Shown here piece by piece: positions 1 through 64,000 of a stretch of DNA of 64,000 nucleotides (its first letter is position 1; every line of letters starts with the position of its first letter). A program made the translations under genes and the position numbers. The stretch is from Acidimicrobiaceae bacterium (GTDB lineage: Bacteria > Actinomycetota > Acidimicrobiia > Acidimicrobiales > Aldehydirespiratoraceae), in contig JAPOYA010000057.1 in NCBI GenBank assembly GCA_026706815.1, forward strand, positions 62,001 to 126,000, given 5' to 3'. The notes below the pieces were generated by a model. It did no database searches, had not been told where the DNA came from, and was given only the letters and a program-made list of their open reading frames with translations.

Positions 1-165
1 GTCGGTGCCTCCGGCGGCTCTGATCACGATGGCAGGGGTGAGTACGATTCCGGCGATAGCCAATATGGCGAACTGCAACCCGAGACCGGCAGTGAGCGCA
101 ACCGGTGGCTTGTCGTCGGCTTCGTAGCGGATGTTCCGCTGAGCTTTGGATACTTCGTTCTGCAT
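1..165 (-). CDS. NCS2-type xanthine/uracil permease, N-terminal fragment
   Basis: The reverse strand reads from an ATG at 165 through 55 codons and runs off the left edge. The peptide has a short polar N-terminus, then a YEADDKPP motif, then a hydrophobic helix with GLGLQFAILAIAGIVLTPA. The Tyr-x-x-Asp-Asp-Lys-Pro-Pro entry followed by a Gly-Leu-Gly-Leu-Gln helix is typical of the start of nucleobase:cation symporter-2 permeases, which import xanthine or uracil with protons or sodium. No other ATG or GTG start is open upstream before the neighbouring gene ends at 227. Only the first helix is visible, so the substrate cannot be assigned. Confidence 0.7.
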   Translation of the reverse strand, partial: MQNEVSKAQRNIRYEADDKPPVALTAGLGLQFAILAIAGIVLTPAIVIRAAGGTD

Positions 166-226
166 CGGGTGATTGTTGCCGCGAGCCTCGTCGCGATCAA
201 ACAGTGCTCTCGGCAGAGCCTTGCGT

Positions 227-1120
227 TCAGGCGATGTTGATACCGCGTCGTTCCGCGGAACGCATCACATCGGCCGGGCGGGAGGGGGAGATCAGCAGTG
301 ATCTGACCTGGCGTTCATGGGTGCTTTTTCGTCCGGTGACCAGCGGCAGGGTCACGGTGGTGCGCAGCTTCAACTCAAGGGCCAGGCCCAATGCCGAGGC
401 AGTGAGGTCAGTGGCGCTCGTGTCGGCATCAGCTGGACCCAAACCTACGATTTCCCGTCGGGCGAACAGGACCGGTTCGCGCAAAACGGTCCGGTCGTGC
501 AGTACCAGTCCGTTCGGCACGAACACGATGAAACGGCCGGTGAGCCTGTAGAGGGCGTGGAACGCAAGCGCCGCGAGGGGCACTCCGACCACCGTCGCCA
601 CCGCTCCGGCCAACCAGCGCTGATCGGCCAACAGGATCGGTCCGACTGTCGAACCGAGGATCACCACAGCCCACGCCGGCACAACCAGGACCACCAGCAC
701 TGGCCCGGGGGGCCGCAGGGCGAAGCGTCTCTCGTCTCCGTAGCTGGCACCGTCGATGAAGCTGTCTGCCACCCCCGGGGCAAGCACCGCCGCGGTAACC
801 GCAACGCTGCCGACGATCCCAGAACCTGCGAGGGTCGTGTCCTGGGACTCGATGGCGGCCCAGACGGTGACGGGCAGGGTGCCGGCGGCTCCGATGCGCG
901 CGACCGCGAGGGTCACCGGAAGACGCGCTGCCAGCGAGATCAAAATCGCCAGCCAAAGAAGCCAACTCGCCAAGGTGACGATGCCGCCGAACGAGTCCGA
1001 AGCTCCACCCAACCCATCGCTCAACAACGGCCCCAACAGGAACGGCTGCGCTATCCAAAGCCCGGTTGCCAGCCAGCACAGTCGCTGTGCAGAGGTGGAA
1101 CCGCGTAGACGTTTGAGCAC
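227..1120 (-). CDS. multipass membrane protein of unknown function
   Basis: This 297-residue protein starts with GTG and has about six hydrophobic segments in its first 200 residues. A charged soluble C-terminal part follows (about 205-297) with beta-strand-like patches, which could be a PH-like or regulatory domain. I do not recognise the family. It lies upstream of and parallel to the permease fragment, so the two may be co-transcribed across a 61-base gap. The GTG sits 6 nt behind a TAATGT box, which supports this start and suggests a leaderless mRNA. Confidence 0.75.
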   Translation of the reverse strand: MLKRLRGSTSAQRLCWLATGLWIAQPFLLGPLLSDGLGGASDSFGGIVTLASWLLWLAILISLAARLPVTLAVARIGAAGTLPVTVWAAIESQDTTLAGSGIVGSVAVTAAVLAPGVADSFIDGASYGDERRFALRPPGPVLVVLVVPAWAVVILGSTVGPILLADQRWLAGAVATVVGVPLAALAFHALYRLTGRFIVFVPNGLVLHDRTVLREPVLFARREIVGLGPADADTSATDLTASALGLALELKLRTTVTLPLVTGRKSTHERQVRSLLISPSRPADVMRSAERRGINIA

Positions 1121-1126
1121 GAAGCT

Positions 1127-1132
1127 ACATTA
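1127..1132 (-). promoter_or_regulatory. -10 box of a probable leaderless promoter
   Basis: TAATGT on the reverse strand, 6 nt before the GTG at 1120. The spacing would place the transcription start at or next to the start codon. Confidence 0.5.
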
Positions 1133-1312
1133 CGCATACCCGCCGACCTTGGCTTGAATGCCCCGGCAGGTGCTCGGATCGAGCATGTCAGTGCGTCGAT
1201 ATCAGTTGTTCTCCGCTCTTGTTCGCTTCGCTCACGGGGCCGCTCGGGCCACGGCCTCGTCTCGATCCGGCGTCTTTGGGTCAATCCGCTCGGCCTCCAG
1301 TGTGATTGCTAA

Positions 1313-3786
<2,474 letters not shown>

Positions 3787-3832
3787 CAGTCGTTTGGACA
3801 AGTCGGCCGGTTCCCCGCTAGCTGTGTGCGCC

Positions 3833-4477
3833 ATGATCGAAGCTATCTGTTGGGACGTTGGCGGGGTCTTCTCGGCTCGTCCAGTGGACGCCGTCGCACG
3901 GATCGCGCAACAACACAGCCTTGTGCCCGATGATGTCTTCGCTGCGGTGTTCGGCCCCTATCACACCGACGGAGATCATGTTTGGCATCGCCTCGAACGG
4001 GGGGAGCTGTCGTTGGCCGATGCTTGGGTTGAGGTGGGGCAGGCTGTTGCCGAACTCGGAATCGGGTTGTCTCTGGCGGATTTCTTCAAACAGTTCCGCA
4101 CCGACGAGGCTGATAGGCAGGTCGTCGCCGACACAGCGCTTGAACTGCATGCCCAGGGAATCGCTATGGCAGTCGTAACCAACAACGTCGCCGAATTCTC
4201 CGGCGGAGACGGGCCGGGATGGCACTCGATCGTTCCCATGGAGATCATGGACGTGGTGGTCGACTCGTCGGCGGTCGGTATGCGCAAGCCCGGCGCGGCG
4301 ATCTATCGCCATGTTCTTTCCGAATTGGGGGTTGCCGCGCCGCGAGCGGTGTTCGTCGATGACATGGCCGCCAATGTTGAAGCCGCCCAGAACATCGGCA
4401 TGCACGGGATCGTGGTCGGACCTGACCCGACCCCGGCCATGAACGAACTCAAGGCCCTCGTGAGGAGTCTGGGCTGA
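3833..4477 (+). CDS. HAD-superfamily hydrolase (subclass IA-like)
   Basis: This 214-residue protein opens with IEAICWDVGGVF, in which Asp8 would be the nucleophile. The second motif residue is Gly instead of the usual Asp, as in DxGGV-type HAD proteins related to epoxide hydrolase and YihX-like phosphatases. Motif II is VVTNN, the Lys is in GMRKPG and the acidic motif IV is VFVDDMAANV. All four HAD motifs are therefore present. The longer in-frame extension upstream overlaps the MazG-like gene and lacks conserved features, so I start at the ATG at 3833. The substrate is unknown. Confidence 0.85.
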   Translation: MIEAICWDVGGVFSARPVDAVARIAQQHSLVPDDVFAAVFGPYHTDGDHVWHRLERGELSLADAWVEVGQAVAELGIGLSLADFFKQFRTDEADRQVVADTALELHAQGIAMAVVTNNVAEFSGGDGPGWHSIVPMEIMDVVVDSSAVGMRKPGAAIYRHVLSELGVAAPRAVFVDDMAANVEAAQNIGMHGIVVGPDPTPAMNELKALVRSLG

Positions 4478-4483
4478 CGCGGC

Positions 4484-4909
4484 TCAGTTGACGGTGAAAA
4501 CCCACTCGATGTCTGAGAACCGTCCGGGGAGCGAGATCTTCTCGATCGTGACGTTCACGCAGTTCTGGTCCGGAGCGAGCGCTTCCACGGGCAAACCGGA
4601 CGCAGGTTGATAAATGAACTGCTGAAGTCCCTCGACGCGGCGGACGTGCCCAGTCACCACGACCGGGCGTGTACAGCGGGCATCAGGAGAAATTGTCATC
4701 TCCACCAGGCGGTATCCGGGTTCCAAATCGATTCCCACGCGCTGCTGTTGTAGAACTTCGTCGTCGCGTTCTGGGATCAGGCCCTCGACTCCGGGGACCG
4801 ACAACGCTGTATCCGGTTGGTTGCCGCTGTCGACGAGTGCGGCCAAAGCGATCAAAGCGATGCCCGCGGCAACGAGGAATCCGAAAATAATCTGCTGTTT
4901 GCGGAGCAC
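4484..4909 (-). CDS. small membrane-anchored exported protein
   Basis: The protein has 141 residues and a GTG start. One hydrophobic segment at about 8-27 follows a basic N-terminus, so it is either a type II membrane anchor or an uncleaved signal. The remainder is a beta-rich domain with two cysteines (in ARCTRP and NCVNV) that could form a disulfide outside the membrane. I recognise no family. It converges on the HAD gene with 6 bases between the stops. Confidence 0.65.
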   Translation of the reverse strand: MLRKQQIIFGFLVAAGIALIALAALVDSGNQPDTALSVPGVEGLIPERDDEVLQQQRVGIDLEPGYRLVEMTISPDARCTRPVVVTGHVRRVEGLQQFIYQPASGLPVEALAPDQNCVNVTIEKISLPGRFSDIEWVFTVN

Positions 4910-5003
4910 GGTCTGCAGTCTGCCAGATTTCGGCGCCTGCTCTTTGAGCGGGCACCGAAGGCAGCCGCTTCGAGTCTCAAAATCTTCAGGAGGCTGGGCC
5001 GGT

Positions 5004-5029
5004 GGTCATCATCACAGGTCATCATCACA
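5004..5029. repeat. 13-bp perfect tandem duplication
   Basis: GGTCATCATCACA occurs twice head to tail (5004-5016 and 5017-5029) in the 136-base gap between the SCP2-like gene and the small membrane protein. I see no promoter or hairpin here and nothing else in this gap. Confidence 0.8.
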
Positions 5030-5045
5030 ACTGGGCTCTGAGACC

Positions 5046-5501
5046 TCAGGTTTCTGACCGCAAGGTGATTGCGTCGATTTGCTCGACTGCCTCGCGGGCC
5101 GCCAACCCGAGACCTTCAGCAGATTCAGCAGATTCGTCGGCGGGCAGGATGAAGTCGGCCAACAGCAGGATCTTCGACGAGTCGCCGGTGAGCTTCACCT
5201 GCCCGCCCAACAGCACCGGGACTACAGCGGCGGGGTCTCGTTCGACGAATATCTCAAAGGCGAGCGAGTAGGGCATCTCGATGTCGAAGTCGGCGTCACT
5301 GAGGTGTCCTTCGTCCAGAATCAGAGTGCCGCTGTTGGTGTCGAGATGTCCGAGCACAACTGGAACCTCGAAGGGGGCGTCGACGATTGTGACATTGGCT
5401 CGCACTCCGAAGCCAGTTTCCCGTGCAGCGGCGTCGAGTTCGTCGCGAATCTGTTTTACGGCTCTGATCCAACCGGGGCTGAGGAATGCATGGGCGGCCA
5501 C
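5046..5501 (-). CDS. SCP2 sterol-transfer-like protein
   Basis: The 151-residue protein begins MAAHAFLSPGWIRAVKQIRDEL. Typical features are the DAPFEVPVVLGHLDT strand region, the YSLAFEIFVERDPAAVV segment and a GGQVKLTGDSSKILLL motif near the C-terminus. These resemble the SCP-2 sterol/lipid-binding fold common in Actinobacteria. It may bind or carry a lipid, but the ligand is not predictable. A longer reading from GTG 5510 exists. The GTG at 5501 is preferred because it is 7 nt behind a TAGCGT box. The gene is divergent from gatC. Confidence 0.7.
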   Translation of the reverse strand: MAAHAFLSPGWIRAVKQIRDELDAAARETGFGVRANVTIVDAPFEVPVVLGHLDTNSGTLILDEGHLSDADFDIEMPYSLAFEIFVERDPAAVVPVLLGGQVKLTGDSSKILLLADFILPADESAESAEGLGLAAREAVEQIDAITLRSET

Positions 5502-5508
5502 CGTTGCC

Positions 5509-5514
5509 ACGCTA
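5509..5514 (-). promoter_or_regulatory. -10 box for the SCP2-like gene
   Basis: TAGCGT on the reverse strand ends 7 nt before the GTG at 5501. It implies a leaderless transcript and decides the start. Confidence 0.45.
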
Positions 5515-5534
5515 ATCCCTTATCCTTGGGCGCC

Positions 5535-5837
5535 GTGGCTGAACGCTTGACCCGTGACGAGGTGGTCCATGTAGCCCGTTTGGCGCGCCTCGAGTTGGCC
5601 GAGGATGAGATTGACCGGTTCACTCGGCAACTCGGCGCGATTCTGGAACACGCTGCCGACGTTGAAGCGCTCGAAGTGACGGATGTGGAGCCTACTTCGC
5701 ATCCGTTGCCGCTCAGCAATGTGATGCGTGCTGATGTGGTCTCGGAGTCGTTGGACCGCGATGAGGTGATGGCTCAGGCGCCGGCACCACAGGACGGACA
5801 GTTTCGAGTCCCGCCGGTGCTCGGCGAACAACCGTGA
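5535..5837 (+). CDS. gatC: Asp-tRNA(Asn)/Glu-tRNA(Gln) amidotransferase subunit C
   Basis: GatC is the small stabilising subunit of the GatCAB transamidosome, which converts mischarged Glu-tRNA(Gln) and Asp-tRNA(Asn) to the correct species. The 100-residue product has the family signatures [36 protein letters not shown] and the C-terminal QFRVPPVLG. The start is GTG at 5535, eight bases after a TATCCT box. The open frame extends upstream antisense to the SCP2-like gene without homology. The stop overlaps the gatA start (GTGA). Confidence 0.95.
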
Positions 5838-7264
5838 GCGCAATGGAGATCGCCGCCGCGGTCAGCGCCGGTGAACGCTCGGCGTTGGAGGTGGTCGACG
5901 AGCATCTCGACCTGATAGCGCAACGCGACCCGGAACTCCATGCCTTCAACCTCGTTACCGCCGAGAGCGCCCGTGCCGAAGCCGCAGCGATTGACGCACG
6001 TGTTTCAGCAGGTGAGGCTGTGGGTCCCCTTGCGGGGGTTCCGTTGGCCGTCAAGGACAACATGTGCACGAAGGGCGTCCCCACGACCTGTTCGTCGAAG
6101 ATCCTGGAAGGTTGGAGACCGCCCTATGACGCCACGGTGGTGGAACGACTGCGTCAAGCGGGCGCCGTCAGCGTGGGCAAGACGAATCTTGACGAGTTCG
6201 CGATGGGTTCCTCGACGGAACACTCCGCGTTCGGCCCCACCCGCAACCCCCACGACCCCTCACGAGTGCCCGGAGGGTCCAGTGGAGGCTCCGCCGCCTC
6301 GGTAGCTGCGGGTTTCACTCCTCTGGGCATCGGTTCGGACACCGGCGGGTCCATCCGTCAACCAGCAGCGTTCTGCGGGGTTGTGGGGATGAAGCCGACC
6401 TATGGGGCTGTCAGCCGCTACGGCTTGATCGCCTTCGCATCGTCGCTGGACCAGATCGGTCCGATCGCGGCCGATGTTTCCGGCGCAGCGGCCTTGTTCG
6501 ACGTGATTGCGGGGCACGATCCGCTGGATTCGACTTCCATCGGCGATTTCGCGCCGACCGCCTCCGCGGTGCTGGACGAAGGAGTCGAGGGTCTGCGCAT
6601 CGGCGTGGTGAAGGAACTGTCGGGCGGGCCGGGGGGAGTTCCGGGGCTGGCGGTCGATGTGTTGGCGCGCGCCGCGGAAGCGGTCGAGGTACTCGCCGCG
6701 GCGGGCGCGCTGGTAGATGAGGTCTCGGTCCCGTCGTCGACCCTGGGTCTGAGCGCGTACTACCTGGTGGCGCCTGCCGAGGCGTCGAGCAACCTGGCCC
6801 GCTACGACGGAGTTCGCTACGGCCTGCGAGTTGACGGTCCGACCAGCCCGGAGATGACCACGGCCACACGCACGGCGGGCTTCGGCCCCGAGGTCAAGCG
6901 CCGGATCATGCTCGGGACCTACGCCTTGTCGGCCGGCTACTACGACGCGTTCTACGGCAAGGCGTTGAAGGTCCGGACCATGATGCTCAACGATTTCGCG
7001 AGGGTCTATGAGAACTTCGACGTGCTGGTCTCGCCGACTACCCCGACCACTGCGTTCGAGTTGGGGACTCGGACTCAGGACCCGTTGACGATGTACGTCA
7101 ACGACGTTTGCACGATCCCCTCCAACCTCACGGGCCACCCCGCGATCTCGGTCCCGTTCGGCGTTGGTGACGACGGGATGCCGGTCGGCGTCCAAGTGCT
7201 TGCCCCGGCGTTGCACGATGCGCAGACGTTTCGAGTAGCGGCTGTGCTCGAGGCGGCGTCATGA
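5834..7264 (+). CDS. gatA: Glu-tRNA(Gln) amidotransferase subunit A
   Basis: GatA is the amidase subunit that releases ammonia from glutamine. At 476 residues it has the full amidase signature. The Lys/cis-Ser/Ser triad is at K74 (in VKDNM), S149 (in GGSSGGSA) and S173 (in SDTGGSIRQ), each five positions before the Staphylococcus GatA numbering. The start is GTG at 5834, overlapping the gatC stop. An ATG nine bases later is an alternative. The stop overlaps the gatB ATG, so all three subunits are translationally coupled. Confidence 0.97.
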
Positions 7265-8736
7265 GCGAGCCGGCGCCCGCAGCCGCGTCGGAGACACCGG
7301 TCGAGTCCGCCCTTCCAGAGGGCTGGGAACTCATTGTCGGGCTTGAGGTTCACGTCGAGCTCGACACGGCAACAAAGTTGTTCTGCGGTTGCGTCAACCG
7401 GTTCGGGGCCGAGCCCAACACCAACGTCTGCCCGACCTGCCTGGGTCTGCCGGGCTCTCTGCCGGTGATGAACGAACGTGCTGTGGAGATGGCGATGATC
7501 TTGGGCCGAGCCCTGGGATGCAGGGTCAACAGGTCCGTCATGGCCCGCAAGAACTACTTCTATCCCGACATGCCCAAGGACTTCCAAACGACACAGTACG
7601 ACCAGCCAACCAACTCAGACGGTCTGCTGGAGTTGGCTGACGGGTTCGTGGTGGGCATCGAACGAGCCCACATCGAAGAGGACACGGGCAAGTCGGTTCA
7701 TGTAGGCGGCGGCGGGCGGATCAACGAGGCGGTCTATTCCCTGGTCGATTACAACCGAGCCGGTGTGCCGTTGATCGAGATCGTCAGCCGGCCTGATATA
7801 CGAACGATCGAGCATGCCCGCAACTATGTCGAGGAGCTGAGAGCCATTGTGGTTGCGACGGGCGTCTCCGACGCGCGGATGGAGGAGGGCTCGATTCGGG
7901 TGGACGCCAACGTGTCGGTCCGTCTCCGCGGCTCGTCCGAACTGCGCACCCGCTGTGAGATCAAGAACATAAACTCGTTGCGGTCGCTGGGTCGTGCCAT
8001 TGAGCATGAGGCGCTTCGACAGATTGATCTTTGGACCACTGGCAGCGGCCCGCAACAACAAACACGCCATTGGGATGAGGACGCCGGACGAACTACCCCG
8101 GGCCGCTCGAAGGAGGACGCGGAGGATTACCGGTATTTCCAGGAACCGGATCTGGTCCCCCTCGACCCGACGCCGGCCACGATCACCGCGATCGACGAGG
8201 CCATGCCGCCCTTGCCGGCGGCTCGCCGGGCGGCACTCCGCGCGGCGACGGGTGCGGGCGTCGACGCCGCGCGCCTTCTGGTCGAGCGAGGCCAGGACGG
8301 GTTGGCGATGGCTGCGGTCGCGGCGGGCGCCGACGGGGCCAAGACGGTGACTCGACTGGTCAACGACCTGGCCGTCGATGACTGGTCAAAGGTCGAAGCG
8401 GAGTCTTTCGCGGCCCTCGTCCGGATGGAGTCGAGCGGAGAGCTGTCGGCGAGTCAGGCCAAGCAGGTGCTCGGCGACCTTGTCGAGGCGGGGGGAGATC
8501 CGGCTGCCCACGCGGCGGCGCGCGGGTTCGAGGTCATGGACACGACCGAGCTCGAGTCGCTGCTGGACCAACTGATAGACGACAACCCCGGCGAATGGTC
8601 CCGTTATTGCGGTGGCGATGAAGGTGAGCGCAAGAAGATGCAGGGGTTCTTCACGGGCCAGATCATGAAAGCCACGCGTGGTCAGGCTGATGGCAAAGTG
8701 GTCGCTGAACTCCTAGCGAAGAGATCTTCGAGCTAG
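7261..8736 (+). CDS. gatB: Asp-tRNA(Asn)/Glu-tRNA(Gln) amidotransferase subunit B
   Basis: GatB is the kinase/transferase subunit that activates the mischarged tRNA and transfers ammonia delivered from GatA. The 491-residue protein has the [18 protein letters not shown] opening, a CPTCLGLPG zinc-site segment, the [17 protein letters not shown] region and a C-terminal YqeY-like tRNA-binding tail from about 400. The N-terminus has a short Ala/Pro-rich extension. Its TAG stop overlaps the stop of the convergent MATE gene within one CTAG. Confidence 0.97.
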
Positions 8737-10085
8737 AGGTTCGCTCCGGTCACCTGCCATTTGGTGGTTCGAAAGCGGGCCGAGAGCATGATGGCACGCG
8801 ACCAGATCCACGCCATCAGGCAGAACCAGAGCCAGCCGATGCCCGCGCCGGTCGCCAGGACAATCAGCCCTCCGCCGACTAGCACTATCGCGGCGACCCA
8901 CATCGTGACCGCGAGGAATCGCAGGTTGCCGGCACCGATGAGGATGCCGTCGAGAGCGAAGACCACGCCGGCGAACGGCTGTTGGAGAGCAACATGGATC
9001 AACAGAAAGGCGCTGAGGCTCAACACGGCCGCGTCTGTTGTGAAGAGATGACCGAGCAGGGGTGACAGGAGACCGACGATGCAACCGAGGCCGACCCCGC
9101 ACCAGAATCCCCACTGGATCATCCTTCGACCCAATGAACGCGCCCGGTCCGCGTCCCCGCTCCCCAAGGTCATTCCGATCATGGCTTGGGCGGCGATTGC
9201 CACCGAGTCGAGGGTCAGCGCCAGAAGGTTCCAGATCTCGAAGGCGATCTGATGCGCCGCGAGATCGCCGGTGCCGATCCGAGCAGCGACAGCAAGCGTG
9301 ATGGTGAGGCTCCCCCGTAGTGCTGCGGTGCGAATCAACAGGTCAAGACCGTCACTGGCGACCCGACCGATGACCTTCGGGTCGGGTCGAAAATGGACTC
9401 CGCAGGTCAGCACCGCGCTGCGGATCCAGGCGATGAACACAGCAGCGGCGATCCATTGCGCGATGACTGTCGAAAGGGCCGAGGCGCCGATCCCTTGGCC
9501 GAGACCGTAGATCAGCACGAGTTCCAGCACGAGGTTGAAGATGGCAGCGCCGAGCGCCACATAGAGCGGTCGTTTCGTGTCCTGGAGGCCTCGCAGGTAC
9601 CCGACCCCGGCGAGAGTGATGAGCATGGCCGGCACGCCGAACAGAGAGACCCGGAAGTAGACCTCAGCGTGTTGACCGACGTCCTCCTCGCCGCCCATGA
9701 GCGAGATCAGATCACTGCCGAAGACGAATCCGAGCACCGCCAGCGCAATCCCGATGAGCGCAGCAAGCCAGATGCTCTGTACGGCATGGTGCGCGGCGCG
9801 GCGCGATTCGTTGGCGCCGAGCAGCCTTGCCACGGTGGCAGTGGTGCCGTAGGCCAGGAAGATGAAGACCGAATATCCGATCAACAACAGAGACGAGGCG
9901 ACGGCCAGACCGCCGAGCTGTGGCGTCCCGAGACGCCCGACCACTGCGGTGTCGGCCAGAATGTAGAGCGGTTCGGCTACCAGAGCCGCCAGCGCCGGAA
10001 CCGCGAGGCGTAGGATTTCCCGATCTTCGCGGGTCCAGCGAACACGGATGCGCCAACGATCACCGGAACTGACGGGGGACGACAT
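8733..10085 (-). CDS. MATE family efflux transporter (DinF-like)
   Basis: This 450-residue integral membrane protein has twelve predicted helices. It starts LRLAVPALAALVAEPLYILADTAVVGRLG, the helix 1 pattern of DinF/NorM multidrug and toxin extrusion transporters. These use a proton or sodium gradient to export cationic compounds. A second-half helix with GSLTITLAVAARIGTGDLAAHQI is also typical. I chose ATG 10085, eight bases behind TAGCAT, over the GTG 24 bases upstream. The substrate is unknown and no regulator gene is adjacent. Confidence 0.9.
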   Translation of the reverse strand: MSSPVSSGDRWRIRVRWTREDREILRLAVPALAALVAEPLYILADTAVVGRLGTPQLGGLAVASSLLLIGYSVFIFLAYGTTATVARLLGANESRRAAHHAVQSIWLAALIGIALAVLGFVFGSDLISLMGGEEDVGQHAEVYFRVSLFGVPAMLITLAGVGYLRGLQDTKRPLYVALGAAIFNLVLELVLIYGLGQGIGASALSTVIAQWIAAAVFIAWIRSAVLTCGVHFRPDPKVIGRVASDGLDLLIRTAALRGSLTITLAVAARIGTGDLAAHQIAFEIWNLLALTLDSVAIAAQAMIGMTLGSGDADRARSLGRRMIQWGFWCGVGLGCIVGLLSPLLGHLFTTDAAVLSLSAFLLIHVALQQPFAGVVFALDGILIGAGNLRFLAVTMWVAAIVLVGGGLIVLATGAGIGWLWFCLMAWIWSRAIMLSARFRTTKWQVTGANL

Positions 10086-10157
10086 GGGAGCGAATGCTAC
10101 GGCTGCCACTGACGGGATCGTTCCTACCGCGGGTGCTCACGACGGGTCGTCAGAGAC

Positions 10158-12398
10158 GTGAGCGCACCGACGACCGAGCGGCCTGAACTGCCTGAGCGGC
10201 CTGAGTTCGGTTACATCCCGACCTTTGACGGGATGCGCGGGTTCTGGGTCGTGCTCGGGCCTCTGCTCTATCACGCCCGCCCCGAGAGCGTTCAGGGAGG
10301 CCCCGAGATCGTCCCGGGCGGCATATTGAGCCTCGACCTGTTCTTCGTCCTGTCGAGTTACCTGATCGTCAGCATTGCCCTGCGCGAGTGGGACGCCAAC
10401 GGCCGTATTGATCTGGTCGCATACGCGGGTCGGCGGGTGCGGCGACTCTTCCCCGCTCTCTTCCTGGTCCTCGCGTTCCTCTCGATCTACCTGGCAGTTG
10501 TCGACGACCCGGACTTGGTAGACCGGTGGACGGGCGCGATCATTTCGGCTCTCGCGTACTGCGCCAACTGGCATGAGATCGTGGCGGGCGTCTCCTATTT
10601 CGAGCAGTACCTCACGCCCTCGCCGCTGAAGCATGTCTGGTCGTTCTCGATCGAGGAGCAGTTCTACCTCTTCGCGCCGTTGTTTCTGATCGCGGGCCTT
10701 CGCTGGGGCGGCCGCAGAGGCCGCGAGATCCTGTTGGCGCTGTCGGTGTTGGGCGCGCTCGGCTCGGCGTGGTGGATGAGCCGGGTGCATGTGGTCGGGG
10801 AGGATCCGTCACGGGCCTACTACGGAACCGACACGCGCGCCCAAGCCCTGTTCGTGGGTATTGCAATGGCGTTGGCGGTGCATCTGTACGGCCGGCCGAG
10901 CACCGAGAGGGGGGGGAAGTTTCTGGCTCTCCTCGCCTATCCGGCCACAGCGTTTCACCTCTGGGCCGTGTTGGCGGTGAGCGAGAGCGACGCATGGATG
11001 TTCGAGAACGGCGGGTTCTTGCTGGTTGCGGTCGCTTCAGGCGCGGCGCTGATGGGGCTGTCCCAGAATGCCCCGTGGAGCCCGTTGCACTGGTTCTTCG
11101 CCTGGTCGCCGGTCCGGTACACGGGCCGGATCTCTTACGGCCTCTACCTCTACCACTGGCCGATCTACCTGCTGGTCGACTCGGAGCGGGCGGGGAGCCT
11201 GTTCGGCGTCGAGCGGGTGACCGGCTGGTCCCTGCTGGCGGTGCATCTGACCCTGACCCTGGTCGTGTCGGTTCTCTCCTTTCATCTGATCGAGCAGCCG
11301 TTCGTGAAACGCAAGTGGCCCTTCACGCTCGCCGAGTTCAAGCCCGTGATGGTTGCGTTCGCGGGGGCGTCCGCCGTGGTTGTGATCTTGAGCGGCCTTC
11401 TGGTGGCGCACACCCGCCGTCCGCCTGAGATCCAACAGATCCTGGTGCCCTCTGCGTCGTCGTCGGATCAAGAGGCAGGCGAGAGCACCGGATCCGGCCG
11501 CACGGTCCTCCCCGATGAATCGCCTGAGTTCGAAACAGACCGAGATGCCTCAAGCGACGGCGATGTGAACGGTGATGCGAATGACGGCTTGAGTGACGGC
11601 AGGAGCAGTGGCGCGCCCGACGAAGAACTGCTCGCCGAGGCCGACGACGCACCGGGGGCAGAAAGCGCGCAGACACCGGCTGACACAGTGCCCCTGCGCA
11701 TTCTGACCGTGGGCGATTCGGTGATGGCCCAACTGGGCGACGCGCTCGTCGAATGGACGCTTGACAATCCGGATGCGGGCGTGCTCGTGTTCGACGAAGC
11801 CCATATCGGTTGCGGAACGGTCAGGTTCGGTTTGAAGCGCGTGCCCGGCGGGGAGGAGGGCCCGGTGGGCGATCTGTGCTCCAATTGGGCTGTTCCGGTC
11901 GACCCGGAGTCCGTCTCAGAAGAAGCTGTCGTCTCTTGGACGACAGTCCTTGAGGTGTTTGCGCCCGACATCGTCATTTCGCACGTGAGCCCCTGGGACA
12001 TAACTGATCGACTGATTCCCGGAGTGGCCGGAGACGAGTGGACCAACATCGGCGAGCCGGCGTTCGACGAGTACGCGGCGAGCGAATACGGCGCTGCTGT
12101 CGAACTCCTGACGTCGACGGGCGCCGAGCTCTACTTTCTTGAAGGCGCCGAGCACAATCGGCCGATCGCCCCTCAGAACACCCCCGAACGAGTGGCGCTG
12201 TTGAACCGGCTTGTGACAGAGGTGGCCGCGCAGTCAGAAGCGGCGGTCACGATGGTCGACTATCCGGGATGGATCGGGGAGGTCGGGAGCGACCGCGAGC
12301 TGAACCTCAGAGACGACGGCCTCCACCTGTCGCGCGAGGGACTCGACGAGGCCGTCGATTGGCTCCTGTTCGAGATTCTGGGCCTTGATCCGCGTTAG
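10158..12398 (+). CDS. membrane acyltransferase with C-terminal SGNH hydrolase domain
   Basis: This 746-residue protein begins with an acyltransferase-3 (OafA/YrhL-like) domain of about ten helices (residues 15-415). It has FDGMRGFWVV, a conserved His in GPLLYHARPE and SLDLFFVLSSYLIV. An acidic, disordered linker follows (about 430-510). The C-terminal SGNH-like domain has a GDSV block-I motif and a DDGLHLS block-V Asp-x-x-His. Such fusions O-acylate extracellular glycans, including peptidoglycan, lipopolysaccharide and exopolysaccharide. The start is GTG. It ends in a TTAG overlap with the convergent nucleotidyltransferase. Confidence 0.9.
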   Translation: MSAPTTERPELPERPEFGYIPTFDGMRGFWVVLGPLLYHARPESVQGGPEIVPGGILSLDLFFVLSSYLIVSIALREWDANGRIDLVAYAGRRVRRLFPALFLVLAFLSIYLAVVDDPDLVDRWTGAIISALAYCANWHEIVAGVSYFEQYLTPSPLKHVWSFSIEEQFYLFAPLFLIAGLRWGGRRGREILLALSVLGALGSAWWMSRVHVVGEDPSRAYYGTDTRAQALFVGIAMALAVHLYGRPSTERGGKFLALLAYPATAFHLWAVLAVSESDAWMFENGGFLLVAVASGAALMGLSQNAPWSPLHWFFAWSPVRYTGRISYGLYLYHWPIYLLVDSERAGSLFGVERVTGWSLLAVHLTLTLVVSVLSFHLIEQPFVKRKWPFTLAEFKPVMVAFAGASAVVVILSGLLVAHTRRPPEIQQILVPSASSSDQEAGESTGSGRTVLPDESPEFETDRDASSDGDVNGDANDGLSDGRSSGAPDEELLAEADDAPGAESAQTPADTVPLRILTVGDSVMAQLGDALVEWTLDNPDAGVLVFDEAHIGCGTVRFGLKRVPGGEEGPVGDLCSNWAVPVDPESVSEEAVVSWTTVLEVFAPDIVISHVSPWDITDRLIPGVAGDEWTNIGEPAFDEYAASEYGAAVELLTSTGAELYFLEGAEHNRPIAPQNTPERVALLNRLVTEVAAQSEAAVTMVDYPGWIGEVGSDRELNLRDDGLHLSREGLDEAVDWLLFEILGLDPR

Positions 12399-13003
12399 AT
12401 TCGCCGGTCGCAACCGGAGTCGTGGTCATCACTGCTCTCTTCGGAATAGTGCCAAAGCTGGTATTTCGCAGGGTTGGTCCAAGCTCCGGTTTCGGAATCG
12501 AACTGTGCCGCGGCGAGGGTCATCTGATCGGTGTGTCCGGCACGTGCGGCTGTGGACGAGACTTCAAGCAGGTCATCGGGCACCGACAGCTGCAGCTCCG
12601 GCGGGATCACATGGGGCGGTCTGGGAGCCAAAGCAACAGTCGGCAGACGGTTGACTGCCCTGTCGCGGGCTTGCGCATCGTCGTTGTACCAGGAGGGATC
12701 GTTCACCTGGTGCCATTTGTCTGCACCCATCACGACAAGGTCGTAGCCATCGGCGATGTCGGAGATCAGTTGCTCCTCGGTGACGACGACCGAGAGGCTC
12801 TCGTGATCCCACAACGACTGCTCGACGACTTCGAGGCGGTGCGCGAAGCTCGGCACCTCCACTGTGGCTTTGCCCAGAGGACTCAGCGACAGTGCGAAGT
12901 CGAGGCGTTTCAGCGAATGTTGCGATACCGCCGCGAGGGCGATTTCAAGGTGCGCCCTGGTGGGCGGGTTGAACGATCCGGGATAAACGCCGATGCGTGC
13001 CAC
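12395..13003 (-). CDS. NadD-like nucleotidyltransferase
   Basis: The 202-residue protein opens RIGVYPGSFNPPTRAHLEIA, the nucleotide-binding motif of cytidylyltransferase-like enzymes. The usual HxGH appears here as TRAH with only the last His kept. A late SSTAARAGH resembles the ISSTxIR motif. The C-terminal 40 residues are acidic and lack similarity to canonical NadD. It may adenylylate or cytidylylate a mononucleotide or a sugar/lipid phosphate. I would not call it the housekeeping nadD. GTG start. Confidence 0.7.
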   Translation of the reverse strand: MARIGVYPGSFNPPTRAHLEIALAAVSQHSLKRLDFALSLSPLGKATVEVPSFAHRLEVVEQSLWDHESLSVVVTEEQLISDIADGYDLVVMGADKWHQVNDPSWYNDDAQARDRAVNRLPTVALAPRPPHVIPPELQLSVPDDLLEVSSTAARAGHTDQMTLAAAQFDSETGAWTNPAKYQLWHYSEESSDDHDSGCDRRI

Positions 13004-13075
13004 TGGAAGTCCGATGCTAGCGAACCGGCGCGTCCACCCAGCGCGGAGGCGGCCGCGATTGCTCCGAAACCAATG

Positions 13076-13104
13076 TTGCCAAGTGGCCTCTGAACCGCCA
13101 TACT
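13076..13104 (+). promoter_or_regulatory. ilvB leader promoter
   Basis: A -35 TTGCCA (13076-13081), a 17-base spacer and a -10 CATACT (13099-13104). It would start transcription at about 13111-13112, which is the GTG of the leader peptide. This is the best canonical promoter in the window. Confidence 0.7.
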
Positions 13105-13111
13105 TCTCGTT

Positions 13112-13156
13112 GTGAGCCTGCGCCCAGTCCCCGACCTAGTAGTAGCCGTCAGCTAG
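13112..13156 (+). CDS. branched-chain amino acid leader peptide (attenuator)
   Basis: This 14-residue ORF reads MSLRPVPDLVVAVS and ends in TAG at 13154. Five consecutive codons specify Leu, Val, Val, Ala and Val, the amino acids (or their family) made by the downstream ilvBNC products. That is the hallmark of attenuation by ribosome stalling. The GTG lies 7 nt after the -10 box, so the leader would be translated from a leaderless mRNA. Comparable leaders precede ilvBNC in Corynebacterium and other Actinobacteria. The peptide is too short for similarity to prove anything, so the case rests on position, codon content and the downstream hairpins. Confidence 0.7.
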   Translation: MSLRPVPDLVVAVS

Positions 13157-13189
13157 CGCACGTACGCGAAACCACAGCCGTTCGTGCGC
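13156..13189 (+). promoter_or_regulatory. attenuator hairpin downstream of the leader peptide
   Basis: GCGCACG (13156-13162) pairs with CGTGCGC (13183-13189), a 7-bp stem that begins at the last base of the leader stop codon. It may be a pause or protector hairpin. It does not itself exclude the terminator, so the antiterminator pairing remains undefined. Confidence 0.5.
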
Positions 13190-13191
13190 CT

Positions 13192-13224
13192 CGACCTCCC
13201 GGAAGGGAGGTCGTTTCGTGTTTT
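13192..13224 (+). terminator. Rho-independent terminator/attenuator of ilvBNC
   Basis: CGACCTCCC (13192-13200), a GGAA tetraloop and GGGAGGTCG (13205-13213) form a perfect 9-bp stem. It is followed by the T-rich run TTTCGTGTTTT and lies 46 bases before the ilvB ATG. Its position between promoter and gene marks it as an attenuator and not a gene-end terminator. Confidence 0.75.
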
Positions 13225-13269
13225 CGGCCCATACTTCAATAACAACCGAGCAGACATGCGGGATAGTCA

Positions 13270-15027
13270 ATGAGCAACAACCAACAGATGTGTGGCGGTG
13301 AGGCCTTGGTGAAGGCTCTCGAACGCGCCGGAGTCGAAGTGATGTTCGGCCTGCCGGGCGGTGCCATTCTTCCTGTTTACGACCCGATCATCGACAGTTC
13401 GATCCGCCATATCCTCGTGCGCCATGAGCAGGGCGCGGGCCATATGGCCGAGGGTTACGCCCATGCCACGGGAAGGCCCGGAGTGGTCATGGTCACCAGC
13501 GGCCCCGCAGCCACCAACGTTGTCACCCCGCTGTGCGACGCTTTCCTCGACTCGGTTCCGATGGTCTGCATCACCGGGCAGGTCCCCTACGCGGCGATTG
13601 GGACCGACGCCTTCCAAGAATGCGACACAACCGGCATCACGATGGCGGTCACCAAGCACAACTTCCTGGTGACCGAAGCCCAGGACATCCCGAGAACCAT
13701 CCGTGCCGCTTTCCACATCGCCACCACGGGACGCCCCGGTCCGGTGCTCGTCGACATTCCCAAAGACATCGTCGATCCGGTCAACCCCAGATCGGCGATG
13801 ACCTGGTACGAGGCAACCGACGCCGACATGGATCTCCCCGGGTACCACCCGATCACCCAAGGCGACCCTGAACTGATCCGCGCGGCGGCAGAGATGATCC
13901 GCACTGCGCAGCGACCCGTGCTCTACGTGGGTGGCGGGATACTCAAATCCCGTGCCGCTGAAGCGCTGCTGCAACTGGCAGAGATGGTTCAGATACCCGT
14001 CGTCACGACGTTGATGGCCCGAGGAGCCTTCCCCGACAACCACGAACTGTGTCTGGGAATGCCGGGTATGCACGGCAACTTCACAGCCGTCACGGCGATG
14101 CAGAAGTCCGACCTGCTGGTCTCGCTGGGCGCTCGCTTCGACGACCGTGTCACCGGCAGACTCGACGGGTTCGCTCCCGCCGCCAAGATCATTCACGTCG
14201 ACATCGACCCCGCCGAACTCGGCAAGGTTCGTCGGGTAGACATCGGGATACAGGGCGACTGCCGGCTCGTCATTGAAGATCTCACCGCGGCGATGCGCGA
14301 GATCGGCGGCGTGGAGGCACAAGCTGATCGACGAGCTTGGCGGTCCACCATCTCGGGCTGGCAGGAGAAGTTCCCGCTCGTCTATGAGCAGTCAGAGCCC
14401 GGCGAAAGGCTCAAACCTCAATACGTGCTTGAAGAACTGCGCGACAACAACCCTGCGGACACCATCGTCACCTCAGGCGTCGGCCAGCATCAGATGTACG
14501 CCAGCCAGTACTGGAAGTTCGATCACCCCTACACCTGGATCAACTCCGGTGGCCTGGGCACGATGGGCTTCTCCATCCCCGCTGCCATCGGCGCCAAGGT
14601 CGGCAAACCCGACCGCCGGGTCTGGGCTGTCGACGGCGACGGCTGCTTCCAGATGACCGCTCAGGAACTCGTCACAGCGTCAGTCGAGGACATTCCGATC
14701 AAGGTCGCACTGCTCAACAACTCGTATCTGGGAATGGTCCGCCAATGGCAGGAGATGTTCTACGACGAGCGTTTCAGCGAGGTGTACCTGTCGGAGCAGA
14801 CCCCCGACTACGTCAAGTGGTCCGAGGCGATGGGTTGTGTCGGGATCCGGGTGGAATCCCCCGAAGAAGTCGCTCCTGCCATCACCAAGGCCAACGAGAT
14901 CAACGACCGCCCCGTGGTGGTCGAATTCCGCACGGATCCCCGTGAGAACGTCTTCCCGATGGTTCCAGCCGGCAAGAGCAATTCCGAACTCGTCGTCGAC
15001 CCGAGCCAGCAGGGGTTGGAGCCGTGA
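13270..15027 (+). CDS. ilvB: acetolactate synthase large (catalytic) subunit
   Basis: IlvB joins two pyruvates, or pyruvate and 2-ketobutyrate, to make acetolactate or acetohydroxybutyrate. This is the first step of valine, leucine and isoleucine synthesis. At 585 residues it has the thiamine diphosphate Glu at E53 (in RHEQGAGHMAEGYA), the FAD-binding middle domain and the ThDP motif GDGCFQM ending in NN near residue 480. It leads the ilvBNC operon, overlaps ilvN by GTGA, and is preceded by an attenuator. Confidence 0.97.
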   Translation: MSNNQQMCGGEALVKALERAGVEVMFGLPGGAILPVYDPIIDSSIRHILVRHEQGAGHMAEGYAHATGRPGVVMVTSGPAATNVVTPLCDAFLDSVPMVCITGQVPYAAIGTDAFQECDTTGITMAVTKHNFLVTEAQDIPRTIRAAFHIATTGRPGPVLVDIPKDIVDPVNPRSAMTWYEATDADMDLPGYHPITQGDPELIRAAAEMIRTAQRPVLYVGGGILKSRAAEALLQLAEMVQIPVVTTLMARGAFPDNHELCLGMPGMHGNFTAVTAMQKSDLLVSLGARFDDRVTGRLDGFAPAAKIIHVDIDPAELGKVRRVDIGIQGDCRLVIEDLTAAMREIGGVEAQADRRAWRSTISGWQEKFPLVYEQSEPGERLKPQYVLEELRDNNPADTIVTSGVGQHQMYASQYWKFDHPYTWINSGGLGTMGFSIPAAIGAKVGKPDRRVWAVDGDGCFQMTAQELVTASVEDIPIKVALLNNSYLGMVRQWQEMFYDERFSEVYLSEQTPDYVKWSEAMGCVGIRVESPEEVAPAITKANEINDRPVVVEFRTDPRENVFPMVPAGKSNSELVVDPSQQGLEP

Positions 15028-15515
15028 GCAATCCGGACCGGTTCCATACGATCGTCACAACGGTGGAGAACAAGCCCGGTGTTCTGGCCCGGGTGTCGGG
15101 CCTCTTCGCACGCCGAGGCTTCAACATCGAATCGCTGGCGGTGGCGCCCACAGACGACGAGCGCTTCAGCCGCATCACCTTCACGGTCGATGTCGAATCC
15201 GCACCGCTTGAGCAGGTCGTCAAACAGCTCAACAAGCTCATCAACGTGGTCGAGATACAGGAGTTGCCGCCCGAGGACTGCGTATCAAGAGAGTTGATGT
15301 TGGTGACCGTTGCAGCCGACGCGCACCATCGTCGCGAGCTGATGGGACTCATCGACGACTGGCGGGCGTACGTATTGGCAGAGAACACCGAGAGGATAAT
15401 GTTGTCGTTCTCGGCTCGCACGGCGCGGCTCGACGAGTTCGAGGAATGTCTGCGACCCTTCGGGATCGTGGAACTTCAGCGGACCGGACGAGTGGCGCTC
15501 CCCGCGCTCGACTGA
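15024..15515 (+). CDS. ilvN: acetolactate synthase small (regulatory) subunit
   Basis: IlvN binds valine and confers feedback inhibition on IlvB. The 163-residue protein has an N-terminal ACT domain (HTIVTTVENKPGVLARVSGL, with RRGFNIESLAV), then the C-terminal ALS small-subunit domain ending in the GIVELQRTGRVAL segment. The GTG start overlaps the ilvB stop, consistent with fixed stoichiometry. Confidence 0.96.
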   Translation: MSNPDRFHTIVTTVENKPGVLARVSGLFARRGFNIESLAVAPTDDERFSRITFTVDVESAPLEQVVKQLNKLINVVEIQELPPEDCVSRELMLVTVAADAHHRRELMGLIDDWRAYVLAENTERIMLSFSARTARLDEFEECLRPFGIVELQRTGRVALPALD

Positions 15516-15545
15516 TCGAACACAGAGAAAGAAAGAGGTTTCGCG

Positions 15546-16583
15546 GTGGCGAACATCTACTACGAAAAAGACGTTGATCGTTCCCAGATCCTGAACCGGA
15601 AGGTTGCGGTGCTCGGATACGGCTCGCAGGGGCACGCCCATGCGCTCAACCTGAAAGAGTCCGGGGTCGATGTGAGGGTCGGGCTTCGCGACGGGTCATC
15701 GTCGGTCGCCAAAGCTCAGGCCGCCGGACTCGATGTGGCTTCCATTGCCGACGCATGTGCTGAGGCCGATGTGGTCATGATGCTCATGCCCGACACCGAA
15801 ATGGCCGCCGTCTACGAAGAACACGTCGCCCCCAACCTCGGCGCCGGCGACGCGTTGTTCTTCGCGCACGGATTCAACATCCGCTTCGATCTGATCGAAC
15901 CCGCCGCCAACCTCGACGTGTGCATGGTCGCCCCCAAAGGCCCGGGCCATCTGGTGCGCCGCACCTACAGCGAAGGCGGCGGGGTGCCCTGTCTCGTCGC
16001 TGTCGAGCAGGACGCCAGCGGTTCGGCCAAGGAACTCGCGTTGGCCTACGCGGATGCTATCGGCGGGGCCCGTGCGGGCGTGATCGAAACCACCTTCACC
16101 GAAGAGACCGAGACCGATCTGTTCGGTGAGCAAGCCGTGCTGTGCGGCGGGACGACACGGCTGGTGCAGGCCGGTTTTGAGACCCTGATCGAAGCCGGTT
16201 ACCAGCCCGAGGTCGCCTATTTCGAGTGCCTCCATGAACTGAAGCTCATCGTCGACTTGATGTATGAGGAGGGAATCGCGGGCATGCGCTACTCGGTGTC
16301 CGACACTGCCGAGTGGGGTGACCTGAGCTGCGGCCCGAAGGTGATCGACGATCGCGTGAAAGCCACGATGAAGACCCTTCTCGCAGACATTCAAGACGGA
16401 ACCTTCGCTGCGAACTGGGTTGCAGAGAGCCGCTCCGGACGCGGCGAGTTCCTCGCTTTGGAGCAGGCAGGCCACGATCACCCGATCGAAGTCGTGGGCA
16501 AGGAGCTTCGGGCCATGATGCCGTGGATATCGGCCGGGAAACAGTCAGTCGCCGAAACCTCCGGCGGCCAGGGCATGGCCTGA
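15546..16583 (+). CDS. ilvC: ketol-acid reductoisomerase (class I)
   Basis: IlvC isomerises and reduces acetolactate with NADPH and magnesium to the dihydroxy acid. The 345-residue length matches the short class I form. The Rossmann motif is [15 protein letters not shown], followed by the [13 protein letters not shown] segment. The knotted C-terminal domain carries the metal-binding [20 protein letters not shown] start at 15546 follows an AGAGG Shine-Dalgarno. The gap from ilvN is 30 bases, so the gene belongs to the same operon. Confidence 0.97.
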
Positions 16584-16625
16584 GCCATCCCCCCGCTGAG
16601 CCTTTTCAAAGGCGTGCCCGGGCGA

Positions 16626-17018
16626 TCAGGGGAACAGTCCCTCGGTGAGGCTGTAGAGGATCAGCGCTCCCGCAACGATGAACGTTCCCGGGATTGCCCA
16701 GAAAACAGACCAGGCCGCCCAGCGGATCCAGGTGGGCCTGTCGGCGAGACGGCGATGATGGTAAGCGGCTTCGAGGGCCTGGACCTCCTTGTCGGGCTCA
16801 ACCCCGTGACCCAACAGTTCGCGGGCGTCTTCGGCTACTTCTTCGCGCACCACGACCCGGAACATTCGGTCGGTCACGTGATGCGGGGCAACGGAGTGGG
16901 CGGGGTCGCCGAGTACGACGCCCTCCAGACCTGCGTCACCGAGCATGGCCACGGCCAGGTCGGCGTCGAACTTCGAGGTGAACTCCCCGACGATGCTCAT
17001 GCCCGACAGCGGCTCCAT
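16626..17018 (-). CDS. DUF2007-like protein with C-terminal membrane helix
   Basis: The 130-residue protein has a soluble N-terminal domain (FTSKFDADLAVAMLGDAGLEG, then DRMFRVVVREEVAEDARELL) with the alpha-beta pattern of DUF2007 signal-transducing-like proteins. A basic linker (YHHRRLADRP) and one hydrophobic segment near 100-125 follow. Its role is unknown. It is convergent with ilvC. No convincing terminator lies in the 42 bases between them. Confidence 0.65.
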   Translation of the reverse strand: MEPLSGMSIVGEFTSKFDADLAVAMLGDAGLEGVVLGDPAHSVAPHHVTDRMFRVVVREEVAEDARELLGHGVEPDKEVQALEAAYHHRRLADRPTWIRWAAWSVFWAIPGTFIVAGALILYSLTEGLFP

Positions 17019-17131
17019 GCGAGCAGTCTGTCACTGCGCGGCGCCGAAGCGGAGCCTGAACAGGCGCAAGGTTGCAGTGAACTGCGACGGAAGCCGCAGA
17101 TTCAGCAGTCTGATGACTATCGTCGCCTCAG

Positions 17132-18073
17132 ATGAATACGGCGATCAGAGTCCGCGGGCTCGCCAAGTCCTACGGAGGCCTTCGTGCAGTCGACGGCGTC
17201 AGCTTCGATGTCGCCGAGGGAGAGGTCCTGGCGATCTTGGGTCCCAACGGCGCCGGCAAGACGACGACCGTGGAGATTCTGGAAGGCCACCGCAATCGGG
17301 ACAGCGGTGAGGTGTCGGTCCTGGGGACTGACCCCGACAGCGGAGGGCGGCGTTTCCGGGACCGCATCGGGATCGTGTTGCAGGCCGCGGGCGTCGACCG
17401 GGAACTGTCGACTCGCGAGGCGCTCGAGCTCTATGGCGCGGCCTATTCGTCTCCGAGGTCGATCGATGAGCTGATAGAGCTTGTGGAGCTGCAAGACTCC
17501 GCAGACGATCGGATCGTCTCGCTCTCGGGCGGCCAGCAACGGCGGGTGGATTTGGCTCTCGGGCTGATCGGCAACCCCGAGCTGATATTCCTCGACGAGC
17601 CCACCACGGGTTTCGATCAGCGCGCCCGCCGCCGCAGTTGGGATGTCATCTCCAATCTGACTTCGCTCGGCCGCACGATCGTGCTGACCACGCACTACCT
17701 CGACGAAGCAGAGTATCTGGCCGACCGGATAGCGGTTATGTCCAAGGGCCGAATAGTCGCGGACGGCACACTGGCAGAACTGCGCGAGTCCCTGCAGTCC
17801 GACACCAAGATCGCCTTCGAGCTGCCTCGGCTCGAAGAGCCCTTGATGGAGCTGCTCGATCCTCTGGTCGGCCAAGGCCGGGGTCGAGGGCGTCGGGTCG
17901 AGGTCTTGACTCCCGCGCCCACCGTCGATCTGGCTCACATCACGAGTTGGGCTGTGCAACGGGGGATCGAGCTCGACGGCCTGACCGTCGAGTCAGCCGA
18001 TCTGGAAGACGTCTATCTGAGTCTCGTGGGCGAGGACGAAGACTCCGAGGATTCGGGACGCGCTGATGAGTGA
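17132..18073 (+). CDS. ABC transporter ATP-binding protein (DrrA-like)
   Basis: The 313-residue nucleotide-binding protein has Walker A GPNGAGKTTT at about 36-45, the signature LSGGQQRRV, Walker B LIFLDEP and the switch His in TTHYLDEAE. The long C-terminal extension after residue 225 is typical of DrrA/NatA-type exporters. It overlaps the next gene, an ABC-2 permease, by 8 bases, so the pair should form an exporter. A TATCGT box lies 8 bases before the ATG. Confidence 0.93.
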   Translation: MNTAIRVRGLAKSYGGLRAVDGVSFDVAEGEVLAILGPNGAGKTTTVEILEGHRNRDSGEVSVLGTDPDSGGRRFRDRIGIVLQAAGVDRELSTREALELYGAAYSSPRSIDELIELVELQDSADDRIVSLSGGQQRRVDLALGLIGNPELIFLDEPTTGFDQRARRRSWDVISNLTSLGRTIVLTTHYLDEAEYLADRIAVMSKGRIVADGTLAELRESLQSDTKIAFELPRLEEPLMELLDPLVGQGRGRGRRVEVLTPAPTVDLAHITSWAVQRGIELDGLTVESADLEDVYLSLVGEDEDSEDSGRADE

Positions 18074-18899
18074 ACATCGCGCTGCGGGTCGTGCGTCGCT
18101 CGTTGTGCGCCATATTCGCGCTCAGAACAGGATTTTCTGGAGGGTGCCGATTGGCGCCTTCTTCGCGCTCTTCCTGCCGGTGATGATGCTGGTGCTGTTC
18201 GTTGCCCTGTTCGGTTCGGACGCCTATACGACCGAGTACGGCGAGGTCTCCCGGGCACAGTTCTACACTCCTGCTCTGGCAGTGTTCGCAGTGGCCAGCG
18301 CGACCTTCACCAATCTCGCGATCAACCTCTCGATTCGCCGCGACGAGGGGATTCTGCGAAGGGTCAGGGGCACGCCGCTGCCTCCGTGGATCTATCTGGC
18401 GGGCGTCATCGGCTCAGCGGTCTATATGGCTCTGATAGGAACCGTGGCTGTGGTGACGCTCGGTGTCGTGGCATACGGCGTCAACATTGAATCAGCCAAG
18501 CTTCCCGCGATGGCAGTGGCTCTCGTGCTGGGCGCGACCGCGTTCGCGACCTGGGGAGTAGCGCTGACCGCGTTCACCAGAACTGCCGCCGCCGCTCCTG
18601 CGCTGGCCAATGCCGTGCTCCTGCCGTTGGCGTTCGTGTCCAACGTCTTCGTCTCATTCGAGGGCGAAGCTCCAGCGTGGCTGCTGTTGGTGGGCGACGC
18701 CTTCCCGCTGCGCCACTTCGTGATCTCCTTCGGCGAGGCGATGAGTCCCTTCAGCGAGGCGCCCGCCTTTGTCCCGGACCGCCTCGGTGTGCTGGTGGCG
18801 TGGACTGTCGTCGGCGCATTGGTCGCCTGGCGCGGGTTTCGCTGGGAGCCGGCGGTCGGTGCCTCCTCACCCCGCAGTCGTCGCGGGAATACTCGGTAG
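18066..18899 (+). CDS. ABC-2 type transporter permease
   Basis: This 277-residue protein has six hydrophobic segments and the ABC-2 pattern. An N-terminal helix is followed by an extracytoplasmic loop (about 55-70). A conserved NLSIRRDEGILRRVRGTPLPPW segment forms the coupling region, and AFVSNVFVSFEGEAP lies near the end. It partners the preceding ATPase. Its TAG stop is also the first part of the -10 box TAGCAT of the next gene. Confidence 0.9.
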   Translation: MSEHRAAGRASLVVRHIRAQNRIFWRVPIGAFFALFLPVMMLVLFVALFGSDAYTTEYGEVSRAQFYTPALAVFAVASATFTNLAINLSIRRDEGILRRVRGTPLPPWIYLAGVIGSAVYMALIGTVAVVTLGVVAYGVNIESAKLPAMAVALVLGATAFATWGVALTAFTRTAAAAPALANAVLLPLAFVSNVFVSFEGEAPAWLLLVGDAFPLRHFVISFGEAMSPFSEAPAFVPDRLGVLVAWTVVGALVAWRGFRWEPAVGASSPRSRRGNTR

Positions 18900-18902
18900 C
18901 AT
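18897..18902 (+). promoter_or_regulatory. -10 box inside the permease stop codon
   Basis: TAGCAT, 6 nt before the ATG at 18909. It suggests an internal leaderless promoter for the binding-protein gene, in addition to any operon read-through. Confidence 0.45.
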
Positions 18903-18908
18903 TCGGCC

Positions 18909-20936
18909 ATGCGCATCTTCGGTGTACTTGTCGGGCGTCGGCTGCTGACTCTGATCGTGTTGTCGGCTCTCGTGTTCGCGGCGGCTTGCTCGAAAGACGA
19001 TCCCATTGCCGCCGATTCCCCGGATTCTGCCCCCGAAACCGGTGTTGACGGTGAAGAGGAGACTGCAAGCACAACGACCTCGACTCCAGCGGCTGCGGGC
19101 TCGGAGTCCGCTCAGGAGTCCACCGAAGCGGATGCAACAGCCGCGGTCGGAGCGGTGACCGAACTCGACGAGGAGGACTTGGCGTCGATCGGCTCGATCT
19201 TCGGCTCCTACGTCCACGTCGAAGACGTGGCTGAGGTCGTCGCGAGACTAAACGAGAATGCCGGGCAGTTCGAATACACGATCGGCGAGCACGGGGGCGC
19301 CTACCAGTTCGCCACCGTCTCCGAGCCGCTCAGCTTCAATCTGGCAACTTCCCGCGACGCGTCGTCGAGCGGGGTGCTGGGCCACCTGTTCGAGGGACTG
19401 ACCGAGAGTTCGTGGTTGGACAACAGCGTGGAACCGGCATTGGCGGAGTCCTGGCAGGCTTCCGACGACGGCATGACATGGACCTTCAAGCTGCGTCGCG
19501 GGGTCGCCTGGCATGACGGCGAGCCGTTCACCGCACACGATGTGGACTTCACCTTCAACCGGATCATCTACAACGACGACATTCCCGCAAGCAGCCGTTC
19601 AACGTTCGACTTCCGCTTCTTGGACGATGACGGTCGATGGCAGGAGGCGCCGATGACCGTGACGGCTCTCGACGACTACACAGTCGAGTTCACCCTCCCG
19701 GTGCCGTTCGCGCCCTTCCTGCGCTCCTTGGGCACTGCCATCTATCCCAGGCACATTCTCGAACCGCATGTGGACGACGGCAGTTTCACCGATGTCTGGG
19801 GCCTCGACACAGACCCGACGCAGGTGATCGGCACGGGGCCGTTCACGATCGAGAGTTACGAGCCCGGTGATCGTCTGGTTCTCGCGCGAAACCCCGACTA
19901 CTGGCTCAGCGACGATGAGGGCAACAGCCTCCCGTATCTGGACTCGATCGTCTTTGTGTTCGTGGAGACGCTTGAAGATGAGCTCGACGCCTTCCTGGCA
20001 GGTGAGTCCGACGTGCACGGAGTCCTGGGCGCAGAGTTCGCTGACCTAGAACCGCTCCAGGAGACAGAGGACTTCACGATCCACAGGCGTGGCCCGGGTT
20101 TCGGAACGACCTTCCTGGCATTCAATGTCAACCCCGGTGAGTCTCCCGACACCGGCGAGCCGTTCGTCGCCTCACCGAAGATCGACTGGTTCTCCAACGT
20201 CGAGTTCCGTCGGGCGGTGGCCTACAGCATCGACAATTTCGCCATCGTCGATGAGGTGCTCCACGGGCTCGGCTACCCGCAATGGTCACCAGTGAGCCCC
20301 GCGGCCGGAGAGTTCCACAACCCGGATGTGATGGTCTACCACTACAGTCCGGCGAAGGCCCAGGAGCTGCTCGAAGGCCTCGGCTACAGCGACAGCGACG
20401 GCGACGGCATCCGCGAGGACGGCGAAGGCAACGACATCGAGTTCACGCTGTTGACCAACGAGGGGAACAGCGTGAGGATTGAGGTCGGCGAGATCATCGC
20501 CTCCGCCTTGGAGAGGATCGGCGTGAAAGTCGACTACCAGGTCGTCCCGTTCGGCGACTTGGTCGACCGTTTGACCTTCACTTACGACTGGGACGCGATC
20601 ATTGTGGGCCTGACCGGAAGCGCGGAGCCCCATTTCGGGTTCGGCGTGTGGCACAGCACCGGGGATCTGCACATGTGGCACCCGAATCAGCCCGAACCGG
20701 CCACCGCCTGGGAAGCGGAGATAGACGAGCTGTACGTCAGGGCCAGTCAGGAGTTGGACGAGGATAAGCGCGCGGAGTACTACCACAGGGCCCAGGCGAT
20801 CGCGGCCGACAATGTGCCCATCGTCTATACGGCGCTGTCTGAGCGGCTGACCGCGAGCCGCAACGTCTTCGGCAATCTCACGCCCACGTTGTACGCGCTC
20901 TGGGATGTCCGCTACCTGTATCGGACGGACTTGTAG
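18909..20936 (+). CDS. family 5 extracellular solute-binding lipoprotein
   Basis: The 675-residue protein has a basic N-terminus, a hydrophobic stretch and a lipobox-like FAAAC, so it should be a lipid-anchored surface protein. A Ser/Thr/Glu-rich linker (about 30-80) precedes an SBP_bac_5 domain. That domain shows the GLTESSWLDNSVEPALAESW and TFKLRRGVAWHDGEPFTAHD signatures of DppA/OppA proteins. It carries an Asp-rich DSDGDGIREDGEG loop resembling a calcium site. The usual Dpp permeases and ATPases are absent. It sits 9 bases after an ABC-2 exporter pair instead. Confidence 0.9.
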   Translation: MRIFGVLVGRRLLTLIVLSALVFAAACSKDDPIAADSPDSAPETGVDGEEETASTTTSTPAAAGSESAQESTEADATAAVGAVTELDEEDLASIGSIFGSYVHVEDVAEVVARLNENAGQFEYTIGEHGGAYQFATVSEPLSFNLATSRDASSSGVLGHLFEGLTESSWLDNSVEPALAESWQASDDGMTWTFKLRRGVAWHDGEPFTAHDVDFTFNRIIYNDDIPASSRSTFDFRFLDDDGRWQEAPMTVTALDDYTVEFTLPVPFAPFLRSLGTAIYPRHILEPHVDDGSFTDVWGLDTDPTQVIGTGPFTIESYEPGDRLVLARNPDYWLSDDEGNSLPYLDSIVFVFVETLEDELDAFLAGESDVHGVLGAEFADLEPLQETEDFTIHRRGPGFGTTFLAFNVNPGESPDTGEPFVASPKIDWFSNVEFRRAVAYSIDNFAIVDEVLHGLGYPQWSPVSPAAGEFHNPDVMVYHYSPAKAQELLEGLGYSDSDGDGIREDGEGNDIEFTLLTNEGNSVRIEVGEIIASALERIGVKVDYQVVPFGDLVDRLTFTYDWDAIIVGLTGSAEPHFGFGVWHSTGDLHMWHPNQPEPATAWEAEIDELYVRASQELDEDKRAEYYHRAQAIAADNVPIVYTALSERLTASRNVFGNLTPTLYALWDVRYLYRTDL

Positions 20937-20941
20937 GCGAC

Positions 20942-22093
20942 GTGAAGGGGCAGGCTGTGCTCAGCAAATTCGACGATTACCCGATTCATCAGACCCCCGA
21001 GCCCATAGCTCACCCAGCCAGCAGCGACAAGGACGTCTATGAGCGCTACTGGTTCAACGGGTACTCGAGGGCAGGTGACATGTACCTCGGCATCGGAACC
21101 GCTCTCTACCCCCATTTGGGAATCCAGGATTGCGGGATTTCCATCGTTTACGGGGAGCGTCAATACGCCTTCCATGCATCGGCCCGTGCCGGCGCGGAGC
21201 CGAGCGATATGCGGGTCGGGCCGTTCAATCTCGAGATCGTCGATCCGATGCGGTCCTGCCGGGTGACCCTTGATCGCAACGACACGGATTTTGCTTGTGA
21301 CCTGCTGTTCGAGGGGCGCACGGGCAATGTGGAAGAACCACGTCATCATTTCGGGAACGGCCTTCGCAAATTCATGGACACCACCCGTTTCGCCCAGCTC
21401 GGGCATTGGAGCGGTCAGATCTCCTTTGGTGGACAGAGGCTCGATCTTGAGCGTGAACAGACTTGGGGCACCAAGGACCGCTCGTGGGGTATCCGGCCAC
21501 TGATTGGCGGCGACGCCCGCGGCGCCCCCCAGCCTCCTCGACAAGGAGGGCTTTTCTTCCTTTGGGCGCCGATCAACTTCGAGGACATGTGCATCCACTA
21601 TCAACTGTTCGAAGACTTCAAGGGCCGTCCGCTGTTCAACGTCGGAGCGATTCTTCCGGTCTACGAATCTCCCGACGAGATCCCAGGGGTCGAGGATGAA
21701 GCCGCGAACCACATGCGCAACCTCGAGCACAAGCTCGCGTTCAAGTCGGGTATCCGCATGGTGAGCGACGCCACCATCGCCATGACCTCGATTGATGATG
21801 GAACCCGCCACGAAGTGCATCTCGAGCCGATTTTCACGTTCCGCATGAAAGGGATCGGTTATATGCACCCCAAATGGGATCATGGCCAATGGCATGGCGA
21901 GTTGGAGATGGAGAGCGAGTCGTGGTCGCTTGATGAAGTCGACGAGACGGCCTACGAGAACCAGCATGTCCAGCACTTGGTGTGGGCGCACCACGGTGAT
22001 CGGCGCGGAATCGGCGTGCTTGAGCAGGCGATGTTCGGCCCGTACCTCCCTTACGGGCTCGAAGGCGGCTGGCAGGCCCCAACCCACAACTAG
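20942..22093 (+). CDS. conserved protein of unknown function, possibly lipocalin-like
   Basis: The 383-residue protein has a GTG start 5 bases after the binding-protein stop. It has no signal peptide or membrane helix. The sequence is rich in Trp, Tyr and His, with alternating strand patterns such as WNGYSRAGDMY-like openings and repeated W-containing strands (LGHWSGQISFGG, TWGTKDRSWGIRP). This recalls two-domain lipocalin-like (AttH/CrtC-like) hydratases, but I could not confirm the family. The operon position ties it to the ABC system, perhaps acting on the transported lipid or terpenoid. Confidence 0.6.
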   Translation: MKGQAVLSKFDDYPIHQTPEPIAHPASSDKDVYERYWFNGYSRAGDMYLGIGTALYPHLGIQDCGISIVYGERQYAFHASARAGAEPSDMRVGPFNLEIVDPMRSCRVTLDRNDTDFACDLLFEGRTGNVEEPRHHFGNGLRKFMDTTRFAQLGHWSGQISFGGQRLDLEREQTWGTKDRSWGIRPLIGGDARGAPQPPRQGGLFFLWAPINFEDMCIHYQLFEDFKGRPLFNVGAILPVYESPDEIPGVEDEAANHMRNLEHKLAFKSGIRMVSDATIAMTSIDDGTRHEVHLEPIFTFRMKGIGYMHPKWDHGQWHGELEMESESWSLDEVDETAYENQHVQHLVWAHHGDRRGIGVLEQAMFGPYLPYGLEGGWQAPTHN

Positions 22094-22105
22094 TTCATCG
22101 CTGGG

Positions 22106-22837
22106 TCAGCTCGCGGGGTCGATGAGACGGAATGCCTCGGCGTACCGCACCCCTCCGCGACGGCCGTGATCGCGGGCTTCGCTCAGTATTCGTCGGCGGA
22201 ACGCCTGTGCTTGGGCGCCGTCGTCGTTGGCGTCGATCTCCATTGTGGTTTCGAATTGAGACTCGTGAGCGAGCAGCGCTGAGACTTTGGCGTCCAGATG
22301 TGACTGCTCTACGGCTTCGAGGTGGTCGGGCTCCTCGCACTCGAACAGCAGCAGCGCAGAGGGCCGGTGATGGGCGATGCCGTGTTCTCGGTGATAGTGG
22401 GGGTCTCGTGCCGCGACCACAGCGTCTGCCGTGAGCAGACCGGCGGCCCGATGATCGGGGTGGATCCGCCAGCGCCGCCACGGGTCGTGTCCCAGCACCA
22501 CCTCGGGTCGCAGTTCACGGATGATGCGGCTGAGGGCGCCGCGACGCGCGACTGTGTGATCGAGTTCACCGTCTTCAGCTCCCAGGAAACGCACCTCACC
22601 GGTGATGCCGAGACGTCGGGCCGCTTCGTGTTGTTCGGCTTGTCGGAGGGTTGTCAGCGCGTCGGTGTCGGCTTCGGCGTCCCAGGTTCCTTTGCTCCCG
22701 TCGGTGCAGACCAGCAGGTGAACGGTCGCGCTTGCTGCTGCCCACTTGGCAAGTGTGGCCCCGCATTCGAACTCGATGTCGTCCGGGTGCGCGCCGATCG
22801 CCAGAGCGGAGGCGGGAGCGGGCAGATCAATGCGCAT
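22106..22837 (-). CDS. PIG-L family deacetylase (LmbE-like)
   Basis: The 243-residue protein has the zinc-binding motif AHPDDIE near residue 14 and HPDHRAAG near 120, the signature of N-acetylglucosaminyl deacetylases such as MshB and Mca. These act on GlcNAc conjugates in mycothiol or glycolipid pathways. The protein is shorter than MshB and the substrate is open. It starts at ATG 22837 and overlaps the 3' end of cofC by 11 bases, so the two are co-transcribed. The longer frame upstream is antisense-like low-complexity sequence. Confidence 0.88.
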   Translation of the reverse strand: MRIDLPAPASALAIGAHPDDIEFECGATLAKWAAASATVHLLVCTDGSKGTWDAEADTDALTTLRQAEQHEAARRLGITGEVRFLGAEDGELDHTVARRGALSRIIRELRPEVVLGHDPWRRWRIHPDHRAAGLLTADAVVAARDPHYHREHGIAHHRPSALLLFECEEPDHLEAVEQSHLDAKVSALLAHESQFETTMEIDANDDGAQAQAFRRRILSEARDHGRRGGVRYAEAFRLIDPAS

Positions 22838-23510
22838 AGTCAGGGAACTTGGAGGCGGTCGCGCCGGGGTGCGAGTGCGAGGCGCTGCGCTGGGCGGTAT
22901 CCGAATCGCGGCGGGAGGCGTGGTGCGCGGGCCGCGCGAGGTGCGACGGCAGATCGGCGGGGCTGTCGACATCCCAAGCCAAAGATGCGTCGTAGACCTC
23001 GCTGAACTCGAGTCCGAGGCGTGCTGCTTCGGCACGGTGTTTCACGAACGACCCGGGCCCGTAGGCGAAAGTGAAACCGGTGCCAGTGGGCAGACTCATC
23101 ACGTTGGTTCCGTCGCGGCGCCGGTCGGGTGCGATCGCCACTCCGGGTCCGGTCACGACTCGCAGGTCCGAGGCGTAGGGCAGATCGGCGTGGGAGATGA
23201 TGATCCGAGCCGCCCCTGCGGCCGCAGCGGCCGCAGCGGCCGCAGTTGTCGCCGCGTTGAGCCCACTCACTCCGACGCGATGGGTCGCGACATGCATCTC
23301 TTGTGCCCAGTCCGCTACCTCGTTGTCGTCGGTCACCACCCAAACCGGCAGGTCATGGGCTGCTGCAATCACCGTCTCCGCCATTTGGCGCATCAACGCC
23401 CGCCTCCTCTGCCGGTCCAGCGATTCGGCAAGGCGTCTCTTGGCATCGTCGAACGAACGTATCGGCACCAACACGACTGTGCCGTTCGCTGCTGGTTCGC
23501 TCAAAGCCAC
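22827..23510 (-). CDS. cofC: 2-phospho-L-lactate/PEP guanylyltransferase (F420 synthesis)
   Basis: CofC (FbiD) activates phospholactate or phosphoenolpyruvate with GTP to start the side chain of coenzyme F420. The 227-residue protein shows the VVLVPIRSFDDAKRRLA opening, WVVTDD, IISHADLPY and the GTNVMSLP/FTFAYGPGSF substrate loop, all typical of CofC. Its position beside gpsA matches the neighbourhood of fbiD in mycobacteria. The GTG start is 9 bases behind TAGACT. An Ala-rich helix at about 89-99 is encoded by a 9-bp tandem repeat. Confidence 0.9.
   Translation of the reverse strand: MALSEPAANGTVVLVPIRSFDDAKRRLAESLDRQRRRALMRQMAETVIAAAHDLPVWVVTDDNEVADWAQEMHVATHRVGVSGLNAATTAAAAAAAAAGAARIIISHADLPYASDLRVVTGPGVAIAPDRRRDGTNVMSLPTGTGFTFAYGPGSFVKHRAEAARLGLEFSEVYDASLAWDVDSPADLPSHLARPAHHASRRDSDTAQRSASHSHPGATASKFPDYAH
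23218..23244. repeat. three tandem 9-bp units in cofC
   Basis: GCGGCCGCA occurs three times head to tail and encodes part of the poly-Ala stretch of CofC. The unit is a multiple of three, so copy-number changes keep the frame. Confidence 0.85.
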
Positions 23511-23656
23511 GATCCTGTGAGTCTAAGGTTCCTTGCCTGAACAGTGTTATCGGTCAGAGAACCGGACTTGTCGATGCGACCAGTCCGGCGAGCACTTCGG
23601 GCGATTGAGTTGTGGACAGGTTGTCGGCGGAGTCCCCTTCACCGGCATTGTCGGCC

Positions 23657-23662
23657 TAGGGT
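23657..23662 (+). promoter_or_regulatory. -10 box of gpsA
   Basis: TAGGGT, 6 nt before the gpsA ATG, consistent with a leaderless transcript. Confidence 0.5.
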
Positions 23663-23668
23663 GACGGC

Positions 23669-24658
23669 ATGGAGATGCAAGTTGCCGTATTGGGAGCAGG
23701 ATCTTGGGGTACCACAGTCGCCCATCTGAGCGCCCACAATGTTGCGACCACCCTGTACAGCCGCCGCGACGACGTGGCCCGGGCTGTCAATGCCCGACAC
23801 GAGAACCCCAGGTACTTGCCGGGGTACCGGCTGCATGAGTCTCTGCGCGCCTCAAGTGACCTGGCATCGGTCGTGTCCGCCGCTGATGTGCTGGTGATGG
23901 GTGTGCCGTCGGCAGGATTCCGCGACACGCTCCGGGAGTTGCGTCCCAGCCTTCGACCCTGGGTGCCGGTCGTGTCGCTGGCGAAGGGATTGGAGCTCTC
24001 AACGCGTCTGCGGATGACCCAGGTCGCTGAAGACGAGTTGCCCGGTCACCCCGTCGGCGTGCTCACAGGCCCCAACCTCGCCAAGGAGATACTGGCTGGA
24101 GACCCTGCGGCCGCGGTCGTCGCCTTCGATGACGAAACCATCTCCCAACGCCTTCAAGAAGTGTTCTCCACCGACCTGTTCCGGGTGTACATCAACACAG
24201 ATGTGCTCGGCTGCGAGATCGCCGGCGCGCTGAAGAACGTGTTCGCTCTGGCAGCGGGCATGGCCGACGGACTCGGCGCGGGAGACAACACCCGAGCTGC
24301 GGTGATCACCCGTGGTCTTGCCGAGTTGACTCGATTGGGCGTGGCGATGGGCGGCGAACCCGCGACCTTCGCCGGTCTTGCCGGGATGGGAGACCTGCTC
24401 GCCACATGCATGAGCCCGCAGAGTCGAAATCGGTATGTGGGAGAACAACTCGGGCGGGGCCGCTCGCTCGACGAGATCAATGCTGAGATGGACCAGGTGG
24501 CAGAAGGCGTCAAGTCAGTGAGAATAGTGGTTGAACTCGCTGCCGAGCACGACGTGTACATGCCGATCTCCCAAGAGGTGTACTCGTGCGTCCAGGGCCT
24601 GCGGGGAGTAGAGGACGCGTACCGCGACCTCATCGCACGAGTGGTCACCCACGAGTAG
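23669..24658 (+). CDS. gpsA: NAD(P)-dependent glycerol-3-phosphate dehydrogenase
   Basis: GpsA reduces dihydroxyacetone phosphate to sn-glycerol-3-phosphate, the backbone for phospholipids. The 329-residue length fits. The N-terminal dinucleotide motif is VLGAGSWGTTVAHL, the active-site lysine lies in GALKNVFALAAGMADGLG, and GGEPATFAGLAGMGDLLATC is the family signature. Its product feeds PlsY, encoded at 60830 in this window. Confidence 0.96.
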   Translation: MEMQVAVLGAGSWGTTVAHLSAHNVATTLYSRRDDVARAVNARHENPRYLPGYRLHESLRASSDLASVVSAADVLVMGVPSAGFRDTLRELRPSLRPWVPVVSLAKGLELSTRLRMTQVAEDELPGHPVGVLTGPNLAKEILAGDPAAAVVAFDDETISQRLQEVFSTDLFRVYINTDVLGCEIAGALKNVFALAAGMADGLGAGDNTRAAVITRGLAELTRLGVAMGGEPATFAGLAGMGDLLATCMSPQSRNRYVGEQLGRGRSLDEINAEMDQVAEGVKSVRIVVELAAEHDVYMPISQEVYSCVQGLRGVEDAYRDLIARVVTHE

Positions 24659-24663
24659 CGGTG

Positions 24664-26121
24664 ATGCGCAGCTGGGCGCGGAGCAGAAGGCGGGCCCGGG
24701 CGACTCAGGGGGCTCGGGGTGCCCGCACTGCATCCGCCGCGCTCGAGAGATCGATGATCGGCGATCTCGAAGGTCCGGTAGCCGTTGTCGATGAGCGCGG
24801 CCGGGTGCAGACATGCGATCGCCGGTGGTCGTTCGAATGGGGCGTCGGTGTCGGGGATCGCTGGCGTGCGGCGCATCTCGAGCCGGGCGCTCGCCGCCAT
24901 CGGATCGATGACGCCCCGGTCTATGAGACCCGGTTGCGGGTGCCGAGCGGCGACGTCGTCCACCGGGTGGCGGTTGCCAACGACGGGGTCAGCCAAGTCC
25001 TGGTCGTCGAGTTCGAGAACATGTCGTCTGACGCTGTTGCGGTTGCGCTCGTCGGCCGTGCTCACGGCGTTGAACTGCGAGCAACCCGCGACGCGGTCAC
25101 CCTCGGCGGTCGGGTGTGGTTCCAGCCCGAGCGTCAAGCCGGTGGAGCAGTGGCGGTCAGCGGCGCGCAGGATCCCTGGTCGGAAATCCGACGCGACCCG
25201 ACCACAGACCCGGTGTCGGCCCGCGGCGGCGAGGTCTCGGCTGGGCTGGTGATGGCACTGCCGCATCGTCAAGCCGTCAAGTTCCAGGTGGTGATTGAAG
25301 GCACCGCGCTGAGCCGTCCGGCGACCCCGGCCGAGATCGCCTCGGGATGGCGAGCCGTCATCGCCGATGCGCTCACCATTGATGTCGCCGACGCTGACCT
25401 CGGGGTGGCCTGGCGTCGGATCCTCGGCGATCTTGTCGTGCAGGCAGGGTCCGACGATCCGCGGAGCGTCGCTGAAACAGCCCCGATCCTCGACATTGCC
25501 GGACTCGATCGGGAGGCAGACCGGGCCAGGGCCGTGGTCGTGTCGTCCGCGGAATCCGGGCAACTCAAAGGATCGGCAGCGGTTGCAGCATTGCGAGCGC
25601 TGGCCTCGCGGGATCTGCGAATCGGCAAAGACTCCGGGCTGGGTGAACTCGCCGACGTGTTGGTGGCGGGTGCTTCGGGATCTCTTGACTCCGTTACTGC
25701 GAACCAACTGGCACGGGCTTTGGAAGCCGGCGCGCCGCGCACCGCAGCAGACGCAGAACGGCTTGCTGCCTCGGTCGATCCGGCCGTTGTGTATCAGCCA
25801 TCGACCCGGGCTGCGACAGCGGCAGATCGCGTGCTCAGCACATTGATCGACGATTCGCGCCTCTACCACATCGACCTGCTTCCCGAAATCCCGCCCGAGT
25901 GGTTCGGTCGACCCGTCGACGTAAGGGGCTTCGGTACGGTGTGGGGCCAGACGTCGTTCAGCGTGCGGTGGCACGGACGCCGTCCCGCGCTGCTCTGGGA
26001 ACGAACCGGCAGCCATGGCGATGTCGAACTGCGCTGCGCGGGGTTAGACCCCTCATGGTCAAGCGTCGAACGTCAGGGTGAAACCCTGCTCGCCGAGCCC
26101 AGTTGGGCACCGCGCTCGTAG
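24664..26121 (+). CDS. conserved protein of unknown function
   Basis: The 485-residue product has a very basic N-terminus (about 30 residues, Arg/Ala-rich), then MIGDLEGPVAVVDERGRV, a beta-rich region and a helical middle (about 220-400). The C-terminal GFGTVWGQTSFSVRWHGRRPALLWER recalls actinobacterial proteins whose tail resembles a glycoside-hydrolase or carbohydrate-sensing module. I cannot assign a function. It starts 5 bases after gpsA, so it is likely co-transcribed with it. A GTG one codon earlier is an equal start candidate. Confidence 0.6.
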   Translation: MRSWARSRRRARATQGARGARTASAALERSMIGDLEGPVAVVDERGRVQTCDRRWSFEWGVGVGDRWRAAHLEPGARRHRIDDAPVYETRLRVPSGDVVHRVAVANDGVSQVLVVEFENMSSDAVAVALVGRAHGVELRATRDAVTLGGRVWFQPERQAGGAVAVSGAQDPWSEIRRDPTTDPVSARGGEVSAGLVMALPHRQAVKFQVVIEGTALSRPATPAEIASGWRAVIADALTIDVADADLGVAWRRILGDLVVQAGSDDPRSVAETAPILDIAGLDREADRARAVVVSSAESGQLKGSAAVAALRALASRDLRIGKDSGLGELADVLVAGASGSLDSVTANQLARALEAGAPRTAADAERLAASVDPAVVYQPSTRAATAADRVLSTLIDDSRLYHIDLLPEIPPEWFGRPVDVRGFGTVWGQTSFSVRWHGRRPALLWERTGSHGDVELRCAGLDPSWSSVERQGETLLAEPSWAPRS

Positions 26122-26171
26122 TCCGGACATGCAGCTCAGAGCAGTGGTTCAGGTGCCGGTTGCAGGTCGGT

Positions 26172-26177
26172 TAGGAT
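26172..26177 (+). promoter_or_regulatory. -10 box of rnhB
   Basis: TAGGAT, 7 nt before ATG 26185. It overlaps a more upstream in-frame ATG at 26176, so the later ATG is preferred as the start. Confidence 0.5.
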
Positions 26178-26184
26178 GCACTTG

Positions 26185-26883
26185 ATGGTTGCCGCCGCTC
26201 GACCGCTTCGCCAGTCGAACAAACACAACGCCCCGGGATTGCGGTTCGAAAAAGACTTGTGGGCGGCGGGCAATCAGGTGGTTGCGGGTATTGATGAGGT
26301 GGGGCGCGGATCATGGGCCGGACCGCTCACGCTTGCAGCGGTTGTAGTCCCGCAGAACAAACGGCTCTACAAGGTCCGTGATTCCAAAATGCTGACCGAA
26401 GCCGAGCGTGAAGTGATGCACGACCGGATCCTGGACTGGGCCAGCGGGGTTTCCGTCGCGCATGCCAGCCGGCAAGAATGCGACGAACTTGGCATGTCGG
26501 CAGCGCAGAAGCTTGCTGCCCAACGGGCCCTGAACGGTCTAGGTGAGCCGGTCGACCATGTTCTCGTGGACGGGAATTGGGACTTTGTGGAGTCGGTTCC
26601 GACCACCAGGATCGTCAAAGGCGACGCGGTGAGCCTGTCGGTCGCTGCTGCCTCGATCGTGGCGAAGGTCACCCGTGATCGGATCATGGGTGAGGCGGAC
26701 CGGCACTACCCGGCGTTCGGATTCGCCGGCAACAAGGGTTATCCGTGTCCCCGCCACAAAGCTGCGCTGGCGGCCTACGGCCCCACAGCGGTGCATCGGC
26801 GCAGCTGGATTTTCATGGACGGCCTGCGCTGGACTGCCGTGCCCCGCGTAGTAGAGGACAGCCCCCAGCCAAGCCTCTTCTGA
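26185..26883 (+). CDS. rnhB: ribonuclease HII
   Basis: RNase HII cleaves RNA embedded in DNA-RNA hybrids and single misincorporated ribonucleotides. The acidic residues of the active site lie in AGIDEVGRGSWAGPL (Asp and Glu), LVDGN and in the SVAAASIVAKVTRDR region. The 232-residue length fits. The C-terminal half has HYPAFGFAGNKGYPCPRH, typical of the family. The start is at ATG 26185 on promoter spacing. Confidence 0.95.
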   Translation: MVAAARPLRQSNKHNAPGLRFEKDLWAAGNQVVAGIDEVGRGSWAGPLTLAAVVVPQNKRLYKVRDSKMLTEAEREVMHDRILDWASGVSVAHASRQECDELGMSAAQKLAAQRALNGLGEPVDHVLVDGNWDFVESVPTTRIVKGDAVSLSVAAASIVAKVTRDRIMGEADRHYPAFGFAGNKGYPCPRHKAALAAYGPTAVHRRSWIFMDGLRWTAVPRVVEDSPQPSLF

Positions 26884-26939
26884 TCGTCTTCTGATCCGTC
26901 TTCCGCACGGCCGCCCGAGTCGGGTATCCTGCTGACGCT

Positions 26940-27272
26940 ATGGGACAGCCGGTCACATTCATCCGCTCGAGCTCGCCTCGGCCCGGCGTCGTGCGTTTTG
27001 AGCTGAACCGCAGCCTCACCGGCATGGGCCACGAGAGCTATGCCGCCGCTGACGAGATTCTCGGCAACCGCCCCCCTGACGTGCTGGCCCGACGCATCTT
27101 CGAGTTGGGCAACGTGTCTTCTGTCCACATGTACAGTTCGATGGTTACCGTCACGTTCGCCACGACCGAGCAAGTTGACCTCGAGTCGGTGGTGAGCGAT
27201 CTCTTCACCTATTACGTGCCTGGCGTGGAGATCCCAGACGACGAGGAACTCATCGCCATGGTCGAAGGCTGA
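26940..27272 (+). CDS. stand-alone Nfu N-terminal domain protein
   Basis: The 110-residue product shows the Nfu_N pattern: a central SYAAADEILGNRPPDVLARRIFELGNVSSVHMYSSMV-type core, followed by a VVSDLF helix. In other proteins this domain precedes the CxxC Nfu domain of Fe-S scaffolds. Here it stands alone without cysteines, so it cannot ligate a cluster itself and may be a partner or targeting module. A complete NfuA is encoded at 52706. The start lies 9 bases after a TATCCT box. Confidence 0.75.
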   Translation: MGQPVTFIRSSSPRPGVVRFELNRSLTGMGHESYAAADEILGNRPPDVLARRIFELGNVSSVHMYSSMVTVTFATTEQVDLESVVSDLFTYYVPGVEIPDDEELIAMVEG

Positions 27273-27279
27273 CCTGGGC

Positions 27280-27894
27280 CTACGCCCAGCGTCGGATCCA
27301 GGCGTGCATGGCGATGCCCGCGGCCACACCCGCGTTGATCGACCGAGTGGACCCGTACTGCGCGATTGAGCACACCTGCTCAACGGCGCGACGAGCGGCG
27401 GGGGAGAGGCCGGGGCCTTCTTGGCCGAACAGCAGCACGCAGCGCTGAGGCAGCCCGGTGTGCTCGATCGGGGTCGATCCGGGCAGGTTGTCGATGCCGA
27501 TGACGGGCAGTGCTTCGGCGGCGGCCCAAGCGAGCAGATCGTCGATCGTCCGGTGATGGGCGATGTGTTGGTAGACGTCGGTCATCATCGCTCCGCGTCG
27601 GTTCCATTTGCGCTTGCCGACGATGTGGACTTCCGCTGCGAGAAAGGCGTTGGCGGTGCGCACGACCGTGCCGATATTGCGGTCGTGCTCCCAGTTCTCC
27701 ACCGCGACATGGAACCCGTGGCGACGCTGGTCGAGATCCTCGACGATCGCCTCCACCGACCAGTAGCGGTATCGGTCGATGACATTGCGCCTGTCCCCGT
27801 CGGCCAGCAGTTGCGGGTCGAGCCGCGCATCGTCGGGCCAAGTCCCCTCGTAGGGCCCCACCCCCGCCTCGAGTTGATCCCCCACTTCATCCAC
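27280..27894 (-). CDS. SpoU/TrmH family RNA 2'-O-methyltransferase
   Basis: The 204-residue SPOUT enzyme uses SAM to methylate ribose in tRNA or rRNA. The three family motifs are visible: NWEHDRNIGTVVRTANAF, VLLFGQEGPGLS and STRSINAGVAAGIAMHAW. The target nucleotide is unknown. The start is the GTG 6 bases behind TAGGGT, two codons inside the longest frame, which begins with TTG. It converges with the Nfu_N gene, 7 bases apart. Confidence 0.88.
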   Translation of the reverse strand: MDEVGDQLEAGVGPYEGTWPDDARLDPQLLADGDRRNVIDRYRYWSVEAIVEDLDQRRHGFHVAVENWEHDRNIGTVVRTANAFLAAEVHIVGKRKWNRRGAMMTDVYQHIAHHRTIDDLLAWAAAEALPVIGIDNLPGSTPIEHTGLPQRCVLLFGQEGPGLSPAARRAVEQVCSIAQYGSTRSINAGVAAGIAMHAWIRRWA

Positions 27895-27900
27895 CGTCAA

Positions 27901-27906
27901 ACCCTA
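27901..27906 (-). promoter_or_regulatory. -10 box of the SpoU methylase gene
   Basis: TAGGGT on the reverse strand, 6 nt before GTG 27894. This decides the start against the TTG at 27900. Confidence 0.5.
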
Positions 27907-27919
27907 ACGTGGGCGCTGG

Positions 27920-28795
27920 CTAGTCGATGAGCGTGTCGGAGCGTACCCGGTGGCGCTCGGCGGCTTCGTGTTCGGGGAGGACCCGGCCGAACAATTGCGT
28001 CGTGCGTTCCACTCGCCCGATGACACCGGGCTGTTCGGTGTAGGCGAAGATCGCGGCGTGCCGCGGTCTTGAATCCGCGGCTACTCGTTTGACTCGATGC
28101 AGAGAATGGCGACCGCGGAAGACCTGGAGATCACCGGGCCGCAGCTCCAGAGTGTGCACGCCTTCGCTGCGGGCGATGGCGTCCCCCCCGTCCAGCACGG
28201 CTTGGATCGTGTCGAAGTTCTCATCGGTCGCCGAGCGGATGGCGGGGAAGTACTGGAACTCACCTCCGGAGTCGGCGTCTTGCACGAGCACCGTGACCGC
28301 GAAGTCGTTCGTGTCGAAGTGCCAGGTGAACTGTTGGCCTGGATCCAAGATGTTGGCGGTCAGGCCCGCCAGTGGATCGGCGTAACAGTGCAGTTCGTCG
28401 ATCTCGAGACAGTCCGCCAGAAACTCCGCCAGTCGGGGGGCTCGGAACAGCGTGTCGATGGCCGTCCCCGAGTCCCAGCTGTCACCGGGGATGAACCCGC
28501 TGGAGCGTTCCAAGAAGGTATTGACAGGGTGATGCTCAGCGAAGTCCGGATTGTGTGTCGTGTGGAAATACGGGTTCATCACTTCGACTGAGAAGTGGGT
28601 CGTGTGCTTGCGGTCCTCGATCTCGGCGTTGATGCGAGCCACGGCATCGCTTCGCACAAGATCTGCGATGACCGCACAACCGACAGAACGCAACCCGGAT
28701 CGTGCCTCGTCGACCACCGCTCGGTAGCGCTCGCTGCCGGGTTGGTCGAGCGGGTAGCGGTCAATGTCGATGAGGTCGCGCAACAAGCAGGTCAT
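27920..28795 (-). CDS. 2-oxoglutarate/Fe(II)-dependent oxygenase (ArpA/HalD-like)
   Basis: The 291-residue protein has the iron-binding facial triad. The HxD is in FTWHFDTNDF and the distal His is in FRGRHSLHRVKRV, followed by an Arg that could bind 2-oxoglutarate. The GEFQYFPAIRSATDENFDTI stretch resembles the ArpA and HalD/BesD-type family. Because it keeps Asp where the halogenases have Gly or Ala, it is expected to hydroxylate and not chlorinate. It starts 4 bases after a beta-hydroxyacid dehydrogenase gene, so the two probably act on one substrate. ATG 28795 is chosen. The upstream frame is antisense to its neighbour. Confidence 0.8.
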   Translation of the reverse strand: MTCLLRDLIDIDRYPLDQPGSERYRAVVDEARSGLRSVGCAVIADLVRSDAVARINAEIEDRKHTTHFSVEVMNPYFHTTHNPDFAEHHPVNTFLERSSGFIPGDSWDSGTAIDTLFRAPRLAEFLADCLEIDELHCYADPLAGLTANILDPGQQFTWHFDTNDFAVTVLVQDADSGGEFQYFPAIRSATDENFDTIQAVLDGGDAIARSEGVHTLELRPGDLQVFRGRHSLHRVKRVAADSRPRHAAIFAYTEQPGVIGRVERTTQLFGRVLPEHEAAERHRVRSDTLID

Positions 28796-28799
28796 TTGG

Positions 28800-29735
28800 T
28801 CATTGCTCCGAGGGCGCGACCCAGTCGCCGTCGAGGCGCATGGAGATGCCAGTGTCGTCTTCGATGCGTTTGACGACGTGCAGTTCGCCCACATCGGTTC
28901 CGTAGCGCGCAGCGGCCTGTTCGAACATCGCCTGCGCGGTGGCGGTCATCGGCAGATCCGTCTTCACGTTCTCGCCCAGTTCAACAAGGAGGCCCAGGTC
29001 TTTGATGCATAGATCGAGGGTGAACGAAGGGTCGTAGTGACCGGCGAAGACGCTTGGTGCGTCGTGACGGACGACGAAACTGTCGCCGACACTCTCTTTG
29101 ACGGCGTGCCACAGGGTTGCCAACTCAACACCGTTCGCCATCCCCATGGCGAATGCCTCCCCCAGTGCTGCGGCAGAAACGAACCAGAGTTGGTTGGTGA
29201 CGAGTTTCACGACATTTCCCGAACCGAGCGCACCACACGCAATCACCAGACCGAGGTTCTGCAGAACTTCGGTCGCCTCGGCAACGGGTTCGGAGTCGCC
29301 GGAGACAAACAGAGTCAGGGTGCCGTTGCGGGCGCCGTCCACCGCGCCTGTCACAGGTGAATCGACCACCCGCACGCCCGCGGGTGCCTGGCCGGCCAAT
29401 TCGATGATGAGATCCTTGCGGTTCGTGGTGAGATCCACCCAGATCGACCCCGGCTGCATCACGAAGAGCGCTCCGTCAGCGCCGGCCATCACAGCCTCGA
29501 CATGGCTGGGATGAGGGAGCGAAGTCAACAACAGGTCGACCTGAGCGGCGCACGCCGCGGCCGACTGCGCGGCCACCGCACCTTCACCGACCACCTCGCC
29601 CAGCACCGAATCGTTGATGTCGAAGGCGGTCACGTTGTAGCCCGCGGCGATCAGCTGGCGGCACATCGGCCGGCCCATGTTCCCGAGCCCGACGAAACCG
29701 ATTGACGGCAATCCGGTGTCTTCTGCGAGTTTCAA
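28800..29735 (-). CDS. beta-hydroxyacid dehydrogenase (3-hydroxyisobutyrate dehydrogenase family)
   Basis: The 311-residue NAD(P)-dependent enzyme has the dinucleotide motif IGFVGLGNMGRPMCRQL. It also has the substrate-binding DSPVTGAVDGARNGTLTL and the catalytic lysine in GSGNVVKLVTNQL. It oxidises a beta-hydroxy acid. The exact substrate is unknown but is presumably shared with the adjacent oxygenase. The TTG start follows an AGAGGTGAG Shine-Dalgarno 5 bases upstream, so it is leadered, unlike many neighbours. Confidence 0.9.
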   Translation of the reverse strand: MKLAEDTGLPSIGFVGLGNMGRPMCRQLIAAGYNVTAFDINDSVLGEVVGEGAVAAQSAAACAAQVDLLLTSLPHPSHVEAVMAGADGALFVMQPGSIWVDLTTNRKDLIIELAGQAPAGVRVVDSPVTGAVDGARNGTLTLFVSGDSEPVAEATEVLQNLGLVIACGALGSGNVVKLVTNQLWFVSAAALGEAFAMGMANGVELATLWHAVKESVGDSFVVRHDAPSVFAGHYDPSFTLDLCIKDLGLLVELGENVKTDLPMTATAQAMFEQAAARYGTDVGELHVVKRIEDDTGISMRLDGDWVAPSEQ

Positions 29736-29760
29736 GTTCTCACCTCTGAGGGGCGGGAGC

Positions 29761-30507
29761 TTAGCGCTTCAAACCCGCCCTTTTTGTCGCGACCGCGTGA
29801 GCCTCGTGCTCGAGCGCGTCGTCCAAGGGCTCGAGCTCGACTGCTGCCCCGGCATGGTCCAGAGCCCATCGCAGTAGGACGTCTGCCAGCCAGGGATTCT
29901 TGGGCAACAGCGGCCCGTGCAGATAGGTGCCGATCCGCCGACCCGACACAGCACCCTCGAAGCCGTCCTCGCCGTTGTTGCCATGGCCTTTCTCGACCCG
30001 CCCCAACGGAGCACACCCCGACCCCAGGCGGGTGCGGCCGGCATGATTCTCATAGCCCACCACCGTGCTGGCCCGGCCGTCCAGATCCACTGTGAGAACC
30101 ACATCGCCGATGAGCCTGTCACGACTCGCCGCCGTCTCCAGATCCAACAGGCCGGTGCCGGGCATCCTCTTGCCGTCGGCTGCCGTGTAGCTGTGGCCCA
30201 TGAGCTGATAACCGCCGCAAACGGCCAGCACGACGGCGCCGCTGTCGGCTGCCCGCCGCAGCGAATCGGCCTTGGCGGCCAAGTCCTCAGCCACCAGCCA
30301 TTGATCGCGGTCCTGTCCACCCCCCAGGTAGTACAGATTGCAGTCTTCGGGCATCTCGTCGCCCAGGCCGACCTCTGTCACCTCCAAGGCCATGCCCCGC
30401 CACTCCAAACGGCGCCGGAACACTGCGATGTTGCCGCGGTCCGCATAGATGTTCAGATGGTCGGGATACAGGTGCCCGAGCCTGACTGTGGGACGGCCCC
30501 CGCTCAT
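29761..30507 (-). CDS. gatD: lipid II isoglutaminyl synthase, glutaminase subunit
   Basis: GatD frees ammonia from glutamine for MurT, which amidates the D-Glu of lipid II stem peptides. The 248-residue class I (CobB/CobQ-like) amidotransferase has the nucleophile C97 in LAVCGGYQLMG and H197 in TYLHGPLLPKNP. It opens with the family GHLYPDHLNIYADRGN. The start overlaps the murT stop by 4 bases, the arrangement found in other Gram-positives. It is distinct from the tRNA amidotransferase GatCAB encoded earlier. Confidence 0.93.
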   Translation of the reverse strand: MSGGRPTVRLGHLYPDHLNIYADRGNIAVFRRRLEWRGMALEVTEVGLGDEMPEDCNLYYLGGGQDRDQWLVAEDLAAKADSLRRAADSGAVVLAVCGGYQLMGHSYTAADGKRMPGTGLLDLETAASRDRLIGDVVLTVDLDGRASTVVGYENHAGRTRLGSGCAPLGRVEKGHGNNGEDGFEGAVSGRRIGTYLHGPLLPKNPWLADVLLRWALDHAGAAVELEPLDDALEHEAHAVATKRAGLKR

Positions 30508-31889
30508 TCGTCCTCCCAGAATTCGGGCACAAGCCCGCGGTCGGCGAGAACCCGGCGGAGATCGAGCATCGCGGTGTAGGTGGGCAGCACATAGACGCGC
30601 CCGTCGGGCCCGCAGGCGGCCAGAGCCGCATCGAAGGCCGCGGCAGGTTCAGGCACCACCGAGAAATCGGCCGGGCCCCCTGTTGCGTAGCGGAACCGCA
30701 GGGCCAGGTCGTGGGCCCGAGTCCCCCCCAGTGTGAGCGACGCCGGCCGGTCGCCTTCGAGCAGGAGTTCGTAGTCCACGTCCCAGATCCAGGAGACGTC
30801 TTGGCCGTCAGCGGTGCGGTCGTTGAGGAGCAGCAGCAGGTGCAGCGGACGGTTGTCGTTCAACACCATGCGGATGTTCTCGTTGGCCCCGGCGGGGTTC
30901 TTGGCCAGCAGCGTGGTCACGCGCCGGGTGCCCACGTCGATGTGCTCGGCCCGGCCGAAAGCCGCCCCTCGCTCAGCCAGTGCCCCGCTGATGGTCGCCG
31001 GTGCGACTCCGACAGCAAGAGCGGTGGCCACAGCTGCGACCGCGTTGTAGGTGTTGGGCAGACCGGGCAGGAGCAGCGATATCTCCAGCCGACCTGAGGG
31101 ACCGGCGACGGCCATCTGCTGACCGTCCATGCCGTTGAGCTCCACGTTCACGGCTTTCACGTCGGGCTGCGGCCGGGTGAGACCGCACGACGGGCAGGCC
31201 CACTGCCCGAGATGGCCGATGGTGATCATCTGATATTGCAGCGGCGAGCCGCAGCGGCGGCAGTCGGTGTTGTCCGCAGCGTGGGGGAGCGCCTCCCTCC
31301 CTTGGCGCGGGTCCTCGATCCCGTAAGCGACAGAGTCGGGGTGGTCTGCAGCGATTTCAGCCAGGGCCGGGTCGTCTGCGTTGTAGACCAGGGTGGTGCC
31401 GGGTTCCAGATCGGCGATCATGGACCGCCATCTGTGGGCCAAGTGCTCCAGTTCGCCGTAGCGGTCGAGTTGGTCGCGGAACAGGTTCATCAGGACCACG
31501 ACTCTCGGGCGTGTCTGCTCCACCAGATTCGGCAGGACGGCCTCGTCCACCTCGAACAGGGCGATGTCGGGCGCCTCGGCGTCGAGCAGGGCGGTCGCCA
31601 CACCTCGCTGGAGGTTGGAGCCGGCGGTGTTGGCCGCGACCTGAGCCCCCGACGCGTCGAGCGCTGCGCGAATGAGTCTGGCTGTGGTGGTCTTCCCGTT
31701 CGTGCCCGACAGCAGGATCACGCCGTCGGGAACGGCCCGCGCCAGCTCCGCGGTGGCTTGGGGGCGAAGCCGGTTGAGCAGCAGACCCGGCAGGGTCGTC
31801 CCCCCGCCCCGACCGAGCAGGCGTGACAGGCGACCGGCTGTGCGAGCCGCTGATGCAGCCGGCCGGAGGGGCAGGGACGGATGCTTCAT
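30504..31889 (-). CDS. murT: lipid II isoglutaminyl synthase, Mur ligase subunit
   Basis: MurT activates the alpha-carboxyl of D-Glu in lipid II and receives ammonia from GatD. The 461-residue protein has the Mur ligase P-loop GTNGKTT at 62-68, an embedded Cys4 zinc ribbon (CRRCGS then CPSCG, about 207-235) and the C-terminal DUF1727 domain. That domain has WIWDVDYELL and VLPTYTAMLDLR. The zinc ribbon is characteristic of MurT compared with other Mur ligases. The pair points to amidated peptidoglycan. Confidence 0.94.
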   Translation of the reverse strand: MKHPSLPLRPAASAARTAGRLSRLLGRGGGTTLPGLLLNRLRPQATAELARAVPDGVILLSGTNGKTTTARLIRAALDASGAQVAANTAGSNLQRGVATALLDAEAPDIALFEVDEAVLPNLVEQTRPRVVVLMNLFRDQLDRYGELEHLAHRWRSMIADLEPGTTLVYNADDPALAEIAADHPDSVAYGIEDPRQGREALPHAADNTDCRRCGSPLQYQMITIGHLGQWACPSCGLTRPQPDVKAVNVELNGMDGQQMAVAGPSGRLEISLLLPGLPNTYNAVAAVATALAVGVAPATISGALAERGAAFGRAEHIDVGTRRVTTLLAKNPAGANENIRMVLNDNRPLHLLLLLNDRTADGQDVSWIWDVDYELLLEGDRPASLTLGGTRAHDLALRFRYATGGPADFSVVPEPAAAFDAALAACGPDGRVYVLPTYTAMLDLRRVLADRGLVPEFWEDE

Positions 31890-32086
31890 CGGAGCAGAAT
31901 CGGTGTCCTCGGTCTAGGACATGGACGGTTACCGGGCATTTCGGCTGCTTTGGTCCTTCGCGGGAGGCGGTCAATCGCCGAATCTATCGGCGGAAGACGA
32001 GGCATTGGGAGCGCCCGACTCTGGGTGAACCCTCTAAAGTTGATCTTCGGGTAATCCCACGAGAGAATCCGCGTGAGGAGTGGAAC

Positions 32087-33229
32087 ATGCCAGTCGGGCG
32101 CACGGAGGTTCACAAGAGCGCATCGCCTCGCGCGTCTCCCGCGAAGGGCGCGCTGTCTTCGGGTGTGCTGTCTCCGTTTCCTGAAGGCTGGTATTTCGTC
32201 GCAAGCCGTCGGCGCTTGGAGAAGGCGAAGTTGATCAAAAAGACCTGGATGGGCGAGGAGGTTGTCGTCTGGTGCGACGACAGAGGAGTTGTCTGCGTCT
32301 CAGAAGCACACTGCCCCCACTTGGGAGCTGATCTGGGCCCTGACGCCGGGGGATGCGTGCGCGACGGCCGACTGGTCTGCCCCTTCCACGGGTTCGAGTA
32401 CGACAGCGGCGGACAGTGCGTGGCCAACCCTCTCGGCCCCCCGCCGAAAGCGGCGCGGCTGGCGGTGTTCGAGACGAAGGAGATCGCCGGCCTGATCTTC
32501 GCGTGGTGGGGCAGCGGCGGCCGGCGACCGCAGTGGGACCTTCCCGCGGAGGAGCTGTGCCAAGTCGGTTGGAGCAGCCCCCGTCTGTGGACGATCCGTT
32601 TCCCCGGCCATCCTCAGGAGACGACGGAGAACTCGGTCGACCTGGCCCATCTGCGCTATGTCCACGGCTACGACAGTGTGAGCCGCGTCGATCCTTTGGA
32701 GGTCGACGGGCACTTCCTGCGGAGTCGCTTCGACTTCACCACCACCCGCAGGATCGCGAGACTGGGGCGCTTTCGTCTCAGCGTCTCCGCCAATGCCTTG
32801 ATCCACGGTCTGGGCTACTCGTTCGTGGAGGTGCGCGAGCACACGATTGGACTTGATATACGCCTCTGGATATTGGCGTCACCCGTGGACGGTGCTCACA
32901 TCGATCTGACCGTGGTGTCCCAGACCGGGCCTGTGCACAGCCCGAATCGGCCGATTGCGGGTCTGGCATTCCTCCCGCAGAGGATGCGCGCGCCCGTCAT
33001 CAACAGGTTCATCGCCTATTTCGAGAAGCGGGACGTACTCCAGGACGTGCCGATCTGGAGCCGCAAGCAGTACCGTCTCCGCCCTCGCCTGTCGCGTGCC
33101 GACGGCGAGATCATGAAGTTCCGCGCCTACTGCGCGCAGTTCTATCCGGAACCGTCGCCAGCGGCAACCGAATCACCAGTGGCAGAGAACCTTGAGGTCG
33201 CAGCCGACCGTCCGTCCCTCGACGTCTGA
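32087..33229 (+). CDS. Rieske non-heme iron oxygenase
   Basis: The 380-residue protein has a Rieske [2Fe-2S] domain (about 25-130) with CPHLGADLGP and CPFHGFEY giving the C-x-H...C-x-x-H ligands. The catalytic domain carries the mononuclear iron motif ENSVDLAHLRYVH. The overall layout and the C-terminal KFRAYCAQFY resemble KshA and DAF-36/Neverland steroid oxygenases, which is an inference. ATG 32087 is chosen because GAGGAG lies 6 bases upstream. The 197 bases between murT and this gene hold that site and no other clear signal. The reductase partner is not encoded nearby. Confidence 0.9.
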   Translation: MPVGRTEVHKSASPRASPAKGALSSGVLSPFPEGWYFVASRRRLEKAKLIKKTWMGEEVVVWCDDRGVVCVSEAHCPHLGADLGPDAGGCVRDGRLVCPFHGFEYDSGGQCVANPLGPPPKAARLAVFETKEIAGLIFAWWGSGGRRPQWDLPAEELCQVGWSSPRLWTIRFPGHPQETTENSVDLAHLRYVHGYDSVSRVDPLEVDGHFLRSRFDFTTTRRIARLGRFRLSVSANALIHGLGYSFVEVREHTIGLDIRLWILASPVDGAHIDLTVVSQTGPVHSPNRPIAGLAFLPQRMRAPVINRFIAYFEKRDVLQDVPIWSRKQYRLRPRLSRADGEIMKFRAYCAQFYPEPSPAATESPVAENLEVAADRPSLDV

Positions 33230-33246
33230 CAAGGAGACAGCAGGCA

Positions 33247-34635
33247 ATGACAAGCAAAGAGACATCGGGGCCGCCGCGGAGGATTGCGATTATCGGCGGA
33301 GGCGTTTCGGGCCTGGGCGCCGCGTGGGCGCTGAACCATCATCCGGATCGCTTCGACATCCGGCTGTTCGAGGCCGCAGACCGACTCGGCGGCAATGCGA
33401 TAACCGCGGACATGCCCCAAGAGGACGGCACCTCGATTCCTTTCGACATTTCGGTTACCGCCTGTATCCCGTCGGTCTACCAGCACATACTGCTGCTGTT
33501 GGAGCAGTTCGACATCGACCTGGTCGAAACCAGGTTCAGCTACAGCGTCAAATACGACGGGCGGATATACGCCCACGATTTCGACTCGGAGATTCGTGAG
33601 CAACTGCAACCCGAGATCGAGAAGTTTCAGCGGATACTGCGGCGGCTCAAGAGGTTCGGCTGGCTGAGCCGGTCACCGTCCAAGGCGCTCAACGCGCTCA
33701 ACCCGTTCAATTACATCAGCATGGGCACGATTCTGAACTTGGGCGGGTTCTCAGGTGATTTCCGATACAAGGTCCTCAAGCCCATGTTCGTCAATTTCTT
33801 GATGGCGACGAACGTGTTCGACATGCCCGCTGCTCTGTTCGCGCGGTATCTGGAGTTCTTCGATATCGAGTCTGCCACGCCCATGCAGACCTGGGACCAG
33901 GGAACACGGCGGATCTACGAACACCTGTCCGCTGATTTCCGGGACAAGATCCACCTGAACCGGCCTGTGTACAAGGTGTACCGGTCAGAGTCCGAGGTCG
34001 TGGTCGAAGACGGAGAGGGTGTTCGTGAGACGTTCGACGAGGTGATCTTCGCCTGCAACGCGAATCAGACCCTGATGATCCTCGACAACCCCACGAGATT
34101 CGAGCGTTGGCTGCTGTCGTCGATCCGCTACGAGAGTGAACTCCACAACCACACAATCGTGCATTCGGACTCGTCGGTGCTTCCGGACAACGAGGCGAGG
34201 CCCTTAGCGACCCGCAGCAACCACATCGAGCAGTACGGGACCAGACCCGACAACTACGAGATCACCTACATCATGCACAACCAGCAGCCCTGGGCCAACC
34301 GGTCCGACAAGCCGTGCCTGGTGACCTACAACCCGATCACCCCGATCGACGAGGCGAGAATCGTCAAGAGGTGGTGGTTCCAGCACATTGTCCACGACGT
34401 GCGCCACGTCACCCTGGTCGTCAATTCGTTCCGCTTCGTCCAAGGCCGCAGACGCACCTGGCACTGCGGCGCTCACACCCTGATCAACAGCCAGGAGACC
34501 TGCTTTGTGAGTGGGCTCGCCGCGGCCACACAGCTCGGAGCGGACTATCCCTTCGACGATCCCGAGGCCAAGCGGTTGTTCAACTACTACGGCAGCATCC
34601 TGCACGGCGTACGATTCCGGAAGGTAAAACGCTGA
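33247..34635 (+). CDS. FAD-dependent amine-oxidase-like oxidoreductase (COG2907 type)
   Basis: The 462-residue protein has the FAD-binding IAIIGGGVSGLGAAWAL at about 14-30, followed by the ADRLGGNA motif and a C-terminal NSQETCFVSGLAAATQLGADYPF typical of the FAD-binding end. It belongs to the amine oxidase/phytoene desaturase-like superfamily. Relatives of the COG2907 type often sit next to fatty-acid-modifying enzymes. It starts 17 bases after the Rieske gene with a GGAG-type site, so the two are an operon. It could desaturate or oxidise the same substrate. Confidence 0.82.
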   Translation: MTSKETSGPPRRIAIIGGGVSGLGAAWALNHHPDRFDIRLFEAADRLGGNAITADMPQEDGTSIPFDISVTACIPSVYQHILLLLEQFDIDLVETRFSYSVKYDGRIYAHDFDSEIREQLQPEIEKFQRILRRLKRFGWLSRSPSKALNALNPFNYISMGTILNLGGFSGDFRYKVLKPMFVNFLMATNVFDMPAALFARYLEFFDIESATPMQTWDQGTRRIYEHLSADFRDKIHLNRPVYKVYRSESEVVVEDGEGVRETFDEVIFACNANQTLMILDNPTRFERWLLSSIRYESELHNHTIVHSDSSVLPDNEARPLATRSNHIEQYGTRPDNYEITYIMHNQQPWANRSDKPCLVTYNPITPIDEARIVKRWWFQHIVHDVRHVTLVVNSFRFVQGRRRTWHCGAHTLINSQETCFVSGLAAATQLGADYPFDDPEAKRLFNYYGSILHGVRFRKVKR

Positions 34636-34708
34636 GCGCCGTGAGCCTTTCGGTCGTCGGGGCGGGGATTTCGGAAGCATTGTGGCTCAGAAGGTACAGT
34701 GACGCGCC

Positions 34709-37207
34709 ATGAGACGACTGCTCGACAGGTTCAGCCGGCTGGTCACCGTCCGTCCGTACATCACGATCCTGGTCCTGTTGCTCATCACGGTCGGTCTGGC
34801 CGCAGGAGCGGCGCAGCGGGCTGAGCCGATCGAGAGCGCGTCTTTGGAGTTCCTGCCTCCTGACAGCGACTACCTCGCTGCGGTCAATGAGCTCGAGGAG
34901 TTCTTCGGCGAGGCCGGCGACGTCAGCGTTGTGACGCTGGTGTTCCGGGGTGAGGCGTTCACGCCCGCGGGACTCACCCAGATCGACGCGCTGGTCGACG
35001 ACATCGTCGCCGAACCCGAGGTGGTGGAGTTGCTTGCGCACCCCGACGCGGTCATCGCGCCGAGCACGCTGTTTGAGGCGGCCGGAGTCAGCGACTTCAC
35101 GTCGATCTCACAAGCCGAGATCGACGCCGTTGTCAGCGCTCCTGAGCTTGCCGGGGCATTCGCGGCGATGAGCGGGAACGACGCGGACGGCACCTCGGTC
35201 GCGGTGTCGACCGTCAGGGTGCGCGACACCGGCGACGAGCGAGTCGTGAAGGCCGAGCGGACGATCAACGATCTGGCGAGCGCATCGCAAGGACCGCTGC
35301 GGGCCGGCAGCGTTTCGCTGGTCGTGATCGAAGACGAGTACAAGGAGGCCACCGAGTCGGGAATGGCGCCCTTGATCGGGCTGACACTGCTGTTGATCGC
35401 GGCGCTGATCCTGTTGTTCATGCGCACACTGTCGGACCTGCTGCTCACACTCACCGGCCTGATCTTCTCGGTGACCTGGATTGTCGGGGCAGAGGGCTGG
35501 CTCGGGCCCAATGCGCTAGGCTGGATCGGCCCTCCGAGCGCGCTTTCGGCGATGGTTCCGATCATCATGATCAGCCTCACGGTGGACTATGCGATCCAGG
35601 CAGTCTCGCACTACCGCGAGCAGCGCGTCGAAGGCGAGTCGGTGCTCCAAGCGGTTCGAATCGGGTTGCGCAACGTCGCTGTTCCCCTGCTGCTGGCCGC
35701 GGTGACCACGATCGCCGGCTTCCTGGCGAACCTGTTCTCTCCGATCGGGGTGGTCGGCGACTTCGGCATCGTCTCCGGTCTGGGCGTCGGGCTGAGCCTG
35801 ATTGTGATGTTGACGCTGGTCCCGGCCGGGCGGACGATCGTCGACCGCAGGCGCGAGGCACGAGGCAAGTTGGCGCCTCCCCGTTTGGTGTCGAGTGCGT
35901 TGCCCGGCATCGAGAGCGCAGCTGAAAAGCTTGGAACAGCAGTAGCACGCCGCCCGGCGGTCTATCTCGTCGCTGTGCTCGGCGTGACGATCTGGTTGGG
36001 GTTCGCGGCTACGGGACTCAATTCGGAGTTCACCATCCGCGACATCCTGCCCCGCGACGGCGACGTGTTGAAGGATCTGGAGACGCTTGAAGCATCCGTC
36101 GGCGGTTCGACGGAGTTGGCAAGCGTGTTGGTGCGAGCTGAGGCGACCGAAACCCGCACCCTGTTGAATGTCCGCGATCTTGAGGCTGCGTTCGCAGACG
36201 AGCGTCGCCGCCCTTCCGCCGCCGCTGGGCCGATGGCGGAATCGTACGGGTCGCTGCTGCGCGACTGGGCTCACGACAGCGGAGTGCCAGGCGACAAGTT
36301 CGACTCGGAACTGGCAGGGCTCTTCACAAAGGCGTCTTCAGGAGTGCGGCTCGACTCTGCTCTGATGGAGCAGATCTTCGCAGAACTCGAAGCCCGGGAT
36401 CCTGGTTTCGCAACGGTTCTGGTCAACAACCCCGAGGGGGTCGACTCCATACTCCTGCAGTTCCCCACCTACACCGATGACCCCGGATCGGCGGTTTTGG
36501 TCCAAGAGGACATCGAACGGCTCTGGGACGGCGATGACGACGGCATCACTGTGATTTCACAGAGCGTCCTCGGGGTCACGATCACCGATCTGATCACGTC
36601 GGGCCAGACGGAGGCGATCAGCTCGACCGTCGCCGTGGCTCTCAGCATCACCGCTCTGTTCTTCTGGGTCACGCTGCGCCGCCCGGTGTTGGGGGTCGTG
36701 GCGGTCGGACCGATCGTCCTGGTGCTGATCTGGGTGCTGGGAACGATGGCCCTGCTGGGAATCCCCTACTCGCTGATCACCTCGATGATCACCGCGCTCT
36801 CGATAGGCATCGGGGTGGACTACACGATCCACATGATCCATCGCTACCAGGAGGAGTTCGCCCGAGTGCGCAACCCGGAGAAGGCGGCGATTCGCACGCT
36901 GGCCACCACTGGTTCGGCGCTGCTCGGCTCAGCGCTGACCACGGCGCTGGGGTTCAGCTTGCTGATCTTCTCACCGCTCGAGGGGTTTCAGCAGTTCGGG
37001 ATCACCTCGGCGATCACGATCGGCTATTCGCTGCTCGTCTCGATCCTGGTGGTGCCGCCGGCGATGACCGTCTGGGGCGCATACGAGAACATGCGTCTGC
37101 GCTCGTCGATGCAGAGCCTGTGGGACGACCTAGATGTTGCGATCGAGGACGTACACAGCCGTCACGATGAGAAACGTGCCGACGAGAAGGGCGCCGATGG
37201 GTGCTGA
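34709..37207 (+). CDS. MMPL/RND superfamily lipid exporter-like protein
   Basis: The 832-residue protein has the RND/MMPL topology. One N-terminal helix is followed by a large extracytoplasmic domain (about 40-215), five helices, a second large loop (about 430-635) and five or six more helices. SLTVDYAIQAVSHYREQ and SIGIGVDYTIHMIHRYQEE are the paired MMPL/SSD-type helix-4 motifs with the proton-relay Asp. Such pumps export lipids, hopanoids or siderophores. It follows the Rieske/FAD genes by 73 bases and has a TACAGT box 8 bases before its ATG. Confidence 0.9.
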   Translation: MRRLLDRFSRLVTVRPYITILVLLLITVGLAAGAAQRAEPIESASLEFLPPDSDYLAAVNELEEFFGEAGDVSVVTLVFRGEAFTPAGLTQIDALVDDIVAEPEVVELLAHPDAVIAPSTLFEAAGVSDFTSISQAEIDAVVSAPELAGAFAAMSGNDADGTSVAVSTVRVRDTGDERVVKAERTINDLASASQGPLRAGSVSLVVIEDEYKEATESGMAPLIGLTLLLIAALILLFMRTLSDLLLTLTGLIFSVTWIVGAEGWLGPNALGWIGPPSALSAMVPIIMISLTVDYAIQAVSHYREQRVEGESVLQAVRIGLRNVAVPLLLAAVTTIAGFLANLFSPIGVVGDFGIVSGLGVGLSLIVMLTLVPAGRTIVDRRREARGKLAPPRLVSSALPGIESAAEKLGTAVARRPAVYLVAVLGVTIWLGFAATGLNSEFTIRDILPRDGDVLKDLETLEASVGGSTELASVLVRAEATETRTLLNVRDLEAAFADERRRPSAAAGPMAESYGSLLRDWAHDSGVPGDKFDSELAGLFTKASSGVRLDSALMEQIFAELEARDPGFATVLVNNPEGVDSILLQFPTYTDDPGSAVLVQEDIERLWDGDDDGITVISQSVLGVTITDLITSGQTEAISSTVAVALSITALFFWVTLRRPVLGVVAVGPIVLVLIWVLGTMALLGIPYSLITSMITALSIGIGVDYTIHMIHRYQEEFARVRNPEKAAIRTLATTGSALLGSALTTALGFSLLIFSPLEGFQQFGITSAITIGYSLLVSILVVPPAMTVWGAYENMRLRSSMQSLWDDLDVAIEDVHSRHDEKRADEKGADGC

Positions 37208-37216
37208 GCCGGCGCC

Positions 37217-39244
37217 TCAGACGGGTAGTTCGTGTCGCGTCGCTGCGACTGCGAACTTCAGCTTCTTGTTCGGCGACATCGATGCGAACGGGTTGATCTT
37301 GAGTTCGTAGTTCTTCGGCGCTATCTCAAGTTCGAAGTGGTGGGCGACCAATAGGGCGTTGAGAGCCATGTGCAACTCCGTCCAACGCGAGCCGAGGCAG
37401 GTGTGTGTTCCCAGACCGTAGGGCGCGTAGCCGCTGCCGAGGTGTTCCTTGCGCGGGTTGGAGTAGCGGTCGATGTCGAAGGTGAAAGGATCCGGGAAGA
37501 TATCACTCATGTAGTGCGTCGCAGTGGTGCCGATGAGAATTCTTGAACCTAGGGGCAGTTCGTAACCTTCGACGGTGACGGCATTCATCACGTTCCGGAT
37601 AGACATCGGGACTATCGGATAGAGCCGCATGCACTCCATGATGAAGCGGCGAGTGACGTCGATCGATTCTGCGGTGATCATGTCGGGGTCAGGGTCGCCG
37701 TTGGCGAAGAGAGCGTCCGCCTCGGCGCGGATCTTCTGGTGAAACTCCGGCTGCGCGAGCATCGAATAGAGGATGAAGCTCACCTGGTCACCCATATACA
37801 TGCTGGCGAGCAGCGCCGCCGAGAGCGCGAAACTCATATTCGACTCGGGAAGGAACTGGCGGTCCGCCGCGTGCATGCTCAAAAGGTCATCGGCGAAGTC
37901 CTGAGGACAACCAGCCCGCTGGGCTGGCGTGTGGACACTCAGGACCCGATCCGTTATTTTGTTGATCAGCTTCTTGCGACGCCTCATTCCTGGTGTCTTC
38001 AGCATGAACTTGGGAAGGGTCCTAGAGACATGCGTCTGGAGCGCCCGAGATTTGTAGATGCAAAGATCTTCGATGATGTCTTGGGATTCGACGCTCACAA
38101 ACAACGGGGACATCGCCGAATTGACCAGCAGTCGGCTCAGCTGCACCGCCGGATACTTCTGCCCGACTTCCCAAGTCGCCATGGTCTCGCGTGTGTAGGA
38201 GAGAGCTGGGCCCAACTGCTCTTCCAGCCTCTTTCGGGAATAGCCCGGTTGCAGAGACTTTCTGTAACGGAAGTGATCGGCGCCATCAAGACCAGGCAGG
38301 AGCCCCACTCCGCCGTAGAGCTTCTCAAAGTCCTCCATGTAGTCTCGGGACCTCAGGTAGGTTCGCCCGTGGCGGTGTACCCAGTGGTTCGTCTCGGGCC
38401 CGACGAGGACGATCATGTTCTCTGAGAACGGTGGCCGGATCTCGAACACAGGGCCGTATTCCTCGCGGAGATGTGCGAACAGAGCGGGGATGTTGCCGCT
38501 CCGGACGTGTTCGTTGCGCAGCATCCTCCGCAGCGGGACGACGGGAATGGCCTTGCTCAGAGCTGATTTTGGGAACAGCGGCTTGGCGATGTTCTGGCGG
38601 ACCGCATCGGCGATGGAGCGGCCGATCAAGTCCATCTTTGTGACCTGCTCGACCCGCTCCTCGGACTCTTCGTCGAGTTCGAAGATGTAGCGCAAGACGT
38701 CGCAGGTGTCTATGAGGCAGATGATGATGATGTCTCTCGGATCCGGGATCTCGTTGCTGAAGATGGCTTTGCTGATCCTGGTCTTGACGAATTCGACAGC
38801 AGTGCCCACTTCGGATCCTGCGTGGAAGCCGACCCTCCAGGCGGTTTGGGCCAGCGACCAGAAGTCGCCGTCGTGATGTTGAAGGATGTTCAGGTTGACT
38901 AGGCGGTCCAGAGTCATGTCGATGATCGCCTCGGCGCGGGGAGCGAGGCGTTCAATCCAGTACCGGGCGTTTCGTTGGACCGGTTCGGCTGCGATCGTCT
39001 TGAGGATGGGATCAAGACAGGGGTCACCGGTGGGGGTCTTGTCCAGCAGGATCAGGGACTCCATGTCTGTGTCGATGCGAGCTGAGAGTGACAGTTCAGC
39101 CAGCACGGACCCGACGACGGCACAGTTCAGGCTCCATCCGGGCACTTGCCGAAAATAGCCGCTCTCTTCGTTCAGCAGTGTCAGAACGAGTTCGTCAGGG
39201 AGAGTCAACTGCTCGGTCTTCACACCCTCTCCAGCGCGTGACAT
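37217..39244 (-). CDS. GPP34 (GOLPH3/Vps74-like) domain fused to cytochrome P450
   Basis: The 675-residue protein has two parts. Residues about 10-215 match the GPP34 fold, with LTLPDELVLTLLNEESGYF, VVGSVLAELSLSARID and DKTPTGDPCLDPIL. This is a phosphoinositide/membrane-binding domain in eukaryotic GOLPH3. Residues about 235-675 are a P450, with the ExxR in ECMRLYP and the heme-Cys loop YGLGTHTCLGSRW. The I-helix reads MYMGDQVSF, so the usual oxygen-activating Thr is replaced. There is no N-terminal membrane helix, so the GPP34 part may dock it to the membrane. ATG 39244 follows GAGAGGG; a TTG lies one codon earlier. Confidence 0.88.
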   Translation of the reverse strand: MSRAGEGVKTEQLTLPDELVLTLLNEESGYFRQVPGWSLNCAVVGSVLAELSLSARIDTDMESLILLDKTPTGDPCLDPILKTIAAEPVQRNARYWIERLAPRAEAIIDMTLDRLVNLNILQHHDGDFWSLAQTAWRVGFHAGSEVGTAVEFVKTRISKAIFSNEIPDPRDIIIICLIDTCDVLRYIFELDEESEERVEQVTKMDLIGRSIADAVRQNIAKPLFPKSALSKAIPVVPLRRMLRNEHVRSGNIPALFAHLREEYGPVFEIRPPFSENMIVLVGPETNHWVHRHGRTYLRSRDYMEDFEKLYGGVGLLPGLDGADHFRYRKSLQPGYSRKRLEEQLGPALSYTRETMATWEVGQKYPAVQLSRLLVNSAMSPLFVSVESQDIIEDLCIYKSRALQTHVSRTLPKFMLKTPGMRRRKKLINKITDRVLSVHTPAQRAGCPQDFADDLLSMHAADRQFLPESNMSFALSAALLASMYMGDQVSFILYSMLAQPEFHQKIRAEADALFANGDPDPDMITAESIDVTRRFIMECMRLYPIVPMSIRNVMNAVTVEGYELPLGSRILIGTTATHYMSDIFPDPFTFDIDRYSNPRKEHLGSGYAPYGLGTHTCLGSRWTELHMALNALLVAHHFELEIAPKNYELKINPFASMSPNKKLKFAVAATRHELPV

Positions 39245-39343
39245 CAATTCTGCCCTCTCGTTTGTGTGCCGCGAACTGTATCCGTTGCATCCACTCGTGT
39301 AAAACAGGCGACCTGCTCAGGTCACCGCCTTCTGGCCTGCACG

Positions 39344-39372
39344 GTTCAATAGTGTGTCTTACGTGCTAGAAT
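39344..39372 (+). promoter_or_regulatory. toxin-antitoxin promoter
   Basis: A -35-like GTTCAA (39344-39349), a 17-base spacer and a -10 TAGAAT (39367-39372), then 6 nt to the ATG at 39379. An ATTGT-ATG-ACAAT inverted repeat (39374-39386) is centred on the start codon and could be the autoregulatory operator of the ribbon-helix-helix antitoxin. Confidence 0.55.
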
Positions 39373-39378
39373 AATTGT

Positions 39379-39630
39379 ATGACAATGTTGAGCTTTCGAG
39401 TGGATGACAGTGAAGCCGCTGATGCACAGCGATGGGCTCGGCATCTGGGCGTCGGACGCTCCGAGTTGCTGCGAGAGGCCCTGCACAGATACCTCGTCGG
39501 GCTTGCCTCGGAACTGGAAGCCGATCGTTGGGACTCCGAACCGCTGGCCGAGGCTGAGTCGGCATTCGGCGAGGTTGCCGACTGGGGGCCGGCCGAGGAT
39601 TGGTCGGACTGGGCAGATGCAGCGGGGTGA
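39379..39630 (+). CDS. ribbon-helix-helix antitoxin
   Basis: The 83-residue protein starts MTMLSFRVDDSEAADAQRWA, the beta-strand and first helix of a ribbon-helix-helix DNA-binding domain. The second helix is VGRSELLREALHRYL. An acidic C-terminus (GEVADWGPAEDWSDW) would wrap the toxin. RHH antitoxins bind their own promoter and neutralise the partner. It overlaps the MazF-like gene by 14 bases, which is typical of a translationally coupled pair. Confidence 0.85.
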   Translation: MTMLSFRVDDSEAADAQRWARHLGVGRSELLREALHRYLVGLASELEADRWDSEPLAEAESAFGEVADWGPAEDWSDWADAAG

Positions 39631-39925
39631 GGTTTGGTTTGCCGCCACGCCGGGCGGAGATCGGCCCGTACTGGTTCTCACCCGCGACCCGGTGGCCGAC
39701 CGAATCGGCTCTGTAGTGGTTGCCGTGCTCACGCGGACCCACCGCGGCCTTGTGTCTGAACTGGAGCTGAGCGTCGCGCAAGACGGCGTGCCCACCGATT
39801 GCGTGGTGAACTTCGACAACATCCACACGATCCCCCGAGAGGTGTTCCGTCGTCGGATCGCCGTTCTCAGTCCAAAACGGCTCGCCCAAGCATGCCGAAC
39901 CCTGCGCGACGCCACCGGTTGCTAG
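39617..39925 (+). CDS. MazF/PemK-like mRNA interferase toxin
   Basis: The 102-residue protein begins MQRGEVWFAATPGGDRPVLVLTRD, the MazF/PemK barrel opening, and continues with VVAVLTRTHRG, then DCVVNFDNIHTIPREVF. MazF toxins cleave specific RNA sequences. The antitoxin overlap and the compact size support a functional type II module. Its TAG stop overlaps the mutM stop within CTAG. Confidence 0.88.
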   Translation: MQRGEVWFAATPGGDRPVLVLTRDPVADRIGSVVVAVLTRTHRGLVSELELSVAQDGVPTDCVVNFDNIHTIPREVFRRRIAVLSPKRLAQACRTLRDATGC

Positions 39926-40731
39926 CGGGGTTGGCAGGTGGGGCACCAGGTGGTGCTGCGGGCGTCCAGGACTCTGCGGCGCATGATGGCGCCGCAACGG
40001 TCACAGGGTTCCCCCGCTCGTCCGTAGCAGTGCAGCTCGTGCTGGTTGGCACCCTGTCGGCCCTCTGAATCCACATAGTCGCGCAAGGTCGTGCCACCGT
40101 GCTTGAGGCCGGAGTCAAGGGCTTTGCGGATTCCCTCCACCAGGCGCTCCGCCCGCGCTGGGCTCAGCTTGCGCACAGCCGGGTTGATTCTGGCGAGCCA
40201 GAAGGCCTCGTCAGCGTATATGTTGCCGATCCCCGCCACCGGGCGCTGCGACAACAGAAGCGTCTTGACATGTCGGTCGGAGCGCTTCACGAAAGCGGCC
40301 AGCGAGCGGCCGGTGAATGCCGGGTCCCAAGGCTCAGGCCCCAGAGCCGCGAGCGTTGGGATACCGCTGTGATCGCCGCGCCCCACATGATGGATGCGCC
40401 CGAATCGGCGAATGTCGTGGAACGTGAGCCGCCCGCCCGCATCGAGTTCCCACCAGGCCCGAAGATGGGGATGTTCAAGGGCTTCCGGAGTCGGTTCCCT
40501 CACCGCGAGCCGGCCGGTCATCCCCAGATGCACGATCAGCTCCTCCTCGCCGGAGAGGTCGAAGAGCAGGTACTTCCCGCGACGGCGGACAGCGATGATC
40601 TGCGCTCCGACGGCGCCGACCGCCGGTGTGAACTTCTCAGACCAATGCGACCCTGCGCCGAGGATCTCCGTCCCCACCACACGAGGCTCCAATTGGCGGC
40701 GGATCGTCTCCACTTCGGGAAGTTCAGGCAC
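39922..40731 (-). CDS. mutM: formamidopyrimidine-DNA glycosylase
   Basis: MutM (Fpg) excises 8-oxoguanine and other oxidised purines. The 269-residue protein has the catalytic N-terminal Pro-Glu in MPELPEVE, the H2TH region with IGNIYADEAFW and the C-terminal zinc finger (CDRCGAIMRRRVLDARSTTWCPTC). The GTG start is 6 nt behind TAGAGT. The start lies in the divergent region with the topoisomerase gene, which holds the 31-bp repeats. Confidence 0.95.
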   Translation of the reverse strand: MPELPEVETIRRQLEPRVVGTEILGAGSHWSEKFTPAVGAVGAQIIAVRRRGKYLLFDLSGEEELIVHLGMTGRLAVREPTPEALEHPHLRAWWELDAGGRLTFHDIRRFGRIHHVGRGDHSGIPTLAALGPEPWDPAFTGRSLAAFVKRSDRHVKTLLLSQRPVAGIGNIYADEAFWLARINPAVRKLSPARAERLVEGIRKALDSGLKHGGTTLRDYVDSEGRQGANQHELHCYGRAGEPCDRCGAIMRRRVLDARSTTWCPTCQPR

Positions 40732-40737
40732 GTCCGA

Positions 40738-40743
40738 ACTCTA
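40738..40743 (-). promoter_or_regulatory. -10 box of mutM
   Basis: TAGAGT on the reverse strand, 6 nt before GTG 40731. The matching -35 position falls inside the first 31-bp repeat. Confidence 0.5.
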
Positions 40744-40752
40744 TTGCCGCGT

Positions 40753-40843
40753 AGCCCGAAAGGCGGTACTTCTCAATGTGGGCAGCCCGTAAGGCGGTAC
40801 TTCTCAATGTGGGCAGCCCGAAAGGAGGCGCTTCTCATGAGGC
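40753..40843. repeat. three tandem 31-bp units upstream of the topoisomerase gene
   Basis: Units at 40753-40783 and 40784-40814 differ at one base. A third, diverged and slightly shorter unit is at 40815-40843. Each begins AGCCCGAAAGG and ends in GGC, so GCCC and GGGC arms could pair in a unit. They fill half of the mutM-topoisomerase intergenic region. Confidence 0.85.
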
Positions 40844-40875
40844 AGCCCCTCCGCGGGCCTGTCAGCAGCGGGAGC

Positions 40876-40881
40876 TAGGCT
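40876..40881 (+). promoter_or_regulatory. probable -10 box of the GyrA/ParC-like gene
   Basis: TAGGCT, 37 nt before the ATG. A GAGAGG Shine-Dalgarno lies about 8 bases before the ATG, so this transcript would have a leader. Confidence 0.35.
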
Positions 40882-40918
40882 GACGAACGCCCGTTCGCAA
40901 GACAACGAGAGGCCCATC

Positions 40919-43339
40919 ATGCCCCGACAACTCGAATTCGATCCCAGCTACGCCCGCGAAGTCGTCGATGTGCCCGTTGCCGCCGAGATGAGCGAGTCGT
41001 TTCTCGCCTACTCGCTCAGCGTCATCACCTCACGGGCCATCCCCGACGTGAGAGACGGTCTCAAACCGGTGCAGCGCCGGATCCTCTGGTCGATGCTGCA
41101 GATGGGGATTCGCCCCGGCACACCGTTCCGCAAATCGGCCCGCATCGTCGGCGACACCATGGGTCGTTATCACCCCCACGGCGACTCCGCCATCTACGAC
41201 ACCCTGGTGCGGATGGGACAGGACTTCTCGCGGATGCTCCCGTTCATCGACCCGCAGGGAAACTTCGGTTCGCTCGACGATCCGCCGGCTGCTTCGCGCT
41301 ACACCGAATGCCGCCTTGCCGAAGCAGCCATGGACATGGTCCGCGAGCTCGACGAAGACACTGTCGACTTCCGCTCCACCTATGATGGCGAAGGCGAAGA
41401 ACCAGCAGTGTTGCCTGCCGCGGTGCCCAACATCATCGTCAACGGCACCAGCGGAATCGCAGTGGGAATGGCGACCAACATGGCCCCGCACAACCTGCGC
41501 GAAGTGGCCGAGCTGGTCCGGCTGGTGATGACCAGACGGCGCCCCAAACCGACGATCGAAGAGATTATGAGAGTGCTCCCGGGTCCTGACTTCCCGTCGG
41601 GAGGCACGGTGGTCGACGACGGTCTGCGCGATGCGTATGAAACGGGGCGCGGATCGTTCCGCATCCGCGCCAGGGCCCATGTCGAGCAGGTCACCCGCTC
41701 CCGCCAAGCGGTGATTGTCACTGAGTTGCCCTACCTCGTGGGCCCTGAGCGGGTAATCAGCAAAGTCCAAGAACTCGCCAACAGCGGCAGACTCGCCGGA
41801 GTGGCGGGCATCGCCGACTTGAGCGACATCGACGGTCTGCGCATCCAGATCGACCTGAAACCCGGAGTCAACCCACAGGTCGCGCTCCAGGACATGTACC
41901 GACTGACCCCGCTCGAAGAGACCTTCGGCGTCAACAATGTGGTTCTGGTCGACGGGGTGCCGACCACCCTCGGGATCTACGACCTGTGCCGTCTCTACAT
42001 CGAGCATCGCCTCGAAGTCGTCGTCCGCCGCACCCGGCACCGCCTCGCCAAAGCACAGGATCGCCTGCACATTCTTGAGGGTCTGCTGGTCGCGCTCGAG
42101 TCCGTAGACGAGGTCGTTGCAATCATCCGCGGCTCTCAAGATGCGGCTGAGGCCCGAGCGAAGCTGATCGAGCGCTTCTTGCTGACAGAGGTCCAGGCGG
42201 CGCACATCCTCGATATGCCGCTGCGCAGACTCACGGCCCTGGCGAAACTCGAACTCGAAGAAGAAGCCACCAGTCTGCGGATCAATATTGCCGAGTATCA
42301 CAAGCTTCTCGACTCAGAGACCAGGCGTCGGACTCTGGTCCTCAAAGAACTCGACGAACTCGCCGACAGACACGGAGTCGCACGGCGGGCTGAGATTGTC
42401 GACGCAGACAGCATCGTCGTGTACGAACAGCCGGCGCCCGACGATACGGCGCCTGACGGCGTCGACGAACCGTGTCTGGTGACCCTGTCCACATCGGGCA
42501 ACCTCGGGCGTGCCCCGACCAACGGTGCGAGAAGGGCGACGGCAGGTCGCCACGATCTGATCGCGGCGCGCGCCATGACCACCACGGGCGCCGAGATAAT
42601 GGCAGTGACATCGGAGGGTCGGGTAATTGCGGTACGGGTGCAGGAAGTCCCCGATGCTGCGGGCCGGGCACGCGGAGTGCCGGCCGGCGTGCTGCTCGGG
42701 CTCAACAGAGGCGAGATGGTCCTGGCGCTGCTCACCGACGGTGACGAACGTCTAGTACTGGTCACCGCCAACGGTGTCGTGAAGCGACTGACCCTCGGCG
42801 AGGTGTTGAGCACGAGATCGTCGGCAACGGTCATCTCGTTGAAGGGCGCCGATCGGGTGGTTGCCGCGTTTCGCGCTCCTTTGGGAGTTGACATCGCCTT
42901 GGTCGCTTCTGACGGCCAGGTTCTGCGCACGCCCGTGGACGGAATCAACGACCAGGGCCGGGGTGCGAGCGGTGTGGCCGGGATGAGACTGCTCGGCGGA
43001 GCAAAGGTCGTGGGCGCAGACGTGTTGCTCGGCGATGGCGTTGCGCTGACGGTCACCAGTGGTTGCGGAGCAAAGGCCACGCCATTCGGCGACCTGCTTG
43101 CCAAGGGTCGGGGCGGTCAGGGTGTGCGCATCGCCAAGTTGGCCGGTGGTGAGACCGTGACGGGCACTTGGTTCGGCCCGGCGGCGATGACAGACGTCTA
43201 TGCGCTTATGGCCGACTACGACGATCCCCGCAAGCTCGACCCCAACCCTGTCGCATTCAATGTCGACCCGAGCGCACGTGATCTGGTGCCGAGTCGAACT
43301 GAGCGCCAGATCATGGTGATCGGAGACGCCCGCTGGTAA
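40919..43339 (+). CDS. type IIA DNA topoisomerase subunit A (ParC/GyrA-like)
   Basis: The 806-residue subunit cuts and rejoins DNA in partnership with the ATPase encoded at 44460. The catalytic Tyr is Y128 in AASRYTE. The quinolone-interacting helix HPHGDSAIYD keeps S90 and D94. The QDFSRMLPFIDPQGNFGSLDDPPA loop and the RRRPKPTIEEIMRVLPGPDFPSGG segment resemble the second, topoisomerase IV-like pair of Actinobacteria more than GyrA. The C-terminal blades have a weak GyrA-box-like KGRGGQG. No symbol is given because gyrase or topo IV activity cannot be decided here. Confidence 0.85.
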   Translation: MPRQLEFDPSYAREVVDVPVAAEMSESFLAYSLSVITSRAIPDVRDGLKPVQRRILWSMLQMGIRPGTPFRKSARIVGDTMGRYHPHGDSAIYDTLVRMGQDFSRMLPFIDPQGNFGSLDDPPAASRYTECRLAEAAMDMVRELDEDTVDFRSTYDGEGEEPAVLPAAVPNIIVNGTSGIAVGMATNMAPHNLREVAELVRLVMTRRRPKPTIEEIMRVLPGPDFPSGGTVVDDGLRDAYETGRGSFRIRARAHVEQVTRSRQAVIVTELPYLVGPERVISKVQELANSGRLAGVAGIADLSDIDGLRIQIDLKPGVNPQVALQDMYRLTPLEETFGVNNVVLVDGVPTTLGIYDLCRLYIEHRLEVVVRRTRHRLAKAQDRLHILEGLLVALESVDEVVAIIRGSQDAAEARAKLIERFLLTEVQAAHILDMPLRRLTALAKLELEEEATSLRINIAEYHKLLDSETRRRTLVLKELDELADRHGVARRAEIVDADSIVVYEQPAPDDTAPDGVDEPCLVTLSTSGNLGRAPTNGARRATAGRHDLIAARAMTTTGAEIMAVTSEGRVIAVRVQEVPDAAGRARGVPAGVLLGLNRGEMVLALLTDGDERLVLVTANGVVKRLTLGEVLSTRSSATVISLKGADRVVAAFRAPLGVDIALVASDGQVLRTPVDGINDQGRGASGVAGMRLLGGAKVVGADVLLGDGVALTVTSGCGAKATPFGDLLAKGRGGQGVRIAKLAGGETVTGTWFGPAAMTDVYALMADYDDPRKLDPNPVAFNVDPSARDLVPSRTERQIMVIGDARW

Positions 43340-43373
43340 CAGATCGAACTGTGCTGGAGCGCGGAACGGTCGG

Positions 43374-44390
43374 TCAGGTGAATTGATCGAGCGCCTCGAT
43401 GATCCGCTGTTGTTGAGCGGAGTCGAAGCCGTTGAAAGGCCGGGTGCCTTGGGTCAGGTCGGCGTTGAGCAGGATCATCGAACTGTTGGTGCTGATCCCG
43501 TATTGCCGCCAGGTTGTGAACGACGGATCCCACACCATGGTCGGGGTCGTGACGTTGAGGTCGGTGACGAAGCGGAGCGCGTAGTTGAAGTCGTCCTGGG
43601 CGCCTACGCCGATGACCTGGATTTCGTTGGTGTGCTCTCGAGCGAACTGCTCGACGTGCGGCGCCTCTCGCCGACACGTCGGTCAATGAGGCGCCCAGAA
43701 CCACAGGAGCACCGGACGGTCGCCGTCGACAGCGTCGGCCAGAGAGGTTATGGACCCGTCGGCGACGTTCAGGACCTCGATCCTCCGCCGGTCGCTGTCG
43801 GGTTGCAGCAAAGACATGTTGGCCGCTGCTTGCGCGAGGATCTCCTCGCGGGAGAGGGTTTTCACAGTCGTCGTCGTTGTCGGTGGTGATGTGGTCGTCG
43901 TCGTTGTGGTCGTGGTCGTCGTTGTGGTTGTCGTGGTTGTCGGTGGTGCTGTGGTCGTCGTTGTCGATTCTTCTTCGGTTGTGGTTTCCTCGGCGACGGC
44001 TGGTGCGGTCGTGGTTGCCGGGACGTCGACTGGTGGTTCCTCTGAGGCATTCGACTCTTCGGCGGTCGCGGCGATTGCTGTGGTTGCGTCAGCTTCAGTT
44101 GTCTCGGGTTCTTCCGCCGGTGTCGCGGTCTCCGTGGGCGCAGGTTCAGGTTCGGACGTGTCGCCGGTGGCGGTGCCATCGGCACTCGACGCTGGTGCCG
44201 GTGTTGCTGTGGCCTCGGCTGGTTCGGGTTCAGGCATGGACTCGAGTTCAAGAGGCGGGAGCGTTGTGGTTGCGAAGACAGCGTCCGTGGACACCTGTGT
44301 CGAAGAATCGCCTCCGCCGCAGGCCGCGGCCAAACTCGCGAAGCAGAGCGTGACTGCTAGTGTGAACGCAGGTGGGCGCTGGGGACTCAA
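43374..44390 (-). CDS. TlpA/thioredoxin-like lipoprotein, probable selenoprotein (UxxC)
   Basis: Read through one in-frame UGA (43683-43685), the frame gives 338 residues. A signal peptide with lipobox-like LAAAC is followed by a long Thr/Glu/Pro/Ala-rich linker (about 25-180) with a near-pure poly-Thr run, then a thioredoxin domain. The UGA codon is residue 236, in WFWAPH-U-PT-C, exactly at the first Cys of the CXXC motif. Beyond it the domain continues to FT at 338 with normal codon use. Conventional gene calling would stop at 235 residues and lose the active site. A SECIS-like hairpin follows. If not selenocysteine, it is a nonsense mutation. The expected cis-Pro before the last strand is replaced by Ser. 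Confidence 0.8.
43652..43681 (-). other. SECIS-like stem-loop after the UGA codon
   Basis: Starting two bases after UGA, CGACGUG pairs with CACGUCG (7 bp). A single U is then bulged on the 5' side, and CGGCG pairs with CGCCG (5 bp) around an AGAGG pentaloop. A bulged U about five base pairs below an apical loop that has G in its first two positions, about 16 nt from UGA, matches the bacterial selenocysteine insertion element layout. It is wholly within the coding sequence. Confidence 0.7.
43866..43970. repeat. low-complexity poly-Thr coding repeat
   Basis: A degenerate GTC/GTG/GTT trinucleotide tract on the plus strand encodes about 30 Thr with a few Pro on the minus strand, forming an extracellular linker in the thioredoxin lipoprotein. 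Confidence 0.8.
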
Positions 44391-44459
44391 GGACCCAATG
44401 TTACCCGAATCCGCTTCGCTGTCACCTGTGACTAGTACGGTGTTGCGAACACTCGTTCG

Positions 44460-46547
44460 TTGACGGTGGTCACCCCTAGTTCGCTGGATTCAATCTTGGC
44501 TGCAAACACTTCAACCGCATACGACGCTGACGCGATCGAGACCCTCGAGGGGATGGAAGCCGTCCGCAAACGGCCGGGCATGTACATCGGCGGCACTGGC
44601 AGCGCCGGTCTCATGCACCTCGTCTGGGAGTTGATCGACAATGCCGTCGATGAGGCGGCCGCCGGGTTCGCCGACAGGGTCGACGTCACCCTGCACCGTG
44701 ACAGATCGGTGGAGGTCAGTGACAACGGCCGCGGCATTCCCATCGGTCGTCACGCCGAACGCAAGGTCTCTGCGCTGGAGGTGGTGTTCACGGAATTGCA
44801 TGCGGGAGGAAAGTTCGGAGGCGGCGCGTATTCGTCGTCGGGCGGTCTGCATGGAGTCGGCGCATCGGTCGTCAACGCTCTGGCCACCAAGCTGACAGTC
44901 GAAGTCGATCGTGAAGGCGGTACCCATGTGCTGGGTTTCGAGGACCGTGTGGCCGGCCAGTTCAACGGTTCCGACCCGTTCAAACCCGGTCATCAGTTGA
45001 AGAAGACCAAGCGGGTCTCCAAGAACAAGACGGGCACGCGGGTGCGCTTCTGGCCTGATTTCGAGATCTTCGATCCTGATGCCCGAGTCGACTTCGACGA
45101 GGTCTGCGATCGTGTGACCCAGGCCTGTTTCCTAGTGCCGGGCATGCGGGCGTCGGTCACCGACAAGCGGGTAGGCGGTGTCCCTGAGCCGTTCGTGTTC
45201 ACGAGTCCGGGCGGCCTCGCCGACTTGGTCGCCCACCTCTCAGACGCCCCGCCCGTGTGTGGCGTCATCACCGGCAACGGCATCGACACGTTCGTCGAGA
45301 AGGTGCCCGTCAACAAGAAGATGACCGACGTTGAGCGTGAATGCACCGTTGACGTCGCGCTGCGCTGGGTCGAAGGCTTCGACACGAAGGTGCTGTCGTT
45401 CGTCAACACCATCCCCACCCCTCAGGGCGGAACTCATCTGGCGGGATTCGACAAGGCGCTGACACGGGTGATCAACAACGTCGTCCTCAAGGACCACCAC
45501 AAGCTCGCCAAACTCGCAAAACAGAACAAGCACAAAGCAGTCAAGGACGATGTGCAGGAGGGGCTCGTCGCGGCGTTGAAGGTGACGTTCGCAGAACCGC
45601 AGTTCCGCGGGCAGACCAAACAGGAACTGGGCACTCCCGCGATCGACGGGATCGTCAGCCGGGTCGTGTACGAACAACTCAAGGAGTGGTTCGAGCCCGG
45701 TGGCGGGCCCCGCACGCACGTCAAGGCGATCGCCGACAAGCTGTCGAACGCGGTTCAGAACCGGGTCGCTTCCAAGACCCTGCTCGAGAACCAGCGCAAG
45801 GCCGCAAGCCTCGGATCAACCGGGATGCCCCAGAAGCTCGCCGACTGCCGGATCCACGGGATGGACGCCGAGTTGATTCTGGTGGAGGGGGACTCCGCGG
45901 CCGGTCCGGCCAAGAGGGGCCGCGACTCTGAGACGATGGCGATCCTGCCGCTGAGGGGGAAGGTGGTCAACGCCCACAAAGCCAGCGCGAAGCAGGTGCT
46001 CGACAACGCGGAGGCGCGGGCGTTGTTCACCGCTATGGGCGCGGGAGCGGGCGATGAGTTCAACATCGAGGACGCCCGCTATGGCCGCATAGTCATCTTG
46101 TGCGACGCCGATGTCGACGGCAGTCATATTCGCTGCCTGCTGCTGACGCTGATCTACAAGTACATGCGGCCGATGCTGGAGGCGGGCCGGGTCTTCGCGG
46201 CCCAACCACCCTTGTTCACCACCAAGATCGGAGATGAGACATATCGGGTCTACTCCGAAGAGGAAAAAGAGCAGGCAACCGACGAGCTGTGCAAGGGCAA
46301 CCGCCGCCGTGAGAACGTCAAATGGCAGCGCTTCAAAGGACTCGGCGAAATGAACGTCGAGGAACTGCGCCACTGCGCACTTGATCCGAAGACTCGAACA
46401 CTCCGCCGGCTCACCATGGACGACGGCGCCCAGGCATCAGAAGCCCTGGAGATGTTCGAGGTGCTGATGGGGACCGACGTTTCCAGCCGACGCGATTTCC
46501 TTGTGCGAAACAGTGCTGTGGTGGACAGCTCAACCCTCGATATCTAA
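44460..46547 (+). CDS. type IIA DNA topoisomerase subunit B (ParE/GyrB-like)
   Basis: The 695-residue ATPase subunit has the GHKL motifs EGMEAVRKRPGMYIGG, VWELIDNAVDEA and DNGRGIP, the GGLHGVGASVVNALA loop, and the TOPRIM motifs EGDSAAGPAKRG and CDADVDGSHIRCLLL. The C-terminal FKGLGEMNVEELRHCALDP is typical. Its length is nearer ParE than long GyrB. The TTG at 44460 is used; a GTG two codons later is possible. Its partner is encoded at 40919, separated by the thioredoxin gene on the opposite strand. Confidence 0.88.
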   Translation: MTVVTPSSLDSILAANTSTAYDADAIETLEGMEAVRKRPGMYIGGTGSAGLMHLVWELIDNAVDEAAAGFADRVDVTLHRDRSVEVSDNGRGIPIGRHAERKVSALEVVFTELHAGGKFGGGAYSSSGGLHGVGASVVNALATKLTVEVDREGGTHVLGFEDRVAGQFNGSDPFKPGHQLKKTKRVSKNKTGTRVRFWPDFEIFDPDARVDFDEVCDRVTQACFLVPGMRASVTDKRVGGVPEPFVFTSPGGLADLVAHLSDAPPVCGVITGNGIDTFVEKVPVNKKMTDVERECTVDVALRWVEGFDTKVLSFVNTIPTPQGGTHLAGFDKALTRVINNVVLKDHHKLAKLAKQNKHKAVKDDVQEGLVAALKVTFAEPQFRGQTKQELGTPAIDGIVSRVVYEQLKEWFEPGGGPRTHVKAIADKLSNAVQNRVASKTLLENQRKAASLGSTGMPQKLADCRIHGMDAELILVEGDSAAGPAKRGRDSETMAILPLRGKVVNAHKASAKQVLDNAEARALFTAMGAGAGDEFNIEDARYGRIVILCDADVDGSHIRCLLLTLIYKYMRPMLEAGRVFAAQPPLFTTKIGDETYRVYSEEEKEQATDELCKGNRRRENVKWQRFKGLGEMNVEELRHCALDPKTRTLRRLTMDDGAQASEALEMFEVLMGTDVSSRRDFLVRNSAVVDSSTLDI

Positions 46548-46667
46548 GCCTGATCCACCGGTTGGGGTTTTCATGAGCCGACACCGCCGGGACAAGCCCC
46601 CCGCAACAGGCACAAGCACAGGAGCGAACACGCTCAACACGAGCACAACCGACAGACGGCGCAACAT
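46530..46667 (-). CDS. possible 45-residue exported peptide
   Basis: The ATG overlaps the stop of the preceding gene as TGATG, a common coupling signal. The product starts MLRRLSVVLVLSVFAPVLVP, a basic-hydrophobic signal or anchor, and has a short polar tail. It overlaps the end of the ParE-like gene by 18 bases. There is no family evidence, so it could be spurious. Confidence 0.3.
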   Translation of the reverse strand: MLRRLSVVLVLSVFAPVLVPVAGGLSRRCRLMKTPTGGSGLDIEG

Positions 46668-47035
46668 CACGCATCGCCCCTAGGTGTCGGCGGCGGTGCC
46701 GGCGGAAGATGCACAGAGACCTCTTGACGGCGTTTATCCCGACGGTCCTTCCACACAGCGTGAACCCTGAGGGCGACCGTGACCGCGGCTACTGCCGCCA
46801 AGCCGTCGCCCCAAGAACTGCTAAGCCCACACACGGACACAAACAACACGCCGAAGAGCCAGCGCCCCAGCCCAAACGTTGAAAGAACCAACAACAACGA
46901 CAGTGCTTCTTCTTTGAGCCAGCGAGCCGACTTCCCAGACCCGCCGGGCGGTTGTATGCGCTGACTGCCGCTACTTGCCTCTGTTCCTCTCGCTGAGTGA
47001 CTTTGAGCGCCACCGTCTGGGTCGGGGTCTGTCAT
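46667..47035 (-). CDS. small membrane protein of unknown function
   Basis: The 122-residue product from ATG 47035 has a polar Asp/Ser/Gly-rich N-terminus, then two hydrophobic segments (about 48-92). A basic-then-proline-rich C-terminus follows (KDRRDKRRQEVSVHLPPAPPP). An ATG at 47143 would add 36 residues. I recognise no family. It is divergent from the RecB-like nuclease gene across a 181-base region that holds that gene's promoter and a palindrome. Confidence 0.45.
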   Translation of the reverse strand: MTDPDPDGGAQSHSARGTEASSGSQRIQPPGGSGKSARWLKEEALSLLLVLSTFGLGRWLFGVLFVSVCGLSSSWGDGLAAVAAVTVALRVHAVWKDRRDKRRQEVSVHLPPAPPPTPRGDA

Positions 47036-47181
47036 GGGGTCTTGTCCCTGTGAGAGTCTCCGGCCAGACGATAGCACCCCGCTGGATGCACGGCCAAGGC
47101 CGCGTTCGGCTAGCGGTGCTGCGAGACGCTTGAGATTCACCATTTGCTTGCTCAGTTCGCAGCTCTTTGGGCAGGCCCGCC

Positions 47182-47209
47182 TTGCAGTGTCACACCTATG
47201 GTGTAGAAC
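47182..47209 (+). promoter_or_regulatory. promoter of the RecB-like nuclease gene
   Basis: A -35 TTGCAG (47182-47187), a 16-base spacer and a -10 TAGAAC (47204-47209), then 7 nt to GTG 47217. The transcript would be leaderless. Confidence 0.5.
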
Positions 47210-47219
47210 TACATAGGTG
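47193..47219. promoter_or_regulatory. 8-bp inverted repeat spanning -10 box and start codon
   Basis: CACCTATG (47193-47200) and CATAGGTG (47212-47219) are perfect inverted arms 11 bases apart. A nested TGTAG-AA-CTACA lies between them. It covers the -10 box and the GTG, so a protein bound here would block initiation. Confidence 0.6.
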
Positions 47220-48098
47220 AAACTCGACTCCGACTCCTCCGACTCCTCCGACTCCTCCGACTCCTCCGACTCTGCCAGCCCGGCGCCTCCGCCCCGCCTC
47301 TCACCCTCTGGGGCGGGCACGTTCAACCAATGCCCCCGTCGCTGGAGATTCCGGTACATCGACCGACTGGAGGACCCTCCAGGTGAGGACGCGCTCGCCG
47401 GGAGCTTCGCTCACCGGGTCCTCGAATTGTTGATGCAACGCCGACCCGCCCAGCGCACCGTCGACGAGGCTCGCCTGATCGCTCGTGCCGAGTGGCCTGA
47501 GACCGAGGCGATGAGCGACTATCAGGCGCTGGGGCACAACGAGGAGGAGTCTCGTCTCTTCCGCTGGAAGGCATGGGCGGCAATCGAAGGCCTTTGGCGC
47601 CTCGAAGACCCCGCCGAAGTGGACGTGCGAGCCACAGAACAAGACGTGGAAGCCGAACTGGCCGGCGTGCCCTTCCGTGGAATCGTCGATCGGCTCGAAG
47701 AAGAAGGCGACGGGGTGATCGTCACCGACTACAAGTCGGGGAAAGCGCCGTCGCCGCGTTTTCGTCGGTCAAGGCTCGACCAGGTTCTGCTGTATGCCGC
47801 GGCGGTGGAGGCGTCCACGGGCGAGATGCCGGTGCGAGCACGCCTGCTCTATCTCGGCCAGCGCACCATCGGCATGGACGTGAACCGTGAAGAGATCGAG
47901 ACCGTCACCGAAAAGCTCGCTGAGACCTGGGCGGAGATCCACACGGCTTGTGCCGATGATTCCTTCGAGCCGCGGACTGGCCCGCTCTGCGGATGGTGCC
48001 CCTACGTGTCGATGTGTCCGCAGGGCGCCGCCGAAGTCGCCAAAAGAGCCGACCGCAGAGCCGGCCGAGAAGCCGAGTTGCTGGCGATGGCGAGTTGA
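47217..48098 (+). CDS. RecB-family PD-(D/E)XK nuclease with Fe-S cysteines
   Basis: The 293-residue protein begins with an Asp/Ser repeat (about 4-20), then SPSGAGTFNQCPRRWRFRYI, the usual opening of RecB-like/Cas4-like nucleases. The catalytic core is FRGIVDRLEE and IVTDYKSGK (Asp and the D-x-K). Four Cys, one in NQCPRR and three in PLCGWCPYVSMCP, fit the 4Fe-4S site of AddB/Cas4-type enzymes. No helicase or cas gene is adjacent, so it is a stand-alone exonuclease-like protein. GTG start, leaderless promoter. Confidence 0.85.
   Translation: MKLDSDSSDSSDSSDSSDSASPAPPPRLSPSGAGTFNQCPRRWRFRYIDRLEDPPGEDALAGSFAHRVLELLMQRRPAQRTVDEARLIARAEWPETEAMSDYQALGHNEEESRLFRWKAWAAIEGLWRLEDPAEVDVRATEQDVEAELAGVPFRGIVDRLEEEGDGVIVTDYKSGKAPSPRFRRSRLDQVLLYAAAVEASTGEMPVRARLLYLGQRTIGMDVNREEIETVTEKLAETWAEIHTACADDSFEPRTGPLCGWCPYVSMCPQGAAEVAKRADRRAGREAELLAMAS
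47232..47267. repeat. four tandem 9-bp units
   Basis: GACTCCTCC occurs four times in the first codons of the nuclease gene and encodes a repeated Asp-Ser-Ser. Copy-number change would keep the frame. Confidence 0.85.
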
Positions 48099-48148
48099 GG
48101 CGCAGCGACCGGCGCGAAGACGGTTGATTCTCAGCGGTTGTCGAGCGT

Positions 48149-48487
48149 CTATTCTGGACGGTCGCTTTGAAGCCAGCGCTTCCATAAGAAACGCAGTGCC
48201 AAGGCGCCGATCAGCGCTCCAACGGCACTGATGAGGGCGCTGTTGAGCAACAACTTGTCCGGAGGCGGGTTGGCCGGCTCGGGAGTGACGGCGAGAGCGG
48301 GAGGCGTGTTCTCGGTTGCCGGCGGGAGCTCTTCGTCGCTGGTGTTCGCGGCTGGCGTTGAGGTGTCCGCAACGACATCTTGACCGGCGGCGTCGGCGGC
48401 GTCCGCGAGCAGCAGGGCATCGACCGGAGCGGGTCCCTCTGGCGCCGGTTTTGGACGCTTGTGTTCAGCTTGCGGGTCATACACCAT
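48149..48487 (-). CDS. small membrane-anchored protein downstream of ParA
   Basis: The 112-residue product has an Ala/Pro/Asp-rich disordered N-terminal part and one C-terminal membrane helix (about 80-104, LLLNSALISAVGALIGALALRF) followed by basic residues. It resembles a tail-anchored protein. It overlaps the parA 3' end by 11 bases, so the two are co-transcribed and perhaps functionally linked. Its family is unknown. Confidence 0.55.
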   Translation of the reverse strand: MVYDPQAEHKRPKPAPEGPAPVDALLLADAADAAGQDVVADTSTPAANTSDEELPPATENTPPALAVTPEPANPPPDKLLLNSALISAVGALIGALALRFLWKRWLQSDRPE

Positions 48488-49265
48488 TGGACGCCTCGAT
48501 GTTGACGATCAGATCGAAGAGAGTGTCGAACTCAGCGGCGGCTTCGGGAGCACCGGGCCGGGACCCGAGCGCGTGGATCGGCAGAGAGCTGGCGGCCGCT
48601 TCGGTGACTGCGGCACGAAGCCGGACGGCTGGGAGCACCATGCTGCCATGGTCGCCTCGGAGCTGCTCGTCCCAGTATCTGGCATCCCGAGTACGACCCA
48701 TTCGGTTGACGGCGACTCCCGCGACGGTTAACGGCACGGGTCGGCGCGCAGAGATCCGTTCAACTGTTCGAAGGATCTGGTTGACGCCGTCTGACGCCCA
48801 AGCTCCGGGTTCGGTGACGATCAAGGCCTGGTCTGCTGCGAACAGCCCATTGACAGTGAGCAGGCCCAGCGATGGAGGGCAATCGATAATGACGATCTCG
48901 TGATCGACGCCCTCAAGTGCGACCGCAAGGCGATTGTTGGCCCCGATCGGGTCGGTCATCAACTGTGGTTCGCGGGCCGCGAGAGCGGGAGTGGCGGGGA
49001 CCACCGATGGGGGGCGTCCGCCGTCTGGGGGCCAGGCAGAGGTCGCCCGCAGACTCGCGATCGAACCGGGACGCTCCTCGGCCAGAGCATGGTCGATGCT
49101 GAAAGGCGGATTCCAGATCCCGAGCCCGGTTGTGGCGTTTCCCTGGGGGTCGATGTCAATGACGAGGCAGTCGATTCGGCGAGCCCAGGCAGAGGCTGCC
49201 AACCCCAAAGCAACCGTTGTCTTGCCGACTCCACCCTTTTGATTGACCAACGTGAGGACTTGCAC
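48477..49265 (-). CDS. ParA/Soj-family ATPase
   Basis: The 262-residue protein has the deviant Walker A KGGVGKTT at its N-terminus (VQVLTLVNQKGGVGKTTVAL), DIDPQGNATTGLG, and the Walker B-like IVIIDCPPSLGLLTVNGL. ParA ATPases position chromosomes, plasmids or protein complexes. No parB lies beside it; it pairs with a membrane-anchored small protein. I chose GTG 49265, 6 nt behind TACCTT, over the upstream ATG, because the conserved sequence begins there. It is an orphan ParA and not clearly the chromosomal parA. Confidence 0.85.
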   Translation of the reverse strand: MQVLTLVNQKGGVGKTTVALGLAASAWARRIDCLVIDIDPQGNATTGLGIWNPPFSIDHALAEERPGSIASLRATSAWPPDGGRPPSVVPATPALAAREPQLMTDPIGANNRLAVALEGVDHEIVIIDCPPSLGLLTVNGLFAADQALIVTEPGAWASDGVNQILRTVERISARRPVPLTVAGVAVNRMGRTRDARYWDEQLRGDHGSMVLPAVRLRAAVTEAAASSLPIHALGSRPGAPEAAAEFDTLFDLIVNIEASNGV

Positions 49266-49271
49266 ACAGAC

Positions 49272-49277
49272 AAGGTA
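49272..49277 (-). promoter_or_regulatory. -10 box of the ParA gene
   Basis: TACCTT on the reverse strand, 6 nt before GTG 49265. Confidence 0.35.
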
Positions 49278-49356
49278 GTCAACAGAACCACCAGCGGCCA
49301 CGGCGGGGCGCGTTGCTGTCGCCCGGGCGTGGCCGGAGCCGCGGAAATCTGTTGGT

Positions 49357-49668
49357 TCAGGCTGCGCGCTTGGCCCGGTTCGCCCCCCTCAGAATGTCGT
49401 CGAGAGCGTCGACTAGATCGGGACGGCTCTCAAACAGTTCGTCCACCGCCGGTCCGCTCCAAGGCACGCACAGTCCTGTCGGCTCGAGACCGGCTTTGGT
49501 CCACGATTCGGCGATACGTCGGATTGCTCCGTCCACTTGAGGGTCGGCCGCTGTGACCGATGCGATAGCAAGTTCCTCAACGTTCCACTCGTCGACTTGC
49601 ACAAGTGGGGCTTGTACCAGTTTCAAGCGATAGCGCAGCGCTTCGGCAGCGATCATTGCGTGATTCAC
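49357..49668 (-). CDS. conserved small protein of unknown function
   Basis: The 103-residue product is soluble and acidic, with no signal or helix. It contains ALRYRLKLVQAPLVQVDEWNVEELA and PTGLCVPWSGPAVDELFESRP. It precedes parA by 91 bases on the same strand. Its own upstream region holds two DnaA-box-like sites. No family is recognised. Confidence 0.5.
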   Translation of the reverse strand: MNHAMIAAEALRYRLKLVQAPLVQVDEWNVEELAIASVTAADPQVDGAIRRIAESWTKAGLEPTGLCVPWSGPAVDELFESRPDLVDALDDILRGANRAKRAA

Positions 49669-49693
49669 CGGGTGGGGGCCTCCGACGGATCAT

Positions 49694-49725
49694 GCCTGTG
49701 GACAACTCACAGAGCCTGTGGACAG
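49694..49725. promoter_or_regulatory. two DnaA-box-like sites
   Basis: TGTGGACAA (49697-49705) and TGTGGACAG (49717-49725) are 20 bases apart within an 11-base direct repeat, GCCTGTGGACA. The first is the exact complement of TTGTCCACA, the preferred actinobacterial DnaA box. An AT-rich stretch follows to about 49757. They lie upstream of the 103-residue gene and parA. Confidence 0.5.
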
Positions 49726-49794
49726 ATACATCGCAAACAATAAATCACGTCTCATGGATTCTGGTGGATACTTGATCTCCCCAGTTGGTTTTTC

Positions 49795-50814
49795 CTACAC
49801 CTTGAACACACAGCAACCAGGCGCACAGTCGCGAGGTCGCGCGGGCAAGGCGCTGAGGGCTCGAGGAGCCAGACGGCCCAGTCGCTCCTCTATCAACTCG
49901 CGGGCCATTGCTATGAACTCCGGATCCGGAACGGTCCCAGGCGTAGCCGCACGCTCGATGGACAGCCCCAGTTCGTTGGCCGTCGCCACTGCTTGGTGGT
50001 CTAAATCCCAGAGCACTTCGACATGGTCGGAGATGAATCCGATCGGGATCACCACAGCGTTGTCGCAACCCTGAGAGGCGAGCCAGCGGAGGTGATCGTT
50101 GACGTCGGGTTCAAGCCATGGCACCGCGGGGGACCCCGAGCGGCTCTGCCAGACGAGATGGCAGATGCTCTCGGACGACGCCTTGCCGGCCACTAGGTCC
50201 ATCGCGGCCTGCAACTGGGATTCGTAGTCACAACTGCTCGCCATCGCCACCGGTATGGAATGGGCAGTGAACACCAGAGGTGGCGGGTCGACTGCCCCAA
50301 GACGCTCGAGCGCATCCTGGGTCGATCGAATGAACGGTTCGACAAACCCGGGATGATCGAAGTAGGGACGGATCTTGTCGATTTGCAAGCCGTCCGCACC
50401 TGCCGCCGACTTGGCGCGCTCGATGTCCTCGATGTACTGCCGACAACCCGAATAGGAACTGTAGGCAGACGTCACCAGAGCGACGGCATGGCGGACTCCC
50501 TCGGAGGCCATCTGCGCGACCGCCTCATCGAGCAGAGGATGCCAGTTGCGGTTCCCCCAGTAGACGGGAAGCGAATGGCCGGCTGCATCGAGTTCGGACT
50601 GCAGCGCTTCACGAATGCCTCGACACTGCTCGTTGATTGGGCTGACGCCTCCGAAATGCGCATAGTGAGCACCTGCCTCGGCCAACCGCTCCGGTCCGAT
50701 ACCGCGACCGGCCGTCACCCGCTCGAGAAACGGCACGACATCCTCTGGGCCCTCCGGACCACCGAAGCCGACCAGCAGAACCGCGTCGATATCAGACGCG
50801 TCAATATCGGACAC
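49795..50814 (-). CDS. hemH: ferrochelatase (coproporphyrin type)
   Basis: The enzyme inserts ferrous iron into the porphyrin macrocycle; actinobacterial members use coproporphyrin III (CpfC). The 339-residue protein has VLLVGFGGPEGPEDV, SAYSSYSGCRQYIEDI and the catalytic His in VFTAHSIPV. Cysteines in SSYSGCRQY and the C-terminal RDCAPGCCVF fit the [2Fe-2S] cluster of actinobacterial enzymes. GTG 50814 lies 6 nt behind TAGCCT. Its promoter is back to back with that of the ABC gene at 50857. Confidence 0.95.
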   Translation of the reverse strand: MSDIDASDIDAVLLVGFGGPEGPEDVVPFLERVTAGRGIGPERLAEAGAHYAHFGGVSPINEQCRGIREALQSELDAAGHSLPVYWGNRNWHPLLDEAVAQMASEGVRHAVALVTSAYSSYSGCRQYIEDIERAKSAAGADGLQIDKIRPYFDHPGFVEPFIRSTQDALERLGAVDPPPLVFTAHSIPVAMASSCDYESQLQAAMDLVAGKASSESICHLVWQSRSGSPAVPWLEPDVNDHLRWLASQGCDNAVVIPIGFISDHVEVLWDLDHQAVATANELGLSIERAATPGTVPDPEFIAMARELIEERLGRLAPRALSALPARPRDCAPGCCVFKV

Positions 50815-50820
50815 AGTGCG

Positions 50821-50826
50821 AGGCTA
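50821..50826 (-). promoter_or_regulatory. -10 box of hemH
   Basis: TAGCCT on the reverse strand, 6 nt before GTG 50814, only 18 bases from the divergent -10 box of the ABC gene. Confidence 0.5.
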
Positions 50827-50844
50827 CCTTCGGCGAAGCGCCGC

Positions 50845-50850
50845 TAGTGT
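50845..50850 (+). promoter_or_regulatory. -10 box of the ABC transporter gene
   Basis: TAGTGT, 6 nt before ATG 50857, the divergent partner of the hemH box. Confidence 0.5.
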
Positions 50851-50856
50851 CGGCGG

Positions 50857-51798
50857 ATGGCTGCAATTCAGGTGGAGGGACTTGTTCGCTGCTTCGGCGA
50901 TCTTCGCGCGGTGGACGGCATCGACCTTGAAGTCCCCGAAGGGCAGATCTATGGATTCCTCGGTCCCAACGGCGCTGGGAAGTCGACCTTGGTGCGGATG
51001 CTGTGCACTTTGCTTCTGCCGACCAGCGGTCGCGCCCGGGTCGCGGGTTTCGATGTCGTCTCCCAAGCAGCCCAGTTGCGGTTCTCGATCGGTGTGGCTC
51101 TGCAAGAGGCGGCCCTCGACGACCGTATGACCGGTCTTGAGATCCTCCAGACGCAGGGTCGCCTGTTCGGACTGCGCTCAAACGAGATCACCCGGCGAAT
51201 AGGGGAACTCTCGCCGATCCTCGACATGGGAGCCCTCCCGGCGCTTGTTTCGACATACTCGGGAGGAATGAAACGCCGCCTCGATTTGGCGGCCTCATTG
51301 ATGCACAGCCCATCAGTTCTGTTTCTCGATGAGCCGACAACGGGCTTGGACCCTCAGGGAAGGCTGCGTGTCTGGGAGGAGGTGCGGCGGCTCAACCGCG
51401 AGCACGCAATGACGGTGTTTCTCACCACGCAATACCTCGAAGAAGCTGATGAGTTGTCGAACCGAATCGGGATAATCGACCAGGGCCGGCTCGTAGCGGA
51501 GGGAACTCCCGCAGAATTGAAGCGCACAGTCGGAACCGATGTGGTCATCGCCCGCCTCGAAGAGGGCCACGAAACTGCAGCGGCAGCCCTTGCGGGCATC
51601 GAAGGGCTCGATTCGGTTGAACACCATGGCGACGAGCTGATCATCAACACCAGCGACGGCAACCGAGCGCTCAGCCCGGTCGCCTTGGCTTTCGACCGGG
51701 CCGGTGTCTCGGTAACCGAACTGGCGCTTCGAACACCGACCCTCGACGACGTTTTCTTGGAGGTCACAGGCCATCGCATGGAAGGAGTCGATCCATGA
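50857..51798 (+). CDS. ABC transporter ATP-binding protein (DrrA-like)
   Basis: The 313-residue ATPase has Walker A GPNGAGKST, the signature YSGGMKRRLDLA, Walker B VLFLDEPTTGLDP and the switch region TTQYLEEADEL, where Gln replaces the usual His. A C-terminal domain after about 220 ends in RTPTLDDVFLEVTG, characteristic of DrrA drug/antibiotic-resistance exporters. It overlaps the permease gene by 4 bases. Confidence 0.93.
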   Translation: MAAIQVEGLVRCFGDLRAVDGIDLEVPEGQIYGFLGPNGAGKSTLVRMLCTLLLPTSGRARVAGFDVVSQAAQLRFSIGVALQEAALDDRMTGLEILQTQGRLFGLRSNEITRRIGELSPILDMGALPALVSTYSGGMKRRLDLAASLMHSPSVLFLDEPTTGLDPQGRLRVWEEVRRLNREHAMTVFLTTQYLEEADELSNRIGIIDQGRLVAEGTPAELKRTVGTDVVIARLEEGHETAAAALAGIEGLDSVEHHGDELIINTSDGNRALSPVALAFDRAGVSVTELALRTPTLDDVFLEVTGHRMEGVDP

Positions 51799-52598
51799 CC
51801 ACCGAAATCACGCCTCATCATCATATCCAGGCTCGGCAAACGGGGTTCCTCCGAGACGTCGGAAGCATCGCCGTGCGGTCGGTCCGACAGTTGCCCCGTG
51901 ATCTGGAAGCGGTCGTCCCAGCGCTTCTCATCCCGTTGTTCTTCCTGGTCATCAACGTTGGCTCACTGCAGGATGTTGCCAACTTCACCTCGATCGAGAT
52001 CGACTACAAGGCCTTCCAGTTGCCCGTCGCCATCATCTTCGCGGTCACGGGAGTGTCGCGTGCACCGGCGCTGGTGCTCGACATCCAGAACGGGTACTTC
52101 GACCGTCTGATGCTCACCCCAGTGTCACGCAGGGCGCTGTTGATCGGCCATATCGTGGCCGACTTCGTACTGGTCGTGATGCTGGTGATCCCAGTGCTGG
52201 TGCTCGGCTTCATTATCGGTGTGCGTTTCCCGACGGGGCCGTTGGGAGTGATCACGTTCATCGTGATGGGCGCCCTCTGGGGGGTTGCCTACACGGGTTT
52301 GCCGTACGCCATCGCCCTTCGCACGGGCAACCCGGGAGCTGTCAACTCCTCATTCCTGCTGTTCTTTCCTTTCGCATTCATCACTTCTTCGTTCGTCCCG
52401 ATCGACGCCATGACCGGTTGGCTGGGCGAAGCTGCGAAATACAACCCGGTGACGTATCTGCTGGAGGGTCTGCGCTCGCTCTTCCTTGATTGGGACAGCG
52501 AGTCGCTCTTCGAGGGTTTCTTGGCAATTGCGTGCGTCGCGCTGATCAGTCAGACGTTGGCGTTCCGCGCCCTGAAACGACGAGTCGCCCGCGGCTGA
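51795..52598 (+). CDS. ABC-2 type transporter permease (DrrB-like)
   Basis: The 267-residue membrane protein has six hydrophobic segments, an extracytoplasmic loop after helix 1 and the DIQNGYFDRLMLTPVSRRALLIGHI coupling motif of DrrB-type exporters. The later FLLFFPFAFITSSFVPIDAMTGWLG segment is also family-typical. With the preceding ATPase it should export a hydrophobic compound. Its stop is followed by 107 bases with the NfuA promoter. Confidence 0.9.
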   Translation: MTTEITPHHHIQARQTGFLRDVGSIAVRSVRQLPRDLEAVVPALLIPLFFLVINVGSLQDVANFTSIEIDYKAFQLPVAIIFAVTGVSRAPALVLDIQNGYFDRLMLTPVSRRALLIGHIVADFVLVVMLVIPVLVLGFIIGVRFPTGPLGVITFIVMGALWGVAYTGLPYAIALRTGNPGAVNSSFLLFFPFAFITSSFVPIDAMTGWLGEAAKYNPVTYLLEGLRSLFLDWDSESLFEGFLAIACVALISQTLAFRALKRRVARG

Positions 52599-52692
52599 GA
52601 GGCGCCCGGCGCGTAGATCTCGCCCGTGATCCTCGTCGACGAGGGGCGTATCGGCAGCAACCTCGGCGGCACTAGTCCCCCTCGCGGGCCGC

Positions 52693-52698
52693 TAGCCT
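52693..52698 (+). promoter_or_regulatory. -10 box of nfuA
   Basis: TAGCCT, 7 nt before ATG 52706. Confidence 0.5.
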
Positions 52699-52705
52699 GA
52701 GTCCT

Positions 52706-53347
52706 ATGACGGAAACGGAACTTGCTGTCGCTGAAACCGACCGGGGCGAAGTCTTGATCGTCACCGATGCGGCACGCGCCACCGTCCTCGATATCCGTTC
52801 CAACGAAGATGACGCAGAATCGCTGGGACTTCGCGTAGAGGTGACCGGTGCCAGCGGGGTGGACTACACCTACGACCTCTCCCTTGAGCCCCTTGCTGAA
52901 AAAGCCGAAGACGACCACACCCATGAGAAGGACGGACTCACGGTGATCGTTCCAGCGCTCAGCGTCTCCGCCCTGACGGGCGCCACTCTCGACCTTCCGA
53001 CCAACGCCGGCCAAGGGGGCTTGGTGATCCGCAACCCGAATCGCCCGAACCCGCTCGGCGATATGGGCCGACTCGAATTGACCGGTGACTCAGCCAACAA
53101 GGTGCGCACCCTTCTGGCCGAGCGGATCAATCCCGCTCTTGCCTCACACGGTGGATACGCAGAACTGGTCGGTGTGGAGGGCGATCGGGCATTTGTGACG
53201 ATGGGCGGCGGTTGTCAAGGCTGCGCAATGAGTGCTGCGACTCTGCGCGAGGGGATCTCCAAAGCGATCCTTGAAGCCATCCCCGAAATCACCGAAGTCG
53301 TCGACACCACCGATCACGACCAAGGGGAAAACCCCTACTACTCGTAG
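52706..53347 (+). CDS. nfuA: NfuA-like Fe-S cluster carrier
   Basis: The 213-residue protein joins a degenerate A-type (HesB/IscA-like) domain without cluster cysteines (about 15-120) to a C-terminal Nfu domain with the CxxC in GGGCQGCAMSAATL. This is the E. coli NfuA layout. It delivers Fe-S clusters to apoproteins, for which MoaA (encoded here), the Rieske enzyme and ferrochelatase would be clients. The acidic His-containing loop DDHTHEKDG lies in the A-type part. Confidence 0.88.
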   Translation: MTETELAVAETDRGEVLIVTDAARATVLDIRSNEDDAESLGLRVEVTGASGVDYTYDLSLEPLAEKAEDDHTHEKDGLTVIVPALSVSALTGATLDLPTNAGQGGLVIRNPNRPNPLGDMGRLELTGDSANKVRTLLAERINPALASHGGYAELVGVEGDRAFVTMGGGCQGCAMSAATLREGISKAILEAIPEITEVVDTTDHDQGENPYYS

Positions 53348-53405
53348 CGCTTGGCTTTCGCCGGGGCACGGCCCGGAGCCCCGCGGGGCTCTAGCGGCGG
53401 GTGGG

Positions 53406-55235
53406 CTAGGGATTGAGCAGGGCCCGGACTTCGGTGGCGATGCTCTTGGCGTCGAGACCGAAGCGGGCGTGGATGGCGTCCGGGTTGGCGTGGGGGACGT
53501 ACTCCACTGGGATCCCCAACACTCGAATACGGCAGTCAGTGTCACGGTCGCCCAGCGTGTCGCGGACTGCTGCGCCGGCGCCTCCGATCCGCAATCCGTC
53601 CTCGACGGTGACAACCACGTCGTGTTCAGCGATGTCGTCGATCATCTTCGGATCCAGCGGAACCACCACTCGAGGGTCGTAAACCGTCGCCCCAATGCCG
53701 TTGGCGGCCAGCAGATCAGCCGCTCCCGTCACAGCGCCCAACATCTGGCCGAAGCCGAGCAACGCAACCTGCCCGTCGCCGGTCCGGGTCTTGCGCGCGT
53801 GGAGCCCCGCGCCGACTTCATTGTCGGCCACATGAGCAGCGGGGCTGCGGGACCAGCGGACAGCCACGGGACCGTCTGTGAGGTCCATGGCATCCTCCAT
53901 CATCTGTTGGAGCTCTTGGTAGCTCGAAGGAGCCAGCACGGTCATTCCAGGCACCTTCGTGAACAACACCATGTCCAACAGGCCATGATGCGATGCGCCG
54001 TCAGGGCCGGTCACACCCGCTCGGTCCACGCAGAAGATCACTGGTTGGCCATGCAAGCCGACGTCAAGGTTGATCTGATCAAAAGCCCTGCTCAGGAAGG
54101 TCGAATACACTGCGACGACCGGGCGCAGGCCACCCATCGCCATGCCCGTCGCAGCAGTGACAGCATGCTGTTCAGCAATACCGACGTCGAAACACCGCTC
54201 GGGGAACCGATCCCGGAAAGGCAGTAGACCGGTGGAATCAGGCATTGCGGCGGTGATTGCCACGAGTTCGGGATGCTGATCGCCCAACTTCACCAACGTC
54301 TCAGAGAATGCCGCCGTGTAAGAGCCGTCCTTCACCGACCCGATGTCGTGCATGTTCTTGATCGCGTCGTTCTCGGCCGGAGCGTAACCACGGCCCTTCT
54401 GGGTCAGCACATGCACAAGAACCGGTCCGTCGAACTCGGCGGCGTTGTGCAGCGCCTCCTCGAGCGACTCGATGTCGTGGCCGTCGAACGGACCGATGTA
54501 GCGGATGCCGAGGTTCTCGAAAAAAGCCGGCGGCTCCCACATCTCGCGGATCGCTGCTTTCGACATCTTCACGCCGCGCTTGATCTGCTCGCCTACCCAG
54601 GGGATGCGCTCAGCAATCTCCTCGACCTTCGCCTGCCGGCGCATGTAGATCGGATTGCTGCGAATCTTGACCAGGCTCTCGCTCAAACGGGAGACCGTGG
54701 GCGCATAGGAGCGACCGTTGTCGTTCAACACGATCACCACGTCGCGCCCGCTGTGCCCCAGGTTGTTGAGTCCCTCGAAAGCCATGCCCCCGGTAAGCGC
54801 ACCGTCGCCGACGACAGCCACTACCCGCCGACGCTCGTCATTGGCGTGAAACGCGGTGGCCAGACCGTGGGCATAGGACAACACCGTTGAAGCATGGCTG
54901 TTCTCAATCCAGTCATGTTCAGACTCCGCCCTCGACGGATACCCGGAAAGCCCGCCCTCCTGGCGCAGACGGCGGAATCCGGCGAGTCTCCCCGTCAGCA
55001 TCTTGTGGACATACGCTTGGTGTCCGGTGTCCCACAGAATCGCGTCGTGAGGAGAACGGAACACGCGGTGCAACGCGACCGACAGTTCCACCGCGCCGAG
55101 GTTGGAGCCCAGGTGACCGCTGTGCTCATTCACCGCCGAGACGATCTCCGCCCGGATCTGTTCGCAAAGATCATCGAGTTCTTCGAAACTGCGGCCCTGC
55201 AGGTCAATCGGGCCGTGGATGGCGTCGAGGCGCAT
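53406..55235 (-). CDS. dxs: 1-deoxy-D-xylulose-5-phosphate synthase
   Basis: Dxs condenses pyruvate and glyceraldehyde-3-phosphate, the first step of the MEP isoprenoid pathway. The 609-residue protein has the GHLGSNLGAVELSVAL motif, the thiamine diphosphate site GDGALTGGMAFEGLNNLG through NDNGRSYAP, and the C-terminal transketolase domain with VGIAEQHAVTAATGMA. ATG 55235 follows an AGGA site; the longer frame is not conserved. Its products feed undecaprenyl phosphate, recycled by UppP encoded nearby. Confidence 0.96.
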   Translation of the reverse strand: MRLDAIHGPIDLQGRSFEELDDLCEQIRAEIVSAVNEHSGHLGSNLGAVELSVALHRVFRSPHDAILWDTGHQAYVHKMLTGRLAGFRRLRQEGGLSGYPSRAESEHDWIENSHASTVLSYAHGLATAFHANDERRRVVAVVGDGALTGGMAFEGLNNLGHSGRDVVIVLNDNGRSYAPTVSRLSESLVKIRSNPIYMRRQAKVEEIAERIPWVGEQIKRGVKMSKAAIREMWEPPAFFENLGIRYIGPFDGHDIESLEEALHNAAEFDGPVLVHVLTQKGRGYAPAENDAIKNMHDIGSVKDGSYTAAFSETLVKLGDQHPELVAITAAMPDSTGLLPFRDRFPERCFDVGIAEQHAVTAATGMAMGGLRPVVAVYSTFLSRAFDQINLDVGLHGQPVIFCVDRAGVTGPDGASHHGLLDMVLFTKVPGMTVLAPSSYQELQQMMEDAMDLTDGPVAVRWSRSPAAHVADNEVGAGLHARKTRTGDGQVALLGFGQMLGAVTGAADLLAANGIGATVYDPRVVVPLDPKMIDDIAEHDVVVTVEDGLRIGGAGAAVRDTLGDRDTDCRIRVLGIPVEYVPHANPDAIHARFGLDAKSIATEVRALLNP

Positions 55236-55269
55236 GGATTTCCTATTGCGGCGGTGGGGGTAAGGAAGC

Positions 55270-56106
55270 TTAGCCATTCGAGACAGCGCTTGTGGAACGG
55301 CCTCGGCTGCCACCAGGCAAGAACTGCGAGAGCTTCGGAGCCAACAGCAGACCCAGAGCCACGGACACGAGGCCGCCCACGGCGTCGATCCAGTAGTGGT
55401 TGGCCGTGACCACGATCGAAAAGAGCGTCAGCAGCGGATAGGACGCAATCACCGCTCGGCTCGTCCGCCGCTTCAGCACCGGATACAAGCCGATCATGCA
55501 CCACACCGCCCAAGCGACATGCAGGCTCGGCATCGCCGCGTACTGATTCGAGATCGCCTCCATCGTCCCCGACTCGAAAGACCACAGTCCACCGGGATCA
55601 ACAAGAGTGTCGACATAGTTGTGGCCCGGCACGCAGACGCCGTACTGCGAAGCACAGTTCGACAACAGGCGCGGCGGCATCAGCGGATACAGCGCAAAGC
55701 CGATGAGGGCCGAAGCGGTGGTGACCGCCAGAGCCGACCGCATCAAGGTGTAGCGGGCCGGGAAACGAACGAACAGGTACACCATCACGAAGATCGTGAC
55801 GATGAAATGGAACGACCCGTAAAACACGTTCAAGAACACAATGAGCCATTCCCAATCGAGAAATTGCTGTTGCGTCCTTTCCTCGAGGTAGAGCCCCATG
55901 GCCTTCTCAATGTCGATTATGTCAAGGGCGTTTTCGTAGGAGCGCTGCCGCACACTGTCGCCGAGGGCTGAACCGAACTGGTTCCTGATATACGAATAGA
56001 CGATGTAGAACCCGAGCGTCATCCCGGCCTCGAGCCACCACTTCAACACCGGCCCCGGCGACGGGTTGCTTTCGACACTGGCGGCGTGCCCTGCTTCGAC
56101 GCGCAT
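55270..56106 (-). CDS. PAP2-like integral membrane phosphatase/transferase
   Basis: The 278-residue protein has about six helices. The PAP2/AUR1-like motifs are AAMPSLHVAWAVW (the SLH) and VTANHYWIDAVGG (the His/Asp dyad). Such proteins dephosphorylate lipid phosphates or transfer phospho-head groups, as in inositol phosphoceramide synthase. The first basic motif is degenerate. ATG 56106 is chosen, 7 nt behind TATGGT; a GTG-like longer start at 56118 exists. Confidence 0.82.
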   Translation of the reverse strand: MRVEAGHAASVESNPSPGPVLKWWLEAGMTLGFYIVYSYIRNQFGSALGDSVRQRSYENALDIIDIEKAMGLYLEERTQQQFLDWEWLIVFLNVFYGSFHFIVTIFVMVYLFVRFPARYTLMRSALAVTTASALIGFALYPLMPPRLLSNCASQYGVCVPGHNYVDTLVDPGGLWSFESGTMEAISNQYAAMPSLHVAWAVWCMIGLYPVLKRRTSRAVIASYPLLTLFSIVVTANHYWIDAVGGLVSVALGLLLAPKLSQFLPGGSRGRSTSAVSNG

Positions 56107-56113
56107 TGGCGGT

Positions 56114-56119
56114 ACCATA
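56114..56119 (-). promoter_or_regulatory. -10 box of the PAP2-like gene
   Basis: TATGGT on the reverse strand, 7 nt before ATG 56106, so the downstream ATG is favoured. Confidence 0.45.
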
Positions 56120-56146
56120 GCGACCTCTGGACCTTGGAGTTGCTAA

Positions 56147-57538
56147 GTGCTTGACCATCAGTTGATAAACCGCACCCTCAGCGCTGCGCTGAGCACGGGC
56201 GCGGAGTTCGCAGAAGTGTTCGTAGAAGACAAGAAGTCATCGTCGGCCATGCTCGACGACGGGAAGGTCGAGGAGCTGACAAGCGGCCGGGACCGAGGGG
56301 CCGGCATTCGCGTGGTGGTCGGGGACACAACCGGCTTCGCGCACACTGCGGATCTCTCGGAAGCTGGTCTCGCCGGGGCGGCCGAGGTCGCAGCGGCCGC
56401 GGCCCGGGGTGGAGGAGGCGGAACACGCACTGTCTCGGTCGGCAGCAGCGGCGTCTCGGCCGGCGCCACCGCCCAGGTTCCACCCGAAGACGTGGCCAAG
56501 ACCGCCAAAGTCGAACTGCTGGTGCGCGCCGACGCGGAAGCGCGAGCGGTGGGACCACAGGTCTCGCAGGTCGCGGCTCGCTATGGAGACAGCCGCCGCC
56601 GGATTCTGGTGGCCAACAGCGACGGACTCCTGGCCGAGGACGACCAGATCCGCACCCTGTTCTCGGTGTCGTGCGTGGCGACAGGCGACACCGGCCTGCA
56701 GACCGGCCGCGAGTCGGTGGGCCGAACCATCGGATTCGAGCTCTTTGAAGAAACCGACGTCGCCGAGCTGGCTCGACGGGCAGCCGACCGTGCGACAACC
56801 AAACTGAGCGCGCGTCCAGCACCCTCGGGGACGATGCCGGTGGTGGTCGGCCCGGGCGGCGGGGGTGTGCTGTTTCACGAGGCGTGCGGCCATGGCCTGG
56901 AAGCTGACCTGGTAGCCAAATCGGCGAGCGTCTTCGCCGGCCGGGTCGGTGAACAGGTGGCCACGCCTCTTGTCACCCTTATCGACGACGGCACCATGGC
57001 CGGCGAATGGGGGCACTTCGCGATCGACGACGAAGGCCGAGAAGCCGCGCACAACGTATTGATCGACCGCGGGGTGCTCACCGACTACATGTGGGACCAC
57101 TTGCGTGCCCGCAAGCAGGGCCGGCCGAGCTCGGGCAACGGTCGGCGCCAGAGCTATCAGCATCTGCCGATGGTGCGAATGACCAACACCTACATCAGCA
57201 ACGGTGAAGACGACCCGGACGACATAATCTCCGGAACCGGATCAGGTGTGTATGTCGCGCAACTCGGCGGAGGGCAGGTCAACACCGCGACCGGCGACTT
57301 CGTGTTCGGCATGACCGAGGCCTACCTGATCGAGAACGGCGAGATCGGCGATCCGATACGGCAAGGAAACCTCATTGGCAACGGACCCGAGACCCTCAAG
57401 TTGATCGAGGCTGTCGGCAATGACTTTGCAATGGGCTCACCCGGCACCTGCGGCAAGGACGGCCAGGGCGTGCCGGTCGGGGACGGCACCCCGACGCTGC
57501 GGGTGAAGGCTCTCACCATCGGCGGCACCGCGGCCTGA
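56147..57538 (+). CDS. tldD: TldD-like metalloprotease subunit
   Basis: TldD/TldE proteases process peptides such as microcin B17 precursor and the CcdA antitoxin. The 463-residue protein has the zinc-binding HEACGH (an HExxxH form) in VLFHEACGHGLEAD. The family C-terminus (GSPGTCGKDGQGVPVGDG) is complete. The GTG start at 56147 follows a GGAG site. It is followed by tldE with a 9-base gap, which fits a heterodimer operon. Confidence 0.93.
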   Translation: MLDHQLINRTLSAALSTGAEFAEVFVEDKKSSSAMLDDGKVEELTSGRDRGAGIRVVVGDTTGFAHTADLSEAGLAGAAEVAAAAARGGGGGTRTVSVGSSGVSAGATAQVPPEDVAKTAKVELLVRADAEARAVGPQVSQVAARYGDSRRRILVANSDGLLAEDDQIRTLFSVSCVATGDTGLQTGRESVGRTIGFELFEETDVAELARRAADRATTKLSARPAPSGTMPVVVGPGGGGVLFHEACGHGLEADLVAKSASVFAGRVGEQVATPLVTLIDDGTMAGEWGHFAIDDEGREAAHNVLIDRGVLTDYMWDHLRARKQGRPSSGNGRRQSYQHLPMVRMTNTYISNGEDDPDDIISGTGSGVYVAQLGGGQVNTATGDFVFGMTEAYLIENGEIGDPIRQGNLIGNGPETLKLIEAVGNDFAMGSPGTCGKDGQGVPVGDGTPTLRVKALTIGGTAA

Positions 57539-57547
57539 GGCGCTGTC

Positions 57548-58915
57548 ATGGCTGAGACGAACGGATCGACCAGCACGGAGCTGTTGGATATCGCCACTCG
57601 GGTTGCGGGTTGGGCGGACAGCGGCGAACAGGTAGAGGTCTTCGTTGCTGAAGAACTCGAAACCGAGGTTCGGGCATACCAGGGAGCGGTCGAATCGTTC
57701 ACGTCGGCTCGAAGCCAGGGGATTGGCGTGCGGGTTGTGGCCAACGGTCGCCAGGGGTATGCCTACGCGGGGACTCTCGACTCGTCGGCGTTGTCGGAGA
57801 CTTTGCAAGAAGCACGTGACAACGCCGCCTTCGCCGAACCCGACGAATTCAACGGTGTGGCACAGCCTGACGGCGTGGACCCCGTCGCATTCGACCTGTT
57901 CGACCCGTCGCTGGACGACTTCTCAACCGACGAGAAGGTCGCGCTCGCGGTCGAGCTCGAGCGCTGCACCCTCGGCGCAGACCAGCGGATCGCCGGGATC
58001 GAGACTGCCGAATACGCCGACACGCGTTGCGAGTCTGCGATCGCCACGTCCACGGGTATCGCCGGCGCCAGCCGCGAAACCGGCTGCTATCTGGCGACCT
58101 ACGCAATGGCCGAGGCCGACGGCGAAACCCAGACGGGTTTCGGGTACTCGATCGGCAGGGGGCCAGGCGCCCTGGACGTAGAACTTGCTGCCACCGAAGC
58201 GGCCGAGAGGGCCACTCGACTCCTGGGAGCGACCAAACCGCAGACGAGCAAGCTGACCGTCGTGCTTGATCCGTGGGTGACGGCCCAGTTGCTCGGAATC
58301 ATCGGCGGAACGCTGAGCGGTGATGCGGTGCAGCGCGGTCGCTCCTTTTTCGCTGATCGAGTTGGTGAGCAAGTGGCAGTAGCCGACCTCTGTCTTCTCG
58401 ACGACGCCACCAACGTCGACGCTTTCACAGCTTCCGCGGTCGACGGCGAGGGGCTTGCCACGCGTCCGAATTCACTGATCGACTCAGGGGTGCTGCAGGG
58501 TTTCCTCCACAACTCCTACACGGCCCGGCGGGGTGCAACCTCGTCCACCGGCTCAGCGGTGCGCGCCGGCTTCAAAGGCGCCCCGGGGGTTGGTTCCCAA
58601 GCATTGGCTCTGCGTCCCGGCACGCGTAGCCGACAAGAGCTCATCGCCGGTATCGACGACGGCCTCCTGGTGCAGGGCGTCACCGGACTGCACTCCGGCG
58701 TCAATCCGGTTTCTGGGGATTTCTCCACTGGCGCTGAAGGGCTTCGAATCCGCAGAGGCGCCCTGGCCGAACCGGTACGGGAGGTCACCATCGCTTCGAC
58801 CCTCCAGCGGATACTGCTCGACATAACCGAAATAGGCGATGATCTGCAGTGGCTGCCAATGAGCGCTGCGGGTGTTTCCCTGGTCGTCGCCGATGTGATG
58901 ATGTCGGGCGCCTGA
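57548..58915 (+). CDS. tldE: PmbA/TldE-like subunit
   Basis: The 455-residue protein is the non-catalytic partner of TldD. It lacks the HExxxH and matches PmbA/TldE in its C-terminal domain with GLLVQGVTGLHSGVNPVSGDFS. The N-terminal half has the beta-barrel repeat with GIGVRVVANGRQGYAYAGTLDSSAL. Its stop is 11 bases before uppP. Confidence 0.92.
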   Translation: MAETNGSTSTELLDIATRVAGWADSGEQVEVFVAEELETEVRAYQGAVESFTSARSQGIGVRVVANGRQGYAYAGTLDSSALSETLQEARDNAAFAEPDEFNGVAQPDGVDPVAFDLFDPSLDDFSTDEKVALAVELERCTLGADQRIAGIETAEYADTRCESAIATSTGIAGASRETGCYLATYAMAEADGETQTGFGYSIGRGPGALDVELAATEAAERATRLLGATKPQTSKLTVVLDPWVTAQLLGIIGGTLSGDAVQRGRSFFADRVGEQVAVADLCLLDDATNVDAFTASAVDGEGLATRPNSLIDSGVLQGFLHNSYTARRGATSSTGSAVRAGFKGAPGVGSQALALRPGTRSRQELIAGIDDGLLVQGVTGLHSGVNPVSGDFSTGAEGLRIRRGALAEPVREVTIASTLQRILLDITEIGDDLQWLPMSAAGVSLVVADVMMSGA

Positions 58916-58926
58916 GCCGGTGGCCG

Positions 58927-59748
58927 ATGTCAGTTCTGCACGCCATTGTCCTCGGCATTGTGCAGGGTCTCTCTGAGTTCTTCCCCATCTCATCGAGTGC
59001 GCATCTGGAGCTGACTCGCCGGCTGTTCGGCTGGGAGGAACTGAGTGGTGAGCTCGAGACGTCGTTCGACGTTGCGGTGCATCTTGGAACGCTCGTCGGC
59101 GCGATCGCCTACCTCCGTGCCGATATAGCGAAGTACCTCGTCGCCGGACTGGCGCCTCTGCGGCGGCGACCGCTCACCAACGATGGGCGTGTCGGCTGGT
59201 TCTTGGTCGCTTCTGCGGCGCCGGCGGGGTTGGTTGGCGTGGCCCTGGCCGATCAGATCGACAACCTTGAGGGGACAGCCGCGATCGCGGTCGTGTTGAT
59301 CGTGTTCGGGTTGTTGCTGCTGTTGGCTGACCGGATGCCGGAGCGGCGCGGCCGAGACGAGTTCACCCTTCGTGACGCCCTGCTTATGGGCGTTGGCCAA
59401 GCTCTGGCTCTGCAGCCTGGAGTCTCTCGTTCTGGAGCAGCCCTCACAGTTTCGCGTCTGCTCGGTTTCGAGAGGGACGCAGCGGTCCGGCTGGTCTTCT
59501 TGATGAGCCTTCCAGTCATTGCCGGCGCTGGACTGTTCTCCTTGTTGACCGCAGATATTCCGCCGTCATTTCGGGCTCCGTTCCTCTCAGGCGCCGCGAC
59601 CTCTGCGGTGACGGGCTGGGTTGCGGTGTGGGGAATGCTCCGCCTGGTCCGGCGCCACAGCTTCACTCCGTTCGTCTGGTACCGGGTGATCCTCGGCCTC
59701 GGCGTGCTCGGCATTCTGGCCGCCTCTATGTCCACTACAGCCAGCTAA
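58927..59748 (+). CDS. uppP: undecaprenyl-diphosphatase
   Basis: UppP (BacA) removes a phosphate from undecaprenyl diphosphate to recycle the cell-wall carrier and confers bacitracin resistance. The 273-residue membrane protein has the two signature motifs GLSEFFPISSSAHLEL and LQPGVSRSGAALTVSRL. It starts with ATG 58927 directly after tldE. The stop overlaps the convergent SAF gene (CTAA). Confidence 0.95.
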   Translation: MSVLHAIVLGIVQGLSEFFPISSSAHLELTRRLFGWEELSGELETSFDVAVHLGTLVGAIAYLRADIAKYLVAGLAPLRRRPLTNDGRVGWFLVASAAPAGLVGVALADQIDNLEGTAAIAVVLIVFGLLLLLADRMPERRGRDEFTLRDALLMGVGQALALQPGVSRSGAALTVSRLLGFERDAAVRLVFLMSLPVIAGAGLFSLLTADIPPSFRAPFLSGAATSAVTGWVAVWGMLRLVRRHSFTPFVWYRVILGLGVLGILAASMSTTAS

Positions 59749-60368
59749 CCGACAAGGACAGGAACGACGCCTCCGGTGGTCAACGATTGAATGACGGCTT
59801 GGATCTGTTGATCCGCTATGGCGACGGTGGCGAAACCTTCGTGAACCTCGATGACGCGTGCATCGTCGGCCAATCGCTTGCCGTCGATGAGGCCGTACAG
59901 ATCAACCAAGTCTCCTGCTCCCAAGGGGGTTCCGTCGGTTGCGATGGTCAGCCCTCCCGCAGCCTCGCCGAGTTGAGCGGCCAACTGCCCGGTGGCGGTC
60001 GTGAGCCTCCCGTCTCGGACGATCTCCCCGGTCGCCATGGAATCTCTCAGCATGAGCCCGTTCGGGTCGGTGAGCGTCGCGTCGTGAGGTGTTCCCGCAG
60101 TTGGGAGTCGTGTCGAGGCGAGATCATCGGTGGTGAGAGTCGTGCCGGCTTCCAAGTCTCTGGTGACCACCCAACCGTCGATTTCGGTTTGCCACTGCGC
60201 TCGTGCTGTTGCAGCGCTGTCGTAGATCCCCGCGAGCCATAATCCGACGCCCAGACCGATCGCCGCCGTCAGGACGAATCTCGGCCAGCGACTACGGCGA
60301 ACAGCCACCCGACAACTGCCGATTGTGGCGCGCAACGCTGCTATTGGCGGCCTGCCCAGCTCAAACAT
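59745..60368 (-). CDS. SAF-domain protein (CpaB/RcpC-like)
   Basis: The 207-residue protein has an N-terminal membrane segment (about 30-48) and an SAF domain (VVTRDLEAGTTLTTDDLAST onward) found in Flp pilus assembly protein CpaB. It would sit on the outer side of the membrane. No pilus genes are nearby. ATG 60368 follows AGGGGG. The frame upstream is antisense to the FmdB-like gene's neighbourhood and unsupported. Confidence 0.7.
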   Translation of the reverse strand: MFELGRPPIAALRATIGSCRVAVRRSRWPRFVLTAAIGLGVGLWLAGIYDSAATARAQWQTEIDGWVVTRDLEAGTTLTTDDLASTRLPTAGTPHDATLTDPNGLMLRDSMATGEIVRDGRLTTATGQLAAQLGEAAGGLTIATDGTPLGAGDLVDLYGLIDGKRLADDARVIEVHEGFATVAIADQQIQAVIQSLTTGGVVPVLVG

Positions 60369-60421
60369 GTTCGCCCCCTGTGGAGGCTCGAGAATTGTTG
60401 GGGGAAGCTGTGAGGGGAGTG

Positions 60422-60778
60422 TCAGGCAGCGCTCGAGGCGTTGCTCTTGGAGGTGTTGGAACCGTTCACGGACGACCCGGAATCGCTGGTCGAAGAACTC
60501 GACTCGCTCTTTGCAGTGCTTGATTCGCTGGTCGAAGAACTCGAGCGGGACTCCTCCGATGCCCTGGATCGGGCGTTCGAGCCGTGGTCGTTCTTGTAGA
60601 AACCCTCGCCCTTGAAAGAGATTCCAACCTTCGAGAACACTTTCTTGACGGGTGCGCCGCACTCTTGATCCTCGTTGTCATGGACTAGAGTGCAGACTGT
60701 CAGGGCTTCGTCGCGGAACGACTGCCACAACTCGAACATCTCTCCGGTGCGCTGACAGCGATAGTCGTACGTGGGCAC
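60422..60778 (-). CDS. FmdB-like protein with degraded zinc ribbon and Ser-rich tail
   Basis: The 118-residue product starts MPTYDYRCQRTGEMFELWQSF and keeps the FmdB layout (ISFKGEGFYKNDHG at about 52-65). In FmdB the first knuckle is CxxCG; here the second Cys is replaced by Thr, and the second knuckle is altered too (VCTLVHDNEDQECG). Zinc binding may be lost. A Ser/Thr-rich tail of about 50 residues follows. GTG 60778 is 8 bases behind TATCCT and divergent from plsY. Confidence 0.75.
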   Translation of the reverse strand: MPTYDYRCQRTGEMFELWQSFRDEALTVCTLVHDNEDQECGAPVKKVFSKVGISFKGEGFYKNDHGSNARSRASEESRSSSSTSESSTAKSESSSSTSDSGSSVNGSNTSKSNASSAA

Positions 60779-60817
60779 GAGGAGAGAGGATACCTGTGCC
60801 GACAGCGCTCGCCACCG

Positions 60818-60823
60818 TACGAT
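60818..60823 (+). promoter_or_regulatory. -10 box of plsY
   Basis: TACGAT, 6 nt before GTG 60830. Confidence 0.5.
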
Positions 60824-60829
60824 GGTCGG

Positions 60830-61384
60830 GTGATTGAAGTTGCCGCCCTTGCGGTCGGCGCCTACGTCTTTGGAATGTTCCCGACTGCGACGATCGTGGG
60901 GCGGCGCATGGGCGTCGATCCAACCCGCGAGGGCTCGGGCAATCCCGGTGCGTCCAACATCTATCGGCTCGGGAGCCGCAGGGCCGGTGTGGTCGTCGGG
61001 CTGATCGACATGTGCAAGGGCGCGGCTCCCGCGGCGGCGGCTCTCGCACTGTCCGGCCGGCCTGCCGCACATGCCGTATGGGTGGCTGCGGTGGCCGGGC
61101 ATGTCTGGCCGGTGCTTCGACGCTTTCGCGGCGGCAAGGGTGTGGCCACCGCAGGCGGCGCAGGCCTGGTTGTCAGCCCTGTCATCGGCTTGCTGTGCGC
61201 GCTGTCCTTCCTCATTGTGGTGAAGGTGATGAGGGTCGCCGCGTTGGGATCACTGTCAATCGCGTTCTCGTATCCGGTGCTGGCGACCATTGCGGGTCTC
61301 CCGACTTGGGAGATCCTGGTGTCGATCGGGGTCGCGGCCATCCTTGTCGCACGCCACCAGTCCAACATCCGCCGCCTCATTTAG
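60830..61384 (+). CDS. plsY: acyl-phosphate:glycerol-3-phosphate acyltransferase
   Basis: PlsY makes lysophosphatidic acid from acyl-phosphate and glycerol-3-phosphate, using the GpsA product. The 184-residue membrane protein has EGSGNPGASNIYRLG, the GHVWPVLRRFRGGKGVATAGG motif and a C-terminal ARHQSNIRRL. Length and motifs fit. The GTG at 60830 follows a leaderless promoter. Confidence 0.93.
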   Translation: MIEVAALAVGAYVFGMFPTATIVGRRMGVDPTREGSGNPGASNIYRLGSRRAGVVVGLIDMCKGAAPAAAALALSGRPAAHAVWVAAVAGHVWPVLRRFRGGKGVATAGGAGLVVSPVIGLLCALSFLIVVKVMRVAALGSLSIAFSYPVLATIAGLPTWEILVSIGVAAILVARHQSNIRRLI

Positions 61385-61465
61385 GAGCGCCGGCTGCCGA
61401 CAGCCAACCACCAGCGTCGTGCGTCGGCGGTGGCATCTGGTCCCGCGTTGGGGCACGCTTTAGGT

Positions 61466-62680
61466 GTGATCCCGCTAGAAGAAGCTCGTTCGCACGTTCT
61501 TGACCGGGTCGGCACTCTGCCCGCTGTGTCGGTCTCGTTGGCCGACGCCGCCGGTTTGGTGCTGGCGGAGCCCATTGTCGCCCAAGAGTTGGTGCCGCCG
61601 TTCGCAAACACCGCCATGGACGGGTTCGCGGTGATTGCCGCCGACACGGCTGACGCACCGGTCACTCTCGAAGTGGCGGGCACGGTGGCCGCGGGTGCCC
61701 CGGCAACTCGGCCGCTAGGTCCGGGTCAAGCTATGCGCATTATGACGGGGGCGCCGATGCCCGAAGGCGCCGATGCGGTTGTGATGGTCGAGAGGACCTC
61801 CCACGACGCCGAAAACGGGCTGGTTGATGTTGAGATCTCGGTGGGCGAAGGCAACCATGTGCGCGAGGCGGGGGAGGACGTACGACCCGGTGACGAGCTG
61901 TTCGGTGCGGGTACGGTGCTGGCTGCAGGCCACCTCGGCGTTCTGGCAAGCGTCGGCATTGGTGCGGTGCGCGCCCATCGCAGGCCAGTGGTGGGAGTCG
62001 TTTCCACAGGCGATGAGCTCGTCGACGACGGTCGACCGCTGAAACCCGGAGAGATCAGAGACTCGAACCGGCGCACTCTGCTGACGATGCTGGACGAATC
62101 CGGCATGGAACCCGTTGATCTCGGCATCGCACGCGACAACGAGGCCGACATCGCCGAGGCGTTCACCCAGGGCGCTGCCCGCTGCGATGCGATACTCTCG
62201 TCAGGCGGCGTGTCGATGGGAGCTTTCGACTATGTGAAAGTGGTACTGGACCGTCTCGGTGACATGCGCTGGATGCAAATCGCCATCAAGCCTGCGAAAC
62301 CGTTCGCGTTCGGGCTGATCGGCACGACTCCGGTGTTCGGGCTTCCAGGCAACCCGGTTTCGTCTATGGTCAGCTACGAGCTCTTTGCCCGTCCTGCGCT
62401 GCGCAGGATGGCGGGGCATGCGCTTATTGCCCGACCGGTCCGGCGCGCGGTCAGCGAGGATCCACTCGGCCGCCACGATGACGGCAAGACCCATTTCATA
62501 CGAGTCACCGGCGGCCCGGACGAAACCGGGCGTTGGCACGTCCGCAAGCTCACCGGTCAAGGCTCGCATCAGCTCACGGCCATGGCCCGTGCCAGCGCGC
62601 TGGCGATTGTTCCCGAGGGGGTGGAGATCGCAGTCGGCGATGAGGTTGAGATCATAGGTTTGGGTACGGTGGTCGCATGA
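61466..62680 (+). CDS. moeA: molybdopterin molybdenumtransferase
   Basis: MoeA inserts molybdate into adenylylated molybdopterin. The 404-residue protein has VPPFANTAMDGFAV, the MTGAPMPEGADAVVMVE loop, VGVVSTGDELV and GLPGNPVSSMVSYELFARP. I start at GTG 61466 (MIPLEEARSHVL), which matches the family start. A GTG at 61430 would add 12 residues. The stop overlaps the moaA start by 4 bases, so moeA-moaA-moaC is one operon. Confidence 0.93.
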   Translation: MIPLEEARSHVLDRVGTLPAVSVSLADAAGLVLAEPIVAQELVPPFANTAMDGFAVIAADTADAPVTLEVAGTVAAGAPATRPLGPGQAMRIMTGAPMPEGADAVVMVERTSHDAENGLVDVEISVGEGNHVREAGEDVRPGDELFGAGTVLAAGHLGVLASVGIGAVRAHRRPVVGVVSTGDELVDDGRPLKPGEIRDSNRRTLLTMLDESGMEPVDLGIARDNEADIAEAFTQGAARCDAILSSGGVSMGAFDYVKVVLDRLGDMRWMQIAIKPAKPFAFGLIGTTPVFGLPGNPVSSMVSYELFARPALRRMAGHALIARPVRRAVSEDPLGRHDDGKTHFIRVTGGPDETGRWHVRKLTGQGSHQLTAMARASALAIVPEGVEIAVGDEVEIIGLGTVVA

Positions 62681-63660
62681 TCTCGCAGTTGATCGACGGA
62701 TTCGGTCGCGTTCATCGGGACCTGCGAATCTCCGTCACCGATCGCTGCAACTTTCGTTGCACCTACTGCATGCCCCAGGAAGGTATGCAATGGCAGCGAC
62801 GCGAAGACCTGCTTTCGTTCGAGGAGATCGAACGCGTGGCGCAGATCATGGTTGAGCGCTTCGGGGTGAGCGCTGTCCGTTTGACTGGCGGCGAGCCGAC
62901 GGTACGCGCCAAGCTGCCGATTCTGGTTGCCAAGCTCGCAGCCCTGAACGTTGATCTGGCGATGACGACCAACGGGGTCGCGCTGCCGTTGCTGGCCGAC
63001 GAGTTGCGAGCCGCTGGTCTCGCAAGAATCAACATTTCCCTGGACTCATTGCGAGCAGATCGTTTCGGGCAACTCACTCGACGCAATGAACTTCCACGGG
63101 TGCTGGAAGGCATCGACGCCGCGCTGGCTGCAGGTTTCAACCCCGTGAAGGTCAATGTCGTCGTGATGAAAGGCGTCAACGACGACGAGATTGTGGACTT
63201 TGCCCGCTTCGGCCGAGACCGGGGTGTGGTCGTGCGCTTCATCGAGTTCATGCCCCTTGACGCGGACGAAATCTGGAGCAGCGAACAGGTGATGGCTCAG
63301 ACCGAGATCCTCGACCGCCTCTCGAGCGAATTTGATCTGGTCCCCCTTGAGCGCACATCGGCGCCGGCCACACGCTGGCGCCACGCAGACGGCCGAGGCG
63401 AGATCGGGATCGTGGCCAGCGTGAGCCAGTCGTTCTGCGAGTCGTGTGACCGAGTACGCATCACTGCGGACGGGCAGTTCCGCAATTGCCTGTTCGCCAC
63501 CACCGAGACCGATGTCCGGGCGCTTTTGCGCAACGGAGTGTCCGACGACGGGATCGCCGAGGCACTGCAGCGGTCCGTGTTGTCCAAGTGGGCTGGTCAC
63601 AGCATCAATCGGGTGCACTTCATCCGTCCCCGTCGTTCGATGTCGGAGATCGGCGGCTGA
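62677..63660 (+). CDS. moaA: GTP 3',8-cyclase (radical SAM)
   Basis: MoaA makes the first intermediate of the molybdenum cofactor from GTP with MoaC. The 327-residue protein has the radical-SAM CNFRCTYC, VRLTGGEPTVR, the C-terminal 4Fe-4S site FCESCDRVRI through RNCLF and the terminal Gly-Gly. It is linked to moaC by a 4-base gap. Confidence 0.96.
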   Translation: MISQLIDGFGRVHRDLRISVTDRCNFRCTYCMPQEGMQWQRREDLLSFEEIERVAQIMVERFGVSAVRLTGGEPTVRAKLPILVAKLAALNVDLAMTTNGVALPLLADELRAAGLARINISLDSLRADRFGQLTRRNELPRVLEGIDAALAAGFNPVKVNVVVMKGVNDDEIVDFARFGRDRGVVVRFIEFMPLDADEIWSSEQVMAQTEILDRLSSEFDLVPLERTSAPATRWRHADGRGEIGIVASVSQSFCESCDRVRITADGQFRNCLFATTETDVRALLRNGVSDDGIAEALQRSVLSKWAGHSINRVHFIRPRRSMSEIGG

Positions 63661-63664
63661 CACG

Positions 63665-64000
63665 ATGGCCGATCAGGGGTTCACGCATCTAGATCCCGCC
63701 GGCCGTGCCCGAATGGTGGACGTCACCCCCAAAGACCCGAGCCATCGTATGGCGATTGCCCGAGCCCGTGTGTTGATGACGGCTGAGACCGCGCTGGCTG
63801 TGGCACAGGGAGCAATAGAGAAGGGCGACGTCTTGGCAGTCGCCCGCGTCGCTGGGATTCAGGCCGCGAAGTGTTGCTCCGACCTGGTTCCCCTGTGCCA
63901 TCCGCTGCTGGTCGGAGCGGTCACAGTCAACTTCGAGATTCTCGACACGAGCATCGTGATCGAGTCGCAGGTCGAAACAGTCGACCGCACCGGGGTGGAG
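63665..64000 (+). CDS. moaC: cyclic pyranopterin monophosphate synthase, N-terminal part
   Basis: MoaC converts the MoaA product to cyclic pyranopterin monophosphate. The frame opens ATG 63665 (MADQGFTHLDPAGRARMVDV) and continues 112 codons to the window edge. The conserved segment reads GIQAAKCCSDLVPLCHPL, in which Cys-Cys replaces the usual Arg-Thr after the lysine. The remaining C-terminal part lies beyond 64000. Confidence 0.93.
   Translation, partial: MADQGFTHLDPAGRARMVDVTPKDPSHRMAIARARVLMTAETALAVAQGAIEKGDVLAVARVAGIQAAKCCSDLVPLCHPLLVGAVTVNFEILDTSIVIESQVETVDRTGVE

What the first reader, a model, noticed from the sequence alone, without database searches (positions are those of the whole stretch)
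43374..44390. Probable selenoprotein: thioredoxin-like lipoprotein with UGA in place of the first CXXC cysteine
The minus-strand frame stops at UGA (43683-43685) after WFWAPH, then continues in the same frame as Pro-Thr-Cys-Arg-Arg-Glu-Ala-Pro and on for 102 codons of recognisable TlpA-like domain to a real stop at 43374. UGA therefore sits at the redox-active first position of UxxC. A chance nonsense change at exactly this residue, with an intact downstream domain and a hairpin next to it, is unlikely. Conventional calling would give a 235-residue protein without an active site. I am not aware of a described selenoprotein with this lipoprotein/poly-Thr layout, but I cannot search for one.
Basis: partly seen in the sequence, partly recalled or inferred. 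Interest (0 to 1): 0.93.

Follow-up and report, generated by a model that had tools for sequence, protein, structure and literature searches.

The report
Actinobacterial selenocysteine surface-thioredoxin family
A likely actinobacterial genome holds a gene for a predicted cell-surface thioredoxin whose in-frame UGA codon is likely read as selenocysteine at its predicted active site; the same UGA, and an RNA hairpin behind it that probably signals this, recur in relatives of the same phylum.

Summary
The minus-strand frame 44390-43374 runs through UGA (43685-43683) at the first position of a UxxC motif into an intact redoxin domain. The genome has selA, selB, selD and a 92-nt tRNA-Sec. Of the 53 matches with E <= 1e-20 in 81 related genomes, 50 have TGA at this column. 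All 53 genomes with a listed TGA-bearing match have selA; 13 of 81 show no selA. Codons after the UGA are under purifying selection.

In 67 contexts it forms 399 of 402 pairs, against 297 +/- 7 after protein-preserving codon shuffles; nine Cys relatives form 1-3 of 6. It fits the published bacterial SECIS model. The adjacent hairpin is real but looser. A sister subfamily has its hairpin about 8 nt nearer the UGA.

Nearest solved structures are DsbF and DsbE. The protein is predicted to be a lipid-anchored extracytoplasmic thiol-disulfide oxidoreductase. UxxC redoxin selenoproteins are a catalogued kind; this is an actinobacterial variant with a two-hairpin signal. Selenium insertion itself is untested.

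The parts
43374..44390 (-). Predicted selenoprotein gene, TTG start, 338 codons with UGA read as Sec, ends at TGA 43376-43374
   Evidence: dN/dS 0.20-0.33 after the UGA
43683..43685 (-). In-frame UGA, predicted Sec236, first position of the UxxC motif
   Evidence: TGA in 50 of the 53 matches with E <= 1e-20
43674..43676 (-). Cys239 codon of UPTC, predicted resolving cysteine
   Evidence: invariant in the 43-row alignment
43638..43654 (-). Hairpin 2, likely SECIS: UCGAGC-AGUUC-GCUCGA, 6 bp, loop starts 34 nt after the UGA, -8.0 kcal/mol
43652..43681 (-). Hairpin 1, GC-rich hairpin directly after the UGA; likely accessory. Its base overlaps hairpin 2 by 3 nt
   Evidence: its loop lies 14 nt after the UGA, outside the 16-37 nt of the published model
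44319..44390 (-). Predicted lipoprotein signal peptide ending in a lipobox-like LAAAC (Cys24)
   Evidence: read by eye; LIAAC in the relative P0003; no signal-peptide program was run
43866..44318 (-). Thr/Ala/Glu/Pro-rich linker, 151 residues, 51 of them Thr
43377..43865 (-). Redoxin (thioredoxin-fold) domain
   Evidence: AlphaFold2 model of residues 170-338, pLDDT 96.2, pTM 0.90; best folds DsbF and DsbE
40919..43339 (+). Flanking gyrase/topoisomerase IV subunit A gene, convergent; conserved context only
44460..46547 (+). Flanking gyrase subunit B gene, divergent; conserved context only

Best explanation
The gene encodes a predicted membrane-anchored thioredoxin-fold lipoprotein in which the in-frame UGA is likely decoded as selenocysteine at the first position of the UxxC motif, probably directed by a conserved base-paired RNA element in the following codons. 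Shown: the open frame, the conserved UGA, the selection on the codons behind it, the covarying hairpin 2 with its near-fixed loop, and the presence of selA, selB, selD and tRNA-Sec. Inferred: SelB carrying Sec-tRNA binds hairpin 2 (loop AGUUC) and delivers Sec when the UGA reaches the A site. Inferred: hairpin 1 folds up the long spacer so that hairpin 2 comes near the ribosome; its lower stem, which shares bases with hairpin 2, would be melted inside the ribosome at that moment. Inferred: the protein is exported, lipidated at Cys24 and held off the membrane by the Thr-rich linker, and works as a thiol-disulfide reductase/isomerase outside the cytoplasm, with Sec as attacking and Cys239 as resolving residue, recharged by the CcdA-type transporter.
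For: Machinery: tRNA-Sec 64.7 bits, anticodon TCA; selA 400 bits and selB 302 bits side by side; selD 361 bits, itself with an in-frame TGA in SHGAG-U-GCK. Conservation: TGA in 50 of the 53 matches with E <= 1e-20 among 81 genomes. Co-occurrence: 53 of 53 genomes with a listed TGA-bearing match have a selA match, 68 of 81 genomes overall (counted by hand); chance 1e-7 if genomes were independent, which they are not. Sec against Cys: hairpin 2 has all 6 pairs in 64 of 67 subfamily-A TGA contexts and 1-3 of 6 in nine Cys relatives. G008 has TGT at this column, no selA match, and its two tRNA-Sec candidates are tRNA-Gly and tRNA-Ser. RNA: subfamily A 399 of 402 pairs against 296.7 +/- 7.0 in 2000 synonymous resamplings (max 322), loop beginning AG in 67 of 67; sister subfamily B 201 of 224 against 155.9 +/- 5.0 (max 176), loop [GA]GUC in 32 of 32. 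Cells with both sides changed: 24 (A) and 20 (B) against shuffled means 6.2 and 5.6; RNAalifold finds hairpin 2 unprompted. Published bSECIS limits (PMC13188914, section 5) all met: 5-nt loop, 6 bp, G in loop position 2, spacing 34 nt, -8.0 kcal/mol. Selection after the UGA: dN/dS 0.20-0.33. Fold: DsbF 3ios, DsbE 1lu4. Electron supply: a CcdA/DsbD_TM match, no VKOR match.
Against: No protein or selenium data exist here. In the single window sequence hairpin 2 alone is not extreme: 2.5% of synonymous versions hold a model-conforming hairpin as stable; the case rests on the family. Two covariation measures do not clearly exceed shuffles: number of pairs with a double change (A 2 against 2.0, 486 of 500 shuffles as high; B 5 against 2.7, 14 of 500) and further pair types (A 43 of 500, B 75 of 500 as high). 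Hairpin 1, the more stable, overlaps hairpin 2 and wins in the 60-nt minimum-energy fold. Among 13 named loci found, 6 have TGA and 7 have Cys. G067 has selA and a tRNA-Sec yet Cys forms, so UGA does not follow the machinery strictly; G016 has UGA and selA but no tRNA-Sec match (83% complete). G008 is 91% complete, and selB and selD were not searched for there. The CcdA gene lies beside a Cys redoxin, which may be its own partner. Export and lipidation are by eye.
Confidence: 0.93

Rival explanations
1. The UGA is an ordinary stop: the gene is a decayed copy, or makes a 235-residue Thr-rich lipoprotein without an active site.
For: Public entries of relatives read it so: P0002, P0003 and P0008 end exactly at WFWAPH, and the next codon of P0002 is TGA in the DNA held (the DNA of the other two is not held). 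UGA does serve as a stop in this genome, for example of selA. Some relatives are decayed (L032, L078, L164).
Against: TGA at the column in 50 of the 53 matches with E <= 1e-20, purifying selection after it, covarying hairpin 2, redoxin domain spanning it.
Confidence: 0.02
2. The UGA is read through by a near-cognate ordinary tRNA or by a reassigned code (for example UGA as Trp or Cys), without selenium.
For: Nothing here measures the inserted residue.
Against: Genes such as gyrA and gyrB are found whole under the standard code, and TGA ends selA and the GPP34/P450 gene. The Sec machinery is complete, TGA-bearing genes go with selA, the replacing residue in relatives is Cys, and the hairpin goes with TGA.
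Confidence: 0.03
3. The selenoprotein is real but the functional SECIS is hairpin 1 (or both hairpins as one unit), and hairpin 2 does something else.
For: Hairpin 1 is the more stable, sits directly after the UGA, and in subfamily A its region is more stable than the protein requires (mean -11.2 against -7.74 +/- 0.35 kcal/mol).
Against: Hairpin 1 has no fixed loop and a shifting register, so RNAalifold does not keep it; its region is not more stable than expected in subfamily B (-6.34 against -6.96 +/- 0.47); its loop lies 14 nt after the UGA, outside the published 16-37 nt. Hairpin 2 is missing in nine of nine Cys relatives tested (1-3 of 6 pairs).
Confidence: 0.12
4. The protein works as an oxidant that forms disulfides in exported proteins, as I recall is reported for mycobacterial DsbE/DsbF, rather than as a reductase.
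For: Nearest solved relatives are DsbF and DsbE.
Against: No VKOR match and one CcdA-type match in the genome; DsbB was not searched for, so this is weak.
Confidence: 0.35

Closest known systems
Redoxin family selenoprotein (PF08534, UxxC, HEU0032618.1) and thiol-disulfide isomerase-like selenoprotein (cd02966, UxxC) in the catalogue of PMC13188914
   Same: Redoxin/thioredoxin fold and a single Sec at the first position of UxxC.
   Different: The review's text does not contain Actinobacteri- or Actinomycetota. The representative sequences could not be seen, so identity with this family is not excluded.
Mycobacterium tuberculosis DsbF (3ios) and DsbE/MPT53 (1lu4)
   Same: Best sequence and fold matches: E 1.2e-12 and 1.3e-9, Foldseek 1.4e-12 and 4.2e-12; WFWxPxCxxC active site.
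   Different: They have Cys, not Sec; 24-26% identity in the fold alignment; the window's branch has Ser at the column where subfamily B and other relatives have Pro.
TlpA/ResA/StoA extracytoplasmic thiol-disulfide oxidoreductases
   Same: Same fold and predicted location.
   Different: No NCBIfam model of these reaches its cut-off (best StoA 35 of 210 bits).
Bacterial SECIS elements (published bSECIS model)
   Same: Small apical loop with G in its first two positions, 6-bp stem, 34-nt spacing, -8.0 kcal/mol.
   Different: A further hairpin without fixed sequence lies between the UGA and the element, which sits near the upper end of the spacing range; the loop begins AG in 67 of 67 contexts.
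NCBIfam selenoprotein models WAxxUGC_long (NF041054) and redoxin_TUGYCR (NF053656)
   Same: Weak similarity of a sister subfamily B protein (L110), redoxin fold.
   Different: 19.1 of 300 and 17 of 100 bits for L110; neither is listed for the window protein at E <= 0.1.

Membership tests
Bacterial selenoprotein | Genome encodes SelA, SelB, SelD and tRNA-Sec | tested here: met
Bacterial selenoprotein | In-frame UGA with Cys at the same column in relatives | tested here: met
   Cys codon in L049, L060, L066 and in L117 (two genes), L119, L121, L123, L124; L116 and L118 are the same genes as L049 and L060 by sequence
Bacterial selenoprotein | Coding constraint continues after the UGA | tested here: met
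   dN/dS 0.20-0.33 in 5 of 5 comparisons
Bacterial selenoprotein | SECIS within the published model | tested here: met
   hairpin 2; covariation
Bacterial selenoprotein | Selenium present in the protein | not testable with these tools
   needs 75Se labelling or mass spectrometry
Redoxin (PF08534) / AhpC-TSA (PF00578) | Curated Pfam score | tested here: met
   42.5 of 26.6 and 42.4 of 26 bits
DsbE, TlpA, ResA, StoA subfamilies (NCBIfam) | NCBIfam curated score | tested here: not met
   all below cut-off; so it may work like them but is not filed as one of them
Thioredoxin-fold oxidoreductase | Proline facing the active site (cis-Pro) | tested here: not met
   Ser in the window and in 25 of 43 aligned rows, Pro in 17, Gln in 1; that this column is the cis-Pro is my reading of the alignment
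Bacterial lipoprotein | Signal peptide with lipobox | tested here: inconclusive
   LAAAC read by eye, no predictor run
Catalogued 'Redoxin family' selenoprotein HEU0032618.1 | Sequence similarity to its representative | not tested
   I did not have that sequence

The most novel reading that the evidence does not exclude
Actinomycetota have evolved their own Sec-insertion signal: a SelB-binding hairpin with an AG[U/G]-type loop set about 34 nt behind the UGA, brought into reach by a second, sequence-free hairpin that folds the spacer away. In the sister subfamily the spacer hairpin is lost and the SelB hairpin sits about 8 nt closer, so the signal has moved through a conserved protein-coding frame. 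It drives a phylum-wide set of surface selenothioredoxins that annotation cuts off at the UGA.
Probability: 0.4. Interest if true: 0.78.

Novelty: new variant of a known kind. Interest (0 to 1): 0.62.

Why it matters
It adds a predicted extracytoplasmic Sec enzyme family in Actinomycetota, explains truncated public entries (P0002 for certain; P0003 and P0008 probably), and offers dozens of natural variants of one SECIS, with Cys relatives that lack the hairpin and one (G008) in which selA and tRNA-Sec were not found either. The two-hairpin layout makes the question of how far, and in what shape, a bacterial SECIS may lie from its UGA directly testable by reporter.

Tried and rejected
Considered and rejected: sequencing error (the UGA recurs in separate assemblies); code reassignment; antisense ORFs on the plus strand at 43383-43889 (not scanned) and 43750-44463 (no Pfam match): dN/dS supports the minus frame. 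Rfam at gathering scores finds nothing in the window. Hairpin 1 as the main SECIS was my first reading, dropped. The first split into subfamilies (A 51, B 33) put two sequences with an A-type hairpin (L088, L100) into B; one search reassigned by protein motif (A 67, B 32), and L170, still counted in B, forms 6 of 6 A pairs. The subfamily-B model R2 gives in this genome one match below E 0.01, at the window locus itself, so no B member is seen here. Passages of PMC2398784, PMC5029168, PMC1088965 and PMC12013277 gave no description of this family. Listings for selenoprotein + Acidimicrobi + thioredoxin (1 paper, on another genus), sponge + selenoprotein + Acidimicrobi (0) and DsbF + DsbE + selenocysteine (0) gave none (open-licence papers only). 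PMC5029168 does report Sec use in some Actinobacteria, so Sec use in the phylum is not new.

Biases: 60 of the 90 loci were fetched largely because one search listed a TGA in them, so the 84 of 88 distinct contexts with TGA is not an unbiased rate; the 50 of 53 count, chosen by E-value alone, is fairer, and named loci give 6 TGA of 13. The listing is cut at its end. Rows dropped: L032 (a second TGA four codons on), L164 (TAG in place of CAG inside hairpin 2), L158 (same context as L059) and other identical contexts; L078 (CGA at the column, another stop upstream) is not a TGA row. L164 was kept, shortened, in the tree. Alignment A1 held 50 of the 51 A contexts (L032 left out), A2 33 of 33, and the protein alignment A3 the window plus 42 of the rows listed (87 references).

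Full report
What is there. The minus-strand frame starts at TTG 44390, reaches TGA at 43685-43683 after WFWAPH, and runs on for 102 codons to TGA 43376-43374. Read through, it has 338 residues: a signal-peptide-like start ending in LAAAC (by eye), a 151-residue linker with 51 Thr, and a Redoxin/AhpC-TSA domain over the Pfam cut-offs that spans the TGA. It lies between gyrA (convergent) and gyrB (divergent). Both neighbours are found beside the gene in the five genus-mates, and one of them in several other family members (flanks of 1500 nt only).

The organism can make selenoproteins. The 3.04-Mb assembly (95% complete) holds a tRNA-Sec of 92 nt, 64.7 bits, anticodon TCA, selA and selB side by side (400 and 302 bits) and selD (361 bits). 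SelD itself has an in-frame TGA in SHGAG-U-GCK, with a 7-bp hairpin, loop GGUCG, 32 nt behind the UGA (6.6% of synonymous versions are as stable, so weak alone). TGA is also an ordinary stop here, for instance of selA. The nearest named relatives are Acidimicrobiaceae, Acidimicrobiales and Acidimicrobiia genomes, so the window is most likely from that group.

The UGA is conserved and the codons after it are selected. In the own genome and 80 relatives, 53 matches have E <= 1e-20; 50 contain a TGA and 3 do not (one in G008, two in G067), and one search places the TGA at this column in those 50. All 53 genomes with a listed TGA-bearing match have a selA match, while 13 of the 81 have none (counted by hand, and the list is cut). 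The hypergeometric chance is 1e-7, to be taken lightly since genomes are related. Among 13 loci from named genomes 6 have TGA and 7, mostly more distant, have Cys. Over 300 nt after the UGA dN/dS is 0.20 to 0.33 against five genus-mates. Of 7 public proteins found, P0002, P0003 and P0008 end exactly at WFWAPH and four are Cys forms; the codon after P0002 is TGA.

Sec against Cys. G008 has TGT at the column, no selA match, and its two tRNA-Sec candidates are tRNA-Gly and tRNA-Ser; it is 91% complete, and selB and selD were not searched for there. In a quick tree it groups with UGA forms of its own family (SH-aLRT 84-88, none starred), so Sec to Cys is the likely direction there; the tree has few columns, and its Sec/Cys labels need 7 changes in all. 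Against a strict rule, G067 has selA and a tRNA-Sec but Cys forms, and G016 has UGA and selA but no tRNA-Sec match in an 83%-complete assembly.

The RNA signal. Aligned without gaps by codon, subfamily A (the window's) keeps a hairpin 31-47 nt after the U of UGA: UCGAGC-AGUUC-GCUCGA in the window (43654-43638). Base changes are matched on both sides (A-U to G-C or C-G; C-G to U-A): 24 cells against 6.2 in shuffles, and sliding the partners by 1-3 columns drops pairing from 98.9% to below 50%. The counts of pairs with a double change and of further pair types do not stand out from shuffles (2 against 2.0; 7 against 6.1), since two of the six pairs never vary. RNAalifold finds the hairpin unprompted. 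With protein sequence held fixed and synonymous codons redrawn, 67 contexts form 399 of 402 pairs against 296.7 +/- 7.0 (maximum 322 in 2000 draws); the loop begins AG in all 67. Subfamily B, the sister group with WFWAPW-U, keeps a hairpin 22-39 nt after the U with loop [GA]GUC in 32 of 32, and 201 of 224 pairs against 155.9 +/- 5.0. Both lie within the published bSECIS limits on spacing (34 and 26 nt); for the window all four limits are met. As a control, nine Cys relatives form only 1-3 of the 6 pairs, while the 6 TGA loci from named genomes form 6 of 6.

Two hairpins. The stable hairpin directly after the UGA is also more than the protein requires in subfamily A (mean -11.2 against -7.74 +/- 0.35 kcal/mol) but not in B (-6.34 against -6.96 +/- 0.47). 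It has no fixed loop or register and lies too close to the UGA for the published model. I read it as a spacer-folding aid to the real SECIS; this is inference. In the window its base overlaps hairpin 2 by three bases, so both cannot be complete at once outside the ribosome, and in the 60-nt minimum-energy fold hairpin 1 wins.

Spread. Model R1 (subfamily A) matches in 45 of 81 related genomes and in 27 of 396 drawn from the phylum, at E <= 0.001. The weakest of these are not selenocysteine forms for sure: G008, with its Cys gene, is among the 45. The 18 loci newly numbered in the phylum search (best matches) all have TGA at the expected place; one (L158, G054) was already held, and one (L164) has a further stop inside hairpin 2. 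Many are WFWAPW-U-xxC redoxins with UCGCGC-AGNUN-GCGCG[AG]-type hairpins.

What it likely does. The domain model (pLDDT 96.2, pTM 0.90) matches DsbF and DsbE best, then ResA, TlpA-type and surface lipoprotein thioredoxins; sequence agrees. No NCBIfam model reaches its cut-off. The genome has one CcdA-type match, beside a Cys redoxin, and no VKOR match. I therefore favour a reductase or isomerase outside the cytoplasm, recharged through CcdA; this step is inferred and the oxidant reading stays open.

Known or new. A 2026 review (PMC13188914; abstract, section 5, parts 1-2 of section 7 and passages read) lists 119 prokaryotic families/subfamilies, among them a UxxC Redoxin family and a UxxC thiol-disulfide isomerase-like family, and its main text does not contain the words Actinobacteri- or Actinomycetota. 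I could not see the representative sequences. Sec use in some Actinobacteria is in print (PMC5029168, passages). The protein is thus of a known kind; the actinobacterial lipoprotein form, the two-hairpin signal and its shift between sister subfamilies are what I found no description of in the listings and the passages named.

Noticed in passing
window 43377-43883 and 42 relatives: The column where DsbF-like relatives have Pro (read as the cis-Pro) is Ser in the window and in 25 of 43 rows (24 Sec forms and one Cys form); an unusual change in a thioredoxin fold.
   Followed up: partly
L042, L044, L045, L046, L047, L051, L052; G007:C1:897037 and 899523: Several related genomes carry two predicted selenoprotein copies near each other; in L042 the second has a long Ala-rich linker.
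   Followed up: no
L022 (G000:C7:9952-10875): SelD of this genome is itself a predicted selenoprotein, with a hairpin (loop GGUCG) 32 nt behind its UGA and a smaller hairpin before it.
   Followed up: partly
window 37217-39247, minus strand: One 676-aa ORF with a GPP34 domain (16-217) followed by a cytochrome P450 domain (250-664), an odd fusion.
   Followed up: no
window 26645-26736: ARAGORN calls a tRNA-Pro (cgg) of 92 nt, long for tRNA-Pro; another tRNA-Pro (cgg) of 77 nt lies in L017. Either unusual or spurious.
   Followed up: no
L032 (G029:C10), L078 (G023:C33), L164 (G234:C79): L032 has a second TGA four codons after the first; L078 has CGA at the Sec column and another stop upstream; L164 has TAG inside hairpin 2. 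They look decayed.
   Followed up: partly
G000:C37:44240-45211, minus strand: CcdA-type gene next to a redoxin match without in-frame stop, the only other listed match of the window protein in its own genome.
   Followed up: no
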